Origin: a virus
IMG/VR virus record: IMGVR_UViG_3300044798_000162
Span: 1-63,303 of that record
Strand: one strand, 5' to 3'
Length of the DNA: 63,303 bases
Shown: positions 1 through 63,303 of the stretch, piece after piece
Layout of the letters: each line of letters opens with the position of its first letter
Numbering within the stretch: the first letter of the stretch is position 1
Position numbers and translations under genes: made by a program
Notes under the pieces: model-generated
Told to the model about the DNA's origin: nothing
Seen by the model: only the letters and a program-made list of their open reading frames with translations
The model's database searches: none

Positions 1-1
1 G

Positions 2-1738
2 GTGGCGGTGTGGGTGACTGGCACGGCCTATGCGGCGGGCATCTATGTCACGGACCCGATTGACGGGGCGGTTTATTACTCAACCAGCGCCGTTACTTCC
101 GCCGCGCCCCCCAGCACCGACCCGGCCAACTGGAGCAACTACTCCGGCCCCGTCGCTCCGCTTTATCTGGGGATTGTCACCTCGGATAGTCCCGACTTCA
201 TCGTCACCTCCCAGCCCTTTCCGGTGATCCAGCCGGGCCATTCCACCACCTTCACGGTGCGGATCAATACCGGCACCATGATGCAGAAGGTGGCGGTTAT
301 TTCCATCCCCAACAGCACTTCCACCAATCCCTTCGTCGTCCACCTGACCGGCGCGGTGCTGGGCGTGACTACCTATCAGGGAAATATCAAGTGGTATGGA
401 TTCATGCCCTTCGATTATGTGGCGGGAGTAAGCGTGCCGGAGTATTACCTGACCAAAAGCGCCTCGGGCCTGAACTCGCAGGTGCAGGCGGCGGGGGCGC
501 CCGACGGTTCCAATTCCATGGGAACCATAGACGTGGTCAATATCGGCGGGTCGGTCCATGTTAATTTTATGACCGGGGCCATCACGGGAACGATGATGGC
601 TACATGGGTTTATACTGGCGTGCTTTGCCAAGGAAGCTCCTACGCCTACATGGCCAATCCGCTGTATATTAATAAGACCTCCAGCAACCTGTACGCCCTG
701 CTGGCGTTTTATAGTGCGGTCGGCATTGGCCACCTCAAGAGGAAATACATGACCGGCGACTTTCCATCGCCGGGTTATCACATCACTTACTGCGATAACG
801 GCATCTGGGGTACCCCGGGAGACGTGGCGATAGAAACTCTGCTCAACAAAAACAATCTGGCTAATGCGGTGGCGGCTGGCGGGGCGGCCACGATTGCCCC
901 GGTGTTAAAATCCAGCACCACCAGCTACAATTCCGGTACTGGGGCACAGGTGGGCACGGCCACGACGGTCCATGTCATTGCCCCGGCGGCCAGCGTGACC
1001 GGCAAGGCCGTCCTCACCGCCTATTATTCGCAGCAGTTAATCGGTGGCGGACCCGTCACTTATTTCACCGACGCCAATGTCTACGACGTGGGGGTGGGCA
1101 ATCCACTGGATGTCACCTTCGACATTCCCATGATTACGGGCTATGTCGTGACGATGTTGTCCTATACGGTGGAGGACGTGGACACGCGGGAGGACGATTT
1201 TGAGGATCAGGTGGCCAAGTGGTTTGGCGGCGTCGCCAATTCCTATCTCCCCCCCATTACGTGGACGGACTTCCCCACCTTCGAGATGATGCTGCCCGGC
1301 ACCATGTGCGCCAGTGATTGGGAGCAGAGTACGCCGGGGTGGCTGAGTTATGATGTCAGTGGCGACTATTGGGCCTCCACTGGCACCTTCGATGCCCGCG
1401 ACTACTGGGAGGTTTCGGACGACTTTGAGGTGTACGCGGCGGGCACTATTTACTTTGAGGACCGGGGCTTGGGCTGGGCGATGCCGGGCGTGTTCAGCCT
1501 AGAACCCTACCTTGCCGCCTTTGACGATTTCGAATCCTACGCCGCCGGGACGCTCGCCCTGCTCGATTACGGCACCTACAACTTCACCAACCAGAATTTC
1601 TGGTCCACGGATGGCACCTTCTTGGTCGCGGATTACTCCGTGGCCGACGATAACTTCGGCTACTATCCCGCCGGCATCATTATCCTCCTCTCCCTCGGGG
1701 ATGGTGACTGGACCGCCGATGGCACCTTTCTAATCTAA
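2..1738 (+). CDS. Fibre- or appendage-like virion protein, 5' end cut by the window
   Basis: The frame is open from the left edge, so the N terminus is missing; the GTG at 2 is not a supported start. The first part is rich in Thr, Ser, Val and Gly and looks beta-structured (for example GHSTTFTVRI). The last third (about residue 395 onward) has degenerate repeats with a DDFE-x-YAAGT core followed by aromatic DYG and DGTF units, ending in DGTFLI. Such acidic and aromatic repeats are common in phage fibres. It is followed after 19 bases by another virion-type gene on the same strand. No enzyme motif is visible. Receptor binding is only an inference from composition and position. Confidence 0.6.
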   Translation: MAVWVTGTAYAAGIYVTDPIDGAVYYSTSAVTSAAPPSTDPANWSNYSGPVAPLYLGIVTSDSPDFIVTSQPFPVIQPGHSTTFTVRINTGTMMQKVAVISIPNSTSTNPFVVHLTGAVLGVTTYQGNIKWYGFMPFDYVAGVSVPEYYLTKSASGLNSQVQAAGAPDGSNSMGTIDVVNIGGSVHVNFMTGAITGTMMATWVYTGVLCQGSSYAYMANPLYINKTSSNLYALLAFYSAVGIGHLKRKYMTGDFPSPGYHITYCDNGIWGTPGDVAIETLLNKNNLANAVAAGGAATIAPVLKSSTTSYNSGTGAQVGTATTVHVIAPAASVTGKAVLTAYYSQQLIGGGPVTYFTDANVYDVGVGNPLDVTFDIPMITGYVVTMLSYTVEDVDTREDDFEDQVAKWFGGVANSYLPPITWTDFPTFEMMLPGTMCASDWEQSTPGWLSYDVSGDYWASTGTFDARDYWEVSDDFEVYAAGTIYFEDRGLGWAMPGVFSLEPYLAAFDDFESYAAGTLALLDYGTYNFTNQNFWSTDGTFLVADYSVADDNFGYYPAGIIILLSLGDGDWTADGTFLI

Positions 1739-1757
1739 CCCCCAACCGCATAATATC

Positions 1758-2468
1758 ATGGCAGAAATCTATCTGAAATCAGCAGAAAACACGCTCATCC
1801 TCGAACCCCGAGAATCCGTCAAGCGCCCCTTCGACTTCGGCACATGGACCGAAATGCGGCTCGGCTTTTACTGGAGCATGGTGACTAGCGCCGGGGCCAA
1901 CACCAACGGCCCTACCGCAACCGTCACCTACGCCAGTGCCACCGATTACCTGACCGTAGGCATCAAGGATACCAGCGCCTACCTCCCCGGCTACACCGGC
2001 TCTCTTTTTTTGGGGGGGCTCTCACCCACGGATACCGGCACGCATACCTGGACCGCACCCGGAGCATATGGCGCCAATAGCGCGATGGCGGCAGGCGGCT
2101 CTTACGACACCACTTGGGTCTTGGGAACAGCAGCCAGTTCCCTGACCGCCATGCGCGGTCCGGCTGACGTATCTCTCGCTACAGGCTACTGCGGCTTCTA
2201 TGCGCTGCGATACGTCATCGCCAATCAAGGCACGGCCACCCAATCGGTGAACATCCAGTGCAACATGACCAACCCCATTGCCGGGGCGGACTATTCCATC
2301 ACGGCGCTGCGGTCGGAGATTCAGGGCGCCACCTACAGCACGGCAAGGACGGTGGCGTGGAACACGGGTGCCGCCGCCCGCTCCATCCCCACCTGCTTCT
2401 ATCTGCGCTTCCCCTTCTACACCGACCGCATCCGCATGTCGGCGGTGGCACTCATCAAAGTATCCTAA
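1758..2468 (+). CDS. Hypothetical virion-associated protein, 236 aa
   Basis: Full-length frame starting MAEIYLKSAEN and ending ALIKVS. It is rich in Gly, Ala, Thr and Tyr with little Lys, a composition typical of beta-sheet virion proteins. No recognisable domain. The ATG has no Shine-Dalgarno site; it is preceded by CATAATATC, the same context as the ejection-type gene at 8867. It lies between the fibre-like gene and small structural-region genes, so a virion role is likely but not shown. Confidence 0.65.
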   Translation: MAEIYLKSAENTLILEPRESVKRPFDFGTWTEMRLGFYWSMVTSAGANTNGPTATVTYASATDYLTVGIKDTSAYLPGYTGSLFLGGLSPTDTGTHTWTAPGAYGANSAMAAGGSYDTTWVLGTAASSLTAMRGPADVSLATGYCGFYALRYVIANQGTATQSVNIQCNMTNPIAGADYSITALRSEIQGATYSTARTVAWNTGAAARSIPTCFYLRFPFYTDRIRMSAVALIKVS

Positions 2469-2470
2469 CC

Positions 2471-2716
2471 ATGATCCGAGGACTTCATTCCGTAAATCCC
2501 GCCATTCCCCCCGAGCGCATCGCCTCCCGCCCCGCCCTCCCCAATCGCTGGCAGCAGCAGGTGGGTTTGGGGGACGCGGTGAAGGTGATGGCTAAGCCGA
2601 TCGTGCAACTCATCCGTGCGGTGGGTGGGACCAACCTTGAAGGGTGCGGCGGCTGCGGGAGACGGCAGAAAGCCCTTAACGCCGCATTTCCTAACATCAA
2701 CCCATTCCATAGATAA
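2471..2716 (+). CDS. Small CGGC-motif phage protein, 81 aa
   Basis: Starts at the ATG two bases after the preceding stop; an upstream in-frame ATG at 2258 would overlap the previous gene and is rejected. The C-terminal half carries a compact cysteine motif, CGGCGRRQKALN, in which two closely spaced Cys pairs could bind a metal. Short proteins ending in such a Cys-Gly-Gly-Cys, Arg-rich segment recur in phage structural regions without known function. Tight spacing on both sides suggests one transcript with its neighbours. Confidence 0.6.
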   Translation: MIRGLHSVNPAIPPERIASRPALPNRWQQQVGLGDAVKVMAKPIVQLIRAVGGTNLEGCGGCGRRQKALNAAFPNINPFHR

Positions 2717-2728
2717 CACACCCATCCC

Positions 2729-3160
2729 ATGCTCACTAATTCCACTCCTATCGCCGGCCTAGTTGATACCGGTTTTGCCGACAAAGAATATGCCGCACCG
2801 GCCACTCCCGGCCAGAGTAAAACTGAAATCCACTACCCCTCCTTCACGTTGACTGGCCCCTCCGCCAAGGAGTTACTCAACGTCTTACCCGAAATAGGAA
2901 CCGATTTCGCCGCCATCGTGGTCCTGAACGTCCACTCCAAGCAGGGGCCGACCGATGACGATGCGGATTATGATGACGAGCGCATTGAATTGCAGGTTAA
3001 GGCGCTCCTTCCCCACGCCGAGGACCAGCAGGAGAGCGACGAACTGGAGGGCGTGATGGCCGGCTTCAAGGAGGAGATGGGCAAGCAGGCCACGGCGAAG
3101 AAAAAGGCGGCAGTGGGTGCGGTGGCCACGCCTGAAGAGGAAATGGCGGAGGGGGAATAG
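2729..3160 (+). CDS. Acidic hypothetical protein, 143 aa
   Basis: Runs from MLTNSTPIAG to EEEMAEGE. The middle is strongly acidic (DDDADYDDE) and the tail alternates Lys/Ala with Glu. No known domain is recognised. It lies in the virion gene run and is followed one base later by a GIY-YIG endonuclease that looks inserted between it and the gene at 3916. An assembly or head-associated role is possible but unsupported. Confidence 0.6.
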   Translation: MLTNSTPIAGLVDTGFADKEYAAPATPGQSKTEIHYPSFTLTGPSAKELLNVLPEIGTDFAAIVVLNVHSKQGPTDDDADYDDERIELQVKALLPHAEDQQESDELEGVMAGFKEEMGKQATAKKKAAVGAVATPEEEMAEGE

Positions 3161-3161
3161 C

Positions 3162-3914
3162 ATGGTAGCTGATTGCACATCGCTGATTCCATTGAGTGAT
3201 TTTTCCAGCAAGCGGGATTTCAAATTGTCTGGTGTCTATGGAATATGCAATCGCATCACCGGAAAATGGTATGTTGGAAGCAGTCGCAACATTTACAGTA
3301 GGATTATACAACATAGGCATTCTCTCACGCACGGAAAACACCATAGTGATCATTTTCAAAAATCATTTAATCTCTACGGAATCAATGCGTTCTACGTGGA
3401 AATTTTAGAGAAAACCGAACCCCATTTTAAGGAATTAGTAAAGCAAGAAAAGGTGTGGATGGACCGACTCAATTCGGTGGAAAATGGATATAATATCATC
3501 ATAAACCCAGAAACGCATGAAGTATCACCCGAGACCGTAGATAGAATGAGGAAGTCTAGAAAAGGGCTGACGTTTAAGGGGAAGGCATATTCGTTTTATC
3601 ACCCCAATTACGGGATAGTATCTGGAAATAACATCGAGCGATTTTGTAAGCAACACGGATTGGTATCATCTAGTCTGAGATATATCAGGAGGGGGATATG
3701 TATTAGTCATCATGGGTGGACATTACCAAACCCAAGAGAACGAGGACTAGTTGGTCGTCCACCCCTTGAACATAAATTCTTGGCCCCAAGCGGTGAAGTG
3801 GTTAAAACAAAGCATATAGAAAAATTTGCCGATGATCATGGACTAAACCACTCCTCAATGTTTCAGTTATCTAACGGTAGCAAAAAGTCATACAAAGGCT
3901 GGAGAAAGGCATAG
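3162..3914 (+). CDS. GIY-YIG homing-type endonuclease, 250 aa
   Basis: The ATG at 3162, just after the upstream stop, starts MVADCTSLIPLS; the longer frame from 3117 would overlap the preceding gene. Near residues 25-55 it has the GIY-YIG signature (GVYGICN, then WYVGSS and an Arg), with a Glu further on in KQEKVWMDRL. The C-terminal 120 residues contain short modules of the kind used by homing endonucleases for DNA recognition. The gene is visibly more AT-rich than its neighbours and separates two virion genes, as expected of a free-standing homing gene. Its target is probably a nearby site. Confidence 0.85.
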   Translation: MVADCTSLIPLSDFSSKRDFKLSGVYGICNRITGKWYVGSSRNIYSRIIQHRHSLTHGKHHSDHFQKSFNLYGINAFYVEILEKTEPHFKELVKQEKVWMDRLNSVENGYNIIINPETHEVSPETVDRMRKSRKGLTFKGKAYSFYHPNYGIVSGNNIERFCKQHGLVSSSLRYIRRGICISHHGWTLPNPRERGLVGRPPLEHKFLAPSGEVVKTKHIEKFADDHGLNHSSMFQLSNGSKKSYKGWRKA

Positions 3915-3915
3915 G

Positions 3916-4869
3916 ATGTACGTCAAAAATTTCTATCAGGAAGCCACTGAAACGCTCGGGACGTGTCAGCAGACGACAGTCTTTCGTCGTATCACTGATG
4001 CGGTGCGGAGGATGAACAACAAGTCCATCCCCGACATTACCATCTCGCAGTTCGATGCGTGTGTCTGTTCTGGGTGCGTTTCTCTACCTCGTGACGTAGG
4101 AACAATTTTGGGCGTAAACATTGGTGGCCATCCAACACTTTTAAGAGACGAATTTTTTCATTGGCACGTCAACGGTCCGGGCGATAACGAATGCCAGCCG
4201 TGCCAATATACTGATGAGTTAGGGGAGTGGTGCACTCAACGCGATCCAAGTGCCCCTGTTTATTTAGTGGCTGAATTGGAGACGGTACAGGATAATAATA
4301 AATCCATTCGCGTGTTTGGAACCGATGTTAATGGAAAGCATATTTGGACTACAAATCCATTGGGCGAACTTTCTGAAGGATTCCTTGTGCCTACCATTTA
4401 TGGTTCTCCGGTGCGCAGTAATGAAGCGCCTCCAATTGCACGCATAGACAGGATTCAAAAAGACATCACTGTTGGGTTTGTGCGTTTGGTGGCGATCAAT
4501 CCATCCGATCTCTCGGCGCACACATTAATCGGGTATTATGAGCCCAATGAGACTGAGCCGCGTTACCGTAGAATTAGAGTGCCGGATCGAGCGTGGGTGA
4601 GGATCAAATACAAGAAAAAAGATTACGAAGTCACCTCTATGGAGGATTGGGTTAATACCGATAGCCATGAGGCGTTGATGTATTTTTTGAAGGCGGTAAA
4701 ACAATCGGCCAACGACCGCTTTGATTTGGCCGCTGCCGCTGAAGCGGCGGGGGTTAAGCTCATTAATGAAGAAGCTGAAGCTAAAAGGCCAAAAAATGCT
4801 TTGTCTGGTCCCCAAGTCGTCTACTCCGATTGGCCCACGGGCAGCGAAACAATGTTTTATTCTCACTAG
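3916..4869 (+). CDS. Candidate connector or tail-tube adaptor protein, 317 aa
   Basis: Starts MYVKNFYQEATETL and ends METMFYSH-like (TGSETMFYSH), immediately abutting the next gene's ATG. The N-terminal 50 residues look helical (FRRITDAVRRMNNK) and are followed by a beta-rich body and a helical Ala-rich segment near residues 260-285. In short-tailed phages a protein of this sort precedes the larger tubular protein, which fits the 659-residue neighbour. The assignment rests on gene order and general appearance; no diagnostic motif is visible. Confidence 0.5.
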   Translation: MYVKNFYQEATETLGTCQQTTVFRRITDAVRRMNNKSIPDITISQFDACVCSGCVSLPRDVGTILGVNIGGHPTLLRDEFFHWHVNGPGDNECQPCQYTDELGEWCTQRDPSAPVYLVAELETVQDNNKSIRVFGTDVNGKHIWTTNPLGELSEGFLVPTIYGSPVRSNEAPPIARIDRIQKDITVGFVRLVAINPSDLSAHTLIGYYEPNETEPRYRRIRVPDRAWVRIKYKKKDYEVTSMEDWVNTDSHEALMYFLKAVKQSANDRFDLAAAAEAAGVKLINEEAEAKRPKNALSGPQVVYSDWPTGSETMFYSH

Positions 4870-6849
4870 ATGCCCAACGAGCCCCAGATTCTCTACGCAG
4901 GCGCCCCCGGCTTCAGTGGCGGGGTGAACTCCTTCACCCTGCCGATAAACCTCCCCGACAACGAGGTGGTGGCGGCGGAGAATATCATGTGCCGGGGTGG
5001 AGTTCTCCAGACCCGGCCCGACTCCCGCAGTCTCCTTTGTTCTCCCTGCAACCGGGTGGCGCAGGGGTGCATCCTTTTCACGCCCGCCAACGGCATCCCC
5101 TACTTGGTCTTCGCCTCCTACGGGAAAATCTACGTCTCCCCCAAGCCCTTCCAGACCTACACCCAGCTACCCAATATCCAGTTCAGTTTCCAGTCCGCGC
5201 AGATGTCATGGGCGGTCTGCTTACAGAGCACAGACTACGATGGGGCTGGCAACATGTACTTCCTCGACCGTCCCATCCCGGTCCTCATCATGCAGGATGG
5301 CAACACGCGGGCGGCCATGTGGGACGGCACCACCTCCCGGCACCTCAATCCCACCTTTTCGGGCACGCCGGATAAAACGGTGCCCGGATTGGACGAGACC
5401 CGCATCGGCTTGTGGATGGCGTGGTCGAACAACCGCCTGTGGGTGTCGCGGGGCAACCAGATTTTCGCCAGCGACATCGGCAACCCGCTCAAGTTCACCG
5501 AGTCGCAATATTTGAACGAGGGGCGCGCCTTCTACCTGCCAAGCGATTGCTCCGGCATGGCGGAGACCCCCGACCGGCAGGGCATCATCTGCTTCACGCA
5601 GCGGGAGGGCATCTTCATCAAGTCGAGCGTGCAGGACCGCACCCAATGGCTCTCGCTGGCCGATGGGGTCATGCAAAACACCCTCCTGCCCAGCACCGGG
5701 TGCATGTCCCACCGCTCCATCACGACCCAATACGGTCTCATGTGGTGGTATTCCTCCCACGGCCTCACCAATCTCAACTCCGCCCAGCGGCAGAATCTCT
5801 CCTCTCGGCTGGAAATCATGGACAACGAGATGTTCGAGTCCAAGTATTACATGGGGGCGAGGATGGAAGGCATCTGTGGGGTGGCGCATGAGAACCTGCT
5901 CCTCATGTCGGTGCCTTCCGGCGATCAGTTGAACCGCCACACGTGGGTTTTGGACCAGAACCCAGCCCCCACCAAGAGCGGCAATCTCTATTCCGCCGAG
6001 TACACGAACGCATGGGCATCCTCATGGACCGGCTGGCGCCCCGTCGAGTGGACCAAGGGCATCGTGGACGGGCGGGAGCGCGTGTTCTTCCAATCCTACG
6101 ACTTTGACGGCTACGTGCGCATCTGGGAGGCGTTCACGGGCGACACCGGCTGCGACAACGGAGTGCCGATCACCGCATGGTTCAAGAGCAAGGAGTATAA
6201 TTTCGGAAACCTCGACCGCAAGCGATTCCGCTACTCGGAGTTTTCCATGCGCGAGTTATTGGGAGACGCCTCGCTGCTCGTATGTTACGCGGGGCGGAAG
6301 GGCACCTTCACCTCCATTTTCACGGGCGACCTCTGCGCCTCGCGGGGGCAGATTTATTACGACATCGAGTACGGGCCGGGTTATGAAGGGCAGGTCTTGG
6401 CCGGGAATAAACCACAGACCCGCATCTTCCGCACGCAGGACACCATCCCACCCTCCGCCTGCAATGAGTGTGGCATTGAATCCACCGACCCCAACAACAT
6501 CGACACCCAGTTCTCGCTCCTCTTTTTGTGGACGGGCAAACTGGGCATCGAGTGGTTCCGCGTGGTGGCGATGGAAGACCCCAAGCCGGAGGGCGGCGAG
6601 GCGGGGTGCGTGGTGGAGGACTGCCCGCGCTCGCTCAACGAGGTGGGATGCTCGGCCAAGAGCGCCTTTGTGACCACCTCACCCTTCACCTCTTTCACTT
6701 CCACTAAAACCTATACCCTCACGGTCGCGCCCTACACCTACGCGGAAACAGAAAATGGCGACAGCATCATCACGCAGGCGTGCGCTGACCGCGTGGCGCT
6801 GGCGCGTGCGGTTTCCCAAGTGAATTTCGACGCATTCGGATTAATCTAA
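4870..6849 (+). CDS. Large tail-tube/nozzle-like protein, 659 aa
   Basis: Begins MPNEPQILYAGAPG directly after the previous stop. It is a long beta-rich protein with repeated aromatic and Gly-rich segments and an N-terminal element (GFSGGVNSFTLP, then NEVVAAENIMCRGG) of the type found in tail tubular B-like proteins: a description of net assignments to propeller-like blades. A Cys-rich stretch occurs near residues 575-600. The pair formed with the preceding 317-residue gene resembles the tubular A/B pair of short-tailed phages. Function is inferred from this order and size. Confidence 0.55.
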   Translation: MPNEPQILYAGAPGFSGGVNSFTLPINLPDNEVVAAENIMCRGGVLQTRPDSRSLLCSPCNRVAQGCILFTPANGIPYLVFASYGKIYVSPKPFQTYTQLPNIQFSFQSAQMSWAVCLQSTDYDGAGNMYFLDRPIPVLIMQDGNTRAAMWDGTTSRHLNPTFSGTPDKTVPGLDETRIGLWMAWSNNRLWVSRGNQIFASDIGNPLKFTESQYLNEGRAFYLPSDCSGMAETPDRQGIICFTQREGIFIKSSVQDRTQWLSLADGVMQNTLLPSTGCMSHRSITTQYGLMWWYSSHGLTNLNSAQRQNLSSRLEIMDNEMFESKYYMGARMEGICGVAHENLLLMSVPSGDQLNRHTWVLDQNPAPTKSGNLYSAEYTNAWASSWTGWRPVEWTKGIVDGRERVFFQSYDFDGYVRIWEAFTGDTGCDNGVPITAWFKSKEYNFGNLDRKRFRYSEFSMRELLGDASLLVCYAGRKGTFTSIFTGDLCASRGQIYYDIEYGPGYEGQVLAGNKPQTRIFRTQDTIPPSACNECGIESTDPNNIDTQFSLLFLWTGKLGIEWFRVVAMEDPKPEGGEAGCVVEDCPRSLNEVGCSAKSAFVTTSPFTSFTSTKTYTLTVAPYTYAETENGDSIITQACADRVALARAVSQVNFDAFGLI

Positions 6850-6856
6850 CCTTACC

Positions 6857-7795
6857 ATGCCAAACATCGTCCCCCTCCGCCTCTCTCTGTCACCCCTCCC
6901 GCCCGGTTGGACCGGCACTCCGCAGGATTTATTTGACGCACTTGAACTTCGCGCCGAGATAGTAACAGATTCCGCGTATAGTTTGTTCGTAACTGGCCCA
7001 ATAGCACCAACTTCTGATTCTGGTCCGTGGTTGGCCAATGGAGTGTCTTGGTGGGTATGGTCCGTTGTAACCGGCTCATATGTGCCGCTCGTCCTCGACC
7101 CCAAATCCCTCCGCTACACGCTCACGACCACGTTGCCCGCCAGCAACATCGATTACGACGTGGTGTTCTATCTCGACTCGGCCAGCACCCCAAGCGGGAG
7201 CCCCCTCTCGGTGATGGTGTGGTACAACGGCGCGTGGACTGATATGTACGCGAACGCCCTCACCGCCTATGCCACCTTGGCCTACCTAGTCGCCAACTAT
7301 TTCACGCAAGCGCAGGTGACGGCGGCGATTGCGGCGGCCACGGCGGGCGGGATGACCGTCTATCAAGCCAGAGTCTTCAAGAGCGATTCCAATCAAACCT
7401 ACACGGGCGGGGCGGGAACGGCACAGGTCACGTTCAATGGCGTGGAGTATGACCCCGAGGGCGCATGGGTGGCGGCCAGCAACACCTACGTTGCCCCCGT
7501 GGCTGGTTATTATGAGTTTTCCGCCAGCGTGTGCTTTGTGCTGGCCACTGGCACCCCCACCGCCGTGACCCACACGGTCTATCTCCGCCACAACGGCGCC
7601 ACCCAGCAGTGGGGCATTGAGAACAACGCGACCGCCCTCAACGTCGTGAAGCAGATTGAAACCCAAGTCCACCTCGGAGTGGGCGACACGGTGGATGTGG
7701 CCGTGGCGGTGGATGGGTCGGGTGCTTCCACGTGGAACATCGTCAACTCCCCCAACCAGACCAACTTCTTCGGGAAACTCATCAAGGCGGACTAA
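6857..7795 (+). CDS. Tail fibre-like protein with C1q/TNF-type C-terminal domain, 312 aa
   Basis: The N-terminal 150 residues contain an interface-type segment with tandem Tyr/Ala/Thr (TAYATLAYLVANYFTQ) that often precedes trimeric fibre parts. Residues from about 175 to the end (VFKSDSNQTY to NFFGKLIKAD) read like a C1q/TNF-like jelly-roll: VAPVAGYYEFSASV, HTVYLRHNG and a terminal hydrophobic strand. Such domains trimerise and bind ligands in phage fibres. The stop overlaps the next ATG by one base (TAATG), implying translational coupling. Confidence 0.65.
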   Translation: MPNIVPLRLSLSPLPPGWTGTPQDLFDALELRAEIVTDSAYSLFVTGPIAPTSDSGPWLANGVSWWVWSVVTGSYVPLVLDPKSLRYTLTTTLPASNIDYDVVFYLDSASTPSGSPLSVMVWYNGAWTDMYANALTAYATLAYLVANYFTQAQVTAAIAAATAGGMTVYQARVFKSDSNQTYTGGAGTAQVTFNGVEYDPEGAWVAASNTYVAPVAGYYEFSASVCFVLATGTPTAVTHTVYLRHNGATQQWGIENNATALNVVKQIETQVHLGVGDTVDVAVAVDGSGASTWNIVNSPNQTNFFGKLIKAD

Positions 7796-8358
7796 TGCTT
7801 AAAACCACTCTAACCCTCGGGTTTATTCCTGATACTGCCGACGTCCACGCCGCCGGATTGGTGGAACTGCTGTTTCATGCACATCAAACCGCTGCGCAGA
7901 ACAACCAGAATGCCAGTTCGGTGGTGGCCAAGATCGCCACGGAGGGATCGGGCAACTTTGTGCAGGGAGTGGCCTCCGCCATTCTAACACTGGGGTCGGA
8001 ACATGGTCTCCACGGCCCGACCCTTGCCGCTCGGCGCTTATTGAGAGGGGAAACCACGGTCGAAGGCTTGCTGGCCAGCCAAGGCCATGTTCCCGGCTTT
8101 GGAAATTCGTTTTTCCGCGATCGGATTGACCCCGCCTTTGAGGAGGTGTGGGCCATGTTGCAGGCGCATTATCCAGACACGGCTAATCGCATCAACCAAC
8201 TCAAGGAACAGCTTTGGGCTAAGGGCAAGACCATCTATCCCAATGCAGCCCTCTTCACTGCCGCAGTCTGCGAAATCCTGCGGGTGCCGGATGGGGTGGA
8301 GGCGGCGTTATTCATCATCGCCCGGTTACCGGTCTGGGTAAAGGGAGGTCAGCCATGA
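7795..8358 (+). CDS. Hypothetical protein, 187 aa
   Basis: The chosen ATG (MLKTTLTLGFIPD) overlaps the fibre gene's stop in TAATG; an upstream in-frame start at 7732 would overlap by more than 60 bases. The protein is mostly helical, with Ala- and Gln-rich segments near residues 25-45. No known domain. Its end overlaps the start of the sulfotransferase-like gene by four bases, so the three genes are probably co-translated. Confidence 0.6.
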   Translation: MLKTTLTLGFIPDTADVHAAGLVELLFHAHQTAAQNNQNASSVVAKIATEGSGNFVQGVASAILTLGSEHGLHGPTLAARRLLRGETTVEGLLASQGHVPGFGNSFFRDRIDPAFEEVWAMLQAHYPDTANRINQLKEQLWAKGKTIYPNAALFTAAVCEILRVPDGVEAALFIIARLPVWVKGGQP

Positions 8359-8855
8359 CTATCATCACTGGACTTCCCCGCACGCGGACGGCATGGATTT
8401 CGGCTTGGTTGGACGTGGAGCACGAGCCACTGCGGTGCCGCATTCCAGATTGGAATCTGGTGCGGGCTTACGGCGACCAGAGTGGAGTCGTCGTGGACTC
8501 CGGTGCCATCATGTTTCACCAGAAGCTAGGCGAGATGTGGCCCGAAGCCCACTGGGTGTTCCTCTTGCGCCCGCCCAAAGATGTCAAGCAAAGCTTCATT
8601 AACATCATGCCCGATCTGCGGAATGACGCCGAGAATATCATAAACCAGCTCGTCGTTAATCTTGATGCCTCCATTAAGGCAGCCGGCAATCGCAAGTTGC
8701 TCGTCAAGTTCAGCGAGATGGATTCCCCGGCTATTATGAGTCACGTCTGGGGGGTAGCCCTCAATCGGTCCTTCGACACCGAACGATTTAAGCGGTATAG
8801 CAAATTATATATCGAGGCCAAGGAATTTTCTAGTAAATTTATCATCAACAACTAA
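8355..8855 (+). CDS. Sulfotransferase-like P-loop protein, 166 aa
   Basis: Starts with a beta strand and the segment GLPRTRTAWIS at residues 5-15, resembling the 5'-phosphosulfate-binding loop of PAPS-dependent sulfotransferases (PRSGTTWL type). The later segment WVFLLRPPKDVKQSF near residues 63-77 matches the 3'-phosphate-binding strand and helix (R-x-P-x-D-x-x-x-S). At 166 residues it is shorter than typical sulfotransferases and may lack part of the acceptor site. It sits next to fibre genes, so modification of a virion or glycan group is conceivable. Activity is inferred. Confidence 0.55.
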   Translation: MTIITGLPRTRTAWISAWLDVEHEPLRCRIPDWNLVRAYGDQSGVVVDSGAIMFHQKLGEMWPEAHWVFLLRPPKDVKQSFINIMPDLRNDAENIINQLVVNLDASIKAAGNRKLLVKFSEMDSPAIMSHVWGVALNRSFDTERFKRYSKLYIEAKEFSSKFIINN

Positions 8856-8866
8856 CACATAATATC

Positions 8867-9868
8867 ATGGGATGGATCGTACCAGCAGTCTCTGCGGCTT
8901 ATGGCATATACAGCAGTGTTAAGGCAAAGGATGCCGCGAAAAAGGCCGCTAATCAGGCGGGGCAAGTCACTCCCGTCAGCCTTGAGGACGCACAGAAGGC
9001 GGCAGCCGACCAAGCCGCCCAGAACGCCGCTGCCTCCAACAAACTAGAGCAGCAGTATAATCCATATATCAACGCCTTGCGCCAGCAGGCGGCGGGTGGG
9101 CTTAACCAGTACCTCACCCCCAGCGCCACCTCCAATGCGTTGACTTCGGGCTACATGGATGCCTTCAATCAGGCGGGGCAGGCGGCTCCCGCCTCCAACC
9201 TCTTCACGAACGCGGCGGACGTGGCTCAACAGCAACTTGCCTTGGGGGGACGACTCGATACTGAAACCGCCAATCAGGTCATGCGGGCCGGCGCGGCACA
9301 CGCGGGAGGCATGGCAGGACCGGGTGGCGGTTTGGGGTTGGGGCGGGACATCTCCGCCCGCGACCTTGGGCTTACCTCCCTCCAGTTGCAAAATACGCGG
9401 ATGCAGAACGCCGCCAACATCGGCAGCACCCAGCAGAACTACGGCCTCGCCCAAGCCCAGCAGCGCCTCTCGCAATTACTCGGGTCGGGCAGCGCGGCAA
9501 GCGGGCTGGAACAGCAGCAATACGGACGCAACCTCGGGCTCGCGGGCTTCACGCAGGGCATCACTCAACCCGAGTCCGGCCTTAGTCCTTCCTCGGCGGC
9601 GGGCATTGTAGTGGGCAACACCAACACGCTCAACAGCGCCAACCAGAACGCGGCGGCGATTGCGGCGCAGGGGGCATCCTCGCAAGGGGCGCTCGGGGGC
9701 GGCTTGATGGGATTTGGGCTGAATGGGCTGGCGAATACGGATTGGAGCAAGTTGTTCGCCCCAACCACGGCGTCCCAAACCACGATTCCCGCCATGATAG
9801 CGAAGCCCACCACCACGAGTAGTTACACGCTGCCATTCTCGTATCCAACCTATGGAGGGAAACCCTAA
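8867..9868 (+). CDS. Ala/Gln-rich internal virion (ejection-type) protein, 333 aa
   Basis: Starts MGWIVPAVSAAYGIYSS, a short hydrophobic N-terminal segment, then long Ala/Gln/Asn-rich helices (KKAANQAGQ, AAADQAAQNAAASN) and Gly-rich stretches. This composition and position before two larger proteins resemble the small internal core or DNA-ejection proteins of short-tailed phages. The start lacks a Shine-Dalgarno site and shares CATAATATCATGG with the gene at 1758. Stop and next start overlap (TAATG). Confidence 0.55.
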   Translation: MGWIVPAVSAAYGIYSSVKAKDAAKKAANQAGQVTPVSLEDAQKAAADQAAQNAAASNKLEQQYNPYINALRQQAAGGLNQYLTPSATSNALTSGYMDAFNQAGQAAPASNLFTNAADVAQQQLALGGRLDTETANQVMRAGAAHAGGMAGPGGGLGLGRDISARDLGLTSLQLQNTRMQNAANIGSTQQNYGLAQAQQRLSQLLGSGSAASGLEQQQYGRNLGLAGFTQGITQPESGLSPSSAAGIVVGNTNTLNSANQNAAAIAAQGASSQGALGGGLMGFGLNGLANTDWSKLFAPTTASQTTIPAMIAKPTTTSSYTLPFSYPTYGGKP

Positions 9869-11151
9869 TGTCCTTTATCAACACGGGCGGATTTGAATCT
9901 CCGGTGATGCCGAGTGTGCAGTTCGCCAACCCGGCCTATTTCGGGCAGGCGGGGCCAGCCATCATGCAGGGCGCGCTCTCCGGCTTCAAGCTGGGGCAGT
10001 CGGCAGCGGAGGCTAAGCGGGAGGCGCAGATGGCTCCCCTTCGCCAGCAACTCGCTCAGTTTTCGGTGGCGGAGGCGCCCACCCAGATGCAACTCTTGCA
10101 GGCGCAGGCGGGGAAGGCGTCCCTCCCCGTCCCAGTTGTGACCAGCACCAAGCCGGTGCAGGTGCGGCGCGATACGGGCGAAGTGGTTACACCCGACATG
10201 GAGTTGCCTGCTGGAACCCAAGTTGATACCCTCTCCCAAGAACAGGGCTTTACCCACAACCTCCTTACGGGAGAACAAACCCCCTTCACCCGCTTTGGCG
10301 AAAAGCCCCTGATGACAGCGGAGGAGGCGGAAAAAGAACATGCGTTATCTCAATTCTATGGCGTCCACGGAGAATCGCTAATGGATACCGCTCAAGCCCG
10401 TAGGATTGCAGCAGAAAACTCCGCAGTAAAAGGCAATCGTCCTTATGTTGCACAGGGCGATGATGGCAAGCCTCACCTTTTCAGAACAATGGCTGATCCT
10501 GCGACGGGTGAACAAACTGAAAATGATCTGGGCGTTGCTTCCGAGGCGGTCTCCAAGATGGAATTAGAAGGAGCCAAGGCCGGACAAGCCAAGGCAGCGG
10601 CCACTCGTCCCGCCTATATGCCCAAGAGTGAATATCAGGCTCGTAAAAATGCCGATGCCGCCGTGGCTACTCAACTCGACCCCGGCACGTATTCCCTTCT
10701 GCTTAGCACAGATGATGGGGCGGCAGCACTTGATGAATGGGCGGCGCATGTCTCGGCGCAGAAGAAAGGATTCAGCACGGCGCCAGTTTCACCCCAAACC
10801 CTGCAAATTATCTCCAAGGCCCGACAACAAGCCGAGGCAGATGGTGTGGCGCCCCCTGTTGCTGGGGCGGCCCCCGGTGCGACTGTCAATCCATTATTGA
10901 GGAGTATGCCGTTTCTGAATAATCAAAGTACGACCACTCCTCTCGCGCCCGGAATGCCTACCATGACTCCCGTGACTTCAGCCGTTGCTCCTCCTGTTGC
11001 GGCTCCAGTTACCGCCCCTACTTCAATGCCACCCCAAGCTGCTATAAATCAATTGCTTGCCTCGCCTGAACTCGCTCCCTATTTCGACCAGAAATACGGT
11101 GCAGGTATGGCGGAGCAATATATGCGTGCGTTTGGTCCCTCGGGGCAATAG
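9868..11151 (+). CDS. Putative internal virion protein, 427 aa
   Basis: Begins MSFINTGGFESPVMPS with a GGAGG Shine-Dalgarno 11 bases upstream. The N-terminal 70 residues include YFGQAGPAIMQGAL and a helical Glu/Ala/Arg segment; the last 150 residues are Pro- and Ala-rich, ending with an amphipathic tail. No catalytic motif is visible. It lies between two other ejection-type proteins and probably forms part of the same injected set. A role in DNA delivery is inferred only from context. Confidence 0.55.
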   Translation: MSFINTGGFESPVMPSVQFANPAYFGQAGPAIMQGALSGFKLGQSAAEAKREAQMAPLRQQLAQFSVAEAPTQMQLLQAQAGKASLPVPVVTSTKPVQVRRDTGEVVTPDMELPAGTQVDTLSQEQGFTHNLLTGEQTPFTRFGEKPLMTAEEAEKEHALSQFYGVHGESLMDTAQARRIAAENSAVKGNRPYVAQGDDGKPHLFRTMADPATGEQTENDLGVASEAVSKMELEGAKAGQAKAAATRPAYMPKSEYQARKNADAAVATQLDPGTYSLLLSTDDGAAALDEWAAHVSAQKKGFSTAPVSPQTLQIISKARQQAEADGVAPPVAGAAPGATVNPLLRSMPFLNNQSTTTPLAPGMPTMTPVTSAVAPPVAAPVTAPTSMPPQAAINQLLASPELAPYFDQKYGAGMAEQYMRAFGPSGQ

Positions 11152-11154
11152 TCC

Positions 11155-14100
11155 ATGGCGAATCCCTTCGACCAGTTTGATGCGCCGGTTGCGCCAACCG
11201 TGCCGGCACCCAATCCCTTCGACCAATTTGACGGGGGGCCTGCTTCCGCACCAACCCAACCTGTCGCGAATCCGTTCGACAAATTCGATGTGAAGAAGGC
11301 CACGAAGGAAGTGGCCGCCTCCTTGGTGGCTAAACTTGTGGCACGAACCGCCATGCGTCCACCTGCCTCACTCGCGGAATTGGGACAGCAACTAATCAGT
11401 CCGGTTAAGGCGCTGCCCTCCGCTCCGCAGGTGCCTTCCATTCCTGAATTGGGCATTGGGAATCCCGCCTTTGCCGCTGGTCTTTACAACGTAATCAAAC
11501 CCTATGTCGAGATGGCGGAAAGCCCGGTGGGACTCGCTTCCATCCCATTGGGGGGAATTGGTGGCCCAATCGCGGCACGAATCGCGGGTTTGGCGGGAGT
11601 GGGCTTTGGCGCACCCATGACCGCGCAAGGCATACAGGAGATTCCGCAGACTTACAAGACCCTCATTAACCCCGACACCACTCTCCAACAGGGGATTGAG
11701 GCGGGGGGTGGGAACCTCACCAAGCTCATTCTTGGCCCACTCATGGCAGCCAAGGGTGGAGAGGCGGCTTTAGGGTTTACCCCCAAGCCAGCCATGCCTA
11801 CCCTCGCCCCCAAGCCCGAAGTGGACGTGCTTAAGCAGTCGGGAGAGATAGCCAAGACAGTACAGGAATTGGAGCACCAGAAGGAACTCGACTATCTGGA
11901 GTCCCAAGCCGCTGCCTCCAAGGCGCGGGCTGAAGCTGAGTCCAAGGCGGAAATGGATGCCCTCAAACTCAGGGGCGCGGCTTTGAAGCAAAGCCTGAAT
12001 ATCGGCCAGCAAGCCGAGAAGGCAGCCACCATCCCCGCCATGCCTACCCTCGGCCAACCCAAGCCACCCACCCTCACCACGATCGTAGGTATGCTCGCCA
12101 AGAGTGAATCGAGTTCCCCCTACGAGACGCAACTCAGGCTTAATCAAGTCAATCCCGTTCCCGATTTAAGCGCGGTAACCACCCCGAGTAAGCAGGCGGC
12201 TTCCGAAGTGGCTGCGCCTCCCGCGATGCCGAAGTTGGCCGGCGGGGTTTCCTCCCCGCCGATGAAGTACACGCCCAACCCTGAGATTGAGGCGGCCAGG
12301 GCAACGCAAGATGCGGCAAAGTTGACCGAGACAAAGGCGGTATTAGAAAAACCCGGCACCCGCAGTGAATATAGCGTTATGCGTTTTACCAAGTCGGATG
12401 GCTCGCCCGCCACGATGATAGGCGTAGAGGTATTTGACGGTAAAACGGGTGAACATTTGTTATCTTCCAGCAAGGAAAATATAGAGTCAGCGGGTGGTGA
12501 AGTGCCGAAGGTTCCCAAGTGGCTTCCTGCCAATCAGCCGGGGGAAAGATATACTTTAGATCAAATCAAAGCAGCAATTGAGAAAGGTAAACCAAATGCC
12601 GATCAAATCGAAAAACCAGTGGGCGTTCCTCGCAATCCACCACCCAGACCTGCTCCACAAGTGGCAGCAGGAGAGCCCGGTGAACTACCAGTCGTTCCCG
12701 GCCCTCAAGGCGAAGGCGGCGGCGGTGCACCGGCACCTCCAGTCCCGCCAGAAAGCGTAATGCCCCCCTCTGCCGAAGCCAAATTCTTACAAGACACGGC
12801 AGGTCTGCCCAAGGCTAAGCCCATCTCGCAACCACCCTCTGCAACTTTAGGTATCGTGCCGCCGGGAACTGCCGCCATCTCGGAAGCGGGGCGAGCCATG
12901 ATCGCCCGCATCAAAGAGACGATCAATGAAATTAGAGACATTCCCCGCCTCACGCCCTTCAAGAAAGTCACCAATGAATGGTTCGGAGCAAGACAGCAAA
13001 GCTCTCTCGCTGTTAGGGAATTAACCCAGCGAATCGAGGATGCCGTGCCGGATAAGGTGGCGCGAGAGGGAGTGATTGATTACATCCAAGCAGGCGGCGA
13101 TCCCGCCATCCTAAGAATGTGGCGTGATGTTTCCTCCAATGCGGCCCGCAAGGCAGGATATGATCGCGCCCTCCAATTGACTCCCGCCGAACTCAAGGTG
13201 GCGGATTCCGCCCGGCAATTCTACACCGACAAGTTGGCCGAAGGCCAGAAATGGGGCGTGTTGGACGAGGGATTGGAAAACTATGTCAACCAGATTTGGA
13301 AGCGGCCATTTGTGCAGGGCGGTGGCGGATCGGAGTTTGGCGGAAAGATGACGAATATGTTCAAGTTCGCCAAACAGCGCATATTTGGCAGTTACTTTGA
13401 GGGCGAACGGTCGGGCTTGACACCCGAAAACAAGGACATCGCTGCGACAATGGCGATCTATGATGACTCGCTCAACAAAGTAATCGCCAGCAAGAAATAC
13501 ATCAAAAACCTGACGACCCTGAAAGCCAGCGATGGCAGGCTGCTGGCGGGACCGGTGGGTTCGGCTCGGGTGATAAATGAGGGTATTCCGAAGGCGGATG
13601 ATCCGCTGCTGATTTATCCCAATGCCCGCAGCGAAGCCACGGCAGATTATCGCATCGTCAATAACGCCGCCCTCTCGAAGTGGAAGTGGGTGGCTAGTGA
13701 AGACGGACACCCTGTTTTGTTGAACGGATCGCTAGGGCTTCACCCGGAAATCTATCATCACGTCAAAAATATCCTTACCCGCTCTGCCGTCCGCGAATGG
13801 TATGATGAACCGGGCGGCCCGATGGCAGCTCTCGCCAAGAGTGCCATCAAGACCATTGATGTGCTGGGGCAGGGCACCAAACGCACTATGCTGGGCTTCC
13901 TTTCTCCCTTCCACCAAGTACAGCTGGCGACCCACGCCATCCTTGGCCATCAGGTTAATCCTTTTTGGGGATTACCCGATCTTGAGGCCGCCTCGCCCGA
14001 TCTTATCCGAGGCGTGAATCACGGACTGGCCTTGGCTGGCGACAATGAGGCCATGTCTTACTTCATGGAGGGGTTGGGCGGCAACAAGAATATCATGTGG

Positions 14101-15294
14101 AAAATTCCTTTCGTTGGCAAGTGGGCGCAGGATTATTCTACTTTCTTGTTCCATCAATATATTCCCCGCCTTAAGCTGGAGACCTACCTTCATATCGAAG
14201 ATCGCAACATGACCCGTTATGCCGATGACATCAAGACGGGCAAGGTTACTCCTGACGATGTATCCTACCTCTCGGCCCAACAGACCAATGCGGCCTATGG
14301 TCATTTGAATTATACCGATATGGGGCGCAACCCCACCTTACAACATGTCTTGCAGGGCGTGCTATTGGCTCCCGACTTCTTGGAGGCGCGAGGCCGCTTT
14401 GCCGGACAAGCGGCACGGGGGATTGTGAGTACGGCGGGACGTGAGCAACTAGCCGCCCTCGCCACCCTTGCGGCTACTTTCTGGATTACTGCCCGGATTG
14501 GCAATAAATTGACGGATGATGATTACCACTGGACTGACCATCCCTTTGAACTTAAAGTCGGCAACCGCTGGTACTCTATGCGCAGCGTGCCCGAAGATAC
14601 CTACAACCTCTTCCGTGATACCCGCCAATTCACGTATAGCCGTTTGTCCCCCATTGTGGGGCGTGGCACGATTGAGATGTTGACGGGGCGAAACTACCGG
14701 GGCGAGAAGACCCCGGCGTTGGAAGAAGCGAAGGAATTGGCCACGCGGTGGATTCCCATTGGGCTGGCTGCATTGCCGGGGGCGCGTGAATTGACGGCGA
14801 CGGGGCACACCAACCCAGTGAAATGGTGGGAGCAATTCTTGGGCACGGTAGGACTGCGGGTTAAGCGGGCTTCGCCAGAATATGATGCTTACAATCTGGC
14901 GGATCAATGGCGTAAAGCGCAAGGTTTGCCGGAAAATACGGGCACTTATCCTGAAAGCCAATATGCCCCGCTGAAATACGCCCTGCAAGACAATGATCTT
15001 ACTGCTGCGCAAAGTGAGTGGAATAAGTTGATTCAAGCCACCCCCGCCCTTCCGGGCCATGTTTCCCCTTCAATTCGATTGCAGACGGGATTCAGGCAGA
15101 GTGTCTTCCATCCATGGACCGGCAATGCGACCGATGAAGTGAACTTTATTAATTCCCTTCCCCCCGCTGATAAAGCCAAGGTGCAGGAAGCCAATCAGCT
15201 TAGGGCTGAGGTTTATCGCCGGTTCCAAGCCTTGAAGATTCCCGTTTCGTCCACCTCTCGTCCCACCATTCCTGCGATGCCTTCGTTGCGGTAG
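11155..15294 (+). CDS. Giant internal virion/ejection-type protein, 1379 aa
   Basis: The largest protein of the window. Its N terminus has three copies of NPFD(Q/K)FD within about 45 residues, then a hydrophobic Gly-rich segment near residues 120-150, a long charged coiled region (about 225-280), a Pro-rich linker and a folded body from about 570 to the end. A short motif PAMP(T/K/S)L occurs four times, the last at the extreme C terminus (IPAMPSLR). No lysozyme or transglycosylase motif was recognised. Size and position match the largest core protein of short-tailed phages, which helps bring DNA across the cell envelope. Followed by a promoter. Confidence 0.6.
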   Translation: MANPFDQFDAPVAPTVPAPNPFDQFDGGPASAPTQPVANPFDKFDVKKATKEVAASLVAKLVARTAMRPPASLAELGQQLISPVKALPSAPQVPSIPELGIGNPAFAAGLYNVIKPYVEMAESPVGLASIPLGGIGGPIAARIAGLAGVGFGAPMTAQGIQEIPQTYKTLINPDTTLQQGIEAGGGNLTKLILGPLMAAKGGEAALGFTPKPAMPTLAPKPEVDVLKQSGEIAKTVQELEHQKELDYLESQAAASKARAEAESKAEMDALKLRGAALKQSLNIGQQAEKAATIPAMPTLGQPKPPTLTTIVGMLAKSESSSPYETQLRLNQVNPVPDLSAVTTPSKQAASEVAAPPAMPKLAGGVSSPPMKYTPNPEIEAARATQDAAKLTETKAVLEKPGTRSEYSVMRFTKSDGSPATMIGVEVFDGKTGEHLLSSSKENIESAGGEVPKVPKWLPANQPGERYTLDQIKAAIEKGKPNADQIEKPVGVPRNPPPRPAPQVAAGEPGELPVVPGPQGEGGGGAPAPPVPPESVMPPSAEAKFLQDTAGLPKAKPISQPPSATLGIVPPGTAAISEAGRAMIARIKETINEIRDIPRLTPFKKVTNEWFGARQQSSLAVRELTQRIEDAVPDKVAREGVIDYIQAGGDPAILRMWRDVSSNAARKAGYDRALQLTPAELKVADSARQFYTDKLAEGQKWGVLDEGLENYVNQIWKRPFVQGGGGSEFGGKMTNMFKFAKQRIFGSYFEGERSGLTPENKDIAATMAIYDDSLNKVIASKKYIKNLTTLKASDGRLLAGPVGSARVINEGIPKADDPLLIYPNARSEATADYRIVNNAALSKWKWVASEDGHPVLLNGSLGLHPEIYHHVKNILTRSAVREWYDEPGGPMAALAKSAIKTIDVLGQGTKRTMLGFLSPFHQVQLATHAILGHQVNPFWGLPDLEAASPDLIRGVNHGLALAGDNEAMSYFMEGLGGNKNIMWKIPFVGKWAQDYSTFLFHQYIPRLKLETYLHIEDRNMTRYADDIKTGKVTPDDVSYLSAQQTNAAYGHLNYTDMGRNPTLQHVLQGVLLAPDFLEARGRFAGQAARGIVSTAGREQLAALATLAATFWITARIGNKLTDDDYHWTDHPFELKVGNRWYSMRSVPEDTYNLFRDTRQFTYSRLSPIVGRGTIEMLTGRNYRGEKTPALEEAKELATRWIPIGLAALPGARELTATGHTNPVKWWEQFLGTVGLRVKRASPEYDAYNLADQWRKAQGLPENTGTYPESQYAPLKYALQDNDLTAAQSEWNKLIQATPALPGHVSPSIRLQTGFRQSVFHPWTGNATDEVNFINSLPPADKAKVQEANQLRAEVYRRFQALKIPVSSTSRPTIPAMPSLR

Positions 15295-15306
15295 GTGTTT
15301 TTGGGG

Positions 15307-15336
15307 TTGACAAGAACGTTTAGGGCACCCTAAATT
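15307..15336 (+). promoter_or_regulatory. Promoter candidate, TTGACA-N18-TAAATT
   Basis: A perfect -35 box at 15307-15312 and a TAAATT -10 box at 15331-15336, right after the giant virion gene. A small membrane-peptide frame begins at 15343, seven bases after the -10 box, so transcription would start at or next to the ATG. Confidence 0.5.
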
Positions 15337-15342
15337 ACGGTT

Positions 15343-15450
15343 ATGTTAGATGTGATATGGCTTTGGGCAGTGAAATGGGTGCCGATCACGATATTCTTGG
15401 GGTGGATTGCAATAAGTGCCTTGAAGCGATGGGTTGGGTTACAAAAATGA
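15343..15450 (+). CDS. Small membrane peptide, 35 aa
   Basis: ATG at 15343 to TGA at 15448-15450, starting MLDVIWLWAVKWV. It is one hydrophobic helix rich in Trp, Ile and Leu with basic residues at the C-terminal end (ALKRW, QK), as in a single-pass membrane peptide. It has no Shine-Dalgarno site but lies seven bases behind a good promoter. A holin, antiholin or host-directed peptide is possible; nothing in the sequence decides. An overlapping frame from a TTG inside it would encode a tail ending PQMPSLAPC. Confidence 0.4.
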   Translation: MLDVIWLWAVKWVPITIFLGWIAISALKRWVGLQK

Positions 15451-15553
15451 GTATACCTACAAGGCGGCGGTGCGGGAGTCGCTCGCGCCCAGTCCCCAGA
15501 TGCCGAGTCTTGCCCCCTGCTAAAAATAGTTGCGCCCTTGAGTGATTTTGTGC

Positions 15554-15582
15554 TTGACGCCCCGCCCCAGCGGTGCGACAAT
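15554..15582 (+). promoter_or_regulatory. Promoter candidate, TTGACG-N17-GACAAT
   Basis: -35 at 15554-15559 and -10 at 15577-15582 with a very GC-rich 17-base spacer. It drives the gene at 15619, which also has a strong Shine-Dalgarno site (AGAAGGAG), so this is a conventional leadered unit. Confidence 0.5.
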
Positions 15583-15618
15583 GCGCGGTGATGGAAGGTA
15601 CACAGAAGGAGAACACCC

Positions 15619-15822
15619 ATGAATACACCATTCAATAAAATCCTCGGAGCGGCCTTATGTGCCTTCCCCTTCCTCGCCTTGTTTGGATGGGGGGTGTGGT
15701 TCTTTGTAGAACAAAGTATTTGGACACAGCTTCTCGTCATAGTGGGCGTGGGGGTGTTTTTACTTTTTGTGGTTGTGGGGCGGCGGGTGTATAATGGTTA
15801 TTGGGGAGACGGACTAGAATAG
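15619..15822 (+). CDS. Small two-helix membrane protein, 67 aa
   Basis: MNTPFNKILG followed by two hydrophobic segments (about residues 9-29 and 34-53), then a short polar basic tail. A GAAGGAG site stands nine bases before the ATG. The topology and size would suit a holin-like or other small inner-membrane phage protein, but the lysozyme-like gene is more than 5 kb away. First gene after the promoter at 15554. Confidence 0.6.
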   Translation: MNTPFNKILGAALCAFPFLALFGWGVWFFVEQSIWTQLLVIVGVGVFLLFVVVGRRVYNGYWGDGLE

Positions 15823-15825
15823 CCA

Positions 15826-16050
15826 ATGGCCTCCACCACCAAGCGCCACTCCCGCCGCGAACTGCTCTTGCGCCGCGCCCGCAAGGCGAAGTGGCTTAAG
15901 CGCACCAAGGGCACGCCCACCCGCAAGTTTCCCGGCGGGGTCTACCAACCGCCCCTGACTCGCACTACCATCGTGGCGCGGAGCGGGCATGTGCCGCATG
16001 TGGGGGAGAAGCAGAGACGCAAACATGAAAACCAAAGAGCAAAAGTTTAA
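15826..16050 (+). CDS. Small Lys/Arg-rich protein, 74 aa
   Basis: Starts four bases after the preceding stop. Nearly a third of residues are Lys or Arg (RRELLLRRARKAKWLKR), which suggests nucleic-acid contact or simply a basic small protein. It overlaps the next gene by 26 bases. No domain is recognised. Confidence 0.5.
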   Translation: MASTTKRHSRRELLLRRARKAKWLKRTKGTPTRKFPGGVYQPPLTRTTIVARSGHVPHVGEKQRRKHENQRAKV

Positions 16051-16216
16051 GGACGATCTCATTGAGGTTTTCAAGAATCATGGGTGTACCTTTGACAAGG
16101 CTCGTGCCTATTACGCGGGCGAGCCTGAAACTCTTTCCGTGCGGGTTAAGGGCACCTTGTGCGATATTCCCATAGAGGAAATCATTGAGGAGTCGGGCCT
16201 GCCATTTACACAATAA
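16025..16216 (+). CDS. Hypothetical protein, 63 aa
   Basis: MKTKEQKFKDDLIEVF to GLPFTQ, an amphipathic helix followed by a beta segment (ETLSVRVKG). The ATG at 16025 lies inside the end of the previous gene, in another frame. It precedes the OB-fold gene by seven bases and is probably in the same transcript. Function unknown. Confidence 0.55.
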   Translation: MKTKEQKFKDDLIEVFKNHGCTFDKARAYYAGEPETLSVRVKGTLCDIPIEEIIEESGLPFTQ

Positions 16217-16223
16217 TTTTACC

Positions 16224-16943
16224 ATGAGCAACATACTCACCATCGCAGAAGCCCTCGCCCAGCCGGACGGGGCACCCATCGTAGCCGTCGCCGGCACGTT
16301 CAAGGCAGTCTATCCCGTCTATAACGGCACATCCAGCCAAGACGGTTCTCCCTACACGGTTCAAAACGTCCTCCTCTCGGATGGAAGGGCTGAGTGCCGC
16401 GTGGCTATTTGGGACCACCCCGACTGCATCCCCCAAAAAGGTCAGTCGTTTGTCCTGATGTCTACCAAGGCACCCAATGGGCATTTCGGTGGAGTAAGCA
16501 TCCAGCAGGCCAAGAACAAGGACAAAACCCCCAAGACCAACCCCAACGGTAGTCCTGTCCTTGAAATCAAGGTTTCCAAGCAAGGGTGCATCCAGTTCCC
16601 CTCCATAGCCGGCGCGGCCACCTCACCCGCTCCCGCCACCCCAATCCCTCCCGCGACTACCACCCCCCCACCCCCACAGGCAGCCGCTAGCACCCCTGTA
16701 GCCGCTCCCGCCACTACGGCCCCTGTCCTGATACCCCCTGCGCCCGCCTTGGCCACAGGAAAGCCTCCGCTGCCCACCCACGATGATTTTGTGGCGGCTT
16801 TGACCCGCTGCTTCAAGGACTTGCGGGTGGCGTTGCCGCAAGACATTCCGGTACAAGAGGTTGAAAAGCTAGCGGTGACTTTGTTCATCGCGGAGGAAAA
16901 GGCGGGATTGGTGGCGGGAGTGGCAACCAAACAACCCTTTTAG
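16224..16943 (+). CDS. OB-fold single-stranded-DNA-binding-like protein, 239 aa
   Basis: Residues 1-110 look like an OB fold: PIVAVAGTFKAVYPV, YTVQNVLLSDG, ECRVAIWDHPD and GQSFVLMSTK follow the strand pattern of replication-type OB domains. A Pro/Ala/Thr-rich linker (about 125-175) leads to a helical C-terminal domain of about 55 residues. It ends two bases before the nuclease gene, so the pair may work together in DNA processing. Binding to single-stranded DNA is an inference from fold appearance. Confidence 0.55.
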   Translation: MSNILTIAEALAQPDGAPIVAVAGTFKAVYPVYNGTSSQDGSPYTVQNVLLSDGRAECRVAIWDHPDCIPQKGQSFVLMSTKAPNGHFGGVSIQQAKNKDKTPKTNPNGSPVLEIKVSKQGCIQFPSIAGAATSPAPATPIPPATTTPPPPQAAASTPVAAPATTAPVLIPPAPALATGKPPLPTHDDFVAALTRCFKDLRVALPQDIPVQEVEKLAVTLFIAEEKAGLVAGVATKQPF

Positions 16944-16945
16944 CC

Positions 16946-18757
16946 GTGGGTTACATCTCTCACGAATCCTCCTCCCATTTCTATGGCTGGAATGGCACTA
17001 CCGTAACCCCTGAATACGATGCGGGGTTGAAGGAGGCGCGACAACGCGGTCTCTTTGTCAGCCCCACCACGCTAGAGAAGGATGTGCGCTACACGCGGGG
17101 GCTCGACATCTGGAAGCAGAACCAGATCATTGCCGCCGTCCTGCGGGTGTCAACCAAGACCGCCGAGGAGGACGACAAGGCTTACGGAAAGCGCGTCACC
17201 ACCGAAGCCTTCAAGCCGTCGGCCACCGCTAGCGATTTCGGCACCCGCCTTCATGATGCTATCGAGGAATACCCCCAGATGACGACGGAAGCCGCCGTCC
17301 TGCCGTGGATGGAACTTTTCGATGGGTGGTATCACGCCAACATTGAGGAGACCCTCTTTTCCGAGTGCATGGTGGCGCTGCCCTTAATCGGGGTAGCGGG
17401 GCGACTTGACCGGATTGTGCGCCATAAGGAGCACGGCCCCGCAATCATCGACTGGAAGGGCTTGTCGCTTGCAACTCCGCTTCCCACGCCGTCAGGATGG
17501 ACAACAATGGGCGACATTCAAGAAGGAGATAAACTTTTTGGTGCCGATGGAGAAATTTATCCCGTTACCGCCAAATCACCTATTCATTATAGGCGGTGTT
17601 ACCGCATCACTTTTGATGATACCTCTACCATTGAGTGCGACGAAGAACATCTTTGGCGGGTCAGTCATACTTTGACAAAAACCGAAAGAACGGCGGTTTT
17701 TTCATCCCACGAACTAGCAGAAGTGTTTTTAACCAAGAAAAGGGGTGCACGTTTTAAGATTTTCAATGCTACTCCGCTCCAGACCCCTCAAGCCAAGCTT
17801 AAAATCGACCCATATTTATTGGGTGTGTGGCTGGGAGATGGCGGCGAAAAAGAACCGAAGATTAGTTTGGGAGACAAAAAACTCCAAATTGTTGATTACG
17901 TTAAATCCCTTGGTTATGATATTGCTTCCACAAAATGCGATCCTATCACCTATTACATAAAAGACTTCATTGGCGCACTTAAACAATTGGGTCTTTGGGG
18001 TAACAAGCACGTACCCAAACCTTACTTGAGGGCGTCATTTAACCAGCGATTGCAACTCTTGCGCGGCCTAATGGATACAGATGGAACATGGAATAAAAAG
18101 AGAAATCAAGCCGTGTTTTACAACACCAATCCGAGACTCTCCAACGCCGTCTATGAGTTAGTGGTTTCCCTTGGATGGAAGGCAACGAAATACACTGGAA
18201 CGTGGACGGGTTTCGATAGGCATTGTGTGGCCCATCTAGTAACCTTCACTCCATTTGACTATAATCCCTTTTGGATCAATAGTCATAATAAACCATTGGC
18301 CCAACTTAGAATCGAGGGAACCGCCCGAGCAAGGAGACGATTAATTAAGAGTATAACAGCAATGGGTTGCGTACCTACTCAGTGCATACAAGTGGCCTCT
18401 CCCAATAGCCTTTATCTTGCTGGCTCACAAATGGTGCCCACTCATAATACACAAGGCGTTAAGAAACAGCCCGCCTTCTACGACTCATGGCCGCGCCAAC
18501 TCGCCTTCTACCGCGAAGCTGCCGCCGCCCAACTCGGCACCCCCAAGGACGCGACGTGCATCTCCGCCGTGATTGACTCCACCAAACCGACCGCCCCCGC
18601 CATCAGGGTATGGTCGCGGCAGGAGATGGATCGGGCGTGGCTGGCATTCCTTTGCACCGCGTGGCTTTGGTTTGACGGCAACAACTATTGGCCCGTGGGT
18701 TATTGGGAGCCGAAATTCTTTCTGGCCGGGGTTGAACCGCCCCCAAACGAAACCTAG
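16946..18757 (+). CDS. PD-(D/E)XK exonuclease (Cas4/RecB-like) interrupted by an intein, 603 aa
   Basis: GTG start two bases after the OB-fold gene. The nuclease halves are residues 1-171 and 502-603, giving a 273-residue enzyme after splicing. Motifs: FGTRLHDAIE (His), GVAGRLDRIV (Asp) and AIIDWK joined to TQG (Asp-x-Lys), followed by the QLAFYREAAA helix typical of the RecB/Cas4 family. The intein sits exactly inside the catalytic DWK/T strand, so the enzyme should be inactive until spliced. Phage members of this family act in recombination or end processing. The family call is strong; the biological role is inferred. Confidence 0.8.
   Translation: MGYISHESSSHFYGWNGTTVTPEYDAGLKEARQRGLFVSPTTLEKDVRYTRGLDIWKQNQIIAAVLRVSTKTAEEDDKAYGKRVTTEAFKPSATASDFGTRLHDAIEEYPQMTTEAAVLPWMELFDGWYHANIEETLFSECMVALPLIGVAGRLDRIVRHKEHGPAIIDWKGLSLATPLPTPSGWTTMGDIQEGDKLFGADGEIYPVTAKSPIHYRRCYRITFDDTSTIECDEEHLWRVSHTLTKTERTAVFSSHELAEVFLTKKRGARFKIFNATPLQTPQAKLKIDPYLLGVWLGDGGEKEPKISLGDKKLQIVDYVKSLGYDIASTKCDPITYYIKDFIGALKQLGLWGNKHVPKPYLRASFNQRLQLLRGLMDTDGTWNKKRNQAVFYNTNPRLSNAVYELVVSLGWKATKYTGTWTGFDRHCVAHLVTFTPFDYNPFWINSHNKPLAQLRIEGTARARRRLIKSITAMGCVPTQCIQVASPNSLYLAGSQMVPTHNTQGVKKQPAFYDSWPRQLAFYREAAAAQLGTPKDATCISAVIDSTKPTAPAIRVWSRQEMDRAWLAFLCTAWLWFDGNNYWPVGYWEPKFFLAGVEPPPNET
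17459..18448 (+). other. Intein, class 3 type, with LAGLIDADG endonuclease, 330 aa
   Basis: N-terminal block GLSLATPLPTPSGWTTMGD begins with Gly in place of the usual Cys, Ser or Ala; the C-terminal end is MVPTHN followed by Thr in the host protein. The three class 3 hallmarks are present: Trp66 in block B (EEHLW), Cys309 in block F (PTQCIQV) and Thr328 just before the final His-Asn. The central part holds two LAGLIDADG helices (LLGVWLGDGG and LLRGLMDTDG). In this class the block F Cys replaces residue 1 as first nucleophile, so Gly1 does not imply loss of splicing. Confidence 0.85.
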
Positions 18758-18804
18758 GCGAGCGGGGGTGACTAGGCTTGGCCCCGGCCACTTCATTTCT
18801 ACTC

Positions 18805-19026
18805 ATGCTACCAATACTCTTACTCATCACGGCGTCCTCTGCGATGGGCACCGCTGCCGCCTGTAACCCTAAGCGACCAATTCAGCCCACGTCCAAGCCA
18901 TTGAACGACTGGGTGTTTGTCACCTACGGCATCTTGTGGGCGTGTGTGATGACCGCCCCATGGGCCGGTATGCTTTTTCTGGCCTTCAAGATCGCATTCA
19001 CAATGCATGGGACAAAATTACCATGA
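18805..19026 (+). CDS. Small membrane protein, 73 aa
   Basis: ATG at 18805 (MLPILLLITASSAMG) is preferred over the TTG at 18778. The N-terminal hydrophobic stretch looks like a signal or anchor segment; a second, longer hydrophobic stretch runs from WVFVTYGILWAC to LAFKIAF. Two membrane passes are likely. Ends overlapping the next ATG (ATGA). Confidence 0.55.
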   Translation: MLPILLLITASSAMGTAAACNPKRPIQPTSKPLNDWVFVTYGILWACVMTAPWAGMLFLAFKIAFTMHGTKLP

Positions 19027-19256
19027 ACCCCTGGAGCAAGACCCCCAAGCGCGTCGATTATGAGCGATTTTTAAACGCCCACCCCGCCATCTCGGACCCC
19101 CGCTACGCCAAGATCAAGAGCAAGCACAAGCGGTGGGGGGAGCACTTGCGGCGCAACTACCTTGCCGAGTTCAACCGGGGGTACAAACAGTGGTGGGTAA
19201 AGCACCCGGAGCGGTGGAGGGAGGCATATGCAGAAACAGGCGAAGAAAGTGCTTGA
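19023..19256 (+). CDS. Basic hypothetical protein, 77 aa
   Basis: MNPWSKTPKRVDYERF onward, rich in Lys, Arg, Trp and Tyr (KHKRWGEHLRRN). Start chosen because it overlaps the upstream stop as ATGA. The repeated aromatic-basic pattern suggests a helical nucleic-acid- or protein-binding peptide, but nothing is recognised. A promoter's -35 box overlaps its stop codon. Confidence 0.5.
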   Translation: MNPWSKTPKRVDYERFLNAHPAISDPRYAKIKSKHKRWGEHLRRNYLAEFNRGYKQWWVKHPERWREAYAETGEESA

Positions 19257-19281
19257 CATGGGCGGGAGAGGAGCGGAGGAT
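19253..19281 (+). promoter_or_regulatory. Promoter candidate, TTGACA-N17-GAGGAT
   Basis: Perfect -35 at 19253-19258 and weak -10 at 19276-19281, ahead of the gene at 19338, which has a GGAAGGAG Shine-Dalgarno site. Confidence 0.4.
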
Positions 19282-19337
19282 GGGGGGATGAGAAAGAAGC
19301 TCGACCAGCCGCAGTGCGGGAAGGGGAAGGAGTTACC

Positions 19338-19601
19338 ATGATTACCGCAAAACAGTTCAAAAGCGATGAAGCTGCTCTAAATGCCCTCGTCGATGCGTTC
19401 GCTGCTGAGATGAAGGCGAAGCTGCAAGCCAAGCGTGAAGATGGCTTTCATGGCTGGGATTATCTCGACGCCATGCCTATGATCCACCGCAAATATCGCC
19501 AGCACTTGCGCCGAAAAAACAATCAGTGGATAGATGTAGCCAATCTCGCCGCCATGCTTTGGAACGCCGAGCAAGCCCCGACTGGAGCGCCCCATGCCTA
19601 A
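19338..19601 (+). CDS. Hypothetical protein, 87 aa
   Basis: MITAKQFKSDEAALNA, mainly helical, ending ATG-overlapped by the next gene by eight bases. The Shine-Dalgarno GGAAGGAG at about 19324-19331 decides the start against the upstream in-frame ATG at 19314. No domain is recognised. Confidence 0.55.
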   Translation: MITAKQFKSDEAALNALVDAFAAEMKAKLQAKREDGFHGWDYLDAMPMIHRKYRQHLRRKNNQWIDVANLAAMLWNAEQAPTGAPHA

Positions 19602-19824
19602 GCCCGCCCTATTTATGCAAGCATACGAAGAATTGCGCCAAGCTGAAAGGATGGCGCACTTCGCAATAGAACAGGATTATCCAGTTGGCACCACGATCTT
19701 GTATAAAACTGGAATGCGCCGAGTGCCTGCCACGGTTTTGTTACATGGATTCGGATTGCGCCTCAAGGTGCGCGGCCGTCACGGGCATGAATACTGGATT
19801 AACGCAATAAGACTTCTACCATGA
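19594..19824 (+). CDS. Hypothetical protein, 76 aa
   Basis: MPKPALFMQAYEELRQ: an N-terminal helix followed by a beta-rich half (TTILYKTGMRRVPATV, GLRLKVRGRHGHEYW) suggestive of a small barrel of the KOW/SH3 kind. Overlaps both neighbours by a few bases. Function unknown. Confidence 0.55.
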   Translation: MPKPALFMQAYEELRQAERMAHFAIEQDYPVGTTILYKTGMRRVPATVLLHGFGLRLKVRGRHGHEYWINAIRLLP

Positions 19825-20114
19825 GCATGACCCCTAAGCCCGCCCGCACCGTGAAGCCGCGCTTGATGTGGATTACTTGTCCACTAAAAACCCGCAACCT
19901 TGTTTGCTGGGGAGAAGACTTCAAGAATCGCTACGCGAAAACGTTTCCCGTCCTCGTCTTCGACGCCACCCTCGCCGCGCACGAGGCGAGAGTCGAGGCC
20001 GTGGCGAAGGCGATTGGTTCACACGACAAATTGACAGAATATCAATTGGCCAACTATGACAAGATGGCCCGCTTCGCCCTCTCCGCCCTCGGCCCGCGAA
20101 AAGGGAAGGGGTGA
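19821..20114 (+). CDS. Hypothetical protein, 97 aa
   Basis: Starts by ATGA overlap with the previous stop. Contains an N-terminal beta region (RLMWITCPLKTRNLVC) and a C-terminal helical region with many Ala residues. No motif recognised. Confidence 0.5.
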   Translation: MSMTPKPARTVKPRLMWITCPLKTRNLVCWGEDFKNRYAKTFPVLVFDATLAAHEARVEAVAKAIGSHDKLTEYQLANYDKMARFALSALGPRKGKG

Positions 20115-20119
20115 TATTT

Positions 20120-20425
20120 ATGCCAATACTAAAAGGACTACCCGATACCAAACGAGACAAGCAGGCGGTGATGGTGCGTACCGTTTCTGCTATATTGTCT
20201 GCCCTACGTGACAAGAAAGGGGCCATAGGTGCTGGCGATTACGGCTCAATCACAATATGGGTCGATGACAACAAGCATTACCGCTGTGAGGCCATGCGAT
20301 ACTACAGCACCCAAAACTCTACGCAGCCAAAGACGCTCAAGGCCGTGGCAAAATGGGCGAGGGCGTGGCTGCCGTGGTGCCAAGATGGAGACCTGCGCAC
20401 CCGCTATCCGCGAAAGGGGAAGTAA
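20120..20425 (+). CDS. Hypothetical protein, 101 aa
   Basis: ATG at 20120 has a GGAAGGGG site nine bases upstream; a GTG at 20111 overlapping the previous stop is the alternative. MPILKGLPDTKRDKQAV is followed by a beta hairpin (GSITIWVDDNKHYRC) and a Trp-rich helix. Unknown function. Confidence 0.5.
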   Translation: MPILKGLPDTKRDKQAVMVRTVSAILSALRDKKGAIGAGDYGSITIWVDDNKHYRCEAMRYYSTQNSTQPKTLKAVAKWARAWLPWCQDGDLRTRYPRKGK

Positions 20426-20438
20426 AAGGATAACACCA

Positions 20439-20867
20439 ATGGGAGAACAAGCTGACCAAGACGAAGCCATGATGGGATTGCGCGAGTTAATCGACGCAGA
20501 GACCTCGCCCCCACCACCGGTTGCGATCCATGGGGAGAACGCGGCTAGTTTGAAAGAAGCGGCTACTATCGTCCACCTTGAAAAAGCATTGGGTGGCGTG
20601 ACTGCGCAAGGCTTACTCGTTGCACGACTCGCCACCGCCCTTGCCCGCACTATCGAGGCGCTGAAAGATGCAGAAGTGGTAATCCTTAACCGGGAAGTAA
20701 TCTCCGACGACTACGCCAACCATGCTTTTGAAGTTGTCAGCAAAGCCCTCGCCCTCACCCCCGCCTCCGTTGCTGACTGCGAGGTCGTGCCGAAGGGGGA
20801 ACTGGCGGAGTTGCGCAAGGACAGGGAGAGGCTTAAAACAAGGCGATTATCCCCGAACGACACGTAA
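20439..20867 (+). CDS. Hypothetical helical protein, 142 aa, 3' end altered by a MITE-like element
   Basis: MGEQADQDEAMMGLRE, largely helical with an Ala-rich middle (LVARLATALARTIEAL). The last nine codons (RLSPNDT and neighbours) and the stop lie within the left inverted repeat of the element starting at 20842, so the original C terminus has probably been replaced. An AAAAGGA site precedes the ATG. No domain recognised. Confidence 0.5.
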   Translation: MGEQADQDEAMMGLRELIDAETSPPPPVAIHGENAASLKEAATIVHLEKALGGVTAQGLLVARLATALARTIEALKDAEVVILNREVISDDYANHAFEVVSKALALTPASVADCEVVPKGELAELRKDRERLKTRRLSPNDT

Positions 20868-21059
20868 ACCATGAAAATACTCCAACGACTCTGTGCTCTT
20901 ATTGGTCATACGTGGGAATGTTGGCGAACCCGGGATGGCCGCGTGATCGGTTGGCAGTGCGCCCATTGTTGCAAGTTCTCGCGCACGCGACCCGGCGGTG
21001 CGCTTTCGCGTTACTACGAATGACCGCAATCCAGTACCTGTCGCCAAGGGATAATCGCC
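20842..21059. mobile_element. MITE-like element with IS1595-type inverted ends, 218 bp
   Basis: Begins GGCGATTATCCC at 20842 and ends with the exact reverse complement at 21048-21059. After the first 12 identical bases the two ends also share a CGACA-x-GTA block. The same terminal sequence bounds the insertion sequence at 30530-32315. The element lacks a transposase and holds only a 50-codon frame. No matching 8-bp target duplication is visible (TAAAACAA versus TTACGCTA), so it may be old, or one end may have been altered. Confidence 0.6.
20871..21023 (+). CDS. Small Cys/His-rich protein inside the MITE-like element, 50 aa
   Basis: MKILQRLCALIGHTWECW, then WQCAHCCKFSRT. The pattern of His, Cys and C-x-x-C-C resembles a small zinc-binding knuckle. 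It fills most of the space between the two inverted repeats. It may be a carried gene or a chance frame; no relative is recognised. Confidence 0.35.
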   Translation: MKILQRLCALIGHTWECWRTRDGRVIGWQCAHCCKFSRTRPGGALSRYYE

Positions 21060-21100
21060 TTACGCTATTCTGCCGAGTTTCTTGAAATGAAACCCACCCC

Positions 21101-21436
21101 ATGAAACTCGCCCTGCTGCTGCTCGCCATGCCGCTCGCCGCGCAGGTTGACCTCGCCCGCGAGTACCGTTCGATCTGCGCTGTCGAAACGGGTGGGCACT
21201 GGCAGGTGGGTCGCGCTGGCGAGACCGGCCCCGCGCAGTTTGGCGTCGCGGCTAGGATGACCGTACGCACGCCGGAGGGCTATCTACGCTGGCTCTCTGA
21301 GATCGTTCCAAACCCCACCGCCTACCGCATCGCTCTAGCCTACCATGCCGGACCGACCGGGATGTTACACGCTACCGCCAGCCAAAAGGACTATGCGCAG
21401 CGATGCCAAAACCTCTACCTTGATCCGACATGGTAG
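21101..21436 (+). CDS. Secreted lysozyme/transglycosylase-like protein, candidate endolysin, 111 aa
   Basis: An N-terminal signal peptide (MKLALLLLAMPLAAQ) is followed by AVETGGHW, with a Glu placed like the catalytic Glu of lytic transglycosylases, then GETGPAQFGVA and a later IALAYHAGP segment, as in the SLT-type fold. It is shorter than most such enzymes. Export by the signal peptide and cutting of peptidoglycan is the likely role. Overlaps the next gene by seven bases. Confidence 0.55.
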   Translation: MKLALLLLAMPLAAQVDLAREYRSICAVETGGHWQVGRAGETGPAQFGVAARMTVRTPEGYLRWLSEIVPNPTAYRIALAYHAGPTGMLHATASQKDYAQRCQNLYLDPTW

Positions 21437-21735
21437 CGCCCCTCACCCAAGTCCCCCGCCAAGAGAGCGCCGTTGAACATTATGATTCAATTTTGCGCTT
21501 CATGGTTCGCAGTCGCTCCCAAAGCGGCGTGACTCATTTGGTGGACTTGGGGGCCAATGACTGTCTCGGGGAATGCAACTGCCGCTATTTCGTCACTACT
21601 TGCGGCCCTTCTATCAGGCGCGGTAAGCCGAAGCAATGCTACCATGTCCTTTTGGCGCGGGATAAGTTTTGTGATTGGGCGATTAGGCAGTTCCAGCAAG
21701 CCGACAAGAATCTACCCGCCTCCCAGCAGACCTAG
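21430..21735 (+). CDS. SWIM-type zinc-finger-like protein, 101 aa
   Basis: Residues about 47-72 contain C-N-C, an 18-residue gap and C-Y-H, fitting the C-x-C...C-x-H SWIM zinc motif known from DNA- and protein-binding proteins. An additional Cys (DCLGEC) precedes it. Sits between the lysozyme-like gene and an HNH gene. Function unknown. Confidence 0.5.
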   Translation: MVAPLTQVPRQESAVEHYDSILRFMVRSRSQSGVTHLVDLGANDCLGECNCRYFVTTCGPSIRRGKPKQCYHVLLARDKFCDWAIRQFQQADKNLPASQQT

Positions 21736-21740
21736 CCGCT

Positions 21741-22067
21741 GTGTTGCGCCGTCACGCCCCCCTTCGCTCCTATTGCCGGCTAGTGCGCCGCACAAGATTG
21801 CGCTCCGTGAGTCCGAGACGCCTGCCTCAGATGCGGGAGTACTATCACCTGAGAGATATTTACATGGCCCGGCCCGAAAATCAGTGGTGCGAGGTAGCGT
21901 GGCAGCTTTGGGGGCTTAGGTTGCGCACCCAAGATTTGCATCACCGCAAAGGACGGCGGGGCAAAATGCTTACGGATGAGCGACATTTCCTCGCGGTGAG
22001 TCGGCTAGCGCACGACTGGATTCACAGCCACGGCACCCAAAGCCGAAGCATGGGCTGGCTAGGATAA
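21741..22067 (+). CDS. HNH nuclease-like protein, 108 aa
   Basis: GTG start at 21741. N-terminal basic region (LRRHAPLRSYCRLVRR) leads to QDLHHRKGRRGKML and HFLAVSRLAHDWIHSH, the H-H and terminal His segment of small phage HNH proteins. Missing Cys pairs distinguish it from the zinc-bearing HNH at 25072. Its end overlaps the convergent minus-strand gene by nine bases. Confidence 0.6.
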   Translation: MLRRHAPLRSYCRLVRRTRLRSVSPRRLPQMREYYHLRDIYMARPENQWCEVAWQLWGLRLRTQDLHHRKGRRGKMLTDERHFLAVSRLAHDWIHSHGTQSRSMGWLG

Positions 22068-22484
22068 CCCAGCAAACCCGCTCCCCGCCATCCCCGGATA
22101 CTGCCCCAGCGCAAGCTGCCTCGCAATCTGAAGCCCATCCACCCCCCGTTGCTTGGCGGCAGCCAAGATGCAGGCATACATGCTCCGCCCCGTCTGCGCG
22201 CTCCACCTTCGCGCCTCCACGATCACCTCCCACTCGCGCTGCCGCTTCTGGCGCTCCTCCTCAGTCTCGCATTCGGCCAGCCAGTCCGCCGGACTTTGGG
22301 CGAGTCGTTTCACGGCCCGCATCCAGCGGTAGAGGGTGGTGCGGGTGATATTGAGTTGCTTGGCGGCCCTGTTACCGCCGCCCTTGCCGAGCTTGTGCGC
22401 CAGTTCCACCGCCTCAAGGATGAAGTGGGGCGAGTAGCGGTGCGGGCGGGGGTGGAGATGGGGGTGGGTGGGCATCTTAGTCAT
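22059..22484 (-). CDS. Helix-turn-helix DNA-binding protein, 141 aa
   Basis: The N-terminal part carries a homeodomain-like helix-turn-helix (HFILEAVELAHKLG, NRAAKQLNITRTTLYRW) similar to transposase-8 or repressor DNA-binding domains; the rest is helical and basic. It could be a transcription regulator or a packaging-type protein. Start overlaps the upstream stop as ATGA, placing it last in the leftward operon. Confidence 0.6.
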   Translation of the reverse strand: MTKMPTHPHLHPRPHRYSPHFILEAVELAHKLGKGGGNRAAKQLNITRTTLYRWMRAVKRLAQSPADWLAECETEEERQKRQREWEVIVEARRWSAQTGRSMYACILAAAKQRGVDGLQIARQLALGQYPGMAGSGFAGLS

Positions 22485-22720
22485 TGAGCGGCTTCAGCTG
22501 GAAGCGCGGGGTTTTCTTCTTCTTGCAAGTCTTTTCGGTCCGCCCACCCATACCCCCACCTATGCGACTTGAGGAGGATGCGCCCGTTCGCCTCGGCCAC
22601 GATCCGCACATGCGTTTTGGGTGGCGCCTCTTGGGGCTCGCCTTGGCAGGTCAAAGTGCGGCCCGGCAGGGTGCAGGCGAGGCCGGGGTGAAGCAGGAGC
22701 GGGTGTTTAGTTAAGCGCAT
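22481..22720 (-). CDS. Hypothetical protein, 79 aa
   Basis: Start taken at MRLTKHPLLLHPG; an upstream in-frame ATG at 22741 overlaps the previous gene. The middle is beta-like (THVRIVAEANGRILL) and the tail acidic. No domain recognised. Confidence 0.5.
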   Translation of the reverse strand: MRLTKHPLLLHPGLACTLPGRTLTCQGEPQEAPPKTHVRIVAEANGRILLKSHRWGYGWADRKDLQEEENPALPAEAAQ

Positions 22721-22730
22721 GGCAGTAAAA

Positions 22731-22904
22731 TTACTCCCCATCTTGCCCGTACGGGTTTTCTGGCGTGAAGTCAGGCGGGAGACCGTAGCGGTCGAGCGAA
22801 GATGGCGGACGGCGATTCACCCACCATTCACGGAGCATGTCAAGCCCGCCAATCAGGCAGAGGAGCAGGAGGGCGGAGAGGAGGAGGGGGGAGAGGGGTG
22901 GCAT
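22731..22904 (-). CDS. Single-pass membrane protein, 57 aa
   Basis: MPPLSPLLLSALLLLCLIGG forms one hydrophobic helix, followed by a soluble Pro-rich tail (NRRPPSSLDRYGLPPD). An AAGGA site precedes the ATG. A spanin- or holin-like role is conceivable but only from topology. Confidence 0.55.
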   Translation of the reverse strand: MPPLSPLLLSALLLLCLIGGLDMLREWWVNRRPPSSLDRYGLPPDFTPENPYGQDGE

Positions 22905-22920
22905 GTTAAGTTTCCTTATG

Positions 22921-23385
22921 TTAGACGTTCTTGAAGGCGTGAGCAATGGCGCGTTCACCAAAGCCCAAGGAAAGCAACTCGGCTTTGAGTTGGGCAAGTT
23001 CATCGCGCTCGACTTCGGCAAAGTAGCCCGCATCGCTATCGCTTTCGATCCCCCAGAGACCGCCGGAGCGGATGGTTTGGATAATGCCGCCGGCAGAGAC
23101 AATAACCGCCTTGGCGATGATTCCAAGGTAACACCACTCGCCCCGGTTGAGTGATTCCATGCGCTGATAGTCTTGCTCTGGCGATTTAGAGTTTCCGGTT
23201 TCTTTGCCCGTCATGGTAGGATTGAAATAGCGGTATTCATGCCGCCCACAGTCGCCCCGTTCCTCGCGGTCAACGGCCGCCGGACTTGTTGCGGTATTTC
23301 CGTATTTCCCCAGAGAAGAGGTATCGGGATTGGTGTCCACAACACGTTCGATTCTCACGCTTTCGATTCTGGCTTTGGTTTTCAT
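22921..23385 (-). CDS. Conserved phage protein, 154 aa
   Basis: Contains segments I recognise from a widespread phage protein family of unknown function: DTSSLGKYGNT, RHEYRYFNP, QRMESLNRGEWCYLGI and SGGLWGIESDSD, ending AIAHAFKNV. The family often occurs in accessory regions near replication genes. Its biochemical role is unknown. Confidence 0.65.
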   Translation of the reverse strand: MKTKARIESVRIERVVDTNPDTSSLGKYGNTATSPAAVDREERGDCGRHEYRYFNPTMTGKETGNSKSPEQDYQRMESLNRGEWCYLGIIAKAVIVSAGGIIQTIRSGGLWGIESDSDAGYFAEVERDELAQLKAELLSLGFGERAIAHAFKNV

Positions 23386-23656
23386 TTCATGTTTCTCGAC
23401 TTTTACGCCCTGAGTCCGGGCGGTTATGGTTAAGTAAAGGGTGATCTTGATTCCAGCGACCGCCGGCTGCCCCAGTAGTTGCGCCGCCTTGCCTCCCTCA
23501 TCGCTACCGCCTCGCGGCTGGGCAGCGGCAGGGGTGGGCTAGCTGGCAGGGTGGGCCGGAAGGGGCCAAGGGGCGACACGAGCTGGCCGCGCAAGCGCTG
23601 GGAATCGGCGCTAGGCGGGGGGAGGGGGCAGAGGATGGGGGCGGGCATGGTGAATG

Positions 23657-23977
23657 CTAGTAGGTGAGATAGCAAAGATGATCTCGGCTGAACCCGAATG
23701 ATTCGACCGTCTCGCCATTATCGGGGTTGAACGTCTCGACCCTGTTGCCGTCCTTGATTGAGAAACCCACTCGGACGGGCAAACCCCACTGACGGAAGCA
23801 TTGCGTCATTCGGGTGCGCGTGGTTGGCGTAAACCAGCCGCCAGTATCAAGGCGCAGCTTGCGATCCTGCGGCCAATGGCGGACGATTTCCGTGGTGTGA
23901 AGAATTACCGACGTGCTACCGTCCTTGTTGGACAATACCACGGTGTTGTTTTTGCTGATCTTTTGTATCTGGCTCAT
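23657..23977 (-). CDS. Conserved phage protein, 106 aa
   Basis: MSQIQKISKNNTVVLS with a beta-rich N terminus (TSVILHTTEIV) and TGGWFTPTTRTRMTQCFRQWGLPV, a pattern found in other phage small proteins of unknown function. Between it and the next minus gene lies a 271-bp stretch with no convincing gene. Confidence 0.6.
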   Translation of the reverse strand: MSQIQKISKNNTVVLSNKDGSTSVILHTTEIVRHWPQDRKLRLDTGGWFTPTTRTRMTQCFRQWGLPVRVGFSIKDGNRVETFNPDNGETVESFGFSRDHLCYLTY

Positions 23978-24494
23978 TTTAGTGTCCTATTGATACGTTA
24001 TGGTTTCGCCCTCACCCTACCGCCCGCGCACCCGCTTGCAAGCCATTTCCGCCACTTACCCAAAGCCAGAAGCAAGCCTAATCCTAAGCATGCGCCTTGC
24101 TTGTCTAGCCTTATCGCTCCGCCCTCACCCAAGCCACGCCTGCTTTTACAATAAGCCAGTCCATGTCTAGACGTAACCCAAAGGCGCTAGGGCAAGTACA
24201 CCTACTAGAGCAAGCAGAGCCGCGTAGCGGCTGGGTGGGAAGGGATGAGGGGGGGGCTCCCAAGAGCAGCGAGGGAGGGGAAGGGGCGGGAAAAGCGAAA
24301 AGGGGAAAGGTGATTCCGAGGCTAATGGTAAGGCGCCTAACTAAGTGGCACTATTAGAGCGAGGGGTGCCTAACTCCCGCACAAATCCCCACTTAGCTCA
24401 TACTCCTGTAGAACGTCTAGGGGAGTCTCCGCCCGCCAAAAACCCCGGCCCACCCACCAAGGGCAGGCCGGGGCGACACACTGCCGGCAAAGTC
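23978..24494. other. 517-bp intergenic region without a convincing gene
   Basis: Very uneven composition, with G-runs and short hairpins (for example AGCCGC-GTA-GCGGCT near 24225) and an inverted pair CTAAGTGG / CCACTTAG around 24340-24395. A plus-strand frame at 24163-24357 has low-complexity Gly/Lys content and is not supported. The right end holds a terminator for the minus-strand gene at 24495. A TAGGGT-like box near 24014-24019 may serve the gene at 23977. Confidence 0.5.
24438..24473 (-). terminator. Rho-independent terminator
   Basis: On the minus strand an 8-bp GC stem, GGCCGGGG pairing with CCCCGGCC across a 15-base loop, is followed directly by TTTTT. It stands just past the stop of the gene at 24495-24821. 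Confidence 0.7.
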
Positions 24495-24821
24495 TTAGGC
24501 GTGGCCCTCCTTGGCCCCGGCCAGCGTTTTCTCACAGATTTCGACAACATGGAGTTTGAAGGAATGAACCCTTCCAAGTTTACAGAGTGCGGTGCATTGT
24601 TCCAGCGCGGCCACCAGCGCCGCGTGCGAGTTGCAGGCGCGGAGAATCATTTGAATGCGGTTCTCCGTCTCCTTGGATGTCTCGGCTTGCTTGACAATGC
24701 AGAGAACCTCTTCGCCAAAGGCGCGGTCTCGACAGATGCGGACCTGTCCGCAGAGTTCTCGGACTGTCCAGTTTGGTAACGGCGTCGGCGTGTGCGGGCT
24801 CTGTGGGGTGGGTGGGTTCAT
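24495..24821 (-). CDS. Conserved phage protein, 108 aa
   Basis: Start at MNPPTPQSPHTPTPLP, since the longer frame runs through non-coding sequence. The C-terminal helix (MILRACNSHAALVAALE, ending EKTLAGAKEG) resembles a family of short helical phage proteins of unknown role. Followed by a strong terminator, so it ends its transcript. Confidence 0.55.
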   Translation of the reverse strand: MNPPTPQSPHTPTPLPNWTVRELCGQVRICRDRAFGEEVLCIVKQAETSKETENRIQMILRACNSHAALVAALEQCTALCKLGRVHSFKLHVVEICEKTLAGAKEGHA

Positions 24822-25035
24822 GGGTGTGTCTTTCGTTTGGGTTGTGTGTCTCTCTAACTCCGCCGACCCTACGCGAAAGGGGAATGGTGAGTCAAGCGCG
24901 CTCTTTGTAATGGGGTGGGCTTGCACTTTGCACGAGTCGCTTACCAACGAGATACAGAAGCCAGCGCGCTTAAGCCTTAATGAGACTACGCAAGGCGTTG
25001 ATAACTAAAGGCGCAAATGGACATTGGACATAACG

Positions 25036-25049
25036 CCCGAAGTTTCGGG
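25036..25049. other. Perfect short hairpin CCCGAA-GT-TTCGGG
   Basis: A 6-bp stem with a two-base loop about 25 bases beyond the HNH gene's stop. No U tract follows it on either strand, so it is at best a weak terminator or RNA-stability element. Confidence 0.35.
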
Positions 25050-25071
25050 TGTGTTTGGGGTGGTTTTAGTC

Positions 25072-25569
25072 TCATCTGGCCGCGATGGGTAAAGGTGGGT
25101 ATTTAGGCGGGAATACATAGCGAAGTTTCGAGTTCTTTCGAGAGTTGCAAGAACGGCAGGCCGGGGCCAGATTAGCAAAGACGTGCTTCCCCCCATGTAA
25201 AGGCGGGATCACATGGTCGATAGTACGCCCCGGACCAAGCGGGATAAGTTTGTGGCAATAGCGACATTCAAACACTTCCGCTGCTCTAGTCTCTTTGCAA
25301 AAGTAATCAGCCATGGCCAACTCTTGCGGATGTACTCCTTCCCTGCCCATAAGCCTGCGCTCTTTCCTGCGCAAACCGCATTGCTTGCGATACTCTGCCC
25401 ACCTGACGGGATTTCGCTTTCTGAAGCGAGCGAGTGCTTCGCGTCCTTTCTCGCTCCGTAGGTGTGCGGCCTTAGCCCGCAAGTCTCTCTGTATGTACGC
25501 ATTGCATTCTTGCGCCGTATCTATCCCTGCCTCAGTGGGTAGTCGCTCTTCTCCCGCTTCTTCTTCCAT
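25072..25569 (-). CDS. HNH endonuclease with zinc-binding cysteines, about 165 aa
   Basis: C-terminal half has CRYCHKLI, TIDHVIPPLHGG and NLAPACRSCNSRK, the full zinc-containing HNH (beta-beta-alpha metal) signature. The promoter -10 box overlaps the ATG at 25578, so the next ATG at 25569 is the likely start; the frame's first codon at 25605 is the TTG of TTGACA and cannot be right. Separate transcription from a strong promoter is typical of a free-standing homing-type gene. Confidence 0.8.
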   Translation of the reverse strand: MEEEAGEERLPTEAGIDTAQECNAYIQRDLRAKAAHLRSEKGREALARFRKRNPVRWAEYRKQCGLRRKERRLMGREGVHPQELAMADYFCKETRAAEVFECRYCHKLIPLGPGRTIDHVIPPLHGGKHVFANLAPACRSCNSRKNSKLRYVFPPKYPPLPIAAR

Positions 25570-25576
25570 TATGCTC

Positions 25577-25605
25577 ATGATGCCGCCTATTGTGCGTTGT
25601 GTCAA
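25577..25605 (-). promoter_or_regulatory. Promoter candidate, TTGACA-N17-CATCAT
   Basis: Minus-strand -35 at 25605-25600 and -10 at 25582-25577. The likely ATG of the HNH gene is eight bases beyond the -10 box, giving an almost leaderless message. Confidence 0.5.
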
Positions 25606-25940
25606 GTTCTAAACCAAGGGCAGCAAGCGCAGGCTGGGTGACCTGGGTATGGATGGACGGGGATCAGCCCTGCTAGGGCAGCCGGGCAGGGCAAGGCGAG
25701 GCCGCTAGGTATGGCGCTGCATAGCACGCTGACAGGCTAGGCATGAGTGTAGGCAGGCTGGCTGGGCACGAGCACGAGGCACGCCACCGGGGGCGGGAGG
25801 GGACCACCCGGGCGAGACCCCCTACCTTGTAATTCACCCCTTTAAGGGAACCCCCCACACACAGGCCACTTACCCCCTGCCTTTTTTCTTCCCCCACCTC
25901 TTTTTTGCCCCCTGCCTCTTTTTGCCCGCCCCTAAAATTT
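25606..25940. other. 335-bp intergenic region
   Basis: GC-rich sequence with many short GCAGG/CTAGG-like repeats, then a pyrimidine-rich run with a tandem repeat at 25873-25924. No convincing gene; a minus frame at 25673-25897 has low-complexity content. The HNH promoter lies at its left boundary. Confidence 0.45.
25873..25924. repeat. Three tandem 17-18-bp C-run/T-run units
   Basis: Units start at 25873, 25891 and 25908 with the pattern CCCCC, two or three variable bases, then a T-run ending CTT or TG. The strand bias (C and T only) means a purine-rich RNA on the minus strand, just after the stop of the 25941 gene. Confidence 0.5.
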
Positions 25941-26207
25941 TTATATCCGCCCCACTCCCTTCCTGCGCTGTTTCTGCCCCCCGGCCAAAACCCGATGCAA
26001 CGCTATGGCCAAAGCCGTCCGCAAGACCTCTTCTGGGGGTTGGGTTGAAATCACTCCGACATCAGGCTTTAATATCAATGCCTTACCAGCAAGCCATACC
26101 CTTACCGATGCTTTGGTTTCTCCTGTACGCTTGTTGGTCTCAGGATCGTAGACCTCATGGCAGACTGCTTCTAGATTGATGGGTAAATAATGCTTGAGAT
26201 AGTTCAT
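25941..26207 (-). CDS. Hypothetical protein, 88 aa
   Basis: MNYLKHYLPINLEAVC then beta hairpin (ASVRVWLAGKALIL) and a helix (EVLRTALAIALHRVLAG). Small and soluble; no family recognised. The stop lies beside the pyrimidine repeat. Confidence 0.5.
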   Translation of the reverse strand: MNYLKHYLPINLEAVCHEVYDPETNKRTGETKASVRVWLAGKALILKPDVGVISTQPPEEVLRTALAIALHRVLAGGQKQRRKGVGRI

Positions 26208-26316
26208 GGGGTTTCTTTTTATGGGGTGGGTTGAGACTGGTTCTCAAGGATATAAGGGTGGTGCATTATAAACGCACAACCTACCGCCCGGAGCGGCTTT
26301 GTGCGCTTTGGGTATA

Positions 26317-26718
26317 CTATTTCACCCGCACGCCCCACCTCTTCAGGTCCGCGTAGACCAGCTTGGTCAGGTACTCGCAAAGGGCGGCGTAGGGCTCTTG
26401 GGACGTGGGGCTTATCTGGTTGCCTACAAACTCCATAACCCTGTGGATGGCGTGGAATACCTCGTGTGCAATCAAGTGGTGGCTAAGGCACTTGTCTTCA
26501 ATGAATATAGCCACCCTTCCACCCACCACGGAGACCAGCCCCATGCTGCCGCTTGCGTCGTATTCCCCGAAGAGGTGGTCATATCTACCCCGCGTGGCCG
26601 CCATGTCACTGGTCAATATGAACCACACCCGGCAATCGTAGATGGGGATGTGGTGGAAGGCGCGATGCTCGGTTAATTTACCTCCTATGCTATTCTTGTG
26701 CATAAGTCTAGGTGTCAT
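26317..26718 (-). CDS. Zinc metallopeptidase-like protein (HExxH), 133 aa
   Basis: Has HHLIAHEVFHAIHRV with the zinc-binding HEVFH at about residues 85-89, and a Glu about 19 residues later (SQEPYAALCEYL) suitable as third ligand. This is the gluzincin-like arrangement of small phage peptidase-like proteins. The ATG at 26718 overlaps the upstream gene; MHKNSIGG at 26703 is an alternative. Proteolysis is inferred from the motif alone. Confidence 0.6.
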   Translation of the reverse strand: MTPRLMHKNSIGGKLTEHRAFHHIPIYDCRVWFILTSDMAATRGRYDHLFGEYDASGSMGLVSVVGGRVAIFIEDKCLSHHLIAHEVFHAIHRVMEFVGNQISPTSQEPYAALCEYLTKLVYADLKRWGVRVK

Positions 26719-26932
26719 GCCCCCGCAACTTTAACTCCGTCTCACCCTTCCCAGCCAGCCAGTCTTGGAGCGGGACAAGGTGCGCCACCTCCACCACCAG
26801 TTCGTGCGGCTTCCCCTCGAAATTGACGAGGATGGACGCGAAGGAGTCGCAGAGCTTCAGGAGCACGCCCTCGTAGCCATTGTACTGGCCGGCGGTGACG
26901 CGGATGGGCAGGGTGGGGATGAGTGGGGTCAT
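26708..26932 (-). CDS. Hypothetical KOW-like small protein, 74 aa
   Basis: MTPLIPTLPIRVTAGQYNGYEGVLLKL followed by SILVNFEGKPHELV looks like a small SH3/KOW barrel of the kind found in RNA- or ribosome-contact proteins. Starts three bases after the stop of the frame-shifted radical SAM reading frame (26936), which supports that frame as the true coding end. Confidence 0.5.
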   Translation of the reverse strand: MTPLIPTLPIRVTAGQYNGYEGVLLKLCDSFASILVNFEGKPHELVVEVAHLVPLQDWLAGKGETELKLRGHDT

Positions 26933-26935
26933 GGG

Positions 26936-27185
26936 CTAGAATACTCCGATGGCGGGAATGCTGTCCAGCGCAATCACCAGCGCCACCGGCTTCGTGCACG
27001 CTGTGGTTTCCCCAAGCGAGCGGAAGCCACTCGGCTCGTGCAGCCAGCACCACTCCCACCCGACCACCTCTTCTTTGATCTTCTTCTCCTCAAGCTTGAG
27101 GCGCCAGCCTGCTTGGGAGGCTTGACGGGCGAGAAGCGAGTAGGTGGCATAAGGGGTCGTGGCGCGGGAAGGAGCAGTCTTTTTA
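26936..27185 (-). other. Probable frameshifted C-terminal part of the radical SAM gene
   Basis: The open frame of the radical SAM gene becomes low-complexity Arg/Ser/Pro after residue about 225. In the frame reached by a -1 slip at the five-base A run (plus-strand T run 27180-27184; codons CTA AAA AGA versus AAA AAG), a well-behaved sequence appears: YSLLARQASQAGWRLKL, then EEVVGWEWCWLHEP, ending IPAIGVF at a TAG at 26936-26938. No start codon precedes it in that frame. A sequencing indel and programmed slippage are both possible. Confidence 0.5.
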
Positions 27186-27864
27186 GATTGTGCTTTTGCC
27201 GGATTTCTATGCGGGCTTCGCCAAGTGCGGTGATAAGCGCCGAAACCTTATCAGCAGTCGGCTCCGGTAAGTTGTGCCCCTTGGAGTCGGAGCCGATGTT
27301 CACGAAAGTTGGATTGACTTGGCGCAACCACTCCACAAGAATATCCACGTCAAAGTCGAGGACGGGTTCAATGGTAACGAATTTTGGGTACTCACAAAGC
27401 ACGGAATCCGCCATGGCGAGGTAACGCAATTCTGGAGAAGGAGCCTTGCTTATTTCGGGCAGGTCTCGGTTGGTCTCTATCGTGGTGCCGAGTAGCACGG
27501 CAGGCGGAAGCCGACTTAGAAATGAAGCATATCTCGCCGGATTCTTGGTCTGGAAAACATAGGTGTTGCCCGGCCACTCGCAGCAGTGGGCCAAAATGAG
27601 TTTGATGAAATCGGGGTGAACGCCATCGGCAAACAAATCGCCCATGTGCTCGATGAAGATAGTTCGCCCGCTGCCGTATTTCACACCCTGCTCGCCGGGT
27701 AGCATCCGAATGACACCGGAATATTTGTGCTTCATATCCGGGAAACGCCGCCCCATCGCTTGGACGTAGCAGTATTCGCAGCGGTGCGGACACTCCCCTC
27801 CAAGGTGGTTATGGGTGTGCGTTACCCATGGATACATATTCCCGGCGGATTTCTTAAGTGGCAT
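26974..27864 (-). CDS. Radical SAM protein (phage Gp37/Gp68-like)
   Basis: C-x3-C-x2-C cluster motif at Cys25, Cys29 and Cys32 (GGECPHRCEYCYV). Next come FIEHMGDLFADGVHPDF, TYVFQTKNPARYASF and LGTTIETNRD, the pattern of the radical SAM family found in many phages, whose function is unknown. The frame runs to 296 residues, but the last 70 look out of frame; see the separate frameshift entry. The true product may end near residue 225 or continue through the shift. Confidence 0.65.
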   Translation of the reverse strand: MPLKKSAGNMYPWVTHTHNHLGGECPHRCEYCYVQAMGRRFPDMKHKYSGVIRMLPGEQGVKYGSGRTIFIEHMGDLFADGVHPDFIKLILAHCCEWPGNTYVFQTKNPARYASFLSRLPPAVLLGTTIETNRDLPEISKAPSPELRYLAMADSVLCEYPKFVTIEPVLDFDVDILVEWLRQVNPTFVNIGSDSKGHNLPEPTADKVSALITALGEARIEIRQKHNLKRLLLPAPRPLMPPTRFSPVKPPKQAGASSLRRRRSKKRWSGGSGAGCTSRVASARLGKPQRARSRWRW

Positions 27865-27876
27865 GTGGATAAGGTG

Positions 27877-28068
27877 TCAGTAGGCGGTTGGTTGTTCACT
27901 TTTAGGCGGCGGGAGATGGGCGTGCCCAGAGAATCCGCATAGGGGGCACCTCACGTTGATATGCTTGATGTCTTCACATGCCTTCCCGATCCATTCCATC
28001 TTGGTGGTGGTGTGGTTTTGCAAGCAGCGAGGGCAGATGACCTCGGGGGACTGAGATATGTCATTCAT
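27877..28068 (-). CDS. Zinc-ribbon-like small protein, 63 aa
   Basis: Two Cys pairs, CPRC at the N terminus and CPLCGF later, form a typical zinc ribbon. ATGA overlap with the preceding gene's stop places it in the same operon as the radical SAM gene. Function unknown. Confidence 0.6.
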   Translation of the reverse strand: MNDISQSPEVICPRCLQNHTTTKMEWIGKACEDIKHINVRCPLCGFSGHAHLPPPKSEQPTAY

Positions 28069-28256
28069 GGATTTCTTTCCTGTCCCTCCTCCCGCTTCTC
28101 CCGCTCCGCCATCTTGAGGCGGGAAAGGCCGTCAAGCCGCAGGCGGTCAGCCTCGTCATGTTGCTGGAGGTACTCCATCTCCTCGGCTTTGTCTAGTTCC
28201 TCCTGCGCGATCTCTTCCGTGGAGCGCGGTGAGCGGGGCAGGCGGTGGCGGGTCAT
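28065..28256 (-). CDS. Charged coiled-coil-like protein, 63 aa
   Basis: MTRHRLPRSPRSTEEIAQEE onward is almost all Glu, Arg, Lys, Asp and Leu, reading as a single charged helix. No motif recognised. Its start lies opposite the plus-strand promoter at 28269, making this a divergent promoter region. Confidence 0.5.
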   Translation of the reverse strand: MTRHRLPRSPRSTEEIAQEELDKAEEMEYLQQHDEADRLRLDGLSRLKMAEREKREEGQERNP

Positions 28257-28268
28257 GGTGTTTTTTTC

Positions 28269-28298
28269 TTGACAATCTTAGGCTTCATAGTAAACTAT
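28269..28298 (+). promoter_or_regulatory. Promoter candidate, TTGACA-N18-AACTAT
   Basis: Perfect -35 at 28269-28274 with AACTAT 18 bases later; TAAACT at 16 bases is an alternative -10. It is positioned for the small plus-strand gene at 28352. Confidence 0.4.
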
Positions 28299-28351
28299 TC
28301 CCTTTCGTGATAGATTCACTCCTCCCACCCCAAACCTCCCGCATCACTTCT

Positions 28352-28531
28352 ATGGCTACAAAAAATTGGATCAAGGGAGCGATTTCCCACAAGGGCGCTC
28401 TCCGCAAAACCCTTGGCGCAAAAGCGGGGCAACCCATCCCGGCAGGCAAGTTGGCAGCGGCGGCGCATGGGAATAGTGTGACGGCTAAGAGGGCAAGATT
28501 GGCGCAGACGCTACGCGGACTTCACCACTAG
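28352..28531 (+). CDS. Small basic conserved phage protein, 59 aa
   Basis: MATKNWIKGAISHKGALRK then GQPIPAGKLAAAAHGNSVTAKRARLAQTLRGL. This pattern (W-I-x-G-A, later K-R-A-x-L-A-x-T-L) is familiar from short phage proteins of unknown function. The only plus-strand gene in the minus arm outside the insertion; its 3' end overlaps the convergent gene at 28485 by 47 bases. Confidence 0.6.
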   Translation: MATKNWIKGAISHKGALRKTLGAKAGQPIPAGKLAAAAHGNSVTAKRARLAQTLRGLHH

Positions 28532-28700
28532 GCGGAGTCAGCTCAACCAATTCTCGTTCCACTACCCACGCTCCAATTAACGTGGCCACCCTGCGCGTAT
28601 CTTCCGCGAAATCGCGGTCACAGGTCTCTTCCTTGAGGGGGCGGAGCAAATCCACGATCTCTTCGGCTAGGTCGATGACTGAGGTGGGCGGGGTATTCAT
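28485..28700 (-). CDS. Hypothetical protein, 71 aa
   Basis: MNTPPTSVIDLAEEIVDLL with a helical N-terminal half and a beta C-terminal half (EVRVASAPILPS). Overlaps the convergent plus-strand gene. Function unknown. Confidence 0.5.
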   Translation of the reverse strand: MNTPPTSVIDLAEEIVDLLRPLKEETCDRDFAEDTRRVATLIGAWVVERELVELTPPSGEVRVASAPILPS

Positions 28701-28748
28701 AAATACACGTAATCTACATTAGTGTTGATTGGGCGCATTCATGGCCTG

Positions 28749-29117
28749 CTAGAATTGTTTGCTGAGATGAATCGCCCGCACCGCCCCCTCCACCGCGTCC
28801 TTGTACCTGCGCTCAAAGAACACCTCAGCCAGCCGGTTCGCTCCCTCGCTAGGGCGGAAGAAGGGGGAACAAGAAGTTTCCCCGCAGTAAATCTTCACGT
28901 CATGCCCGCCCTCCACGTATTCCACGGTCATACGCAACCCGCAGGGGAAGGCCACCTCTAATTCTCCTAGAAACCCGCACGTTCCCCCCAGCAATTCATG
29001 GAGCACCCACCCCTCCACCAAGGCCTGCTTCTGTTCCAAGGTGAGGTTGGGGGCGTTCCACTCCAGCGCGGGGCCATAACGCACGTCGTCTTCGTCGGGT
29101 TCTAGGGTGTGGTTCAT
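28749..29117 (-). CDS. Hypothetical protein, 122 aa
   Basis: Starts MNHTLEPDEDDVRYGP. A mixed alpha/beta protein with a Cys-bearing strand (VKIYCGETSCSPF). It follows the 40-residue membrane peptide by three bases. No family recognised. Confidence 0.5.
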   Translation of the reverse strand: MNHTLEPDEDDVRYGPALEWNAPNLTLEQKQALVEGWVLHELLGGTCGFLGELEVAFPCGLRMTVEYVEGGHDVKIYCGETSCSPFFRPSEGANRLAEVFFERRYKDAVEGAVRAIHLSKQF

Positions 29118-29120
29118 GGC

Positions 29121-29243
29121 CTACCAGTATTTTGAGATGAAGTGAATCGCCGCCCAGATACCCGCGCCGACTATGGCTATCCAAAGGATTCCAAACAGAA
29201 TCCACGCGACTAAAATACCGCCTATAATCTTTTCGGATTTCAT
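29121..29243 (-). CDS. Single-helix membrane peptide, 40 aa
   Basis: MKSEKIIGGILVAWILFGILWIA is a long hydrophobic segment with a short basic end. AAGGAA Shine-Dalgarno site 11 bases before the ATG; the longer frame from 29360 starts in unrelated basic sequence. A promoter candidate lies 26 bases upstream. Confidence 0.55.
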   Translation of the reverse strand: MKSEKIIGGILVAWILFGILWIAIVGAGIWAAIHFISKYW

Positions 29244-29268
29244 AGAGTGTTTCCTTCTTTCGCCCGCC

Positions 29269-29297
29269 ACCCTCGCCCCTGCCTCGCGAGATGTCAA
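29269..29297 (-). promoter_or_regulatory. Promoter candidate, TTGACA-N17-GAGGGT
   Basis: Minus-strand -35 at 29297-29292 and -10 at 29274-29269, with a GC-rich spacer. It serves the membrane peptide at 29243, which has its own Shine-Dalgarno site. Confidence 0.4.
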
Positions 29298-29316
29298 GCT
29301 TTTTCTTCGGCTCTTT

Positions 29317-29721
29317 TTACCTTTTTTCCAAGTAGTTTGTAATCGCCTCCCTCGCCTCATCGGTGGAGTGGGCCACCACGCAATCGTAGCCGAAGCGCCT
29401 CGCGTCCTCCATGAACTGCTTTTGCTCGGGGCGGACGCGGCCTTCTTCCGATTTCATTTCCACCAGCAGGGCGTGGTGTGTCTTGTTGGGGCAGAGCAGC
29501 AGGAGGTCAGGCGCGCCGGGGCGAAGCCCCTCCGCCTTCATGCGGTTGGCCCGCACGACCGCAAGCGGGATGGGGCCACGCTTGGTCCGCAGGAATCCGC
29601 CGCCCATAAAGGAGCCATTCGGGATGGATAGCAGCAATTCCTCCGGCAAGCCAAAGCCTCGGTGCGCAAAAGCCCACCAGAGAATGACCGCTTTCTGCGA
29701 TGTTGACTCGGGGTGTCTCAT
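29317..29721 (-). CDS. VRR-NUC domain nuclease, 134 aa
   Basis: Contains RPGAPDLLLLCPN, ALLVEMKSEEGRVRPEQ and the terminal helix EAREAITNYLEKR. The P-D...E-x-K spacing with a following Q matches the VRR-NUC (PD-(D/E)XK) family, common in phages as structure-specific nucleases in DNA repair or Holliday-junction processing. The ATG overlaps the upstream stop (ATGA). Confidence 0.8.
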   Translation of the reverse strand: MRHPESTSQKAVILWWAFAHRGFGLPEELLLSIPNGSFMGGGFLRTKRGPIPLAVVRANRMKAEGLRPGAPDLLLLCPNKTHHALLVEMKSEEGRVRPEQKQFMEDARRFGYDCVVAHSTDEAREAITNYLEKR

Positions 29722-29897
29722 TTCAGATACTCCAGAACGCGCTGGTGGAATTTAATCAATTCTTTGAAATACTTAACGTGTTCAGCCACCACCTCTTTTT
29801 CAACATAGCCATCATCGCTTTCTGGACCCCAAGATTTCAATGCCAACCCAGCCGCCCTGAGTGCGTTCACGTGAAATTCCCTGAGTTCTTTTTTCAT
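29718..29897 (-). CDS. Small hypothetical protein, 59 aa
   Basis: MKKELREFHVNALRAAG to RVLEYLK, a single helical protein. Both ends overlap neighbours by four bases (ATGA), which strongly supports it as a real gene in the operon. Function unknown. Confidence 0.6.
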   Translation of the reverse strand: MKKELREFHVNALRAAGLALKSWGPESDDGYVEKEVVAEHVKYFKELIKFHQRVLEYLK

Positions 29898-30070
29898 GTC
29901 AACTCCTTATGAATAAGATTAGCCATCGTATCGCAAGATTGGATCAACTCTTTCACCGCACCGTCTCCTTGATCGCCCCACTCAATAGCAAGTGTGTCAT
30001 CCATGCTAGCCAACTCACCAGCACAACTCAATAAGAGTTTGGCAATCGTTTCCAAGTCTTCTTTTTTCAT
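29894..30070 (-). CDS. Small hypothetical protein, 58 aa
   Basis: MKKEDLETIAKLLLSCAGE to ANLIHKELT, helical. It shares its MKKE opening and size with the following small gene, but not the rest. Upstream are divergent TTGACA boxes at 30103 and 30132, so this is probably the first gene of the leftward operon. Confidence 0.6.
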   Translation of the reverse strand: MKKEDLETIAKLLLSCAGELASMDDTLAIEWGDQGDGAVKELIQSCDTMANLIHKELT

Positions 30071-30079
30071 GTCGCTCCC

Positions 30080-30108
30080 ACTCCATCACACTCCCGCCCT
30101 CCTGTCAA
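30080..30108 (-). promoter_or_regulatory. Possible minus-strand promoter, TTGACA-N17-TGGAGT
   Basis: Perfect -35 at 30108-30103, but a poor -10 box. It faces away from the plus-strand promoter at 30132, so the two form a divergent control region. Confidence 0.3.
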
Positions 30109-30131
30109 ACATTTTCTTTCACCTTTTTTCC

Positions 30132-30159
30132 TTGACACCTCCGCCCCACCCGCTACCAT
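30132..30159 (+). promoter_or_regulatory. Promoter candidate, TTGACA-N16-TACCAT
   Basis: Perfect -35 and a TACCAT -10 ending at 30159; the ATG at 30168 is nine bases further, implying a very short leader. Confidence 0.5.
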
Positions 30160-30167
30160 ACAACTCC

Positions 30168-30353
30168 ATGAATGCAGTCGTGCCTTCCAAGCCGCCCCCA
30201 CTCCTACCGTTAGGCAGCTTCGTTAATCGCTTTGGCTGGAAGGGCAAAGTGGGTGCCGTAGGGTGGACGGGTGGAGAACGGTATTACTGGCTCGTAACCA
30301 AGGATTGCGTATCCATGGTTCCCGCCTTCATGTTAGAGGATTCTCATAAATGA
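30168..30353 (+). CDS. Small hypothetical protein, 61 aa
   Basis: MNAVVPSKPPPLLPLGSFV to MLEDSHK, with a central beta region (GERYYWLVTKDC). Start is chosen by the promoter; the frame's upstream part is non-coding. Ends overlapping the next ATG. Confidence 0.5.
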   Translation: MNAVVPSKPPPLLPLGSFVNRFGWKGKVGAVGWTGGERYYWLVTKDCVSMVPAFMLEDSHK

Positions 30354-30529
30354 AAAAGCGCCACCAGTGGAACGAGCCCCCCAAGATCAAGGCCCACGCC
30401 CGCTCCAAGCAGCTCGGCAAGCACCACCGCCGCATGTGTGCGATAGCGGATCGGGAGATGGGCGGGAAAAGCGAAGCCGTGGGTCTCTGGAGGCGGAGCG
30501 GGGAGATGGGGGAAAACAGAATAAAATAA
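30350..30529 (+). CDS. Small Lys/His-rich protein, 59 aa, interrupted at its stop by the IS
   Basis: MKKRHQWNEPPKIKAHARS, rich in basic and aromatic residues, ending MGENRIK. The insertion sequence begins at the base after its TAA; the target duplication TAAAATAA contains that stop codon, so the reading frame survives. Downstream sequence now resumes after the insertion. Confidence 0.5.
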   Translation: MKKRHQWNEPPKIKAHARSKQLGKHHRRMCAIADREMGGKSEAVGLWRRSGEMGENRIK

Positions 30530-30577
30530 GGCAATTATCCCCGCTTGACACGTAACATTCCATGAGACAATGACGGT

Positions 30578-31366
30578 ATGAAACACGTTGTTCAGTTTTC
30601 TGGTGGCCTCTGCTCATTTTGGGCAGCCCACCGCGTTATTCAGCGATACGGCAAGGACGCTGTGACACTTCTGTTTGCAGACACGAAGATGGAGGACGAA
30701 GACCTCTACCGCTTCAATAAGGACACCGAGACGGCTCTTGGGGTACCCATCACAACCGTAAGCGATGGCCGGTCGGTATGGGATTTGTTTGACCAGAAGG
30801 GGATGCTCGGAAACAGCCGATTCCCGCTTTGTTCGGTCATCCTCAAACGTGAGGTGCTGGATTGCTGGCGCTTCGCCAACACAACCGCCGACTCCCATAT
30901 TTTCCACCTTGGCCTTGACTGGACTGAGGGGCATCGGATGAATGGTTTCGGCGGCAACGCGGGAATGTTAGAACGTTTTAAGCCTTGGGTCGTTACAGCA
31001 CCAATGATGGACGCGCCGATTTGGGATAAATGTAAAATGCAGCGTGAGTGGACAGCATTGGGCTTCAAACTACCGAGACTTTATGAACTCGGATTTCCGC
31101 ACAACAACTGCGGCGGTTTTTGTGTTAAAGCCGGACAGGCGCAGTTCGCCAAATTGCTTCAACTGTTGCCAGAGCGATTTGCTTTTCACGAAGCCAAGGA
31201 ACAGGCAATGCGCGATCGCACCGGCAAAGATTATAGCATTCTTAGTGACCGGCGTGGCGACGGGAAGAAAAAGGTCCTAACACTTCGCACGCTGCGTGAA
31301 CGGATCGTGGCCGGCGAATCATTTGACCGTGACGATTGGGGCGGTTGTGGTTGTGCTACCATCTGA
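30578..31366 (+). CDS. PP-loop ATPase (PAPS reductase-like) passenger gene, 262 aa
   Basis: Begins MKHVVQFSGGLCSFWAAHRV: the SGG-x-x-S pyrophosphate-binding loop is at residues 8-13. LLFADTKMEDEDLYRFNKD follows, as in phosphoadenosine phosphosulfate reductase/DndC-like proteins. Cys residues in CGGFCVKAGQAQF and a terminal CGC may bind metal. Starting seven bases after a GACAAT box in the left IS end, it is probably driven from the element. A role in sulfur transfer or nucleic-acid modification is possible; substrate unknown. Confidence 0.7.
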   Translation: MKHVVQFSGGLCSFWAAHRVIQRYGKDAVTLLFADTKMEDEDLYRFNKDTETALGVPITTVSDGRSVWDLFDQKGMLGNSRFPLCSVILKREVLDCWRFANTTADSHIFHLGLDWTEGHRMNGFGGNAGMLERFKPWVVTAPMMDAPIWDKCKMQREWTALGFKLPRLYELGFPHNNCGGFCVKAGQAQFAKLLQLLPERFAFHEAKEQAMRDRTGKDYSILSDRRGDGKKKVLTLRTLRERIVAGESFDRDDWGGCGCATI

Positions 31367-31392
31367 CATGAAAACCTCCAAGACCCGATTCT

Positions 31393-32268
31393 TCAAGCTA
31401 CTGCGGCGAGCGGCGCACCCGTCCGTCCCGCCATCAGTTCAAACATCGAAGAAGTCTCGCCGACGTAGCGGTTTGAGTACCGGAAAGCAAACTCGTTCAC
31501 GTACTTCTGGAGATGCTTCGCACTGACATGATGATGTGTGCCATCAATCGAGCGTTTCAGTTGGCTCCAAAAGCCTTCAATGCAGTTGGTATGGCAGTGC
31601 CCGCGCACGTACTCCATCGCGCCGTGATTGACGGTGTGGTGTTTGAATCCAAACAACTCGACTGGGTTGTAGATGTTGAACTCATCCGTCACGATGTTTG
31701 CGGCCTGCTCCACATTGGCCCGGATGTGCTTCATCACATTCACCGTGTTGACGCCATCCACGACCGCAGCCCGGACACCACCCCGACGCATGGCGATCCC
31801 AAGCACAGGAGTCTTGCCAGCGGCCCCACGACCCCGTTTGCCGGGCCTCTGACCGCCCACGTAGGTCTCGTCAGCCTCCATGATGCCCCGGAGCTTCTCC
31901 GGCCCGTCCTGCATCAGCTTGCGGATTTCATGGGCCATGCGCCATGCGGTCTTGTAGGTCACGCCGAGCTGGCGTTCCAGTTCCTTCGCGGCCACGCCAT
32001 TGCGGCTGGTGGACATCAGGAAGATGGCGAAGAACCACGAGACAAGCGACGTGCTGGACTTGTGGAAGATCGTGCCGGCGGTCGGGTAAACCTGATGACC
32101 GCACCAGGCGCAGGAATAGGACCGACGCTTCTCAATCGGATGGAAGCAATCCTTCTTGCCGCATTCCGGGCAGGTGCATCCATGCGGCCAGCGCGTCTTA
32201 AACAGGAAATCCAGGCAGGCGCGGCTATCGGGGAACTGAGCTTGAAAGCTGGCTAAGGTGTATTTCAT
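31393..32268 (-). CDS. IS1595-family (ISXO2-like) transposase, 291 aa
   Basis: The N-terminal zinc ribbon (CPECGKKDC ... CAWCG) and helix-turn-helix (KELERQLGVTYKTAWRM) lead into a DDE-type core: ADETYVGGQRPGKRG, NIVTDEFNIYN and NCIEGFWSQLKRSI. These are the family's catalytic Asp, Asp and Glu positions. The gene is full length and undisturbed, so the element could be active. It converges on the passenger gene. Confidence 0.9.
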   Translation of the reverse strand: MKYTLASFQAQFPDSRACLDFLFKTRWPHGCTCPECGKKDCFHPIEKRRSYSCAWCGHQVYPTAGTIFHKSSTSLVSWFFAIFLMSTSRNGVAAKELERQLGVTYKTAWRMAHEIRKLMQDGPEKLRGIMEADETYVGGQRPGKRGRGAAGKTPVLGIAMRRGGVRAAVVDGVNTVNVMKHIRANVEQAANIVTDEFNIYNPVELFGFKHHTVNHGAMEYVRGHCHTNCIEGFWSQLKRSIDGTHHHVSAKHLQKYVNEFAFRYSNRYVGETSSMFELMAGRTGAPLAAVA

Positions 32269-32326
32269 GCAACCAAGCTGCCCACATGACTACGTGTTGT
32301 CAAGGGATAATCGCCTAAAATAAAGC

Positions 32327-32355
32327 TTGACACGGGCGGAGTGAGGGCGTAGGGT
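32327..32355 (+). promoter_or_regulatory. Promoter candidate, TTGACA-N17-TAGGGT
   Basis: Lies 11 bases right of the IS end, in the original phage sequence. It reads into a 400-bp stretch with no gene but many perfect stems, the candidate RNA. The same -10 box, TAGGGT, occurs for the gene at 35200. Confidence 0.5.
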
Positions 32356-32361
32356 GCGGGC

Positions 32362-32745
32362 GAAATCACTTTCTTGTTCTTTATCACTTTTGGCCTGACG
32401 AGACTATGAGCATGGGCAGAACGCCATGCCGTGGCTGACTGACGCCGCCGAATAATCATGGTGCCGCCCTAACAGCCCAACGTTTATCGTTGAGAGTCAC
32501 GGTGCACCGGCAGGAGAAACCCCTGCGGCCAATTCACTTTTGTTCTTTGTACGCTTACCGCGTGCCTGTGCTAGCCGAGTCATTGCTGCCCCCAAGTATA
32601 GGGGGCTGAGTCCTTGGCAAGCGCGAGAGAGCACAACCAGACATAGCTTGTCCGGCTCGGATAGACCCGGACGACTCTCGCGACGCGGTATGACAACACG
32701 TTTCCCCGGTGACGCGGGGGATTAAAGGCCAGTCCTACGAAAAAA
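32362..32745 (+). ncRNA. Candidate structured non-coding RNA, about 380 nt
   Basis: No frame is convincing here, yet stems abound. TGGCC/GGCCA closes a domain (about 32390-32531) containing CGCCATG/CATGGTG extended by GGGC/GCCC, a CAACG-TTTAT-CGTTG hairpin, and GCAGG/CCTGC around a GAAA-bearing loop. A second domain has ACGC/GCGT, GCCCCC/GGGGGC, and GCGAGAG/CTCTCGC enclosing ACAA/TTGT and GTCCGG/CCGGAC hairpins. A 15-nt sequence like CACTTTTTGTTCTTT flanks the first domain on both sides. It is driven by a promoter. No known RNA family was recognised. Confidence 0.5.
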
Positions 32746-32764
32746 ATGCCGCGTGTTTCTCTTT

Positions 32765-33079
32765 TTACCCCCGGCAACTCGACCCCACCTCTACCACATC
32801 CGCCTCCTTCATCTCTAGTCTGAACTCCAACCCGCAGATCGTGGGCAGGTGCGGCCCGTAGGCCGCCTCCCCGCAGCGATGGACAAGATCGAATGAGACG
32901 CGAGCCCAACTAGGCTCCACGCCATAGGCTTTGCGGTAGGCTTCTATGGCCTTGCTGGTGCGGTCGTAGACTTCTTTCCTGAGCAAGTCCATCGCCAGCA
33001 CGTTGCGGAGGTGGTCCGTGGGCCTGCCATCCAATTCGCTCTGGCGGGGCGCTTCGGGGTTAAGGCCGTAGTCACTCAT
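32765..33079 (-). CDS. Hypothetical protein, 104 aa
   Basis: Start at MSDYGLNPEAPRQSEL overlapping the upstream stop (TAATG). A central helix (MDLLRKEVYDRTSKAIEAYRK is typical of helical scaffold) and a Cys-containing middle (VHRCGEAAYG). Function unknown; convergent with the candidate RNA. Confidence 0.5.
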   Translation of the reverse strand: MSDYGLNPEAPRQSELDGRPTDHLRNVLAMDLLRKEVYDRTSKAIEAYRKAYGVEPSWARVSFDLVHRCGEAAYGPHLPTICGLEFRLEMKEADVVEVGSSCRG

Positions 33080-33357
33080 TAAACCTCTGGCCTCTTTCCT
33101 GTCTCTATCCACTCAGAGCATAGCAAATAGCCGTGCGCATCAATCAGGTTGTCAGGCGTGTGGCGGTTCATCTCGCGAGATAGTTTCAACCCCACCATCA
33201 TCAAGGTGGCCTCCTTGGGGGTGATGTCCGCCTTTAACTTGTGCGTCAATAATCCCGACCAGATTTTCGCTGTCTTGGCATAATCATCGGGCGGATCGCC
33301 ATACAAAGAATTGCGCGGTCCGAGTACCGCCTTTTCTGCCTCGCGGGAAAAGTTCAT
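33079..33357 (-). CDS. Conserved phage protein (DUF6378-like), 92 aa
   Basis: MNFSREAEKAVLGPRNS, then LYGDPPDDYAKTAKIWSGLL and MMVGLKLSREMNRHTPDNLIDAHGYL, the pattern of a widespread phage family. That family often sits beside nucleotide or recombination genes. ATG overlaps the exonuclease stop by four bases, so the two are translationally coupled. Confidence 0.65.
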   Translation of the reverse strand: MNFSREAEKAVLGPRNSLYGDPPDDYAKTAKIWSGLLTHKLKADITPKEATLMMVGLKLSREMNRHTPDNLIDAHGYLLCSEWIETGKRPEV

Positions 33358-34130
33358 CGGTCTAAATACTCTTGATAAGATTTTTCTGAAATGGTATAAT
33401 AGGCTCGACATTTCCGGCACCGCATCTGATGTTGTATCGTGCCCATCGCCGTCACCCGCGTCTTGTCCTTCTTGACATGCGCACTTCCGCAATGAGCGCA
33501 TTGCCATTTCTCTCCGCCATTAAGCACGCCCACGTGGGTCTTGGCGGCAGCTACCACGCGCAATTTACCCCATACCGCTTCAAGCAATTGGATGTCGTGG
33601 CCGCAGTATTTCATCATGTAGGCCAACGCAATGCGGTCGTTGTTGAGCACGACCTTTTTCCATAAATCTAGGTCGGTGGAAATTTTGCTCCCCACCCCCA
33701 GCAGCTTGGCAATGTAATCCAGTTTGTTACTGTTGAAGGCGCATAGGCGGCTGGCCCATGCGCAGGTGTCCACGGTCTTGTAACTAGGGAGGGGTTGGAG
33801 ACCATGCACCAAACAGCGGGTGCGAAACCATGGCATATCAAACCTATCGCCCCAATGGGCCACCAACTCATCAGCCTCGTTTGCCTCCTCCAAAAACTCC
33901 GCCAACATCCCCTTGTCGCCCTGGCGGGAATCCCATGCCGTCACCCTCACCTTGGATTCGCCCTGCCATTTTCTGCCTATGCAAATGATGGCCCTTTCCT
34001 TGATGATCCCCTGTGGGTTGATATACTGCTTGGCTCCAGTCCGCCAAGAGAACGCTATATTCGGACTCGTTTCCAAATCCCAGAATAGTCTACGGATTGC
34101 CGGGGTTTTACCCGGCGATGGTTTTTGCAT
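33354..34130 (-). CDS. DnaQ-like 3'-5' exonuclease with zinc ribbon, 258 aa
   Basis: The N terminus has the RNase H-fold motif LFWDLETSPN (Asp-x-Glu); later TVDTCAWASRLCAFN, then DYIAKLLGVGS and a CGHDIQLLEAVW segment with the C-terminal Asp. The C-terminal 60 residues carry two Cys pairs (CAHCG and CRKC), a zinc ribbon. The start at 34130 follows a small gene's stop by eight bases. Such proteins proofread or degrade DNA. No polymerase domain is attached. Confidence 0.75.
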   Translation of the reverse strand: MQKPSPGKTPAIRRLFWDLETSPNIAFSWRTGAKQYINPQGIIKERAIICIGRKWQGESKVRVTAWDSRQGDKGMLAEFLEEANEADELVAHWGDRFDMPWFRTRCLVHGLQPLPSYKTVDTCAWASRLCAFNSNKLDYIAKLLGVGSKISTDLDLWKKVVLNNDRIALAYMMKYCGHDIQLLEAVWGKLRVVAAAKTHVGVLNGGEKWQCAHCGSAHVKKDKTRVTAMGTIQHQMRCRKCRAYYTISEKSYQEYLDR

Positions 34131-34138
34131 AAAATCGT

Positions 34139-34297
34139 TTACTTCCCCGCCCGCCTCCACCCCAGCACGATCACCTTCGCGTAGTCCCACGCCTCACTCC
34201 ACGGGTCGCTATCCAAGGCCCAGTAACCTAGGGCCAGCCAGAAGACGCGGGCGTAGTCGCGAGCGAAGCGGAGGAGGGTTGTTAAGCTATTAATCAT
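34139..34297 (-). CDS. Small aromatic-rich protein, 52 aa
   Basis: MINSLTTLLRFARDYARVFW onward, with many Trp and Tyr residues and a helical N terminus. It lies in the space once credited to the exonuclease N terminus, and its presence fixes that gene's start at 34130. A 16-bp palindrome is 12 bases upstream. Confidence 0.55.
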   Translation of the reverse strand: MINSLTTLLRFARDYARVFWLALGYWALDSDPWSEAWDYAKVIVLGWRRAGK

Positions 34298-34308
34298 AAG
34301 GGATATAC

Positions 34309-34324
34309 GCTATTCGCGAATAGC
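34309..34324. promoter_or_regulatory. Perfect 16-bp palindrome GCTATTCGCGAATAGC
   Basis: Exact dyad between the genes at 34336 and 34297. It is a good candidate operator or RNA hairpin controlling the small gene and the exonuclease behind it. Confidence 0.55.
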
Positions 34325-34335
34325 GAATGAAGGGA

Positions 34336-34551
34336 TTATGGCTTCTTCTCTCTCACCCGCTCCTCCCAATACCGCAGCGCAACCTCCCCCAAGAGCCGCT
34401 TCTGCTCTTCCTTGAGCCGCCCCAGAATAGACAGGCCATAGAGCCACACGTCCTTGAGGATGGCTTGGGGTGGGTCGCCTGCGACCTCGGCGGCCACTTC
34501 GACTCCGTAGTCCCCGTCGTTGATCTTGGCAAATGAATGAAAATGAAACAT
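34336..34551 (-). CDS. Hypothetical protein, 71 aa
   Basis: MFHFHSFAKINDGDYGVEVAAEV leads to a helical tail. Follows the GIY-YIG gene by four bases. No domain recognised. Confidence 0.5.
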   Translation of the reverse strand: MFHFHSFAKINDGDYGVEVAAEVAGDPPQAILKDVWLYGLSILGRLKEEQKRLLGEVALRYWEERVREKKP

Positions 34552-34555
34552 AAAA

Positions 34556-35200
34556 TTATTCCAATTTCTTTTCTCTTAATGCCTTAAAGTACCGCTTTCT
34601 TCCCTCAATAATTTTTCTTATATGCTCTGGTGTGTGCGGTCGGCCCTTACTAGAAGAGGAGATTTTTCTGCGGTGTTCTGCGGATAATGGCTTGCCTATC
34701 TGGGCGACATGAAGCCCGTGAAAGTGAACCAATGCCTTTAGGGATTTTTTATGAGACTCAGACATTTTCCTTCGCGCTTCTTGCGAAACAGGATGTCCGC
34801 GATTAGTTAGGGATAGCCTCCGTCGCATCTGTAAAGACTTTGGCCTGCCTTTGCCAGCACGAGATAATTTCAATCTCATCTCCCCGGAAAAGCGTCTATT
34901 AATACTTCCTCCCGTGTCTTGGTTATATCCATGTTGCGGCTCTACGCTTTTGTAATAAGAAATCCACGCTTGCTCCCTAACATCCAGTACTGGTTCTGTC
35001 GTTTCTTCTAGGATGTGAAATTCAAAAGCATGGACTCCATCCACCAAAAAATCATTTTGTAGGCGATGGTTAAAATGTTCGCCATATTTTAGCTTGGAAA
35101 AATGGTCACGTCTTCTTCGTTCTAAGTGGATACTTTGACCAATATACCATTTCCCGTTAATGATGTTGTGGATGCCATATATACCGCATTTCCTAGTCAT
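34556..35200 (-). CDS. GIY-YIG homing-type endonuclease with NUMOD3 modules, 214 aa
   Basis: CGIYGIHNIINGKWYIGQS at residues 5-23 is the catalytic signature, with the following Arg residues and a Glu in REQAWISYYKS. Later come repeated basic segments with K-G-R-P and S-x-E-x-R-R-K (MSESHKKS, LSAEHRRKISS, TPEHIRKI) of the NUMOD3 type used for DNA binding. It is separated from the rest by its own promoter and sits between the accessory arm and the terminase operon. Confidence 0.85.
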   Translation of the reverse strand: MTRKCGIYGIHNIINGKWYIGQSIHLERRRRDHFSKLKYGEHFNHRLQNDFLVDGVHAFEFHILEETTEPVLDVREQAWISYYKSVEPQHGYNQDTGGSINRRFSGEMRLKLSRAGKGRPKSLQMRRRLSLTNRGHPVSQEARRKMSESHKKSLKALVHFHGLHVAQIGKPLSAEHRRKISSSSKGRPHTPEHIRKIIEGRKRYFKALREKKLE

Positions 35201-35218
35201 TTCGCCTTGTTTCCCCGC

Positions 35219-35247
35219 ACCCTACGCTCTTGCGCCCTCCTCGTCAA
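35219..35247 (-). promoter_or_regulatory. Promoter candidate, TTGACG-N17-TAGGGT
   Basis: Minus-strand -35 at 35247-35242 and -10 at 35224-35219, upstream of the GIY-YIG gene. It diverges from the terminase promoter at 35271. Confidence 0.45.
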
Positions 35248-35270
35248 GCTTTTTCTTCGCCTTTTTTCTC

Positions 35271-35299
35271 TTGACATTTTCCCGCCATCCGCGCACACT
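35271..35299 (+). promoter_or_regulatory. Promoter candidate for the terminase operon, TTGACA-N17-CACACT
   Basis: Perfect -35 at 35271-35276, weak -10. The first ATG is 11 bases past the -10, so the leader would be only about four bases. Confidence 0.45.
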
Positions 35300-35309
35300 C
35301 CCACCCAAC

Positions 35310-35897
35310 ATGCCCGACCAGCCCTCTGCGGAGCCACTGAACACGCCTCCCACCCAGCCGCCCGCGACCCTGATTATCGTCCCACCCCCCGGCCCGCTCG
35401 CACCCCGCCACGTGAATCGGATAGGCGCGGCCCGCAAGGAGGACTCGTATGCCCCCTGCCTCAAGATCAAACGCATTCGGGGCGGGGAGTTGGAGCCGGA
35501 GCCGCTCATGGTGCCGATGGATACTGCCGCCAACCAGAACCGCGAGATCATCGTCTCAGAGCTGGCGCGGCAGTTCCTCACCGAAGTCCTCGACCACTGG
35601 AAGGACAAGGGCACCAAGCTCACCCCCCTTGAACTGAAGCAGACGATGGAGGCCATCAACATTGCTAACGACAATTGCCGCTTTGCCCACGCGGGCATCG
35701 CGCTCCCACCCGAGAAGCCATCCGGCGGGACAGGGAAAGGGGCGGACTTGGCCAACGCCATGTTTGGACTGGGGGCAGGGATCGCGGCGGGCAAGACCCC
35801 CGAGGCGGAGGAGTTGCTGAAAAAGTTTCGGTCGCTGGGGGCAAAGTTGCAGAAGGCGGAGGCGAAGGAGGGGGAAGTGACTGAGATTAAGTCATGA
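35310..35897 (+). CDS. Putative small terminase subunit or packaging partner, 195 aa
   Basis: Pro-rich N terminus (MPDQPSAEPLNTPPTQ), then a helical body (REIIVSELARQFLTEVL, LTPLELKQTMEAINI) and a Gly/Lys tail. It overlaps the large terminase gene by four bases and is translated immediately before it, the usual place of the small subunit. No helix-turn-helix is clear, so the role rests on position. Confidence 0.5.
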   Translation: MPDQPSAEPLNTPPTQPPATLIIVPPPGPLAPRHVNRIGAARKEDSYAPCLKIKRIRGGELEPEPLMVPMDTAANQNREIIVSELARQFLTEVLDHWKDKGTKLTPLELKQTMEAINIANDNCRFAHAGIALPPEKPSGGTGKGADLANAMFGLGAGIAAGKTPEAEELLKKFRSLGAKLQKAEAKEGEVTEIKS

Positions 35898-37816
35898 CGC
35901 TTGAGCAGTTAAAATTGGTGCATGGTCTTTTGGACGGCCAAGACAAGGAGAAGTGGATTCAGGCCGCCTCCCTCATTCTGGCCGACCGGGGCGTGGAGGG
36001 CGTGGTGGACTCGTTCGAGCTGGCCGACAAGATCGTGCGGGAGTTTCTCCACGATTTGCTGGAGGCGGATGACTACGCGGGGGCGGCAGCGCTGTTGTGG
36101 CATGAGCAGAAGTTCAACATGGGGCCGAAATTTGTGCAAGATGTGATGCGTGTTATTCACGATCATCACCTCGTTTTATTGCAAGGCGCGTCGAGCACTT
36201 CAAAAACCCTAACGGCTGCAATGTGGATGTTTTTGGATTGGTTGAGGGAACCCAATCTCACGTCAGTTAAGATCATCTCCCGTGACGAGGGCCATCTTCG
36301 CGGTAATGCTTTCGGAGCCATACGAACTGCCTTCCACACCATGGCGATTCCATGGGCGGATATGGATGACATCGTGGACCGAGATAGCGATTTGTACCTT
36401 GGCATGAGATCGGCTGGTAAGGAGTTTGGGTTCCAAGGAATTGCCTTTAAGCAATCCTATGAAACCACGGGTGCCCTGCAAGGTTATCATCCTCGCCCTT
36501 ATCGAAAATTTGACCATCCAAAGTTTGGCCGACTTTCAAGAATTAGAATTTTAGGAGATGAGTGCTCCGACTGGCCGGAGGGTCCGTTTGGGGGTCTTTC
36601 CTCGCCCATGTCCTCCATTGATGCCGTTGGCCATGTGAAACTGGTGCTCACTTTCAATCCCGTCAGCGTGGATAAGAAGGTAATGGAATGGGCCATGCCG
36701 GAGCAGGGGTGGCTGCTGGAAGACTGCGAACGACTCTATGAGTGGACCAGTAAGAAAGGTTGGCATGTGCTTCGTTTGGATGGCAAGTTGTGCGAAAATG
36801 TAGTGGAACGAAAGGATATTTACCCCGGTTTCGTTAATTACGAAGGCTACATGCAGAAACTTCAAGGGGAGGGAGATAGCAGTTCCGAATTTTACGCCTT
36901 TGGTCGCGGTTGGCCGCCCTTGAAAACTCAGGTATGGACTGTCTTTCCTCCCGCGTGGCCCACCCTCCAGCGCGGTGAGGCGCTTTTCGACGAACTCATC
37001 TGCAACTGGTGCTCCATAGACTGCGCCTATCAAGGCATCGACAAGGTGGTGATGACCGTGGGGCGGTTCGGGTTTGCCAGCGGTTGGACCAAGGCCAATG
37101 GCGAGACGGTCAAGTTTCCCGACCCCTCCAATCCCAAGGTCTACAAGTCGCGCCCCGTCCTCCAAGCCGACCAGCAAATCATGCTGGAAAAGAGCGACAA
37201 CACGGTCACGCTCGCCCTAGAAATCAAGGGCAAGTGCATGATGATGGGCATTGAGCCCAAGTGGGTCGTGGTTGACGGGACGGGACAAGGTGCCGGCACG
37301 GCGGACAACCTACGCACCTATTGGGGCGACGTGCTCATCCTGCGGTGGGGCGAGGGTGCCACCAAGCAGAAGGTATTGGCAGAGGATAAGCAAACCGCCG
37401 CCGAGCGGTATGATGGCGTGGTTACAGAAATCTGGTTTGCGGCCAAGGAGTGGATGAATCCCGAGGTGTGCGCCTTCCTCATCAACCCCATCATCTCCTC
37501 CAACCCCATCACGACCCAACTTACCACGCGGCGCTTCCGCTACGTGAAAGGTGGCAAGGTGAGAATCGAGGCGAAGGAGGAGTGGAAGGCTAGGAACAGC
37601 GGCAAATCGCCAGACGAGGCCGAGAGCCTGCTCATGGCACAACAACTCATGCGCCAGCGCGCCTCGGTGCTGCCCGGCATGGCCACCATGCAGGACAACC
37701 GCCCCAAGAAAGAGGAGGAGGCGGCCAACACGGTGATCGACTCCACCACGCCTCAGCGGAAAACACTGGAGTGGGGTGGCGAGGACAAAAACGCAGGGGA
37801 GGGGCTGAGGCTGTGA
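35894..37816 (+). CDS. terL: Large terminase subunit, DNA packaging ATPase/nuclease, 640 aa
   Basis: Walker A GASSTSKT at residues 98-105, Walker B-like RIRILGDE at about 213-220, and nuclease Asp residues in CSIDCAYQG, VVVDGTGQG and the later SPDEAESLL. This is the ATPase followed by an RNase H-like nuclease, of usual or slightly greater size. It cuts concatemeric DNA and drives it through the portal. Gene overlaps on both sides show coupling with the small-subunit candidate and the next gene. Confidence 0.9.
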   Translation: MTLEQLKLVHGLLDGQDKEKWIQAASLILADRGVEGVVDSFELADKIVREFLHDLLEADDYAGAAALLWHEQKFNMGPKFVQDVMRVIHDHHLVLLQGASSTSKTLTAAMWMFLDWLREPNLTSVKIISRDEGHLRGNAFGAIRTAFHTMAIPWADMDDIVDRDSDLYLGMRSAGKEFGFQGIAFKQSYETTGALQGYHPRPYRKFDHPKFGRLSRIRILGDECSDWPEGPFGGLSSPMSSIDAVGHVKLVLTFNPVSVDKKVMEWAMPEQGWLLEDCERLYEWTSKKGWHVLRLDGKLCENVVERKDIYPGFVNYEGYMQKLQGEGDSSSEFYAFGRGWPPLKTQVWTVFPPAWPTLQRGEALFDELICNWCSIDCAYQGIDKVVMTVGRFGFASGWTKANGETVKFPDPSNPKVYKSRPVLQADQQIMLEKSDNTVTLALEIKGKCMMMGIEPKWVVVDGTGQGAGTADNLRTYWGDVLILRWGEGATKQKVLAEDKQTAAERYDGVVTEIWFAAKEWMNPEVCAFLINPIISSNPITTQLTTRRFRYVKGGKVRIEAKEEWKARNSGKSPDEAESLLMAQQLMRQRASVLPGMATMQDNRPKKEEEAANTVIDSTTPQRKTLEWGGEDKNAGEGLRL

Positions 37817-38466
37817 GCTATCGCCTAAAAGAGCCATTGGTGCACGCGATTTCGGGAGATCATCACTTCCCCGATCCCTGCGGCTTCACCTTCCGCGCCG
37901 ATGATTTCCCCGCCCTATTGAGTAAAATTACTCAATATCGGTTGCAAAACGGCCTGCCGGTGGGCGACCCGGAGCAGGAGGTACTCACATTCTATGCGAA
38001 GTCATTCCCGTGGAGCGTGATAGAAGAAGATGGACGAAAAGTTTTGTCACAAAAACACACCACTCTTTTTGACAATCCTGACACAAATCCCGCCAAAGTG
38101 TCGCAATCGCTCCAAGAGCGCCTCTACGCATGGGTGAATCAGGTGTGGCGCAACCCACCCGCCAAGCTACTCGCCCCGCAGGAGGCCGCCAGTCGCGTTT
38201 CTGCCTGTAAGAATTGCCCGCAACACCTGCCGCCCCTATCAGATACCCCCCTAAACGATCCTAGGGCAAAAGAAACGGATCGGCGGGTGTTTGTGCTCGC
38301 AAAGTGCCGCCCCGCCTCGGATGCACTTGGCTCCTGCGCCCATTTCGGCTGGGACTGCCGCCTCGCTTGCTTGTTGCCCAACCCGAGCGGCGGCGGAGAG
38401 AAGGAGCCGGCGGGGTGCTGGGTGGCGCCCCAAAGAAATGAGATGCCCAAGCCACTTAAAACTTGA
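37813..38466 (+). CDS. Cys-rich hypothetical phage protein, 217 aa
   Basis: GTG start overlaps the terminase stop by four bases. The C-terminal 90 residues have spaced cysteines (ACKNCPQ, CRPASDALGSCAHFGWDCRLACL) that could bind zinc. The N terminus begins VSYRLKEPLVHAISGD. Located straight after the terminase and before the replication genes, it may be a phage regulator or a DNA-associated protein; no family recognised. Confidence 0.55.
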   Translation: MSYRLKEPLVHAISGDHHFPDPCGFTFRADDFPALLSKITQYRLQNGLPVGDPEQEVLTFYAKSFPWSVIEEDGRKVLSQKHTTLFDNPDTNPAKVSQSLQERLYAWVNQVWRNPPAKLLAPQEAASRVSACKNCPQHLPPLSDTPLNDPRAKETDRRVFVLAKCRPASDALGSCAHFGWDCRLACLLPNPSGGGEKEPAGCWVAPQRNEMPKPLKT

Positions 38467-38490
38467 CAATCGCCCCCACCGTGCCATCAT
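38463..38490 (+). promoter_or_regulatory. Promoter candidate, TTGACA-N16-CATCAT
   Basis: Perfect -35 overlapping the stop of the preceding gene. About 215 bp of leader then leads to the gene at 38705, with the palindrome at 38670 inside it. Confidence 0.45.
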
Positions 38491-38669
38491 GCCCCTTGCA
38501 CGCAGAGATTTGCGCTGCTCGCCGGGGTTCTCAGTGTTCTGCCTCGTCAAGTCTCCTAGCGCGGGCCGTAAGGAAGAGCTATCCGTCCCCTGCGTGTCGC
38601 TTTTCAAATTGTTCCGTTAAACGTATCAGGCCGCAAACCAAAGTAGACGAGAACACCATACCAAAGTTA

Positions 38670-38687
38670 TTCTACTTGCAAGTAGAA
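38670..38687. promoter_or_regulatory. Perfect 18-bp palindrome TTCTACTTGCAAGTAGAA
   Basis: Exact dyad 17 bases before the ATG of the small gene at 38705, too well matched for the local GC-rich background to suggest by chance. Likely a protein-binding operator, or a hairpin near the ribosome entry site. Confidence 0.6.
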
Positions 38688-38704
38688 CGGGCATCTGGAG
38701 TAAA

Positions 38705-38905
38705 ATGAACACACCTAGTTTCGTAGTCCATTGGACGGAGCGCATGATCTCCGGCCACCGCAAGTACCCGCCCACCGAGTTGGTGCGCGCCCCCTGCTGC
38801 GGGTGGGCCACCCTGCCTGCCAAGGATGCGGAGGAGGCGCGGGCCAAGTGGGTGGCCATGTTTCCACGGGCGAGGGTGGTGCGGGTAGGGGAGAAATTAG
38901 CTTGA
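38705..38905 (+). CDS. Small hypothetical protein, 66 aa
   Basis: MNTPSFVVHWTERMIS, with CCGWATLPAKDAEEARAKW and a basic end. Preceded by a palindrome and possibly under its control. Function unknown. Confidence 0.55.
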   Translation: MNTPSFVVHWTERMISGHRKYPPTELVRAPCCGWATLPAKDAEEARAKWVAMFPRARVVRVGEKLA

Positions 38906-38929
38906 CAATCTTGCCTTTTGTGCCATCAT
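38902..38929 (+). promoter_or_regulatory. Promoter candidate, TTGACA-N16-CATCAT
   Basis: Perfect -35 at 38902-38907. A GTG at 38937 and an in-frame ATG at 38928 open a 51-54-codon frame ending where the GIY-YIG gene begins. Confidence 0.4.
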
Positions 38930-38936
38930 GGACAGC

Positions 38937-39092
38937 GTGGCAGTGGTACATTTGCTAGACTTGGTACAATCAATCACTTTGGAGGTAATCCCTCCCCGCC
39001 TTCGCCATTCGCAATGCCCGCCTAGCGGGATGTACCCTTGCGGGTGGCGGGGGTGGTTGGGTTTTTATATATGCATTCTATTTTTTTATTAG
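38937..39092 (+). CDS. Possible truncated small ORF, 51 codons
   Basis: From the GTG eight bases past the CATCAT -10 box: VAVVHLLDLVQSITLEVIPP then a sudden hydrophobic AT-rich tail (FYICILFFY). The tail lies in sequence that belongs to the following homing gene, so the original 3' end may have been displaced. Weak support only. Confidence 0.25.
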   Translation: MAVVHLLDLVQSITLEVIPPRLRHSQCPPSGMYPCGWRGWLGFYICILFFY

Positions 39093-39565
39093 AAGACATG
39101 CCGTTGTTGTTTAATAACATTGACGGAATTGAAATTTTAACGTTCACTAACTGCATGATTCCAAGCGCCGTAGAATTAACGAGAATCAGAAGGGCATTGG
39201 AAAATACTGAAGGCTTAGGAGGGACAAGGTCGGATGAGATTAATGAGGCAACTCTGGCGCATAAAAAAACAGTTGCGGGAGGAAGAAGGGCCTGTACCCT
39301 AATAGGTAAGTCATATATCTATTTAATGCGAAATATAAGGAGCGGGAAAACCAAAATAGGTTTATCGGTAAATGTTCGTTTCCGAGAAAAAACTCTTCAG
39401 TCCGAGGAACCCGAAGTGGAAGTTCTATTTTCGTGCGAGGGCACTAGACGGGACGAGATAAAACTTCACTCCATTTTCTCCGAACAGCGAGTGCGCGGAG
39501 AGTGGTTTTCTTTAGAAGATAATGATATAGAATATATTAGGTCATTAGTCTGGAGGAATAATTGA
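39071..39565 (+). CDS. GIY-YIG (T5orf172/MUG113-like) endonuclease, 164 aa
   Basis: The start is taken at MHSIFLLEDMP; the upstream TTG is weak. Residues from about 88 have GKSYIYLMRNIRSGKTKIGLS, RFREKTLQSEEPEVEVLF and EIKLHSIFSEQRVRGEWFSL, the pattern of the T5orf172/MUG113 branch of GIY-YIG proteins. AT-rich relative to neighbours and placed just before the replication genes. Overlaps the next gene's TTG start (TTGA). Confidence 0.7.
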   Translation: MHSIFLLEDMPLLFNNIDGIEILTFTNCMIPSAVELTRIRRALENTEGLGGTRSDEINEATLAHKKTVAGGRRACTLIGKSYIYLMRNIRSGKTKIGLSVNVRFREKTLQSEEPEVEVLFSCEGTRRDEIKLHSIFSEQRVRGEWFSLEDNDIEYIRSLVWRNN

Positions 39566-40224
39566 GCATTAAAATTTTATCTCGCGTTTGGCAAGACTCA
39601 ACCCAGTCGGGTTCCACGTTGCTAGTGCTTTTGGCGTTAGCCGATTTCGCTGATGATGAAGGGCTTTGCTTTCCCCGCATTTCCACTATTGCCAAGAAAG
39701 CCCGCTTAAGCGAAAGGTCAGTGCAAGATGCACTTTGCAAATTAGAAGCAATCGGGGAAATCCGCCGCGAACTTGGGGGCGGAAGGAAGGTCACAAGATA
39801 CTACATATTTGAGGGGTGCAAAATCTGCACCGGTGCAGCCCACCGCACCTCAGAGGTGCGGCCCACCGCACCACCTATCTATATAGAACCGTCAATAGAA
39901 CCGTCAATAGTATCTCCCCCTGCTTTAAAAGGCAAGAAATTGCACCCGCCCAATCCGCTTTTCGATGCTCTAGTAAAATATGGTGAAAGATTAGACCCGG
40001 CGAAGTTTCCGCCCGGTACGGGAGGTAAGATTGGGAAAGCTCTTGCTGACATAAAGCGTTATACTCCAATTCTTACCATCGAGGAAATCAAGCGCCGCGC
40101 CGATAACTACTGCGCCCACTTTGGGGAAAAGTACCTCACGGCCACCGCCCTTGCCTCCCATTGGGTGAAGTGCGACGCGCCGCCCCATGAGGAACAGGGC
40201 GGCATCCGTTGCGTCAATTCCTAA
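39562..40224 (+). CDS. Replication-initiator-like winged-helix protein, 220 aa
   Basis: TTG start overlapping the preceding stop, with GGAGG at about 39552. The N terminus (LLVLLALADFADDEGLCFPR, then ISTIAKKARLSERSVQDALC) is a winged helix of the type at the start of phage replisome organisers. The middle has a 12-bp tandem repeat encoding IEPS; the C-terminal half (about 150-215) is helical. Adjacency to DnaB supports a helicase-loading or origin-binding role. Confidence 0.6.
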   Translation: MSIKILSRVWQDSTQSGSTLLVLLALADFADDEGLCFPRISTIAKKARLSERSVQDALCKLEAIGEIRRELGGGRKVTRYYIFEGCKICTGAAHRTSEVRPTAPPIYIEPSIEPSIVSPPALKGKKLHPPNPLFDALVKYGERLDPAKFPPGTGGKIGKALADIKRYTPILTIEEIKRRADNYCAHFGEKYLTATALASHWVKCDAPPHEEQGGIRCVNS

Positions 40225-40237
40225 GATTCCATTTATT

Positions 40238-40546
40238 ATGATAACAATTAGAGGCCGAACATTAAATATCGAGATTCCGACCGATCTAGAGCAACGGAAA
40301 ATCTTTTTACATGACATGGAGCAGGTGGCTAAAGACCTAACTGCTTTGACGGGGTTTGAGATTAAGTTTCACGATGCCACGGATAACATGTGCGCAGTCT
40401 ATGGTGATTTTGGGTTTTTTATCGTGCAAAAAATTTACGAGCCATATTCCACTTGTATTATCAATGACAAACACTTGGCGATTATGGATGGCAAATTATA
40501 CATGAATGGTAAACTCCTTGAGGGTGAAGCGGTGACTACGCCCTAG
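40238..40546 (+). CDS. Hypothetical protein, 102 aa
   Basis: MITIRGRTLNIEIPTDLEQR, beta-rich with a mid helix (LHDMEQVAKDLTALTG). Start at 40238 follows the stop of the previous gene. Between initiator-like protein and helicase; no family recognised. Confidence 0.5.
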   Translation: MITIRGRTLNIEIPTDLEQRKIFLHDMEQVAKDLTALTGFEIKFHDATDNMCAVYGDFGFFIVQKIYEPYSTCIINDKHLAIMDGKLYMNGKLLEGEAVTTP

Positions 40547-40549
40547 CCC

Positions 40550-41953
40550 ATGCGCCGCAAGTCACGCCAAGACCTCCGGGACACTTTCCCTCACACCGCT
40601 CTCCGCACCCTCTCCGGGCGGGAGCCACCCCACTCCAACGAATTGGAGGAGAAGCTTTTGTGCTGCTGCCTCTTGGGTGGGGAAAACACCGTCTCCAAGT
40701 GCATCAGCCACGGCATCACCAAGGACTCGTTCTATGTTCCTGCAAATCAAGAGGTTTTCGACCACCTTGTAGCACTCTGCTCACGGGGAATCCCGCCCAC
40801 CTTGGAGGTGCTGATCGAGGAGTTCCGCCACGCGGGCCAACTTGAGGCGATTGGGGGTGTACCTTATCTCATTGCCCTGAGTAGTCGGGTGCCCACCTCC
40901 GCCGAGGAGCCATACTACATAGCAAAAGTAAAGGAACTCTTTCATCTTAGGGAACTTATCAAACTCAGCCTCGCCATCCACGAAAAAGCCTACGAGTACG
41001 AGGGCACTATCGCGGAGGCGTTCTCCCCTTACTTGGAGCAATTCGCCGCCATCCAAGCCGGAGGCGGGGATGTGGCCTACCGCAAGACCCCGGTGATCGT
41101 GAAGGAGGCGGAGGCGTGGGCGATGGCGCAGATGAAGGGGCAGCCTAGCCCCACCCGCCAGATTTTCACGGGCCTCCCCTCTTTCGACCGCTATGCCACC
41201 CCAATCGAGTCGCACGAGTACGTGCTGGTGGGGGCGCGCACAGCACGCGGGAAAACCTCGTTGATGACTCAGGTCGCCGGCCACAACCTCTACCGGGGGG
41301 TGAGGACGGTTTACTTCACCCTCGAAACCAGTGACCGCGCAATCATCCAAAAGCTCGCTTCCCAACAATCCCGCGTCAACCTGAAGCGATTCGCGGAGGA
41401 ACCGGCAGACAAGCAGCAAGCCTACTTCGAGGCGCTGAAGGAGGTGGAGAAGATGCCGCTTCTTGTCTTCAGCCGCGACCTCACCCTGTCCGCCATCGAA
41501 AGCCGTTGCCGCTTTCTCAAGAACTCATTTCACCCTGAGTTGGTGATACTTGACTATCTTGGGTTGATTGGTATAGATTCGGGCGGCTCCATCTACGAGC
41601 GCACCAGCATGGTCTCCAAGGCCATGATCCCGCTCCAAAAGCTGCTCGACTGCACGCTCATGGTCGGCTGCCAGTTCAACCGGGCGGCGGAAGCCCAGCC
41701 GGGCCAGCAGCACGAGCACCAGCCCACCCTTGCCGCCTTGCGGGATGCGGGGGTGCTGGAGGAGGACGCGGCGCGGGTCATTGCGTTGCACCGCCCTGAA
41801 AAAGACAAGGCGGGGCAGAAGCAGGGGTTGGACCGGACCATGTTTGAAATGCAACTTCTCCAACTCAAGATGCGCGACGGGCCGGTCTGCGGGGTGGAGG
41901 TTCACTTTGCGGCACCTTACACTTTTTTCTACGAGCCGGCTAAAACGCCCTAG
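40550..41953 (+). CDS. Replicative DNA helicase, DnaB-like, 467 aa
   Basis: N-terminal DnaB domain (NELEEKLLCCCLLGGEN, then VPANQEVFDHLVALC), followed by the RecA-like core: Walker A VGARTARGKTSLM near residue 225, the arginine-bearing and strand segments RTVYFTLETSDRAII, Walker B LVILDYLGLIG, and the late MVGCQFNRAAEAQ. This is the hexameric helicase that unwinds DNA ahead of the fork. Start four bases after the preceding stop. The phage probably relies on a host polymerase. Confidence 0.9.
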   Translation: MRRKSRQDLRDTFPHTALRTLSGREPPHSNELEEKLLCCCLLGGENTVSKCISHGITKDSFYVPANQEVFDHLVALCSRGIPPTLEVLIEEFRHAGQLEAIGGVPYLIALSSRVPTSAEEPYYIAKVKELFHLRELIKLSLAIHEKAYEYEGTIAEAFSPYLEQFAAIQAGGGDVAYRKTPVIVKEAEAWAMAQMKGQPSPTRQIFTGLPSFDRYATPIESHEYVLVGARTARGKTSLMTQVAGHNLYRGVRTVYFTLETSDRAIIQKLASQQSRVNLKRFAEEPADKQQAYFEALKEVEKMPLLVFSRDLTLSAIESRCRFLKNSFHPELVILDYLGLIGIDSGGSIYERTSMVSKAMIPLQKLLDCTLMVGCQFNRAAEAQPGQQHEHQPTLAALRDAGVLEEDAARVIALHRPEKDKAGQKQGLDRTMFEMQLLQLKMRDGPVCGVEVHFAAPYTFFYEPAKTP

Positions 41954-42037
41954 GTTTATTTTGGGGCGTAAAATGGTGAATTTCTTGCCTGTTTACGGTC
42001 CAAACTGTACAAATCTGCGTTTTCCCGCACATTTTTC

Positions 42038-42066
42038 TTGACAATCTTTGGTCGCTCGCCTAAGAT
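42038..42066 (+). promoter_or_regulatory. Promoter candidate for the portal operon, TTGACA-N17-TAAGAT
   Basis: Best-matching member of the promoter set. The portal ATG at 42075 is nine bases after the -10 box, so the head-gene message would have a leader of only a base or two. The frame's earlier TTG-type start at 42048 lies within the promoter. Confidence 0.6.
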
Positions 42067-42074
42067 GGCAGGAA

Positions 42075-44216
42075 ATGGCTGAATTATCGGCGGACCCAAC
42101 TACTCGGAGCCCAACTTCGCTTGACTATTTGGGGCAGAAGCCAGACCTAAAAGAGACCAATCTCGACAAGGTAGACCGCGTAATAGGCTCCGTGGATCAG
42201 GGGCTTGCGGTGGCGACCTCGCTAATTTTCGCCTCAAGTAAATTAATTTTTAACAGTTCTAGAATCGTCGCCAAGATCAACGGCGAGCCGCCCTTCTCCA
42301 AAAAGGCGCTCAAGGCGAAGGGGAAGGGGCACAAGCGGAATATCAGTACGCGGTTTTTACAAACGCAGTGCAAGCGCATCCACCCGCGCTTTTTCATACC
42401 CCTTCAGCAGGCATCCACCCTCACCGCCGCCGCGCTTCCCGATGGCTGGCCGCAGGGTCCGGCCAAGAACGACAAGTTTCGCCGGCGCCTGACCAAGACG
42501 ATCCGCGCATGGCCCAAGTGGAAGCCCTTCATCAAGGGATTGGCGCGGGAAGTGGTGGATTTCGGCTACGGCTTCGGCACCTTTTTCGACGAGTACGAGT
42601 GGCGCCCCACCCTGATCCGCATGGACAAGGGTTTCGTTCCGCAGGGCACCGAGATTCTCGACCGGGACTTTCAGTTCTACGCGGTGAAATGGGATTACAA
42701 TCCCGCCGACCTGCTCAAGCTCGTCAAGGATGCGGACGAAGCGGGGTTGGACACATGGCAGAAGAAGGCGTGCGTGCAGGCGATCAACGACGCCGTTGCC
42801 CCCGCCCTCTCGCCCACTTTTGAGCGGTGGCGCGACTATGAGGAACTGATCCGGCAGGCCATCTGGTCCATCGCCTACTTCAAGGCCAAGCGCACCATCG
42901 AGACCTACCACCTTTTCGCCCGCGAATACACGGGCAAGGTTTCCCACTACGTCTACGCCAAGAACGGGATTAGTGGGGGCGACCCCGACATGCGGCTCCT
43001 CTACGAGAAGGAGGATGCCTTCGATTCCATTATCGGCGCCACCATCCCGGTGACTTTCGGCTACGGCGACGGCACCATCCAAGGCTCATGGGGTGCGGGC
43101 CAGCTCCTCTTCGACCTCGCCAACCAGCTTGAGATCATCCGTAATGACCTAATGGATACCCAACTCGCCCAGAACAAGATGAAGTTGGTGGCCAAGGACG
43201 GCAAGAACGTCAACGACATCAAGATGGTGGTCAACGACGACTACATCGTGGTGTCGGACGCGCAGATGGCGGGCAATCAGGCGGCGCTTCCCGCCAACGT
43301 GGAGAGCTACCTGCAATGCGAGGGCATGTTCGGGCAATGGGCGATGCAATTGGTGGGCAACTACGTCCCACCCATCCCGCTCCAGCCCTCCGATCTGAAG
43401 GCGGCTAGCGTGAATGCGGCCATGTCTCAGGAACAGGAGACCCAGATGGACAATCTGGACGACTTTCTCTCGCAGGTGGCCTTCATTATCGCCGCCATGA
43501 CCAAGCGGTTGGCCGATCCCGACAGCCCTGATGAGGAGGCGAAGGAATTCCGGGCTGCGCTCTTGGATGAGGACCAACTCACCGAGGAGGAGGTGGAAAA
43601 ACTCGCCAACCAACCGGCGATCCAGAGCGTGACCGAGTTCACCCCCGCCGCCGCCATGGCGCGGGCGCAGTTTGCCGCGAGCCGGGCGGGTGGGCCAAGT
43701 GCCGCCCTCTATGATATGAGGAAACTGGAGGAAATTCAGGCGCAGGCCGTGCCGGGCGGGCAGGCGGTGTTGGATTACGCGTTAAACCCTGATCCAACTG
43801 ATCCCACCAACGCGGCGGCAGCCACGCGCCAACAAATCTTGGAGAACACCTCGCTTTCCATGGGGCAGGAAGTGCCGGTGGTAGCTAGCGATCCCCATTG
43901 GATGCATATGCAGGCCATGAAGCAGCCGCTCGCCCAAGCAGCGCAGCAGGGTGCGATTGGCCCTGCGCAGGCTGGGGTAAAACACTATGCAGCCCACTAC
44001 ATCGCCGGGGTGGGGCAGAAGTCCATTCCGCCCGACCAAGTGAACAGCGAGAAGCAGTATATCGCCGCCTTGGAGGAGTTGATTAAACAGCATATCATGG
44101 CACAGCAAGCGGCGCAAGCGGCGAAGATGGCTCAAGCGGGTGCGGTGCCGGGGGGTGTCCCAACCGGGGGTGCTCCCACTCCGCTGGCGGGCGGGGTGCC
44201 TACCACTCAAGGATAG
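42075..44216 (+). CDS. Portal protein, 713 aa
   Basis: Starts MAELSADPTTRSPTS. Helical N terminus, then a long central part with GQKPDLKETNLDKVDRV, WRDYEELIRQAIWSIAYFKAK, and the DLANQLEIIRND-LMDTQLAQ helices of portal-type proteins; C-terminal 200 residues are Gln/Ala-rich. Position between DnaB and the scaffold/capsid genes, and length, agree with a podovirus head-tail portal through which DNA enters and leaves. Identification is by overall pattern rather than a single motif. Confidence 0.75.
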   Translation: MAELSADPTTRSPTSLDYLGQKPDLKETNLDKVDRVIGSVDQGLAVATSLIFASSKLIFNSSRIVAKINGEPPFSKKALKAKGKGHKRNISTRFLQTQCKRIHPRFFIPLQQASTLTAAALPDGWPQGPAKNDKFRRRLTKTIRAWPKWKPFIKGLAREVVDFGYGFGTFFDEYEWRPTLIRMDKGFVPQGTEILDRDFQFYAVKWDYNPADLLKLVKDADEAGLDTWQKKACVQAINDAVAPALSPTFERWRDYEELIRQAIWSIAYFKAKRTIETYHLFAREYTGKVSHYVYAKNGISGGDPDMRLLYEKEDAFDSIIGATIPVTFGYGDGTIQGSWGAGQLLFDLANQLEIIRNDLMDTQLAQNKMKLVAKDGKNVNDIKMVVNDDYIVVSDAQMAGNQAALPANVESYLQCEGMFGQWAMQLVGNYVPPIPLQPSDLKAASVNAAMSQEQETQMDNLDDFLSQVAFIIAAMTKRLADPDSPDEEAKEFRAALLDEDQLTEEEVEKLANQPAIQSVTEFTPAAAMARAQFAASRAGGPSAALYDMRKLEEIQAQAVPGGQAVLDYALNPDPTDPTNAAAATRQQILENTSLSMGQEVPVVASDPHWMHMQAMKQPLAQAAQQGAIGPAQAGVKHYAAHYIAGVGQKSIPPDQVNSEKQYIAALEELIKQHIMAQQAAQAAKMAQAGAVPGGVPTGGAPTPLAGGVPTTQG

Positions 44217-44255
44217 TATTTGCCACTTACTCCTTTTGGGTGGTAATTATTTCTC

Positions 44256-44284
44256 TTGACAAGTCCCGCCATTTCCTCCACGAT
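44256..44284 (+). promoter_or_regulatory. Promoter candidate, TTGACA-N17-CACGAT
   Basis: Perfect -35 at 44256-44261 and CACGAT -10 ending 44284. The in-frame ATG at 44283 overlaps the -10 box, so the next ATG at 44307 is preferred, with a short A-rich leader. Confidence 0.45.
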
Positions 44285-44306
44285 GCATTTTAACAAGCAA
44301 AAAACC

Positions 44307-44609
44307 ATGCCTACTCCCACCCTTACCCCAGAACAGACCAAGTATCTCCAGCGTCTACGCGAATGCCTTAGCGACGGCGATGGTATCTCCATCTATACCG
44401 ACTCTGCGCAGTTGGCCGACATCCTCCAATTCCTTCCACCCACTCCACCCCGCGCTAAGACGGAGCGGGAGTTGGATTACGAGGCGTTCGATGTGTGGAG
44501 GAACCACAGGGGTCCGTATTGGAACGTCTCCTTTGCCGAAGCCTTCATCGCCGGCTGCGAGTCCGTCCGCGCCCGACTGAATCAGTGCAAGTGCGATTCA
44601 AAGCGGTAA
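44307..44609 (+). CDS. Hypothetical protein, 100 aa
   Basis: MPTPTLTPEQTKYLQRLR to SKR. A helical start, then DGDGISIYTDSAQLADILQF and a Cys-bearing end (QCKCDSKR). Unknown function, following the portal. Confidence 0.55.
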   Translation: MPTPTLTPEQTKYLQRLRECLSDGDGISIYTDSAQLADILQFLPPTPPRAKTERELDYEAFDVWRNHRGPYWNVSFAEAFIAGCESVRARLNQCKCDSKR

Positions 44610-44647
44610 ACATTTCCTGTTAGTAGAACACTTCATCACCATCCCTT

Positions 44648-44899
44648 ATGGCCATTGAACCCACCCAGCGTGTGTACGTAGAGTCACGCGCATTTTTCGA
44701 GACCGAGGAAGGGCAGATGCTTCTCGCTTGGCTCAAGGAACAGAAGCCCAAGATAATCGGAGACACCCTCGAAGCCGCCGCCCTTTCCGGCAAGGAGGCC
44801 GCCGGGTACGAGTTATGCCTTGCCCGCCTCCAAGAATTTATTGAGACCAACAAGGCGGAGGGGCGCACGCCAGATGAGGAGAGGGAGTTGAGACGATAA
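44648..44899 (+). CDS. Hypothetical protein, 83 aa
   Basis: MAIEPTQRVYVESRAFFETE; a helix-rich acidic protein ending EERELRR. Its stop overlaps the next small gene in TAATG. Confidence 0.55.
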   Translation: MAIEPTQRVYVESRAFFETEEGQMLLAWLKEQKPKIIGDTLEAAALSGKEAAGYELCLARLQEFIETNKAEGRTPDEERELRR

Positions 44900-45072
44900 T
44901 GGCCTATCGAAAAAACAAGTATCGCAATGGGGCACCACGTTCTGTTGATGGCCCTCCTCGCGTAAGTTCTCGGCATGATTATTCCAAGAATTCTCGGCCC
45001 ATTTCCAAAATACCCAATTGGGCGGCCATTAATCATGCGATGTATCGCCGCGAGTTAGGCGTCAATTCCTAA
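44899..45072 (+). CDS. Small basic peptide, 57 aa
   Basis: MAYRKNKYRNGAPRSVDG to YRRELGVNS, rich in Arg, Lys and Asn. TAATG overlap with the upstream gene supports it. A nucleic-acid-binding or capsid-associated role is possible, given its place before the scaffold gene. Confidence 0.5.
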   Translation: MAYRKNKYRNGAPRSVDGPPRVSSRHDYSKNSRPISKIPNWAAINHAMYRRELGVNS

Positions 45073-45117
45073 TCTGCTACTAATCTACTACTAAATTCCC
45101 ATTAATTAGTATTTCCC

Positions 45118-46578
45118 ATGCCCCAACCCGCCCCCACCGAAGTCATTGTCCTCCCTCGCGAAGCCGCAGACAACTCCACCCAAGCCGAAACCGAATCCAT
45201 TTTGAGCGGACTCCCCGCCCTGCTGGAAAAGCAGGCGCAGGAAGCCGCTGAAAAGAAAGAAGGAACAGAAACCAAGGAAGCGCCCGAGGTCAAAGTAGAA
45301 ACTAAAGAGGTAAAGCCTTCTGAGATAACGCCTGAGCCGGAAATTAAACCGGAAACCAAGGCAGAAATTAAGGAAGAAAAGAAGGTTGATAAACCCAAGT
45401 TCGAGGACTTATCGGACGAAGCGATTGACAAGCAGGTCAAGGGACTGCCCACCAACAAGGCGGAGACCCAGCGCCGTTACCGCGAACTCTTGGGCGAACT
45501 CAAGACCGCCCGCGAGGAGGGCACGCTGACCAAGAAGGAATTTGAGCAGGCGCAGAAAGACCTCACCGCCGCGAAAAAGGAGGCGGAAGATGCGGTTAAG
45601 AAGGCGATAGAGCCGGAAGACGTGAAGAAGCAGCGCGAGGAACAGGTGAAAGAACTCGCCATGCTTCGCCGCCAGTATCAACTTGAGAACGATCCCACCA
45701 TCAAGAAACAATATGACGAGGTGGTGACGGCGGCGGAAACTGAAATCACCTCCGTCCTCACTTCGGGCGGGTTGGACAAAGCCTCCCTCGACCTCATCAC
45801 CAAGGAGGGTGGCTGGCTCGCCTTTTCCCGTTCAGGCAAGCCCCTCTCGTGGCGCGAGAATGACCCCGAGAATCCCGGCACCCTCAAGGTCATCAACGGC
45901 ACTTTAGCCCAGTACGCCGCCAAGATCAAGGTGGCCCTCACCACGGGCGATCAGGACATGCTCTCGGCCAAGGTGCAGGAACAGATCACGACCCGCTCCG
46001 CCCGCGACCGCTATGTGGCGGAGGAGAAGGGCAAGGCCAAGGAGTATTTTGAGCAGCAGGCCAAGACCGCGCAGGGTTCGCAAGCCGACCTCAAGACCCG
46101 CGTGGAGCAATTGCAGAAAGATTATGCGGGGCAGACGGAAAAGGCCATCAAGGAGGGGAAGGAATACGACTTTTTGCGCGACAGGGAGGTTCCCGCCAAG
46201 GCCACCGCCGCCGAGAAAACTGTGATTGAGGCGCACAATACTTCTGCCACCCAACTCCGCCAGTTCATCGCGGACGCCCCGGCGGCCCAGACCCCCGAAC
46301 TCTTTTCCAAGCTCGCCCTCTACGCGGCCCGTGGCCTCTATGCGGAAAAAGCGGGAGCCACCAACGCGAAGGAGGTGGAGACACTCACCAAGCAGGTCAA
46401 GGACTTGCAGGCGGAACTAACCAAGGTGCGCTCGGCTGGCCGGACGGTCCCCAAGGGTGGTGGCGTCGGCACGGGTGGCGGTGCGCCCGAGAAGCCGGAG
46501 AAGAAGGGCCAATCGGCAGACGAGGCCATTGACGACATCGTGAGTGGGTTGGGGGCCAAGGTGAGCGGGGAGGAATAA
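45118..46578 (+). CDS. Scaffold-like protein, 486 aa
   Basis: Starts MPQPAPTEVIVLPREAADN. Residues 30-110 are almost entirely Glu, Lys, Pro and Thr; the rest is a long charged coiled-coil with many heptad Leu/Ala residues (KKEAEDAVKKAIEPED, LRRQYQLEND), and the C-terminal part contains TKQVKDLQAEL. This is the composition of head-assembly scaffolds, and its place after the portal fits. In most such phages the capsid gene follows directly; here a 15.8-kb gap intervenes. Confidence 0.7.
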   Translation: MPQPAPTEVIVLPREAADNSTQAETESILSGLPALLEKQAQEAAEKKEGTETKEAPEVKVETKEVKPSEITPEPEIKPETKAEIKEEKKVDKPKFEDLSDEAIDKQVKGLPTNKAETQRRYRELLGELKTAREEGTLTKKEFEQAQKDLTAAKKEAEDAVKKAIEPEDVKKQREEQVKELAMLRRQYQLENDPTIKKQYDEVVTAAETEITSVLTSGGLDKASLDLITKEGGWLAFSRSGKPLSWRENDPENPGTLKVINGTLAQYAAKIKVALTTGDQDMLSAKVQEQITTRSARDRYVAEEKGKAKEYFEQQAKTAQGSQADLKTRVEQLQKDYAGQTEKAIKEGKEYDFLRDREVPAKATAAEKTVIEAHNTSATQLRQFIADAPAAQTPELFSKLALYAARGLYAEKAGATNAKEVETLTKQVKDLQAELTKVRSAGRTVPKGGGVGTGGGAPEKPEKKGQSADEAIDDIVSGLGAKVSGEE

Positions 46579-46581
46579 GCC

Positions 46582-46869
46582 ATGAACAAACCCGATGGCG
46601 GCCCCGCCTTCCCCCAGACCGTGGATGCTTCATCTCGGCGGGGGGTCAACAACTCCATCCCGCTGGGCATGTCTTTGCGCCAGTATTACGCCGCCAAGGC
46701 CATGCAGGCCATTCTCACCAACCCTAACGGGGTTAAGTACGCTGATGTATCAGATGCCCAATTAACTCCGCAACACTTATCATTCGCGGCTTTTGCGGTG
46801 GCAGATGCCATGCTGGCCGAAGACGAAAAAACCACCACCCCAACCCCTCCCCATGTCAACCCTAGTTGA
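46582..46869 (+). CDS. Conserved phage protein, 95 aa
   Basis: GGPAFPQTV, then GMSLRQYYAAKAMQAIL and a helical AFAVADAMLAEDEK. The GGPAFP ... GMSLR-x-Y-x-A-A-K-A pattern recurs in many phage proteins of unknown function. Its 3' end overlaps the start of the next gene by 17 bases. Confidence 0.65.
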   Translation: MNKPDGGPAFPQTVDASSRRGVNNSIPLGMSLRQYYAAKAMQAILTNPNGVKYADVSDAQLTPQHLSFAAFAVADAMLAEDEKTTTPTPPHVNPS

Positions 46870-47965
46870 AGTCTTAAAGAACAAGGTAAAGGCGCTGGGC
46901 CAGTCCGCCGCCGCCGAATATTTCGGCGTGCCCCAGTCCACCATCTCGCTTTGGGAAAAGGGCGAAGCCTCCAAGCAACTCGCGGCGGTACAAAAGCTGA
47001 TGGACGAGGCCGCCGCCCAAGCCATCCCCACTCTTGTCCAGCCTGTCCCGCAGGCCGAGCCTTCTTTGCTGGTTGGGAAAGCGTATGCGCCTGCAACTCC
47101 TTCGCCTCCTGTCCTTGGAATCCTTGTGCCCACTTTACCCGCGATTTCACCTGCGACTTTATCTGCCACTTCACCCGAGGTACCCGCCCCAGCGGGCGAA
47201 CCGCTCACTGATTTAGGCGCAGGGAAGGTCACTATTCTCATCCCGGTCTACCGCTTTATCACTTGGCAACTCCAAGCCACCCTCTTTCGCAACTTCCGCG
47301 CCTATGGACCGGAAAAGGTGGAGATCGCCCATTGGCCCGGTACGTGCGTTTGGAGGGCGCGAAACACTCTCGTGGAACGCTTTCTTAAGAGCAAGTCGGA
47401 GTGGGCCATATTCTGTGACGATGACGTGGTTTTGCCATGCGGCTCTGCGCAAATCATCAATGGAATATTCCATGCCCGCTTACCCGAGCCGCTCGCCTCC
47501 CGCAACGCGATTTCCCGCATCATGTCCCACCCCGCCGACAAGCGAGTGGTGGGCGCGCTCTGCTACGTGAAGGGCGACCCCAAGATCACAGGCGACAAGA
47601 TGAGCGGGCGAGCGATGTGCTCGGACGCCTATGACTCTGATGGCATGAATGCCGAACTCCACGATCCCAAGGCGGATTGGGGGCTTAGGAAGCAGGAGTG
47701 GTTTGTGGGCATCAATTTCTGCCGCGTCCACCGCAGCGTGTTTGAGGAGATGGCGGCGGCAGCCGAGGGGCGGTGGCCGGAGTTCGATATTAAAAAAGAC
47801 GGTTCAGCGAGGGGTTGGTTCAACCCACGCAATAATATCGACGGAGAAGACTTAGCGTTCATGGCTCGATGCAAACAATTAGGGATTGAAATGTGGCTTG
47901 ATTCATCGTTAATCTGCGGACATGCAGACGGAAGCATGGTGTGGTGGCACTACAACACAATATGA
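46853..47965 (+). CDS. Helix-turn-helix fused to a glycosyltransferase-like domain, 370 aa
   Basis: Residues 1-45 (AAAEYFGVPQSTISLWEKG) are an XRE-like helix-turn-helix. A Pro/Ala-rich linker (about 60-115) leads to a GT-A-like domain: VTILIPVYRFITW, the metal-binding IFCDDDVVLP, and late DGEDLAFMARCKQLG with the WLDSSLICGH ending. The fusion is unusual: DNA binding and sugar transfer in one chain. Sits at the head of the glycan cluster. A regulator that senses, or is retained by, its substrate is one possibility. Confidence 0.6.
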   Translation: MSTLVEVLKNKVKALGQSAAAEYFGVPQSTISLWEKGEASKQLAAVQKLMDEAAAQAIPTLVQPVPQAEPSLLVGKAYAPATPSPPVLGILVPTLPAISPATLSATSPEVPAPAGEPLTDLGAGKVTILIPVYRFITWQLQATLFRNFRAYGPEKVEIAHWPGTCVWRARNTLVERFLKSKSEWAIFCDDDVVLPCGSAQIINGIFHARLPEPLASRNAISRIMSHPADKRVVGALCYVKGDPKITGDKMSGRAMCSDAYDSDGMNAELHDPKADWGLRKQEWFVGINFCRVHRSVFEEMAAAAEGRWPEFDIKKDGSARGWFNPRNNIDGEDLAFMARCKQLGIEMWLDSSLICGHADGSMVWWHYNTI

Positions 47966-48681
47966 TTTCTTTGGGCATAAAAACCTGCACGCGTTGCGGT
48001 GTCGTTAAGGCAACATCTGAGTTCTATTTTATACAAAGCCGAAAAAGATATGATTCTGTATGCAAGTGTTGTAAATGTGGCCTTGCCCGAAATTATGGGG
48101 CTTCTCATCGAGAGGAGATTGCGATTCGCAACAAAGAAAGCTATATAAAGAATAAATCAAGGCATCAGGCTTATGCCAAGGCATATTTAGAGAAGAATAG
48201 AGAGTATTTATTGATGTATAAGTTGCTTTATCGTCTTGCCTTTCCAGAGAAAGTTAAGGAGGGTAAGGACAAGTGGAAAACTAAAAATTGGGTAAAGCAT
48301 TCTCGCCACAGATGTGAATATCAAAAACAAAAAAGGGCAACCGATCCCATGTGTAGATTGAGGCAAAGGATCAGTGGCCGAATTAGGTCGGCCCTTAAGG
48401 CTAAAAGACTTTACAAAAACAACACCACCATGTCCTTGGTCGGGTGCTCTATTCCAGAATTAAAAGTTCACCTTGAGAAGCAATTCAAGCCCGACATGAC
48501 ATGGAACAATATGGGTTTTAGGGGTTGGCATATTGACCATATCAAGCCCTGCAAATCTTTTGATCTTTCCGATCCCGCCCAGCAGCGCACTTGTTTTCAC
48601 TATACCAACCTACAGCCGCTCTGGTGGCTTGAAAATCTTTCCAAGCAAGCCAAATATGAACAACTCGCCCCCGCGGCCTAA
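47962..48681 (+). CDS. HNH endonuclease of homing type, 239 aa
   Basis: N-terminal zinc-type Cys clusters (CTRCG and CKCCKCG) precede a basic helical region. The nuclease motif is GWHIDHIKPCKSFDLSD, followed by YTNLQPLWWLENLSK: the H-x-D-H/N/H pattern of phage intron- or free-standing HNH enzymes. More AT-rich than its neighbours. ATG overlaps the previous stop. It looks inserted into the glycan cluster. Confidence 0.8.
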   Translation: MISLGIKTCTRCGVVKATSEFYFIQSRKRYDSVCKCCKCGLARNYGASHREEIAIRNKESYIKNKSRHQAYAKAYLEKNREYLLMYKLLYRLAFPEKVKEGKDKWKTKNWVKHSRHRCEYQKQKRATDPMCRLRQRISGRIRSALKAKRLYKNNTTMSLVGCSIPELKVHLEKQFKPDMTWNNMGFRGWHIDHIKPCKSFDLSDPAQQRTCFHYTNLQPLWWLENLSKQAKYEQLAPAA

Positions 48682-48693
48682 CTCCCTTGTCCC

Positions 48694-48915
48694 ATGTCCC
48701 CTCCCCCCAAGGCCCCCCAGCCCCAACCCGTCTTCACGCGCCTTTGCCCGCCCAAGGATCGGCAGAAGGCGATAGACGAGTCCTATGATCTTTGCCGCTC
48801 CACCTTTGCGGAAAGCACCCCCGATAGCCTGCCTACGCGAACTGAGTTGCTGCAAGTGCTGGGGAAGATTCAGGAGCACCTCAAACCATTCACCTCAGCC
48901 ATCCTACACGCATGA
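48694..48915 (+). CDS. Hypothetical protein, 73 aa
   Basis: MSPPPKAPQPQPVFTRL then a short helical body (AIDESYDLCRSTFAE). Pro-rich N terminus. Overlaps the next gene by four bases. Confidence 0.5.
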   Translation: MSPPPKAPQPQPVFTRLCPPKDRQKAIDESYDLCRSTFAESTPDSLPTRTELLQVLGKIQEHLKPFTSAILHA

Positions 48916-49043
48916 AAATATTCAAAGTCATAAGTGGGTTTTTCCGCCTCCCCTACGACATCTTGGCGGAACTGAAGAAACTCAACCAGCAAGTCAGGGA
49001 CGTGGTAAGCAAAGAGACCCATATCCACGTGAGGAGCATCTAG
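48912..49043 (+). CDS. Small peptide, 43 aa
   Basis: MKIFKVISGFFRLPYDILAE to HIHVRSI, hydrophobic then charged, possibly membrane-associated. Linked by ATGA overlap to the preceding gene and two bases from the next. Confidence 0.45.
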   Translation: MKIFKVISGFFRLPYDILAELKKLNQQVRDVVSKETHIHVRSI

Positions 49044-49045
49044 CC

Positions 49046-49639
49046 ATGGGTGATACAAACTGGTTTAGCGTGGTGCGGGAGAATGCACCCGACTTGAGTG
49101 GATTTTCTAATCCGCCCGATCCATCTGCGTATCAGGACACGCTCAAATTTTCTGTGTGTACCAACGTGGAGGTGCGTGATCTCACTATTGAGGGCGGGAC
49201 AGAAAACTGTGTGGATGCGGTCAGGGGTGGTGATTATACTATTGCGCACTGCCGGCTTAATTGTCATGGCGATGCGGCGGTGGTTTTTAAAGGAGCCATA
49301 GAGGGGTGGGCTATTGTGAATTGCATCATTGAACCACACGGCCCCACCGACGTGGAATGCGGTCAGTTTGACAACTATTGGTATCCCTTCCGTGCCCCCA
49401 CCTCCCATGGCCTCGTGCAAGGCACCCGCACTACAAACGGAGCCGCTGTGCGTGTCACCTGCTGGAACGCGGACAAGCCCGAGGTGGACAAGAATGTGGT
49501 CGTGACCAAGATGCCGTGGGCGATTTGGTTTCCGTATTTTTTGTGGAGATATTTTGCCGTGAGAATCTCAGGTCAAGTTCCTTGGAAATTTAAGTACGAT
49601 CCGCCCCAAACCCCCACCCGCAACGGCATTCCCCAATAG
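49046..49639 (+). CDS. Beta-helix-like protein, 197 aa
   Basis: The middle has repeating short strands and turns (NVEVRDLTIEGGTENCVDAV, YTIAHCRLNCHGDAAVVF, WAIVNCIIEPHGPT) suggesting a right-handed beta-helix of the pectate-lyase or tailspike kind. The C-terminal part is aromatic-rich (WFPYFLWRYF). Placed among sugar genes, it may be a sugar-binding or -cleaving appendage, or a scaffold protein; no catalytic residues are evident. Confidence 0.5.
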   Translation: MGDTNWFSVVRENAPDLSGFSNPPDPSAYQDTLKFSVCTNVEVRDLTIEGGTENCVDAVRGGDYTIAHCRLNCHGDAAVVFKGAIEGWAIVNCIIEPHGPTDVECGQFDNYWYPFRAPTSHGLVQGTRTTNGAAVRVTCWNADKPEVDKNVVVTKMPWAIWFPYFLWRYFAVRISGQVPWKFKYDPPQTPTRNGIPQ

Positions 49640-49654
49640 TCTATTTTCCCTAAT

Positions 49655-50101
49655 ATGAAATTAACCATCCTAAATCTCTATCAAATCTACCCGGCCCTCG
49701 CCCGCCTCGATATTGGACTGCCCGGCGACACTCCGCAAAACCCCTCCAAGCCCTTCGACTTGGGCGGCAAAGACCTCTATGCGCTGGGTCGAAACATGCG
49801 CCTAATTCGGCAGGAACTTGCCCATTTTGAAGAGAAGCGGGCGGAATTACAGAAGCCGTTTCTGCCGAAGTCCTCGCCCGAACCCGGCGTGAAAGTGGTG
49901 CTTACCCCCGAGGAAACCGCCAAGCGGGATGCGGTGAACGCCAAGGTCGAGGAGATGGCCAAGGCGGAGGTGGACCTGGACCTGCGCCCCTTCACGCTGG
50001 CAGGGCTCGGACTCGACCAGTCCCCGGCCCGCAACAAGATTCCCGCCCAAGAGTGCCTCTCGGTGCTGATTGAGCACGCTTTGCTAGAGGAGCCGAAATA
50101 G
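49655..50101 (+). CDS. Hypothetical phage protein (DUF1617-like), 148 aa
   Basis: Starts MKLTILNLYQIYPALAR. A helical protein with VDLDLRPFTLAGLGLDQSP near residue 115 and a helical end; this arrangement recalls a small phage family linked to tail genes. Function unknown. Confidence 0.5.
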   Translation: MKLTILNLYQIYPALARLDIGLPGDTPQNPSKPFDLGGKDLYALGRNMRLIRQELAHFEEKRAELQKPFLPKSSPEPGVKVVLTPEETAKRDAVNAKVEEMAKAEVDLDLRPFTLAGLGLDQSPARNKIPAQECLSVLIEHALLEEPK

Positions 50102-50107
50102 GTCTCC

Positions 50108-50809
50108 ATGAAAATTCTCGACACCGGGGTGGCCGTGCTGGAGAAAGATTCACACGTCTCGCGTTGGGTTGAGCAGAATGAGGGCAAGCTGGACATTGCC
50201 GTCCCCCTCCTCACCCCCTTCCGCCACCTTATCCCAGAGGGTGGGGCGGTGATAGACGTGGGTGCCATGATCGGAGACCACACCATCACCTACGCGCAAT
50301 GGGTGGGGCCAAAGGGCATTGTCCACGCTTTCGAGCCCCTCTGGGCCGCCTTTGTCTGTTTGGTGCATAACATGACCACTTATCCCCAAGTGGCCCCCTA
50401 CTGCCTCGCCTTGGGCGCGCAGAACGGCATCGTGCGCATCCACCGCGAGGAAAACGCGGGCCGATCATGGCTGGCGGAGGAGGGAACGCAGGTGCCCATG
50501 ATGACCCTTGATATTTTCCAACCCGCGCGCCTCGACTTCCTCAAGATCGACGCGGAGGGGTGCGAGCCAGCCATCTTGCGCGGGGGGCGGGAGACCATCG
50601 CCAAGTTCAAGCCAGCCATGCTGGTGGAGGTAAACGCCTTCATGCTGGAGAAGCAGGGAGAGACCATTGCCACCCTTGTCAATTTGCTCGACAACTACGG
50701 TTACACCTATCGCACGGCGGAGGAAGGGTTGATGCCCGCTCCCGAGCCATCCAAGGAAGAACTACCCATCCAGTGCGACCTTATTTGTATCCACAAAACC
50801 AAGATTTGA
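50108..50809 (+). CDS. FkbM-family methyltransferase, 233 aa
   Basis: SAM-binding motif VIDVGAMIGDHTITY near residues 44-58, then GIVHAFEPLWAAF, LDFLKIDAEGCEP and AMLVEVNAF, the usual FkbM signature. Such enzymes O-methylate sugars or polyketides and are frequent in glycan clusters. The start follows the previous gene by six bases. Confidence 0.8.
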   Translation: MKILDTGVAVLEKDSHVSRWVEQNEGKLDIAVPLLTPFRHLIPEGGAVIDVGAMIGDHTITYAQWVGPKGIVHAFEPLWAAFVCLVHNMTTYPQVAPYCLALGAQNGIVRIHREENAGRSWLAEEGTQVPMMTLDIFQPARLDFLKIDAEGCEPAILRGGRETIAKFKPAMLVEVNAFMLEKQGETIATLVNLLDNYGYTYRTAEEGLMPAPEPSKEELPIQCDLICIHKTKI

Positions 50810-50812
50810 TTT

Positions 50813-51595
50813 ATGCCCACCCACACCCCCATCAAGACCAACTTCCGAGACACCATCGACTACCCCAACAAGATTGACTTGATTGTGTCCTCCGTCCGTC
50901 CCTTCCGCGAGGATGAGAAGTACGCCGCGCTCCAGAAAGCGGCTATTCTGAGCTGGGGTCCAGTAGCTAATCGCATTATCCTCTTCAACCAGCCGGAGGA
51001 CTTGGGCGGGTGGACTGCGCCGGGAGTTTTCTGCGTTATGCCTGACGCCAACCCGCCCCCGATCAGGCAACTCCTATCCGTGGTCAAGGATTTGGAGCCG
51101 CAGATGACGGTGGCCATCGTCAATGCCGACATCACGCTTGCCGCCCCCATCGCCAAGATTCCCCGTTGCGCCTTCGAGCACCGCCTTTCTCTCTCGTGGG
51201 CCTGTTGCTCGCTGCGCTACACCTTTGACTCGGACGGAAAGTTGGGAATTGCCGCCGCCACTCCGCCCCTTCTTTCCAATCCCAAGGACTACGGGTTGGA
51301 CTTTTTCTGTGCCCCGGCCCGCATCTGGCAGGAGTGCCTGAAGGAGCTTCCGGGGGTGCTCACATTGGCCCGATCCCCGTGGGATAACTGGGTGAACGGG
51401 TGGCTGCGGGGCCGGGTGGACGCCTCCCGCTACTTTGACATCACGGAATGGCGTGCCGTCTTCCACCCCAAGCACGCGAGGGATGGGCGGGCGGAGCCAT
51501 TGCCCCCACTGCCGGCGGATGAGGTGGCCAAGGCGCTGAGTGTGGCACCGCATCCGGGCGGGGTGCCGAGGCTCAAGTTCAATTTACCCCAATAA
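50813..51595 (+). CDS. Glycosyltransferase-like protein, 260 aa
   Basis: KIDLIVSSVRPFREDEK and RIILFNQPEDLG, then VAIVNADITLAAP: strand and acid-containing segment like the metal site of GT-A enzymes. Ends FNLPQ. The acceptor and donor are not indicated. Start four bases after the methyltransferase. Confidence 0.5.
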   Translation: MPTHTPIKTNFRDTIDYPNKIDLIVSSVRPFREDEKYAALQKAAILSWGPVANRIILFNQPEDLGGWTAPGVFCVMPDANPPPIRQLLSVVKDLEPQMTVAIVNADITLAAPIAKIPRCAFEHRLSLSWACCSLRYTFDSDGKLGIAAATPPLLSNPKDYGLDFFCAPARIWQECLKELPGVLTLARSPWDNWVNGWLRGRVDASRYFDITEWRAVFHPKHARDGRAEPLPPLPADEVAKALSVAPHPGGVPRLKFNLPQ

Positions 51596-51608
51596 CCAAA
51601 TCCATAAC

Positions 51609-51857
51609 ATGAATCCTACAGTTAGAGCTAAATTCCGGGTTGATGCCATTGAGCAGACCCGTTACAATGCACACACAGATCACCCCGAAATTCTGTCTAC
51701 AGTCAAACTTTCACCCGTTGTTAGTGATTCTCCTGAGAATAAAGAGTTCTTTAAGTGGACACCTTCCGGTAAGATTGAATTAGGAACAGTTAATGCCAAG
51801 GCCGCAAGTGCGTTTGACATTGGCAAAGAATATTACATTGATTTTACCTTGGCATGA
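51609..51857 (+). CDS. Conserved phage protein, 82 aa
   Basis: MNPTVRAKFRVDAIEQT, then STVKLSPVVSDSPENKEFFK and GKEYYIDFT. A familiar small beta-rich phage family of unknown function with a K-L-x-P-V ... S-P-E-N-K-E-F-F-K pattern. It interrupts the sugar genes, as several such small proteins do here. Confidence 0.65.
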   Translation: MNPTVRAKFRVDAIEQTRYNAHTDHPEILSTVKLSPVVSDSPENKEFFKWTPSGKIELGTVNAKAASAFDIGKEYYIDFTLA

Positions 51858-52642
51858 CCTGCGAAATATTTCTGCGCAGCTTCCGCCCTGACCGCGAGTG
51901 GCTCGCCTATTGTTTGCGTAGTTTGCAAAAGCACGCCCGTGGCTTCTCGGGAGTGACAGTCACGGTCCCCGAGGCGGAACTGGACGATTTCCTGCCCCTC
52001 GAATCCTACCACACGGCAGATGGGGCGCACGTCTTGATGAAGCGGTACTTCAACGTGCCGGGGAAGGGGTTCATCATGGCCAACCTCATGGCCTGCTATG
52101 CCGATGCGTACTGCCCGCTGGCGGATTTCATCCTCTACACCGACTCCGATTGTCTTGTCACCCAAGACATCACCCCCGCAACCTATTTTACCGGAGACAA
52201 ACCCCAACTTCTCTTCCGTACCTTTGACTCGCTTAGGAAACAGGGGCAACCCTATTCAGATGCGGCTTGCTGGCAGAGTCCGGTGGAGCGGGCGCTGAAA
52301 TTCCCCGCCCCCTACGAGGTGATGGCCCGCCACCCTGCCGTGCACCCCCGCGCTTTGCTGCGGGAGTTGCGGGACCACATCGAACGTGTGCACGGTTGTC
52401 CCTTTTACGATTTCGTGATGGCCAGTTTCAACAGCCCGCTCGGCTTTGCGGAGTTCCCCACCCTTGGCATGTTTGCCATACACGCCCACCCCGACTGGTA
52501 CGACTTGATTGACGTGAGCGGGTGGACTGTGGAGCAGGTCAAATCGAAGTACAAGCGGGAGATGACCCAGCAATGGAGCCATGGGCGGAGCGGAAATATC
52601 TACGAGGAGCAGAAACGGGAGTGCGAGCGGGTGGTGGCATAA
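51854..52642 (+). CDS. Glycosyltransferase-like protein (DUF6492-type), 262 aa
   Basis: MTCEIFLRSFRPDREWLAYC; FILYTDSDCLVTQDI carries a D-x-D type metal-binding motif near residue 97. The C-terminal half has CPFYDFVMASFNSP and an aromatic-rich stretch. Likely transfers a sugar from a nucleotide donor. Its start overlaps the preceding stop (ATGA). Confidence 0.55.
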   Translation: MTCEIFLRSFRPDREWLAYCLRSLQKHARGFSGVTVTVPEAELDDFLPLESYHTADGAHVLMKRYFNVPGKGFIMANLMACYADAYCPLADFILYTDSDCLVTQDITPATYFTGDKPQLLFRTFDSLRKQGQPYSDAACWQSPVERALKFPAPYEVMARHPAVHPRALLRELRDHIERVHGCPFYDFVMASFNSPLGFAEFPTLGMFAIHAHPDWYDLIDVSGWTVEQVKSKYKREMTQQWSHGRSGNIYEEQKRECERVVA

Positions 52643-52657
52643 TGTCGCAACTCGCTA

Positions 52658-53509
52658 ATGCAGCCTTTCTTATACGCCTGCCAGTTCTGCCGCACCGATA
52701 AACTCCAAGCCATGGGGTTGGCGCGGCTGATTGCCGACCTCCAACCCGAGCCCACGGAGGAGATGGGCTTCATGTTCTGCCCCAAGGCCGAGACATTTGT
52801 GGACGCGGCGGTCTTTGAGCACGTTAAGGCCAAGTTTCCCTACACTTGTATCTACCAGTGCACCACTAGGATAGAAAATTGGCCTCGCGGTCCCAACGCA
52901 CAAGTTCACGAGATTTACCAGAAGTTCTACAGCATGACCCACGCCTCCCGCGAGCCGTGGGATTACTGCGCCATCCTGATGGGCGAACCGGATTGCGTGC
53001 CCCTTACTCGTGATTGGTGGCAGAAGCTCCAGTGGGAGTGGCACCACTGCGATTGGAACTGGCCGCTCGGAAATCGGCAGCACGTCTTGGGATGCTGGCT
53101 GACGGGGGACGACTCCACTTGCGGAAGTCCGCACATTAATGGCAACTGCGTCTTGGGCAAGAACTTCGGTGATATCTACCCCGCCTTCAAAGCTGGTACC
53201 CACCACGGGGCGTGGGACACCACCCATTCCGCCGCCATGATGGCACATGGCCGCCCATCCAAACTCATCTACTCCGCCTACCGCCTTGACACGCCAGAGG
53301 AGCCGATACCGGAGTGCGCGGATTTATGGAAGCCGAGGATGATGCACGGCTCCAATCCCATCGCTAATGTGCCGCTCACGACTGTCTATCTCCACGGGAC
53401 AAAATCAATTAAGGCGCAGCAGTGCGTGCGGGATAAATTTGGGTTGGGTCCGGCGATGAATCGCCCCGTCAGCCGCATCCAGTCCATGGAGATTGCGCGG
53501 AGGGAATAA
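52658..53509 (+). CDS. Glycosyltransferase-like protein, 283 aa
   Basis: MQPFLYACQFCRTDKLQ; CAILMGEPDCVPLTRDW has an acidic pair like a sugar-nucleotide site. Many Trp and His residues (WQKLQWEWHHCDWNW) in the middle. Assignment rests on weak motif and place in the cluster. Confidence 0.4.
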   Translation: MQPFLYACQFCRTDKLQAMGLARLIADLQPEPTEEMGFMFCPKAETFVDAAVFEHVKAKFPYTCIYQCTTRIENWPRGPNAQVHEIYQKFYSMTHASREPWDYCAILMGEPDCVPLTRDWWQKLQWEWHHCDWNWPLGNRQHVLGCWLTGDDSTCGSPHINGNCVLGKNFGDIYPAFKAGTHHGAWDTTHSAAMMAHGRPSKLIYSAYRLDTPEEPIPECADLWKPRMMHGSNPIANVPLTTVYLHGTKSIKAQQCVRDKFGLGPAMNRPVSRIQSMEIARRE

Positions 53510-53516
53510 AATTAAC

Positions 53517-53545
53517 TTGACAAGAGGGGGTGGAGGGGATAGGCA
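53517..53545 (+). promoter_or_regulatory. Promoter candidate, TTGACA-N17-TAGGCA
   Basis: Perfect -35 and imperfect -10 ending 53545; the ATG at 53552 is seven bases beyond, again suggesting a leaderless start. It restarts transcription inside the glycan cluster. Confidence 0.45.
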
Positions 53546-53551
53546 AACACC

Positions 53552-53989
53552 ATGAGCATAGAACCAACTCTTGCAGAAATTCTGTCGCTTAAATGGAGTA
53601 AGTTAACGGATGCGGAGAAGAACGCCTGCTTTGCGGCGGAGGTGGCCGGACTTGTTCCACCATTTGAAAACCGAGAGGAATGGGAAGAAGATGGCGATAC
53701 GGACGGATTCAGAAACGTAGTTAGGGATAGCAAAGACCAGCGCGTTCCCGACTATCTCCACTCCGCCGACGCCGTGCTGCCGTGGCTGGAAAAGAAATAT
53801 GTCGGATTTCCGAGGCCGATAATTAAAGCAGGAACTTTATCCGGTTATGAAATGTTAACCAAGAACGGCAAGATTTATCATGACCTCAATGGGGAATATG
53901 AGGGGAGGGACATTAGTTGTGCCGCAACCCTGCAAGAATGCGCCATGATTGCCCTGCTTAGATCGAAAGGAGTCGAGGTAATTACATGA
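53552..53989 (+). CDS. Phage ABA-sandwich-like protein, 145 aa
   Basis: MSIEPTLAEILSLKWSKL, then VPDYLHSADAVLPWLEKKYV, and CAATLQECAMIALLRSKG. The D-Y-L-x-S-A-D-A-V-L-P-W-L element and the terminal helix are typical of a small phage family with an alpha/beta sandwich. Role unknown. First gene after an internal promoter. Confidence 0.6.
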   Translation: MSIEPTLAEILSLKWSKLTDAEKNACFAAEVAGLVPPFENREEWEEDGDTDGFRNVVRDSKDQRVPDYLHSADAVLPWLEKKYVGFPRPIIKAGTLSGYEMLTKNGKIYHDLNGEYEGRDISCAATLQECAMIALLRSKGVEVIT

Positions 53990-54462
53990 AACTTATCGTC
54001 GGAACAAATCACTCATTCATTGATGAATCTGGCCGTGTTTTCACGGATTTTAATGGGCCGCTCAGAGAGCGAAAGTATTATCTCAGCAAGGGGTATCGAA
54101 CAATTGGTGTTGTCTACAACGGGAAAGTAATTACACAGCGAATTTCTGGATTGGTCGCTGAAGCTTTTGTCGCAAGACCATTTGGAGAAAATGAGGTTTG
54201 TCATAGGAATGACATCAAAACAGACGACCGCGCCGATAACCTCTATTGGGGCACACATTCAGACAACATGAAAGACGCCTATCGCAACGGGAGATTGGTC
54301 CAACATAAAAAGGTTTCAGACCAACAGGTAAAAGAAATACGATGCATGGCCAATTGTGAGACGACTCGTTCCATTGCCCGCCAATATGATATTAGTCAAA
54401 GCCACGTTTCAGACATTATTAATGGCAAGAAGCGCGCCACCGGCGCGGAGGTTCTCGCCTAA
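53986..54462 (+). CDS. HNH homing-type endonuclease (NUMOD4-like), 158 aa
   Basis: KGYRTIGVVYNGKVITQRIS, LVAEAFVARPFGENEVCHRN and NLYWGTHSDNMKDAYRNG match HNH_3-type homing enzymes with an AP2-like preface. The end (RSIARQYDISQSHVSDIING) is a helix-turn-helix likely used in DNA recognition. ATGA overlap with the preceding gene. Probably a mobile gene that entered the cluster. Confidence 0.8.
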   Translation: MKLIVGTNHSFIDESGRVFTDFNGPLRERKYYLSKGYRTIGVVYNGKVITQRISGLVAEAFVARPFGENEVCHRNDIKTDDRADNLYWGTHSDNMKDAYRNGRLVQHKKVSDQQVKEIRCMANCETTRSIARQYDISQSHVSDIINGKKRATGAEVLA

Positions 54463-55029
54463 ATGCGCCCCGCCCCCGACTCCTTCTATCCGCTGATCTC
54501 CCGTCTCGATCTGCCCGTTTTCCTGAATGCGCACGGACTGGTCGGGGAAGGGGCGGAGATTGGCACCTACTATGGGGAGTTCGCCGCCCAGATTCTAGGC
54601 GCATGGCAGGGCAAGCGCCTCCACTGCATCGACCCGTGGCGCGCCCAAGACCCCGATGTGTATCTTGATGGATGCACCGCCGTGGATTGGGAGGAGGTTT
54701 ATGGGAAGGCGCGGGCCGTCTTGGAGCCCGATCAACGGGCGCACCTGCTGCGGATGCTGTCAGAAGACGCCGCTTCTCTAATCAGGCCGGAAACGCTGGA
54801 CTTTGTATATATTGACTCCAATCACTCGTATCGGGCAGTGAAAGCGGACCTCAAGCTTTGGTGGCCCAAAGTAAAGGCGGGCGGGTTGGTGGGGGGGCAT
54901 GATGCATATTCCCGCCATGATTCCGCCCAAGACTGCGGGGTATTGGATGCAGTGTGGGATTGGAGCGAACGGCTGGGTGTTCGCCCTTGGGTCACGCCGT
55001 GTACCTCGTGGTGGTTTTGGAAAACTTAG
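54463..55029 (+). CDS. Class I SAM methyltransferase, 188 aa
   Basis: GEGAEIGTYYGEFAAQIL (glycine-rich motif), KRLHCIDPWRAQDPD, and LDFVYIDSNHSYRAVKADL, then GGLVGGHDAY: the Methyltransf_24 pattern. Likely acts on a small glycan-linked acceptor. Abuts the HNH gene directly. Confidence 0.75.
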   Translation: MRPAPDSFYPLISRLDLPVFLNAHGLVGEGAEIGTYYGEFAAQILGAWQGKRLHCIDPWRAQDPDVYLDGCTAVDWEEVYGKARAVLEPDQRAHLLRMLSEDAASLIRPETLDFVYIDSNHSYRAVKADLKLWWPKVKAGGLVGGHDAYSRHDSAQDCGVLDAVWDWSERLGVRPWVTPCTSWWFWKT

Positions 55030-55032
55030 CCC

Positions 55033-55677
55033 ATGCTTCTCGCTGTCCAGTCCTATCCCGGCGCGAACCACCTCATCCCCTACCACCTCCCCTACTGGAA
55101 ACGGGCGGGGTTTGACCCGATTATTGGAATCGGCACCACGGGAGGGGGATGCCAGTGGCCCGGCGGAATGCAGTCGGTGGAAATCGGGCGCAACACCTAC
55201 ATTGCGGGCGATGCCCTGCCCCGCCGCTTGGTGGATACGGCAACCTATCTACTTACCGTGCCCGGCTGGGAGCACGCCGCCATCATCGAATACGACACCG
55301 TGATTTTCAAGCCTCTGCCAGTCCCGCCCCCTGGCCTTGCCATGGTGAATTGCGTGGGGCCGCAACCCGGACAGCGCAAAGGCACTTACGGCTACCATAA
55401 TCCTTGGCTTGCCGACCGGGCAACATGGGCGCGGGTGGTGGAGTGCGGGCGGCAGATGTTGGCGGAGGGGGACATTGAGGGCGGTTCCCCGGACTGTTTC
55501 ATCGGGTGGCTGGCAGAGCGATTCGTGATTCCGATTCACGGTGATCTTTTTAAGCTTTACACGCAGAACACCATCTGTCAGTCTGGGGTGGAAGCGGCGA
55601 AGTTCGCGTACCGGAGCGGCTGGAATTGTATTCACGGAATTAAGGATATATCGATTTTACAACAGATCATCGCATGA
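55033..55677 (+). CDS. Glycosyltransferase-like protein, 214 aa
   Basis: MLLAVQSYPGANHLIPYHL; AAIIEYDTVIFKPLP holds an acid pair typical of the metal-binding strand. Later GSPDCFIGWLAERF. No precise family. Three bases after the methyltransferase and overlapping the next gene. Confidence 0.45.
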   Translation: MLLAVQSYPGANHLIPYHLPYWKRAGFDPIIGIGTTGGGCQWPGGMQSVEIGRNTYIAGDALPRRLVDTATYLLTVPGWEHAAIIEYDTVIFKPLPVPPPGLAMVNCVGPQPGQRKGTYGYHNPWLADRATWARVVECGRQMLAEGDIEGGSPDCFIGWLAERFVIPIHGDLFKLYTQNTICQSGVEAAKFAYRSGWNCIHGIKDISILQQIIA

Positions 55678-56291
55678 GCTATTACAGCCAAAACGACGAG
55701 GAGCGGGTCATCCTCGAATACTTTGGAGACAAGCCGGGGCGTTTCCTTGACGTGGGGGCGTTTGATGGCATAGGCTTTTCCAACACGCGCAAGTTATTGG
55801 AGAATGGTTGGTCGGGTGTGTATGTGGAGCCGAGCGCGGACAATATCCTGAAATTAATTAAGAATAGTGAGCCCTATGCCGACCGGGTGCATATCGTGCA
55901 GGCGGCTGTGTCCTGCGAACGGAGATTGGCCCGGTTTTACATTGACACCACCCCGGATAGAAAATGGTCCACCACCATCAATGAGGCACTTTTTAAGGAA
56001 GGGTCGGTCAGAAGTCCGCTGGCAATAAATGTATGGGCGACCGTCATCCGCATGGTCGATTTGAGTTTCCTTGGTCCTTACGATTTCATATCCCTAGATG
56101 CTGAGTGGGAAGACATGGGCATCCTCCACCAAATGACTTTGGGGTGTGGATACGAGATGCTTAATGCCTGCCGCATGATTTGCATTGAGCCGAGGGATGA
56201 AATAGAGCGCCGCCAGATGCAGGGGTGTTTGGAGGGCGTCGGATTTAAACACCACTGGGATACGCACGAAAACCTTTTGATGACCAAATGA
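55674..56291 (+). CDS. FkbM-like methyltransferase, 205 aa
   Basis: RFLDVGAFDGIGFSNTRKLL with GVYVEPSADNIL (motif I and II of SAM enzymes), and PYDFISLDAEWEDMGI and MICIEPRDE further on. Starts by ATGA overlap. Probably methylates a sugar of the same glycan. Confidence 0.75.
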   Translation: MSYYSQNDEERVILEYFGDKPGRFLDVGAFDGIGFSNTRKLLENGWSGVYVEPSADNILKLIKNSEPYADRVHIVQAAVSCERRLARFYIDTTPDRKWSTTINEALFKEGSVRSPLAINVWATVIRMVDLSFLGPYDFISLDAEWEDMGILHQMTLGCGYEMLNACRMICIEPRDEIERRQMQGCLEGVGFKHHWDTHENLLMTK

Positions 56292-56902
56292 AATCTCTCG
56301 ACCAGATCGCCTGCGAACAAGGCACTGACCGCGCCAGCAACGGTTGGCATTCATATGCCGTGATCTATGATGAGCTTTTCTCGCCCCTCCGCAACAAGCC
56401 AATCACCATTCTGGAGATGGGGGTGCTGGGCGGGGCCGGGATCAGGATGTGGGATGAGTATTTTACCCACCCCGACACCAAGATCATCGGCATCGACATC
56501 CAAAATTATGGCGGGGTGATTCCCGACAATCCTCGGGTCTCAGTCAGGATGGGCTCCCAGTCCGATCCAGTATTCGTGAGCCGGTTGCCGGGAAATTTCG
56601 ATATTGTGATAGATGACGCGGGGCATTTCGCCTCGCAGCAGATCACAGCCTTCGGCCTGCTTTGGAGTCGCGTGGTTCCGGGTGGGTTCTATGCCATCGA
56701 GGACTTGCACACCGCTTGGTCGCCCCAACACTGCGACTCCGCGACCACCATCATGCAGTTCCTAGAAAAGATCATGGAGGACATGCAGGATCACGCCGGG
56801 GCGGAGGGGCGGGCCCGCCCCAATCCCGCCGATCAGTGGCATTCCATCGATCAGATTATTCTTCGCAAGGGATTGGCGGTTTTCAGAAAGGTGAAACCAT
56901 GA
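56288..56902 (+). CDS. SAM methyltransferase-like protein, 204 aa
   Basis: MKSLDQIACEQGTDRASN; ITILEMGVLGGAGIRMWDEY and KIIGIDIQNYGG form the SAM site; FDIVIDDAGHFASQQ and PGGFYAIEDLH follow. This is the cephalosporin-hydroxylase-like or Methyltransf_24-like branch. The reaction is not determined by motif. Confidence 0.7.
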   Translation: MKSLDQIACEQGTDRASNGWHSYAVIYDELFSPLRNKPITILEMGVLGGAGIRMWDEYFTHPDTKIIGIDIQNYGGVIPDNPRVSVRMGSQSDPVFVSRLPGNFDIVIDDAGHFASQQITAFGLLWSRVVPGGFYAIEDLHTAWSPQHCDSATTIMQFLEKIMEDMQDHAGAEGRARPNPADQWHSIDQIILRKGLAVFRKVKP

Positions 56903-57474
56903 TCTCCATCACCCAACACAACGTCGCAACCGTCCATGGTCCTCACTTCCTGCAATGGCTCGGACATCTCAATGGCACTCCAGCCAATGGCATGGAACTG
57001 GGCACCCTCTTGGGGGAGAGCGCGGAGTGGATGCTGCAAAACATCTTTACCCACCCAGACTCCTCTTACCTTTGCGTAGACACCTTCAGGGGGTCGGTGG
57101 AGCATGGTGGATCGGAGGGAGACTGGGCGGAGTTGGAGGCCACCACCCGCGCCAAGCTATGCGCCTATCCGCAGGCTACGGTGATGAAAAGTCGCTCTGC
57201 CGACTGGATGAAAGTGGGTTGGGGAGAACTTGACTTCATCTTCATTGACGCCGCGCACGACTCACTTAACGTGCTGCGCGATTCGGTGCTGGCCTTCGAT
57301 TTGCTTAAGGTGGGAGGCGTTTTGGTGTGGGACGATTACGGGTGGAATGTCATGCCCGACCCGCTCGATTGCCCCAAGGTAGCCATCGACGCCTTTCTTG
57401 GCGTGTATGCGAGGCAGGTGGAGGTGTTGCACAAGGGCTGGCTGGTGGCTGTCAAGAAAACCCATGACGCTTGA
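56899..57474 (+). CDS. SAM methyltransferase-like protein, 191 aa
   Basis: Start at 56899 overlaps the upstream stop. GMELGTLLGESAEWMLQNI and YLCVDTFRGSVE, then LDFIFIDAAHDSLNVLRD and GGVLVWDDYGW give a complete methyltransferase pattern. Similar in layout to the enzyme at 54463. Confidence 0.7.
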   Translation: MISITQHNVATVHGPHFLQWLGHLNGTPANGMELGTLLGESAEWMLQNIFTHPDSSYLCVDTFRGSVEHGGSEGDWAELEATTRAKLCAYPQATVMKSRSADWMKVGWGELDFIFIDAAHDSLNVLRDSVLAFDLLKVGGVLVWDDYGWNVMPDPLDCPKVAIDAFLGVYARQVEVLHKGWLVAVKKTHDA

Positions 57475-58213
57475 CCCTCAAGGGCTGGAAGAGTTGGCTA
57501 TGTGGGCGCAGTGGCAGGAGGTGGTGAGACAATCGCGACCACTGTTCTGTAAGGACCGGGTATATGTAGCACAAGCAGAATATCTGCCCGAATTTGAGGA
57601 AGTAGCGGAATATGTCATGACTCATAATCCCGTGGATTTGGATGGAAGGATTCGGGATGCTGAGTTTGGGGGGTTGGTGGGAGTTACCAAAGCTGCCGGG
57701 CCTGTCACCAGAATGTGGCTGGATTCGAACATAGAGATTGATTTCTTGCGGCGGCATCTCGGGCTCAGGCATGTCAAGGTGTTGGACGTCGGGGCAGGAT
57801 ATGGGCGCTTGGCGGCGGCAATGTGGGAATTGGTGGATGCCTATTACTGCGTGGATGCCGTTCCCATCTCAACCGAACTTTGCCACAAATACACTGAGCG
57901 ATTTGGGTGGGGGATTGAGGTGTTGTCGCTGCCTGATTTCGTCCGTAGGGCCGACGCGCTAGAGATCGACCTCGCCATCAACGTCCACTCCTTTAACGAG
58001 TGCAGCCTCGCCCAGATCGCCCGCTGGCTGGATGTGTTGCGCGAGATGCGAGTGCCGTGGCTCTTCACGGTCTCGCATGGCGACCATCTGGCTTATTTCT
58101 CTTACGACCTGAAATCGTGGAGGCCGCTGTTAGGGCAGGAGTACGATTTGGTGGCCGAGGAGTTCATTGGGTTGGGTAAGTGCCCTCACGCTCTTTGGAA
58201 GCGCAAGGCATGA
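57464..58213 (+). CDS. Putative sugar O-methyltransferase, 249 aa
   Basis: MTLDPQGLEELAMWAQW; VKVLDVGAGYGRLAAAMW is motif I, AYYCVDAVPISTEL the next strand, and ALEIDLAINVHSFNECSL a catalytic-region segment. The whole resembles a family of putative sugar O-methyltransferases. Overlaps the previous gene by 11 bases. Confidence 0.65.
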   Translation: MTLDPQGLEELAMWAQWQEVVRQSRPLFCKDRVYVAQAEYLPEFEEVAEYVMTHNPVDLDGRIRDAEFGGLVGVTKAAGPVTRMWLDSNIEIDFLRRHLGLRHVKVLDVGAGYGRLAAAMWELVDAYYCVDAVPISTELCHKYTERFGWGIEVLSLPDFVRRADALEIDLAINVHSFNECSLAQIARWLDVLREMRVPWLFTVSHGDHLAYFSYDLKSWRPLLGQEYDLVAEEFIGLGKCPHALWKRKA

Positions 58214-58965
58214 ATGTTGTCGCGCATATTCTCACATTCAACGAGGAGGAAATCCTGCCTTACACTCTAAAGAACTACGGATTATTCTGCTCGAAGATTA
58301 TTTTGCATGATGCTTTTTCCACCGACCGCACCCGAGAAATAGCCCGCCAAGCCGGGGCGGAGGTGCGCGACTGGGACACGGGCGGGAAACTCAATGACAT
58401 GCTGGCCATGCAGCTCAAGGACACTTGCTGGCTGGGAACGGATGCCGATTGGGTGCTCGTGGCCGATGCGGATGAATTGCTCTACTTTCCCATGGGCGCC
58501 GCATTCACCCTGTCCGCCTATGCCCATGTCGGTTATCCGGTCATCAAGCCCCACGGATTCAGCATGTTCAGCGAGGTCTTTCCCACCACGCCGGGCCAGA
58601 TTTACGAGGAAGTCAAGATGGGGGTGCGGGATTTGTGGTACGCCAAACCCATCCTGTTCGCTCCCGCCCGGCTGCGAAGTATCAACTTCGATCCCGGAGC
58701 CCATGGCTGCTCAGTGGTGCTGAAGGATGGAACCGTGGTGAAATTTCCGGTGGAAGTTGGCACACCTAGTCTGCCCCCCACCTACTTGTTGCACTATCGC
58801 CACCTTGGCTCATTGGAGCGGATTGCACGGCGCAACGACTTGAAACGAGCGCGATTGGCGGACATCAATCTCGCCTGCGGATGGGGTTACACCACGCCTG
58901 GAATGCAACAGGCATTAGAGCAGCAGGAATATTTTAAACTGCACTTGGAACAGATTTTGCCGTGA
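58210..58965 (+). CDS. Glycosyltransferase, GT2-like, 251 aa
   Basis: VVAHILTFNEEEILPYTLKN and KIILHDAFSTDRTREIARQA are the opening strands of a GT2-like enzyme; WVLVADADELLYFP holds the D-x-D metal site near residue 93. A typical small GT2 followed by a helical tail. Overlaps neighbours by four bases. Confidence 0.7.
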   Translation: MNVVAHILTFNEEEILPYTLKNYGLFCSKIILHDAFSTDRTREIARQAGAEVRDWDTGGKLNDMLAMQLKDTCWLGTDADWVLVADADELLYFPMGAAFTLSAYAHVGYPVIKPHGFSMFSEVFPTTPGQIYEEVKMGVRDLWYAKPILFAPARLRSINFDPGAHGCSVVLKDGTVVKFPVEVGTPSLPPTYLLHYRHLGSLERIARRNDLKRARLADINLACGWGYTTPGMQQALEQQEYFKLHLEQILP

Positions 58966-59714
58966 ACAGCATCGCCCTGAATTTTGGGACCGGCATAGGT
59001 TATCGCCTAGGAAATCAGATGTCGCAGTATGCTTTTGCCAAATCCTACGCGGAGCAACATCACTGCCAATTACAGACCACCCCATGGATTGGGCAGAGGA
59101 TATTCCAACTGGATGATTCCCCACTTGAACGCCCATATCCCAATCGCAATGACCTTAAGCTGGAGCAGTGGAGCGGCGAGACGAATATCGCCATCGTGGG
59201 TTACGCCCAGCATCAGAAGCACTTGATCTACAGCCGGGCCGAGGCGTTGAAGTGGTTCACCTTCCGCCCGGAAGTTCTGGCGCAACTCAGCGGCGTTCCC
59301 CATTACAAGGCGGCGGCCCATCTCAGGTGGGGGGACTTTGCCACCACGCCCGGTTTCATCATCATCTCCAAGGAGTCCTATCTTGCCGCCTGCCGGCAGT
59401 TTGGAATCGACCCAAGCGAACTGCATTTTATCAGCGAGGAGAATCCGCTCACAGTTCCCGACCTCGACCCCGGACTGAGCTTCCTGCCGGACTTCTATGC
59501 GTTGATTCAGGCGGACATTCTCCTGCGCGCCCCCTCCACCTTTAGCTGGTGGGCCGGAGTGCTGGGCAATCACACCCGCATCTTCAGCCCGGACCAGCGG
59601 GGAATCCCCCACTCCCAACCTGCCCCCCAACGCGTCCCCTTCGTGGAGGGCAACCACATGCCGATCACCGCTTGGTGGAAGGGGCACTCCGAGTTGAACC
59701 TGCGCGAAACATGA
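58962..59714 (+). CDS. Alpha-1,2-fucosyltransferase-like protein (GT11), 250 aa
   Basis: GTG start by overlap. YRLGNQMSQYAFAKSYAE is the G-x-G-N-Q-x-x-Q-Y family opening, AAHLRWGDFA corresponds to the H-x-R-x-G-D motif, and STFSWWAGVLGNHT matches the late S-x-F-S-W-W element. Family GT11 transfers fucose in 1,2 linkage from GDP-fucose. Such an enzyme in a phage suggests building or copying a fucosylated host-like glycan. Confidence 0.75.
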   Translation: MNSIALNFGTGIGYRLGNQMSQYAFAKSYAEQHHCQLQTTPWIGQRIFQLDDSPLERPYPNRNDLKLEQWSGETNIAIVGYAQHQKHLIYSRAEALKWFTFRPEVLAQLSGVPHYKAAAHLRWGDFATTPGFIIISKESYLAACRQFGIDPSELHFISEENPLTVPDLDPGLSFLPDFYALIQADILLRAPSTFSWWAGVLGNHTRIFSPDQRGIPHSQPAPQRVPFVEGNHMPITAWWKGHSELNLRET

Positions 59715-60229
59715 ACTTCATATCTCAAAGTCAGGCGGGGCAGGATTTATTTGTCTACCAAACCCTTGTGGAACCGGAGCAGCTTTTTACCGGCACTTTT
59801 TTGGACGTGGGCTGCAACCAGCCGGTCTACTGGAACAACACCTACGCGCTTGAGCAACTGGGGTGGCGGGGCCTGCTGGTGGATGCCAGCGAGGAGCACG
59901 TCAAGCTGTGCCGGGAGCAACGCAAGTCCCCGGTGCTTTGTGCCGATGCCACCAAGTTCGGCTGGCCGGTTGGTGCCTCCAAAAGGGTGGACTACCTTTC
60001 GCTGGATGTGGATGATGCCACCTACGCCGCCTTGGCCCACCTGCTTGAAATGGGTGTCACCTTCCGGGTTGCCACTATAGAGCATGACAGCTACCGCCTT
60101 GGCCCCAAGCCCCGCGATGCCATTCGATCCCGCTTACTGGTGGCGGGTTATAGCATGGTGCGGGAGGACGTGAGCTATGGCGGGAACGCCTATGAAGATT
60201 GGTGGCAAAAAAGCGAAAAAAAGACTTGA
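59711..60229 (+). CDS. FkbM-like methyltransferase, 172 aa
   Basis: QAGQDLFVYQTLVEPE, GTFLDVGCNQPVYWNNTYAL, and LLVDASEEHVKLC are SAM-binding segments, then YLSLDVDDATYAAL. The last enzyme of the cluster; ATG overlaps the fucosyltransferase stop. A promoter's -35 box begins within its stop region. Confidence 0.7.
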   Translation: MNFISQSQAGQDLFVYQTLVEPEQLFTGTFLDVGCNQPVYWNNTYALEQLGWRGLLVDASEEHVKLCREQRKSPVLCADATKFGWPVGASKRVDYLSLDVDDATYAALAHLLEMGVTFRVATIEHDSYRLGPKPRDAIRSRLLVAGYSMVREDVSYGGNAYEDWWQKSEKKT

Positions 60230-60254
60230 CAAGCGGAGCGGGCGGGCGTAGGGG
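60226..60254 (+). promoter_or_regulatory. Promoter candidate, TTGACA-N17-TAGGGG
   Basis: Perfect -35 at 60226-60231 with a fully GC-rich spacer. It serves the gene at 60275, which has an AAGGAG Shine-Dalgarno site. Confidence 0.45.
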
Positions 60255-60274
60255 TGGGGGAAACAAGGAGAAAT

Positions 60275-60490
60275 ATGAAGAATGCGAGATATAGGCTTTA
60301 CACATTCAAGGACGGCAACGGTGCCATTTTCTATAGGGTAAAATACCGGGGGCTATTGGGCCTGTGGCTTTGGATGGGCGAATGGGGGGCAGAGTCCTAT
60401 AATAACAAAGAAAAAGCCATTGAGGCTTGTCGGCAATTGGAAAGGTATCGGCATATTTTAGTTTCTAGTGAGAAGATTAATCTTCAATAG
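60275..60490 (+). CDS. Hypothetical protein, 71 aa
   Basis: MKNARYRLYTFKDGNGAIFY, a beta hairpin-like first half (VKYRGLLGLWLWMGEW) and a helical end. An AAGGAG site precedes the ATG. First gene of the last transcript before the capsid. Confidence 0.55.
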   Translation: MKNARYRLYTFKDGNGAIFYRVKYRGLLGLWLWMGEWGAESYNNKEKAIEACRQLERYRHILVSSEKINLQ

Positions 60491-60500
60491 GAGAAAAAAC

Positions 60501-61322
60501 ATGAACATAGAACCTTGGATTGAAATGTCGAAGCGCCAGCCCATGGAGGCTGACTTTATGGAGGACGAGTGGGCAGTGGAGGTTTTTTGGCAGCAGGATA
60601 ATTCTCGGGCGGTGTTATGGGAACTAGGCACCACATGCAAATTCTTGAATAATCAGGCTGGAGTTGATCGGGTTATATATCCCACCCACTGGCGGAAAGT
60701 GCGGCTGCTCCCGCCGCCGTCTCGCCTCGCCAAGGGCCACAACCCCGTAGGCTTGACAGAGGAACAGGTGGGCGTGAAGGACGGGTGGCGGCTGCTGGGG
60801 CGGGAGGAGATTGGGGAGGGAAGAAATGAGACGCGAGATATAGAAGCATGGCGGCAAACCTTTTGGGGAACTAGCGGCTATGTGGGAAACGCCACCGTCA
60901 ACACCTACCGCACCAGGCTGCCCTACCCGGTGCCGTTCAAGCGGGAGGAACCGCCAGTATTGACTCAGGTTGATGTGCGCCGCTGCTGGCAGGAAGACTT
61001 TGACCAAGAAAATGGGCAATACAACTGCGAGTGCTGCGTATGTCACAATGTTTTCGTTGGCAACAAGCACCGCATCGTTTGCAAATTGTGCGCGAAAAAA
61101 GAGGAGCCGCCCCAGCCCACCACCCCGGAGCAGCAGGACGAGGCGGCATGGCAAAATGCCCTTAATACTGCGGGTGCCTACGATTGGTGGCCAAGAACCG
61201 CTTTTCATTCCGGTCGCCATGTCAAGGCGGAGGAGATCGCGGAGATAGTCAGGCGGTATGAGAAGACCCCGGGGGATGAGGGGGTATGGCATGAACTTCG
61301 TCGCGCCGCGGGGTTGGGTTGA
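60501..61322 (+). CDS. Phage protein with Cys-rich zinc-binding-like segment, 273 aa
   Basis: Starts MNIEPWIEMSKRQPMEAD after an AGGAG site. LTEEQVGVKDGWRLLGREEI is a familiar phage sequence of unknown function. NCECCVCHNVF and CKLCAKKEE near residues 180-205 form Cys pairs like a zinc ribbon. Ends at the direct repeats at 61322. Confidence 0.6.
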   Translation: MNIEPWIEMSKRQPMEADFMEDEWAVEVFWQQDNSRAVLWELGTTCKFLNNQAGVDRVIYPTHWRKVRLLPPPSRLAKGHNPVGLTEEQVGVKDGWRLLGREEIGEGRNETRDIEAWRQTFWGTSGYVGNATVNTYRTRLPYPVPFKREEPPVLTQVDVRRCWQEDFDQENGQYNCECCVCHNVFVGNKHRIVCKLCAKKEEPPQPTTPEQQDEAAWQNALNTAGAYDWWPRTAFHSGRHVKAEEIAEIVRRYEKTPGDEGVWHELRRAAGLG

Positions 61323-61359
61323 ATTGCCACTTTAAGATGTAATTGCCACTTTCGGTTGT
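61322..61359. repeat. Two 19-bp direct repeats with a common AATTGCCACTTT core
   Basis: Copies at 61322-61340 and 61341-61359, immediately after the preceding gene's stop and about 65 bases before a promoter. The spaced copies may be a regulator site for the endonuclease/capsid unit. Confidence 0.5.
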
Positions 61360-61425
61360 AAAGCCCCGCCACGTTTCCTGCGCCCCTTCTTGGCCCTAGC
61401 GGCTGGGAGGGGGTGTTTTTGTGGC

Positions 61426-61454
61426 TTGACAATGTTGGGTGGTGCGCCTAAGAT
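61426..61454 (+). promoter_or_regulatory. Promoter candidate, TTGACA-N17-TAAGAT
   Basis: The same two boxes as the portal promoter. The GIY-YIG ATG at 61462 lies eight bases past the -10 box; the ATG inside the box (61453) is not usable. Confidence 0.6.
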
Positions 61455-61461
61455 GAGGGGG

Positions 61462-62217
61462 ATGAGAAAACCCATCCTCAAAACTGGCGTCTACTATATC
61501 CGAAACGACCGGACGGGTGATTTCTACATTGGGAGTGCGGCCAAGGGGTTCAGGCCTAGGTGGTGGAATCATAGATCGCATCTGCGCGGTCAGTGGCACG
61601 ATAATTCTCGGCTACAAAGGGCATGGAACAAGTATGGAGAGGCGGCATTTACTTTTGGAATATTGGAGCCTTGCACACCCGAAGAATGTATCGAGCGAGA
61701 ACAATATTACATTGATCTATTAAGCCCACCCTATAATTTAGCCCCCACGGCGGGAAGTACGCTAGGGTATAAACATACGGAAGAAGACAAGAAGAAGATG
61801 CGGGGGCGGGTGTGGACGAAGGAGGCGCGGGAAAGGGTTGGTGCAGTTGCGAGAGGAAGGTCAATGCACCCCAATACGCGAGAGGCATTAGCCAAGAGAT
61901 TAGCGAATCAGAATCAATCAGAAGAGACCAAGAAAAAACGCAGTAAGTCCATTAAGGCGTGGTGGGCAACGCGGGGCGAATGGCATCATTCTGAGGAGAC
62001 TAAACGCAAGATACATCATGCCTTGCTTGGTAAAGCGAAAAATATATCGCCCGAAGGAAGGGCGAGAATACTACAATCTCATTTAGGTAAAAAACTTTCG
62101 CTAGCAACTCGGGCAAAAATAAGTGTCAGCAGACTTTTGTACTTAGCTCGTAAAAAAGAGCAGGAAAAGAATAATCTTGACAATCCTGCCAAAGATGCTA
62201 ATGTAGTGCCAACTTAG
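61462..62217 (+). CDS. GIY-YIG homing-type endonuclease with NUMOD3 modules, 251 aa
   Basis: GVYYIRNDRTGDFYIGSA gives the catalytic signature; the later WNKYGEAAFTF and IEREQYYIDLL (Glu) continue it. Several NUMOD3-type modules follow (GYKHTEEDKKKM, HHSEETKRKI, LSLATRAKISVSR). It stands just before the capsid gene. Its last 40 bases carry the promoter that probably drives the capsid. Confidence 0.85.
   Translation: MRKPILKTGVYYIRNDRTGDFYIGSAAKGFRPRWWNHRSHLRGQWHDNSRLQRAWNKYGEAAFTFGILEPCTPEECIEREQYYIDLLSPPYNLAPTAGSTLGYKHTEEDKKKMRGRVWTKEARERVGAVARGRSMHPNTREALAKRLANQNQSEETKKKRSKSIKAWWATRGEWHHSEETKRKIHHALLGKAKNISPEGRARILQSHLGKKLSLATRAKISVSRLLYLARKKEQEKNNLDNPAKDANVVPT
62177..62204 (+). promoter_or_regulatory. 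Promoter candidate for the capsid gene, TTGACA-N16-TAATGT
   Basis: Perfect -35 and a fair -10, both inside the end of the endonuclease coding sequence. It would produce a leader of about 180 bases with strong hairpins. Confidence 0.5.
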
Positions 62218-62225
62218 CCGTAATA

Positions 62226-62349
62226 GCGCACTTCAAGAAGTGCTCCCCGCCATTCGACTAAGGGTTCGGCGGGGTTCGTGAGACATATCGCCTAGTCATC
62301 ACACGGGCAGCGACGCAAGAGGTGTATCTTTGGCGTGCCGCCCTTTGTG
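62226..62349 (+). ncRNA. Structured 5' leader of the capsid gene
   Basis: Three stem-loops: GCACTT-CAAG-AAGTGC (62228-62243); CCCCGCC pairing with GGCGGGG (62245-62251 with 62268-62274); and a long GC stem made by GGGCAGCGACGC and GCGTGCCGCCC (62305-62343). No frame is convincing here. They could protect or regulate the capsid message. Confidence 0.5.
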
Positions 62350-62392
62350 TTGCCGCGTTATTTCTCGCACGCCATCGTAATCTATTTTTACT

Positions 62393-63303
62393 ATGGCCTT
62401 TCCCGGCACTTGCAACGCAGGAACCGTGGGCGGATATTTGAACGATCAGGTAAGTCGTTTACAGTCAATACTTTCCAGATATACGATGTCCACCCGACCC
62501 TTCGCCAACCTCATGGAAGGCGGAACCTTCGCGGCCCAAAGCGGCACCCAGCGGATCACCACGATCCCTGACCGCTACGACTCGGGCCTTAACCTCGCCA
62601 AACCCGCCCTGACGCTACACACGTCGGGCACGTGCGGCGACCAAGGCACCGCAGGCTCTTACGGCACCCACCGCTACCACACCTCGCTGTACCGCAAGCG
62701 TGGCCGCTCCCCCAACATCTGCGTGAACGACGAGTTCTACGTGGTGGAGGGAGAACTGCGCAATGCGATCCAGCAAATGAAGGACTTCGTTCCTGAGTTC
62801 ATGGATGCGGATAACCGCTGGCAGATGCTCGACTTGTCGGGCACCAAGGTCAACCTCCAGTCCGGCGCTTCCAACGTCTATGACGTGATCAGCGGCGGCA
62901 CGGTTGGCGCGGTCAACGTGGCCTTTCCGACCACGGTGCTGCCCGACTCCCCGCTCAGCATGGCGTTTGCCCGCCAGCTCGACTTCTATATGCGCGAAAA
63001 CCTCGCCCCCGACCTGTTCGGAGACGGCGCCAATGCGTATGCGGTGCTCGTGACCTCGCTGGGCCAGTCGGAAGTCCTCAGAAACGAGACCGGCGTGGCC
63101 ACCGATATTGTCGGCGGCATGATCGGCTCCTTCGCCCAAGACCGCACGCTGCGCCAGCGGTATGCGTTCTCGGAGTACACGTACCGTGGCTTCAAGGGTG
63201 CGATTGACGAGCGCCCGCTGCGGTTCAACACGCTTGATGCGAACGGCTACCCGAACGTCATCAATCCCTACGTCTCCACCGCTGCCGATACCGGCACCGT
63301 GGC
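62393..63303 (+). CDS. Major capsid protein, start only (303 codons to window edge)
   Basis: ATG at 62393, MAFPGTCNAGTVGGYLND, open to the window's right edge with no stop, so the C terminus is missing. The order portal - scaffold - (sugar cluster) - this gene, and a body with YTMSTRPFANLMEGG and DNRWQMLDLSGTKVN, suggests the head shell. No Shine-Dalgarno site precedes the start, but a structured leader does. Identity is by position and overall pattern. Confidence 0.6.
   Translation, partial: MAFPGTCNAGTVGGYLNDQVSRLQSILSRYTMSTRPFANLMEGGTFAAQSGTQRITTIPDRYDSGLNLAKPALTLHTSGTCGDQGTAGSYGTHRYHTSLYRKRGRSPNICVNDEFYVVEGELRNAIQQMKDFVPEFMDADNRWQMLDLSGTKVNLQSGASNVYDVISGGTVGAVNVAFPTTVLPDSPLSMAFARQLDFYMRENLAPDLFGDGANAYAVLVTSLGQSEVLRNETGVATDIVGGMIGSFAQDRTLRQRYAFSEYTYRGFKGAIDERPLRFNTLDANGYPNVINPYVSTAADTGTV

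What the first reader, a model, noticed from the sequence alone, without database searches (positions are those of the whole stretch)
17459..18448. Class 3-type intein with Gly at position 1, placed inside a nuclease active site
The intein interrupts the catalytic Asp-x-Lys strand of a Cas4/RecB-like nuclease. Its first residue is Gly instead of Cys, Ser or Ala, yet the Trp66-Cys309-Thr328 set of class 3 inteins is intact, with two LAGLIDADG motifs. In such a place splicing would switch the nuclease on.
Basis: partly seen in the sequence, partly recalled or inferred. Interest (0 to 1): 0.8.

Follow-up and report, generated by a model that had tools for sequence, protein, structure and literature searches.

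The report
Class 3 intein in phage nuclease
A phage exonuclease gene carries a self-removing protein insert (an intein) right after its catalytic lysine; the unusual glycine at the insert's start is the normal first residue of a widespread family of inteins at exactly this site, so this is a new member of a known kind.

Summary
Window 17459-18448 encodes a 330-residue intein (Gly1, His64, Trp66, Cys309, Thr328-His329-Asn330, C-extein Thr+1, two LAGLIDADG motifs) in a PD-(D/E)XK exonuclease (ORF 16946-18757). It sits directly after the catalytic Asp-Trp-Lys, not inside it. By sequence and predicted fold it is a class 3 intein with a probably active homing endonuclease.

Gly1 is not an oddity of this copy. 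In an IMG/VR sample, 40 of 43 unique class 3 inteins at the nuclease D-x-K|T site start with Gly, against 4 of 127 elsewhere. Gly1 at this site marks largely one lineage, found in actinobacteriophages, a Pseudomonas phage and a gut phage.

Junctions are proven in relatives: removing the intein from Mycobacterium phage Traft412 reproduces intein-less Kugel (825 = 825 nt, no gaps).

Inteins in this motif of Cas4/RecB-like phage nucleases were published for C1 mycobacteriophages (PMC5050341); that allele starts with Ser and groups with terminase inteins. Its relative Catera Gp206 splices experimentally.

What remains: Ala1-to-Gly abolished splicing in the AceL class 3 intein, so a natural Gly1 family is a useful test case. 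'Splicing switches the nuclease on' is generic and untested.

The parts
16946..18757 (+). Precursor ORF (603 aa, GTG start): exonuclease interrupted by intein
   Evidence: Pfam PDDEXK_1 + LAGLIDADG_3
16946..17458 (+). N-extein (171 aa), ends ...AIIDWK; holds nuclease residues H103, D155, D169, K171
   Evidence: invariant in the alignment of 34 intein-bearing nucleases
17450..17458 (+). Catalytic Asp-Trp-Lys of the PD-(D/E)XK motif, complete and immediately before the intein
17459..18448 (+). Class 3 intein, 330 aa
17459..17461 (+). Gly1 codon (GGC)
   Evidence: 40 of 43 inteins at this site have Gly; empty-site proof in relatives
17648..17656 (+). Block B His64 and Trp66 (H-L-W)
   Evidence: both invariant in 40 inteins
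17816..17842 (+). LAGLIDADG motif 1 (LLGVWLGDG), D127
18059..18085 (+). LAGLIDADG motif 2 (LRGLMDTDG), D206/D208
   Evidence: Pfam LAGLIDADG_3 E 1.7e-7
18383..18385 (+). Cys309, block F:4 nucleophile of class 3 inteins
18440..18448 (+). Thr328-His329-Asn330 (block G)
18449..18754 (+). C-extein (102 aa), Thr+1, holds the QxxxY motif (Q518)

Best explanation
A mobile class 3 intein of the LAGLIDADG type sits in a phage PD-(D/E)XK exonuclease, directly after the catalytic lysine (D-W-K|T). Inferred chemistry, as for other class 3 inteins: Cys309, activated by His64 and Thr328, attacks the Lys(-1)-Gly1 bond and takes over the N-extein as a thioester; Thr+1 of the C-extein takes the acyl group; Asn330 cyclises and frees the intein; the exteins join as ...IIDWK-TQG.... 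The LAGLIDADG domain probably cuts intein-less copies of the gene around the conserved codons for D-x-K-T and so spreads the intein. Gly1 is an inherited feature of one lineage of inteins specialised on this site. The nuclease becomes a continuous PD-(D/E)XK protein only after splicing, an unavoidable by-product of the site; no regulation is implied. Shown here: anatomy, homology, site, lineage, mobility pattern and exact junctions in relatives. Inferred: splicing, cleavage by the endonuclease and nuclease activity of this very protein.
For: All class 3 signature residues present. Best PDB sequence matches are class 3 DnaB inteins 6bs8, 6rix, 6riy. AlphaFold2 model of the intein mean pLDDT 93.6; Foldseek finds PI-SceI (E 1.8e-18, TMq 0.73) and class 3 mini-inteins (6bs8 TMt up to 0.90). 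Joining the exteins restores a continuous PDDEXK_1 and phrog_298 match. In relatives the junctions are exact: Traft412 minus intein = Kugel, 825/825 nt, no gaps, 97.7% identity; Frankenweenie minus intein = JustBecause, 843/843 nt, 86.6%. Sporadic occupancy: 257 Mycobacterium phage records match the N-extein DNA of Traft412, and only four of the listed intein hits are in that gene. Intein swapping: L010 and L045 have exteins 99-100% identical (dS 0.08-0.19) but inteins 72-80% identical in most of their length (dS above 1); L008/L009 inteins dS 0 while C-exteins dS 0.30. All four Gly codons are used at position 1, dN well below dS in both splicing and endonuclease parts of close pairs. Nuclease residues H103, D155, D169, K171, Q518 invariant in 34 bearers.
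Against: No splicing, cutting or nuclease experiment on this protein. In the AceL NrdHF class 3 intein, changing Ala1 to Gly abolished trans-splicing (PMC7891396), so Gly1 is not automatically harmless. No close intein-less relative of the window's own gene was found; the nearest empty sites are at 28-29% protein identity, so its own junctions are inferred from relatives.
Confidence: 0.93

Rival explanations
1. The intein is a decayed class 3 intein that no longer splices (as the Arthrobacter FB24 Arth_1007 intein), Gly1 being part of the decay, and the nuclease is dead.
For: A decayed class 3 intein of phage origin is known (PMC3196547); Ala1Gly kills the AceL intein (PMC7891396).
Against: All catalytic residues intact, including the His B:10 and Cys F:4 that the decayed example lacks; Gly1 in about 40 distinct inteins with all four Gly codons and purifying selection; nuclease catalytic residues kept.
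Confidence: 0.05
2. The intein is a conditional switch: splicing is held back and released by a signal (redox, metal, infection stage), turning the exonuclease on at the right time.
For: Site is in the active site; the class 3 DnaB intein of M. smegmatis is inhibited by oxidative stress and zinc (PMC6195587, PMC7360933; titles and abstracts); the initiating nucleophile is a Cys in both.
Against: Sporadic presence among near-identical phages (4 among 257) and intein swapping look like a parasite rather than a needed switch; no conserved regulatory feature found; the endonuclease domain is retained.
Confidence: 0.06
3. Gly1 is dictated by the site (Lys(-1) at the end of the nuclease strand) rather than inherited with the lineage.
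For: 40 of 43 at the site have Gly.
Against: The C1 mycobacteriophage intein at the same site has Ser1, one relative has Ala1 and one His1 at D-W-K; the sister of the group, in a RecT gene, also has Gly1; P-loop inteins with Lys(-1) mostly have Ala1.
Confidence: 0.15

Closest known systems
Cas4/RecB-like nuclease inteins of cluster C1 mycobacteriophages (Catera Gp206 family; Kelley et al. 2016, PMC5050341; Pope et al. 2011, PMC3029335)
   Same: Same kind of host protein, same motif and same position (E-L-K|T in ZygoTaiga, L057), class 3, LAGLIDADG; the Catera Gp206 intein splices in a model precursor (PMC3196547)
   Different: Ser1 instead of Gly1; 35% identical; on the tree it groups with Omega-type terminase inteins (support 99), not with the window's intein, though one common clade is not rejected (AU p 0.385)
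'Cas4 family exonuclease' inteins of Streptomyces phage Frankenweenie and Mycobacterium phages Traft412, Zeeculate, Dexes, DiMaria
   Same: Same site D-x-K|T; junctions read for Frankenweenie, Traft412, Zeeculate and DiMaria all have Gly1; full-length alignable, 44% and 38% identity
   Different: Hosts and extein sequences differ strongly; annotated without mention of an intein (Frankenweenie's note says 'intron')
Class 3 DnaB mini-inteins MchDnaB1 / MsmDnaBi1 (PDB 6rix, 6bs8)
   Same: W-C-T triad, His B:10, HINT fold (PMC7664689)
   Different: Position 1 is not matched in the alignment (Gly1 lies outside it); no endonuclease; in the DnaB helicase
AceL NrdHF split class 3 intein (PMC7891396)
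   Same: Class 3 mechanism
   Different: Ala1, Met instead of Trp; its Ala1Gly mutant is dead, which the natural Gly1 family contradicts as a general rule if it splices

Membership tests
Class 3 inteins | Trp at B:12, Cys at F:4, Thr at G:5 | tested here: met
   W66, C309, T328; columns align with 6bs8/6rix and are invariant in 40 relatives
Class 3 inteins | No Cys/Ser/Thr nucleophile needed at position 1 | tested here: met
   Gly1; boundary set by empty sites in relatives
Class 3 inteins | HINT fold | tested here: met
   AF2 pLDDT 93.6, Foldseek to class 3 inteins TMt up to 0.90
Class 3 inteins | Block F Cys branched intermediate / Cys-dependent splicing | not testable with these tools
   needs expression and a Cys309 mutant
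LAGLIDADG homing endonucleases | Two LAGLIDADG motifs with catalytic acids | tested here: met
   D127, D208; Pfam LAGLIDADG_3
LAGLIDADG homing endonucleases | Cuts the intein-less allele | not testable with these tools
   population pattern only
PD-(D/E)XK nucleases | H, D, D-x-K and QxxxY residues, profile match | tested here: met
   PDDEXK_1 44.3 bits on joined exteins; residues invariant
Cas4 proper | Cys cluster for an Fe-S centre | tested here: not met
   The window's exteins show no C-terminal CxxC...C cluster (sequence), while part of the relatives do (consensus)
D-x-K Gly1 intein lineage (grouping made here) | Site D-x-K|T/S/C, Gly1, clade with the others | tested here: met
   branch support SH-aLRT 93, not starred

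The most novel reading that the evidence does not exclude
Class 3 inteins of the nuclease D-x-K site form an ancient family with a natural Gly1 whose N-junction chemistry differs from the strained-bond model drawn from the AceL intein (Ala1Gly dead), so they must activate the Lys-Gly bond in another way, and might be useful as traceless splicing tools.
Probability: 0.2. Interest if true: 0.5.

Novelty: new member of a known kind. Interest (0 to 1): 0.3.

Why it matters
That gives splicing chemists natural Gly1 class 3 inteins with which to test the claim, drawn from one Ala1Gly mutant, that glycine at position 1 abolishes class 3 splicing. It also extends the published C1 mycobacteriophage case to phages of several host groups and shows recent intein exchange at the catalytic motif of a recombination exonuclease.

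Tried and rejected
Two collection scans with mis-spaced patterns returned nothing because of my spacing error; corrected. The spliced extein as query found only one distant viral locus and seven phage records at 28-29% identity, so a close empty site for the window itself could not be had; empty sites of Traft412 and Frankenweenie were used instead. Counting EGK P-loop sites as D/E-x-K inflated the first table; they were taken out by hand (L094, L099, L105, L117, L119, L122), as was the terminase L110. The Fisher test was run with 2 rather than 3 non-Gly inteins at the site; the effect is negligible, and it does not correct for relatedness. Constraining all 40 D-x-K inteins, the C1 Ser1 intein included, to one clade was not rejected (AU p 0.385), so two separate invasions of the site are favoured but not proven. 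Trees from the splicing part and the endonuclease part alone need 3-4 changes of site. Tori and Perler 2011 (PMC3133030) is not held, so what it says on position 1 of Catera Gp206 was not read; Ser1 was read from ZygoTaiga instead. NCBIfam gave no match; no tRNA or Rfam match in the window.

Full report
What is there. Pfam sees LAGLIDADG_3 and PDDEXK_1 in the precursor. The record is a virus contig of IMG/VR.

Intein class. The closest solved proteins by sequence are the class 3 DnaB inteins of mycobacteria (6bs8, 6rix, 6riy; E 6e-23 to 8e-22), and the Trp, Cys and Thr of the window line up with theirs. The AlphaFold2 model built on 40 relatives has mean pLDDT 93.6; Foldseek finds PI-SceI (HINT plus LAGLIDADG, TMq 0.73) and the class 3 mini-inteins (TMt up to 0.90). 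His64, Trp66, Cys309, Thr328, His329 and Asn330 are invariant in 40 aligned relatives.

Host protein and site. With the intein taken out, the 273-aa product matches PDDEXK_1 at 44.3 bits (25.5 before) and PHROG exonuclease families (phrog_298, 64.2 bits, 41.9 before), the matches running across the junction. Across 34 intein-bearing relatives G99, H103, D155, D169, K171 and Q518 are invariant, the usual PD-(D/E)XK set. The intein lies after K171, so Asp-x-Lys itself is not split. Two intein-less relatives (Stenotrophomonas phage S72; Caudoviricetes ctpbd312) run through this point without a break. The protein is a PD-(D/E)XK exonuclease; it lacks the C-terminal Cys cluster that part of the relatives have, so 'Cas4' should be read as 'Cas4/RecB-like' only.

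Is Gly1 odd? Among 170 unique N-termini, after removing P-loop and terminase look-alikes by hand, 40 of 43 inteins at nuclease D-x-K sites begin with Gly (1 Ala, 2 near-identical His) against 4 of 127 at other sites, where Ala (after P-loop GK) and Pro dominate. All four Gly codons occur at position 1 (GGG 12, GGC 11, GGT 8, GGA 7), so the amino acid is conserved, not the DNA. A tree without residue 1 puts 39 of 40 D-x-K inteins in one group (SH-aLRT 93), with L186, a Gly1 intein in a RecT gene (Pfam RecT 1e-49), as sister. The exception is the C1 mycobacteriophage intein (ZygoTaiga, L057; E-L-K|S...N|T), which has Ser1 and groups with an Omega-type terminase intein (support 99), in line with the published RecB/TerL1-d grouping (PMC5050341). 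The AU test does not exclude one clade for all 40 (p 0.385).

Exact boundaries and mobility. The N-extein DNA of Traft412 matches 257 Mycobacterium phage records; the listed intein hits in that gene are four, Traft412, Zeeculate, Dexes and DiMaria. Taking out exactly Gly1..Asn330 from Traft412 gives 825 nt, aligned to the 825 nt of Kugel gp74 without a gap at 97.7% identity, junction VVDYK|TGLK against VVDWK|TGLK; the same holds for Frankenweenie and JustBecause (843/843 nt, 86.6%). Differences in Traft412/Kugel lie mostly near the junction, as co-conversion would give, but the numbers are small. L010 and L045 have nearly identical exteins (dS 0.08-0.19) with inteins at dS above 1; L008 and L009 have identical inteins at synonymous sites and C-exteins at dS 0.30. 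This is the pattern of inteins exchanged at the site.

How it works. Inferred from the class 3 mechanism (PMC7664689; PMC7891396): Cys309 attacks the Lys-Gly1 bond, Thr+1 takes the acyl group, Asn330 cyclises, exteins join. The endonuclease keeps the element mobile. The AlphaFold2 model of the precursor (mean pLDDT 75.6) has its lowest confidence at both junctions (residues 168-172 and 503-513) and says little about nuclease masking. No sign of regulated splicing was found; masking of the nuclease before splicing is likely but is a feature of any intein placed in an active site.

What is known and what is not. Class 3 inteins in the PD-(D/E)XK motif of Cas4/RecB-like phage nucleases are published (PMC5050341), and the Catera Gp206 intein of that family splices (PMC3196547). 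I found no paper in the held library on the Gly1 group, but key papers are not held. The one point of tension is that Ala1Gly abolished splicing of the AceL intein (PMC7891396); a natural Gly1 family makes this testable.

Verdict. Observation confirmed, interpretation partly supported, novelty modest: a new member of a known kind, within a site-specific Gly1 lineage that is delimited here.

Noticed in passing
L186:1083-3047 (-): Class 3 Gly1 intein inside a phage RecT recombinase (...WEEMAKK|G...THN|TVIRR...), sister to the nuclease D-x-K intein group; RecT is a usual partner of such exonucleases (from own knowledge).
   Followed up: partly
L079, L120, L084: Inteins at the same D-W-K nuclease site with His1 (L079/L120, near-identical) and Ala1 (L084, cut by contig end): natural position-1 variants.
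   Followed up: partly
L117, L144, L200: Gly1 class 3 inteins at P-loop-like sites, outside the nuclease group on the tree: Gly1 arose or was kept more than once.
   Followed up: no
L010 versus L045: Near-identical nuclease exteins carrying clearly different Gly1 inteins, a recent intein replacement.
   Followed up: partly
window 31393-32268 (-): IS1595-family transposase (ISXO2-like domain with zinc ribbon) in the phage contig.
   Followed up: no
window 61390-62217 (+): GIY-YIG endonuclease with NUMOD3 motif, apparently a second, free-standing homing endonuclease.
   Followed up: no
window 30578-31366 (+): Phosphoadenosine phosphosulfate reductase-like protein (phrog_424).
   Followed up: no
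window 16185-16943 (+): Gene directly upstream of the nuclease; no Pfam or PHROG match, by eye an OB-fold-like N-terminal half, perhaps a single-strand DNA binding partner.
   Followed up: no
window 26974-27864 (-): DUF5131 protein (Pfam E 3.4e-13).
   Followed up: no
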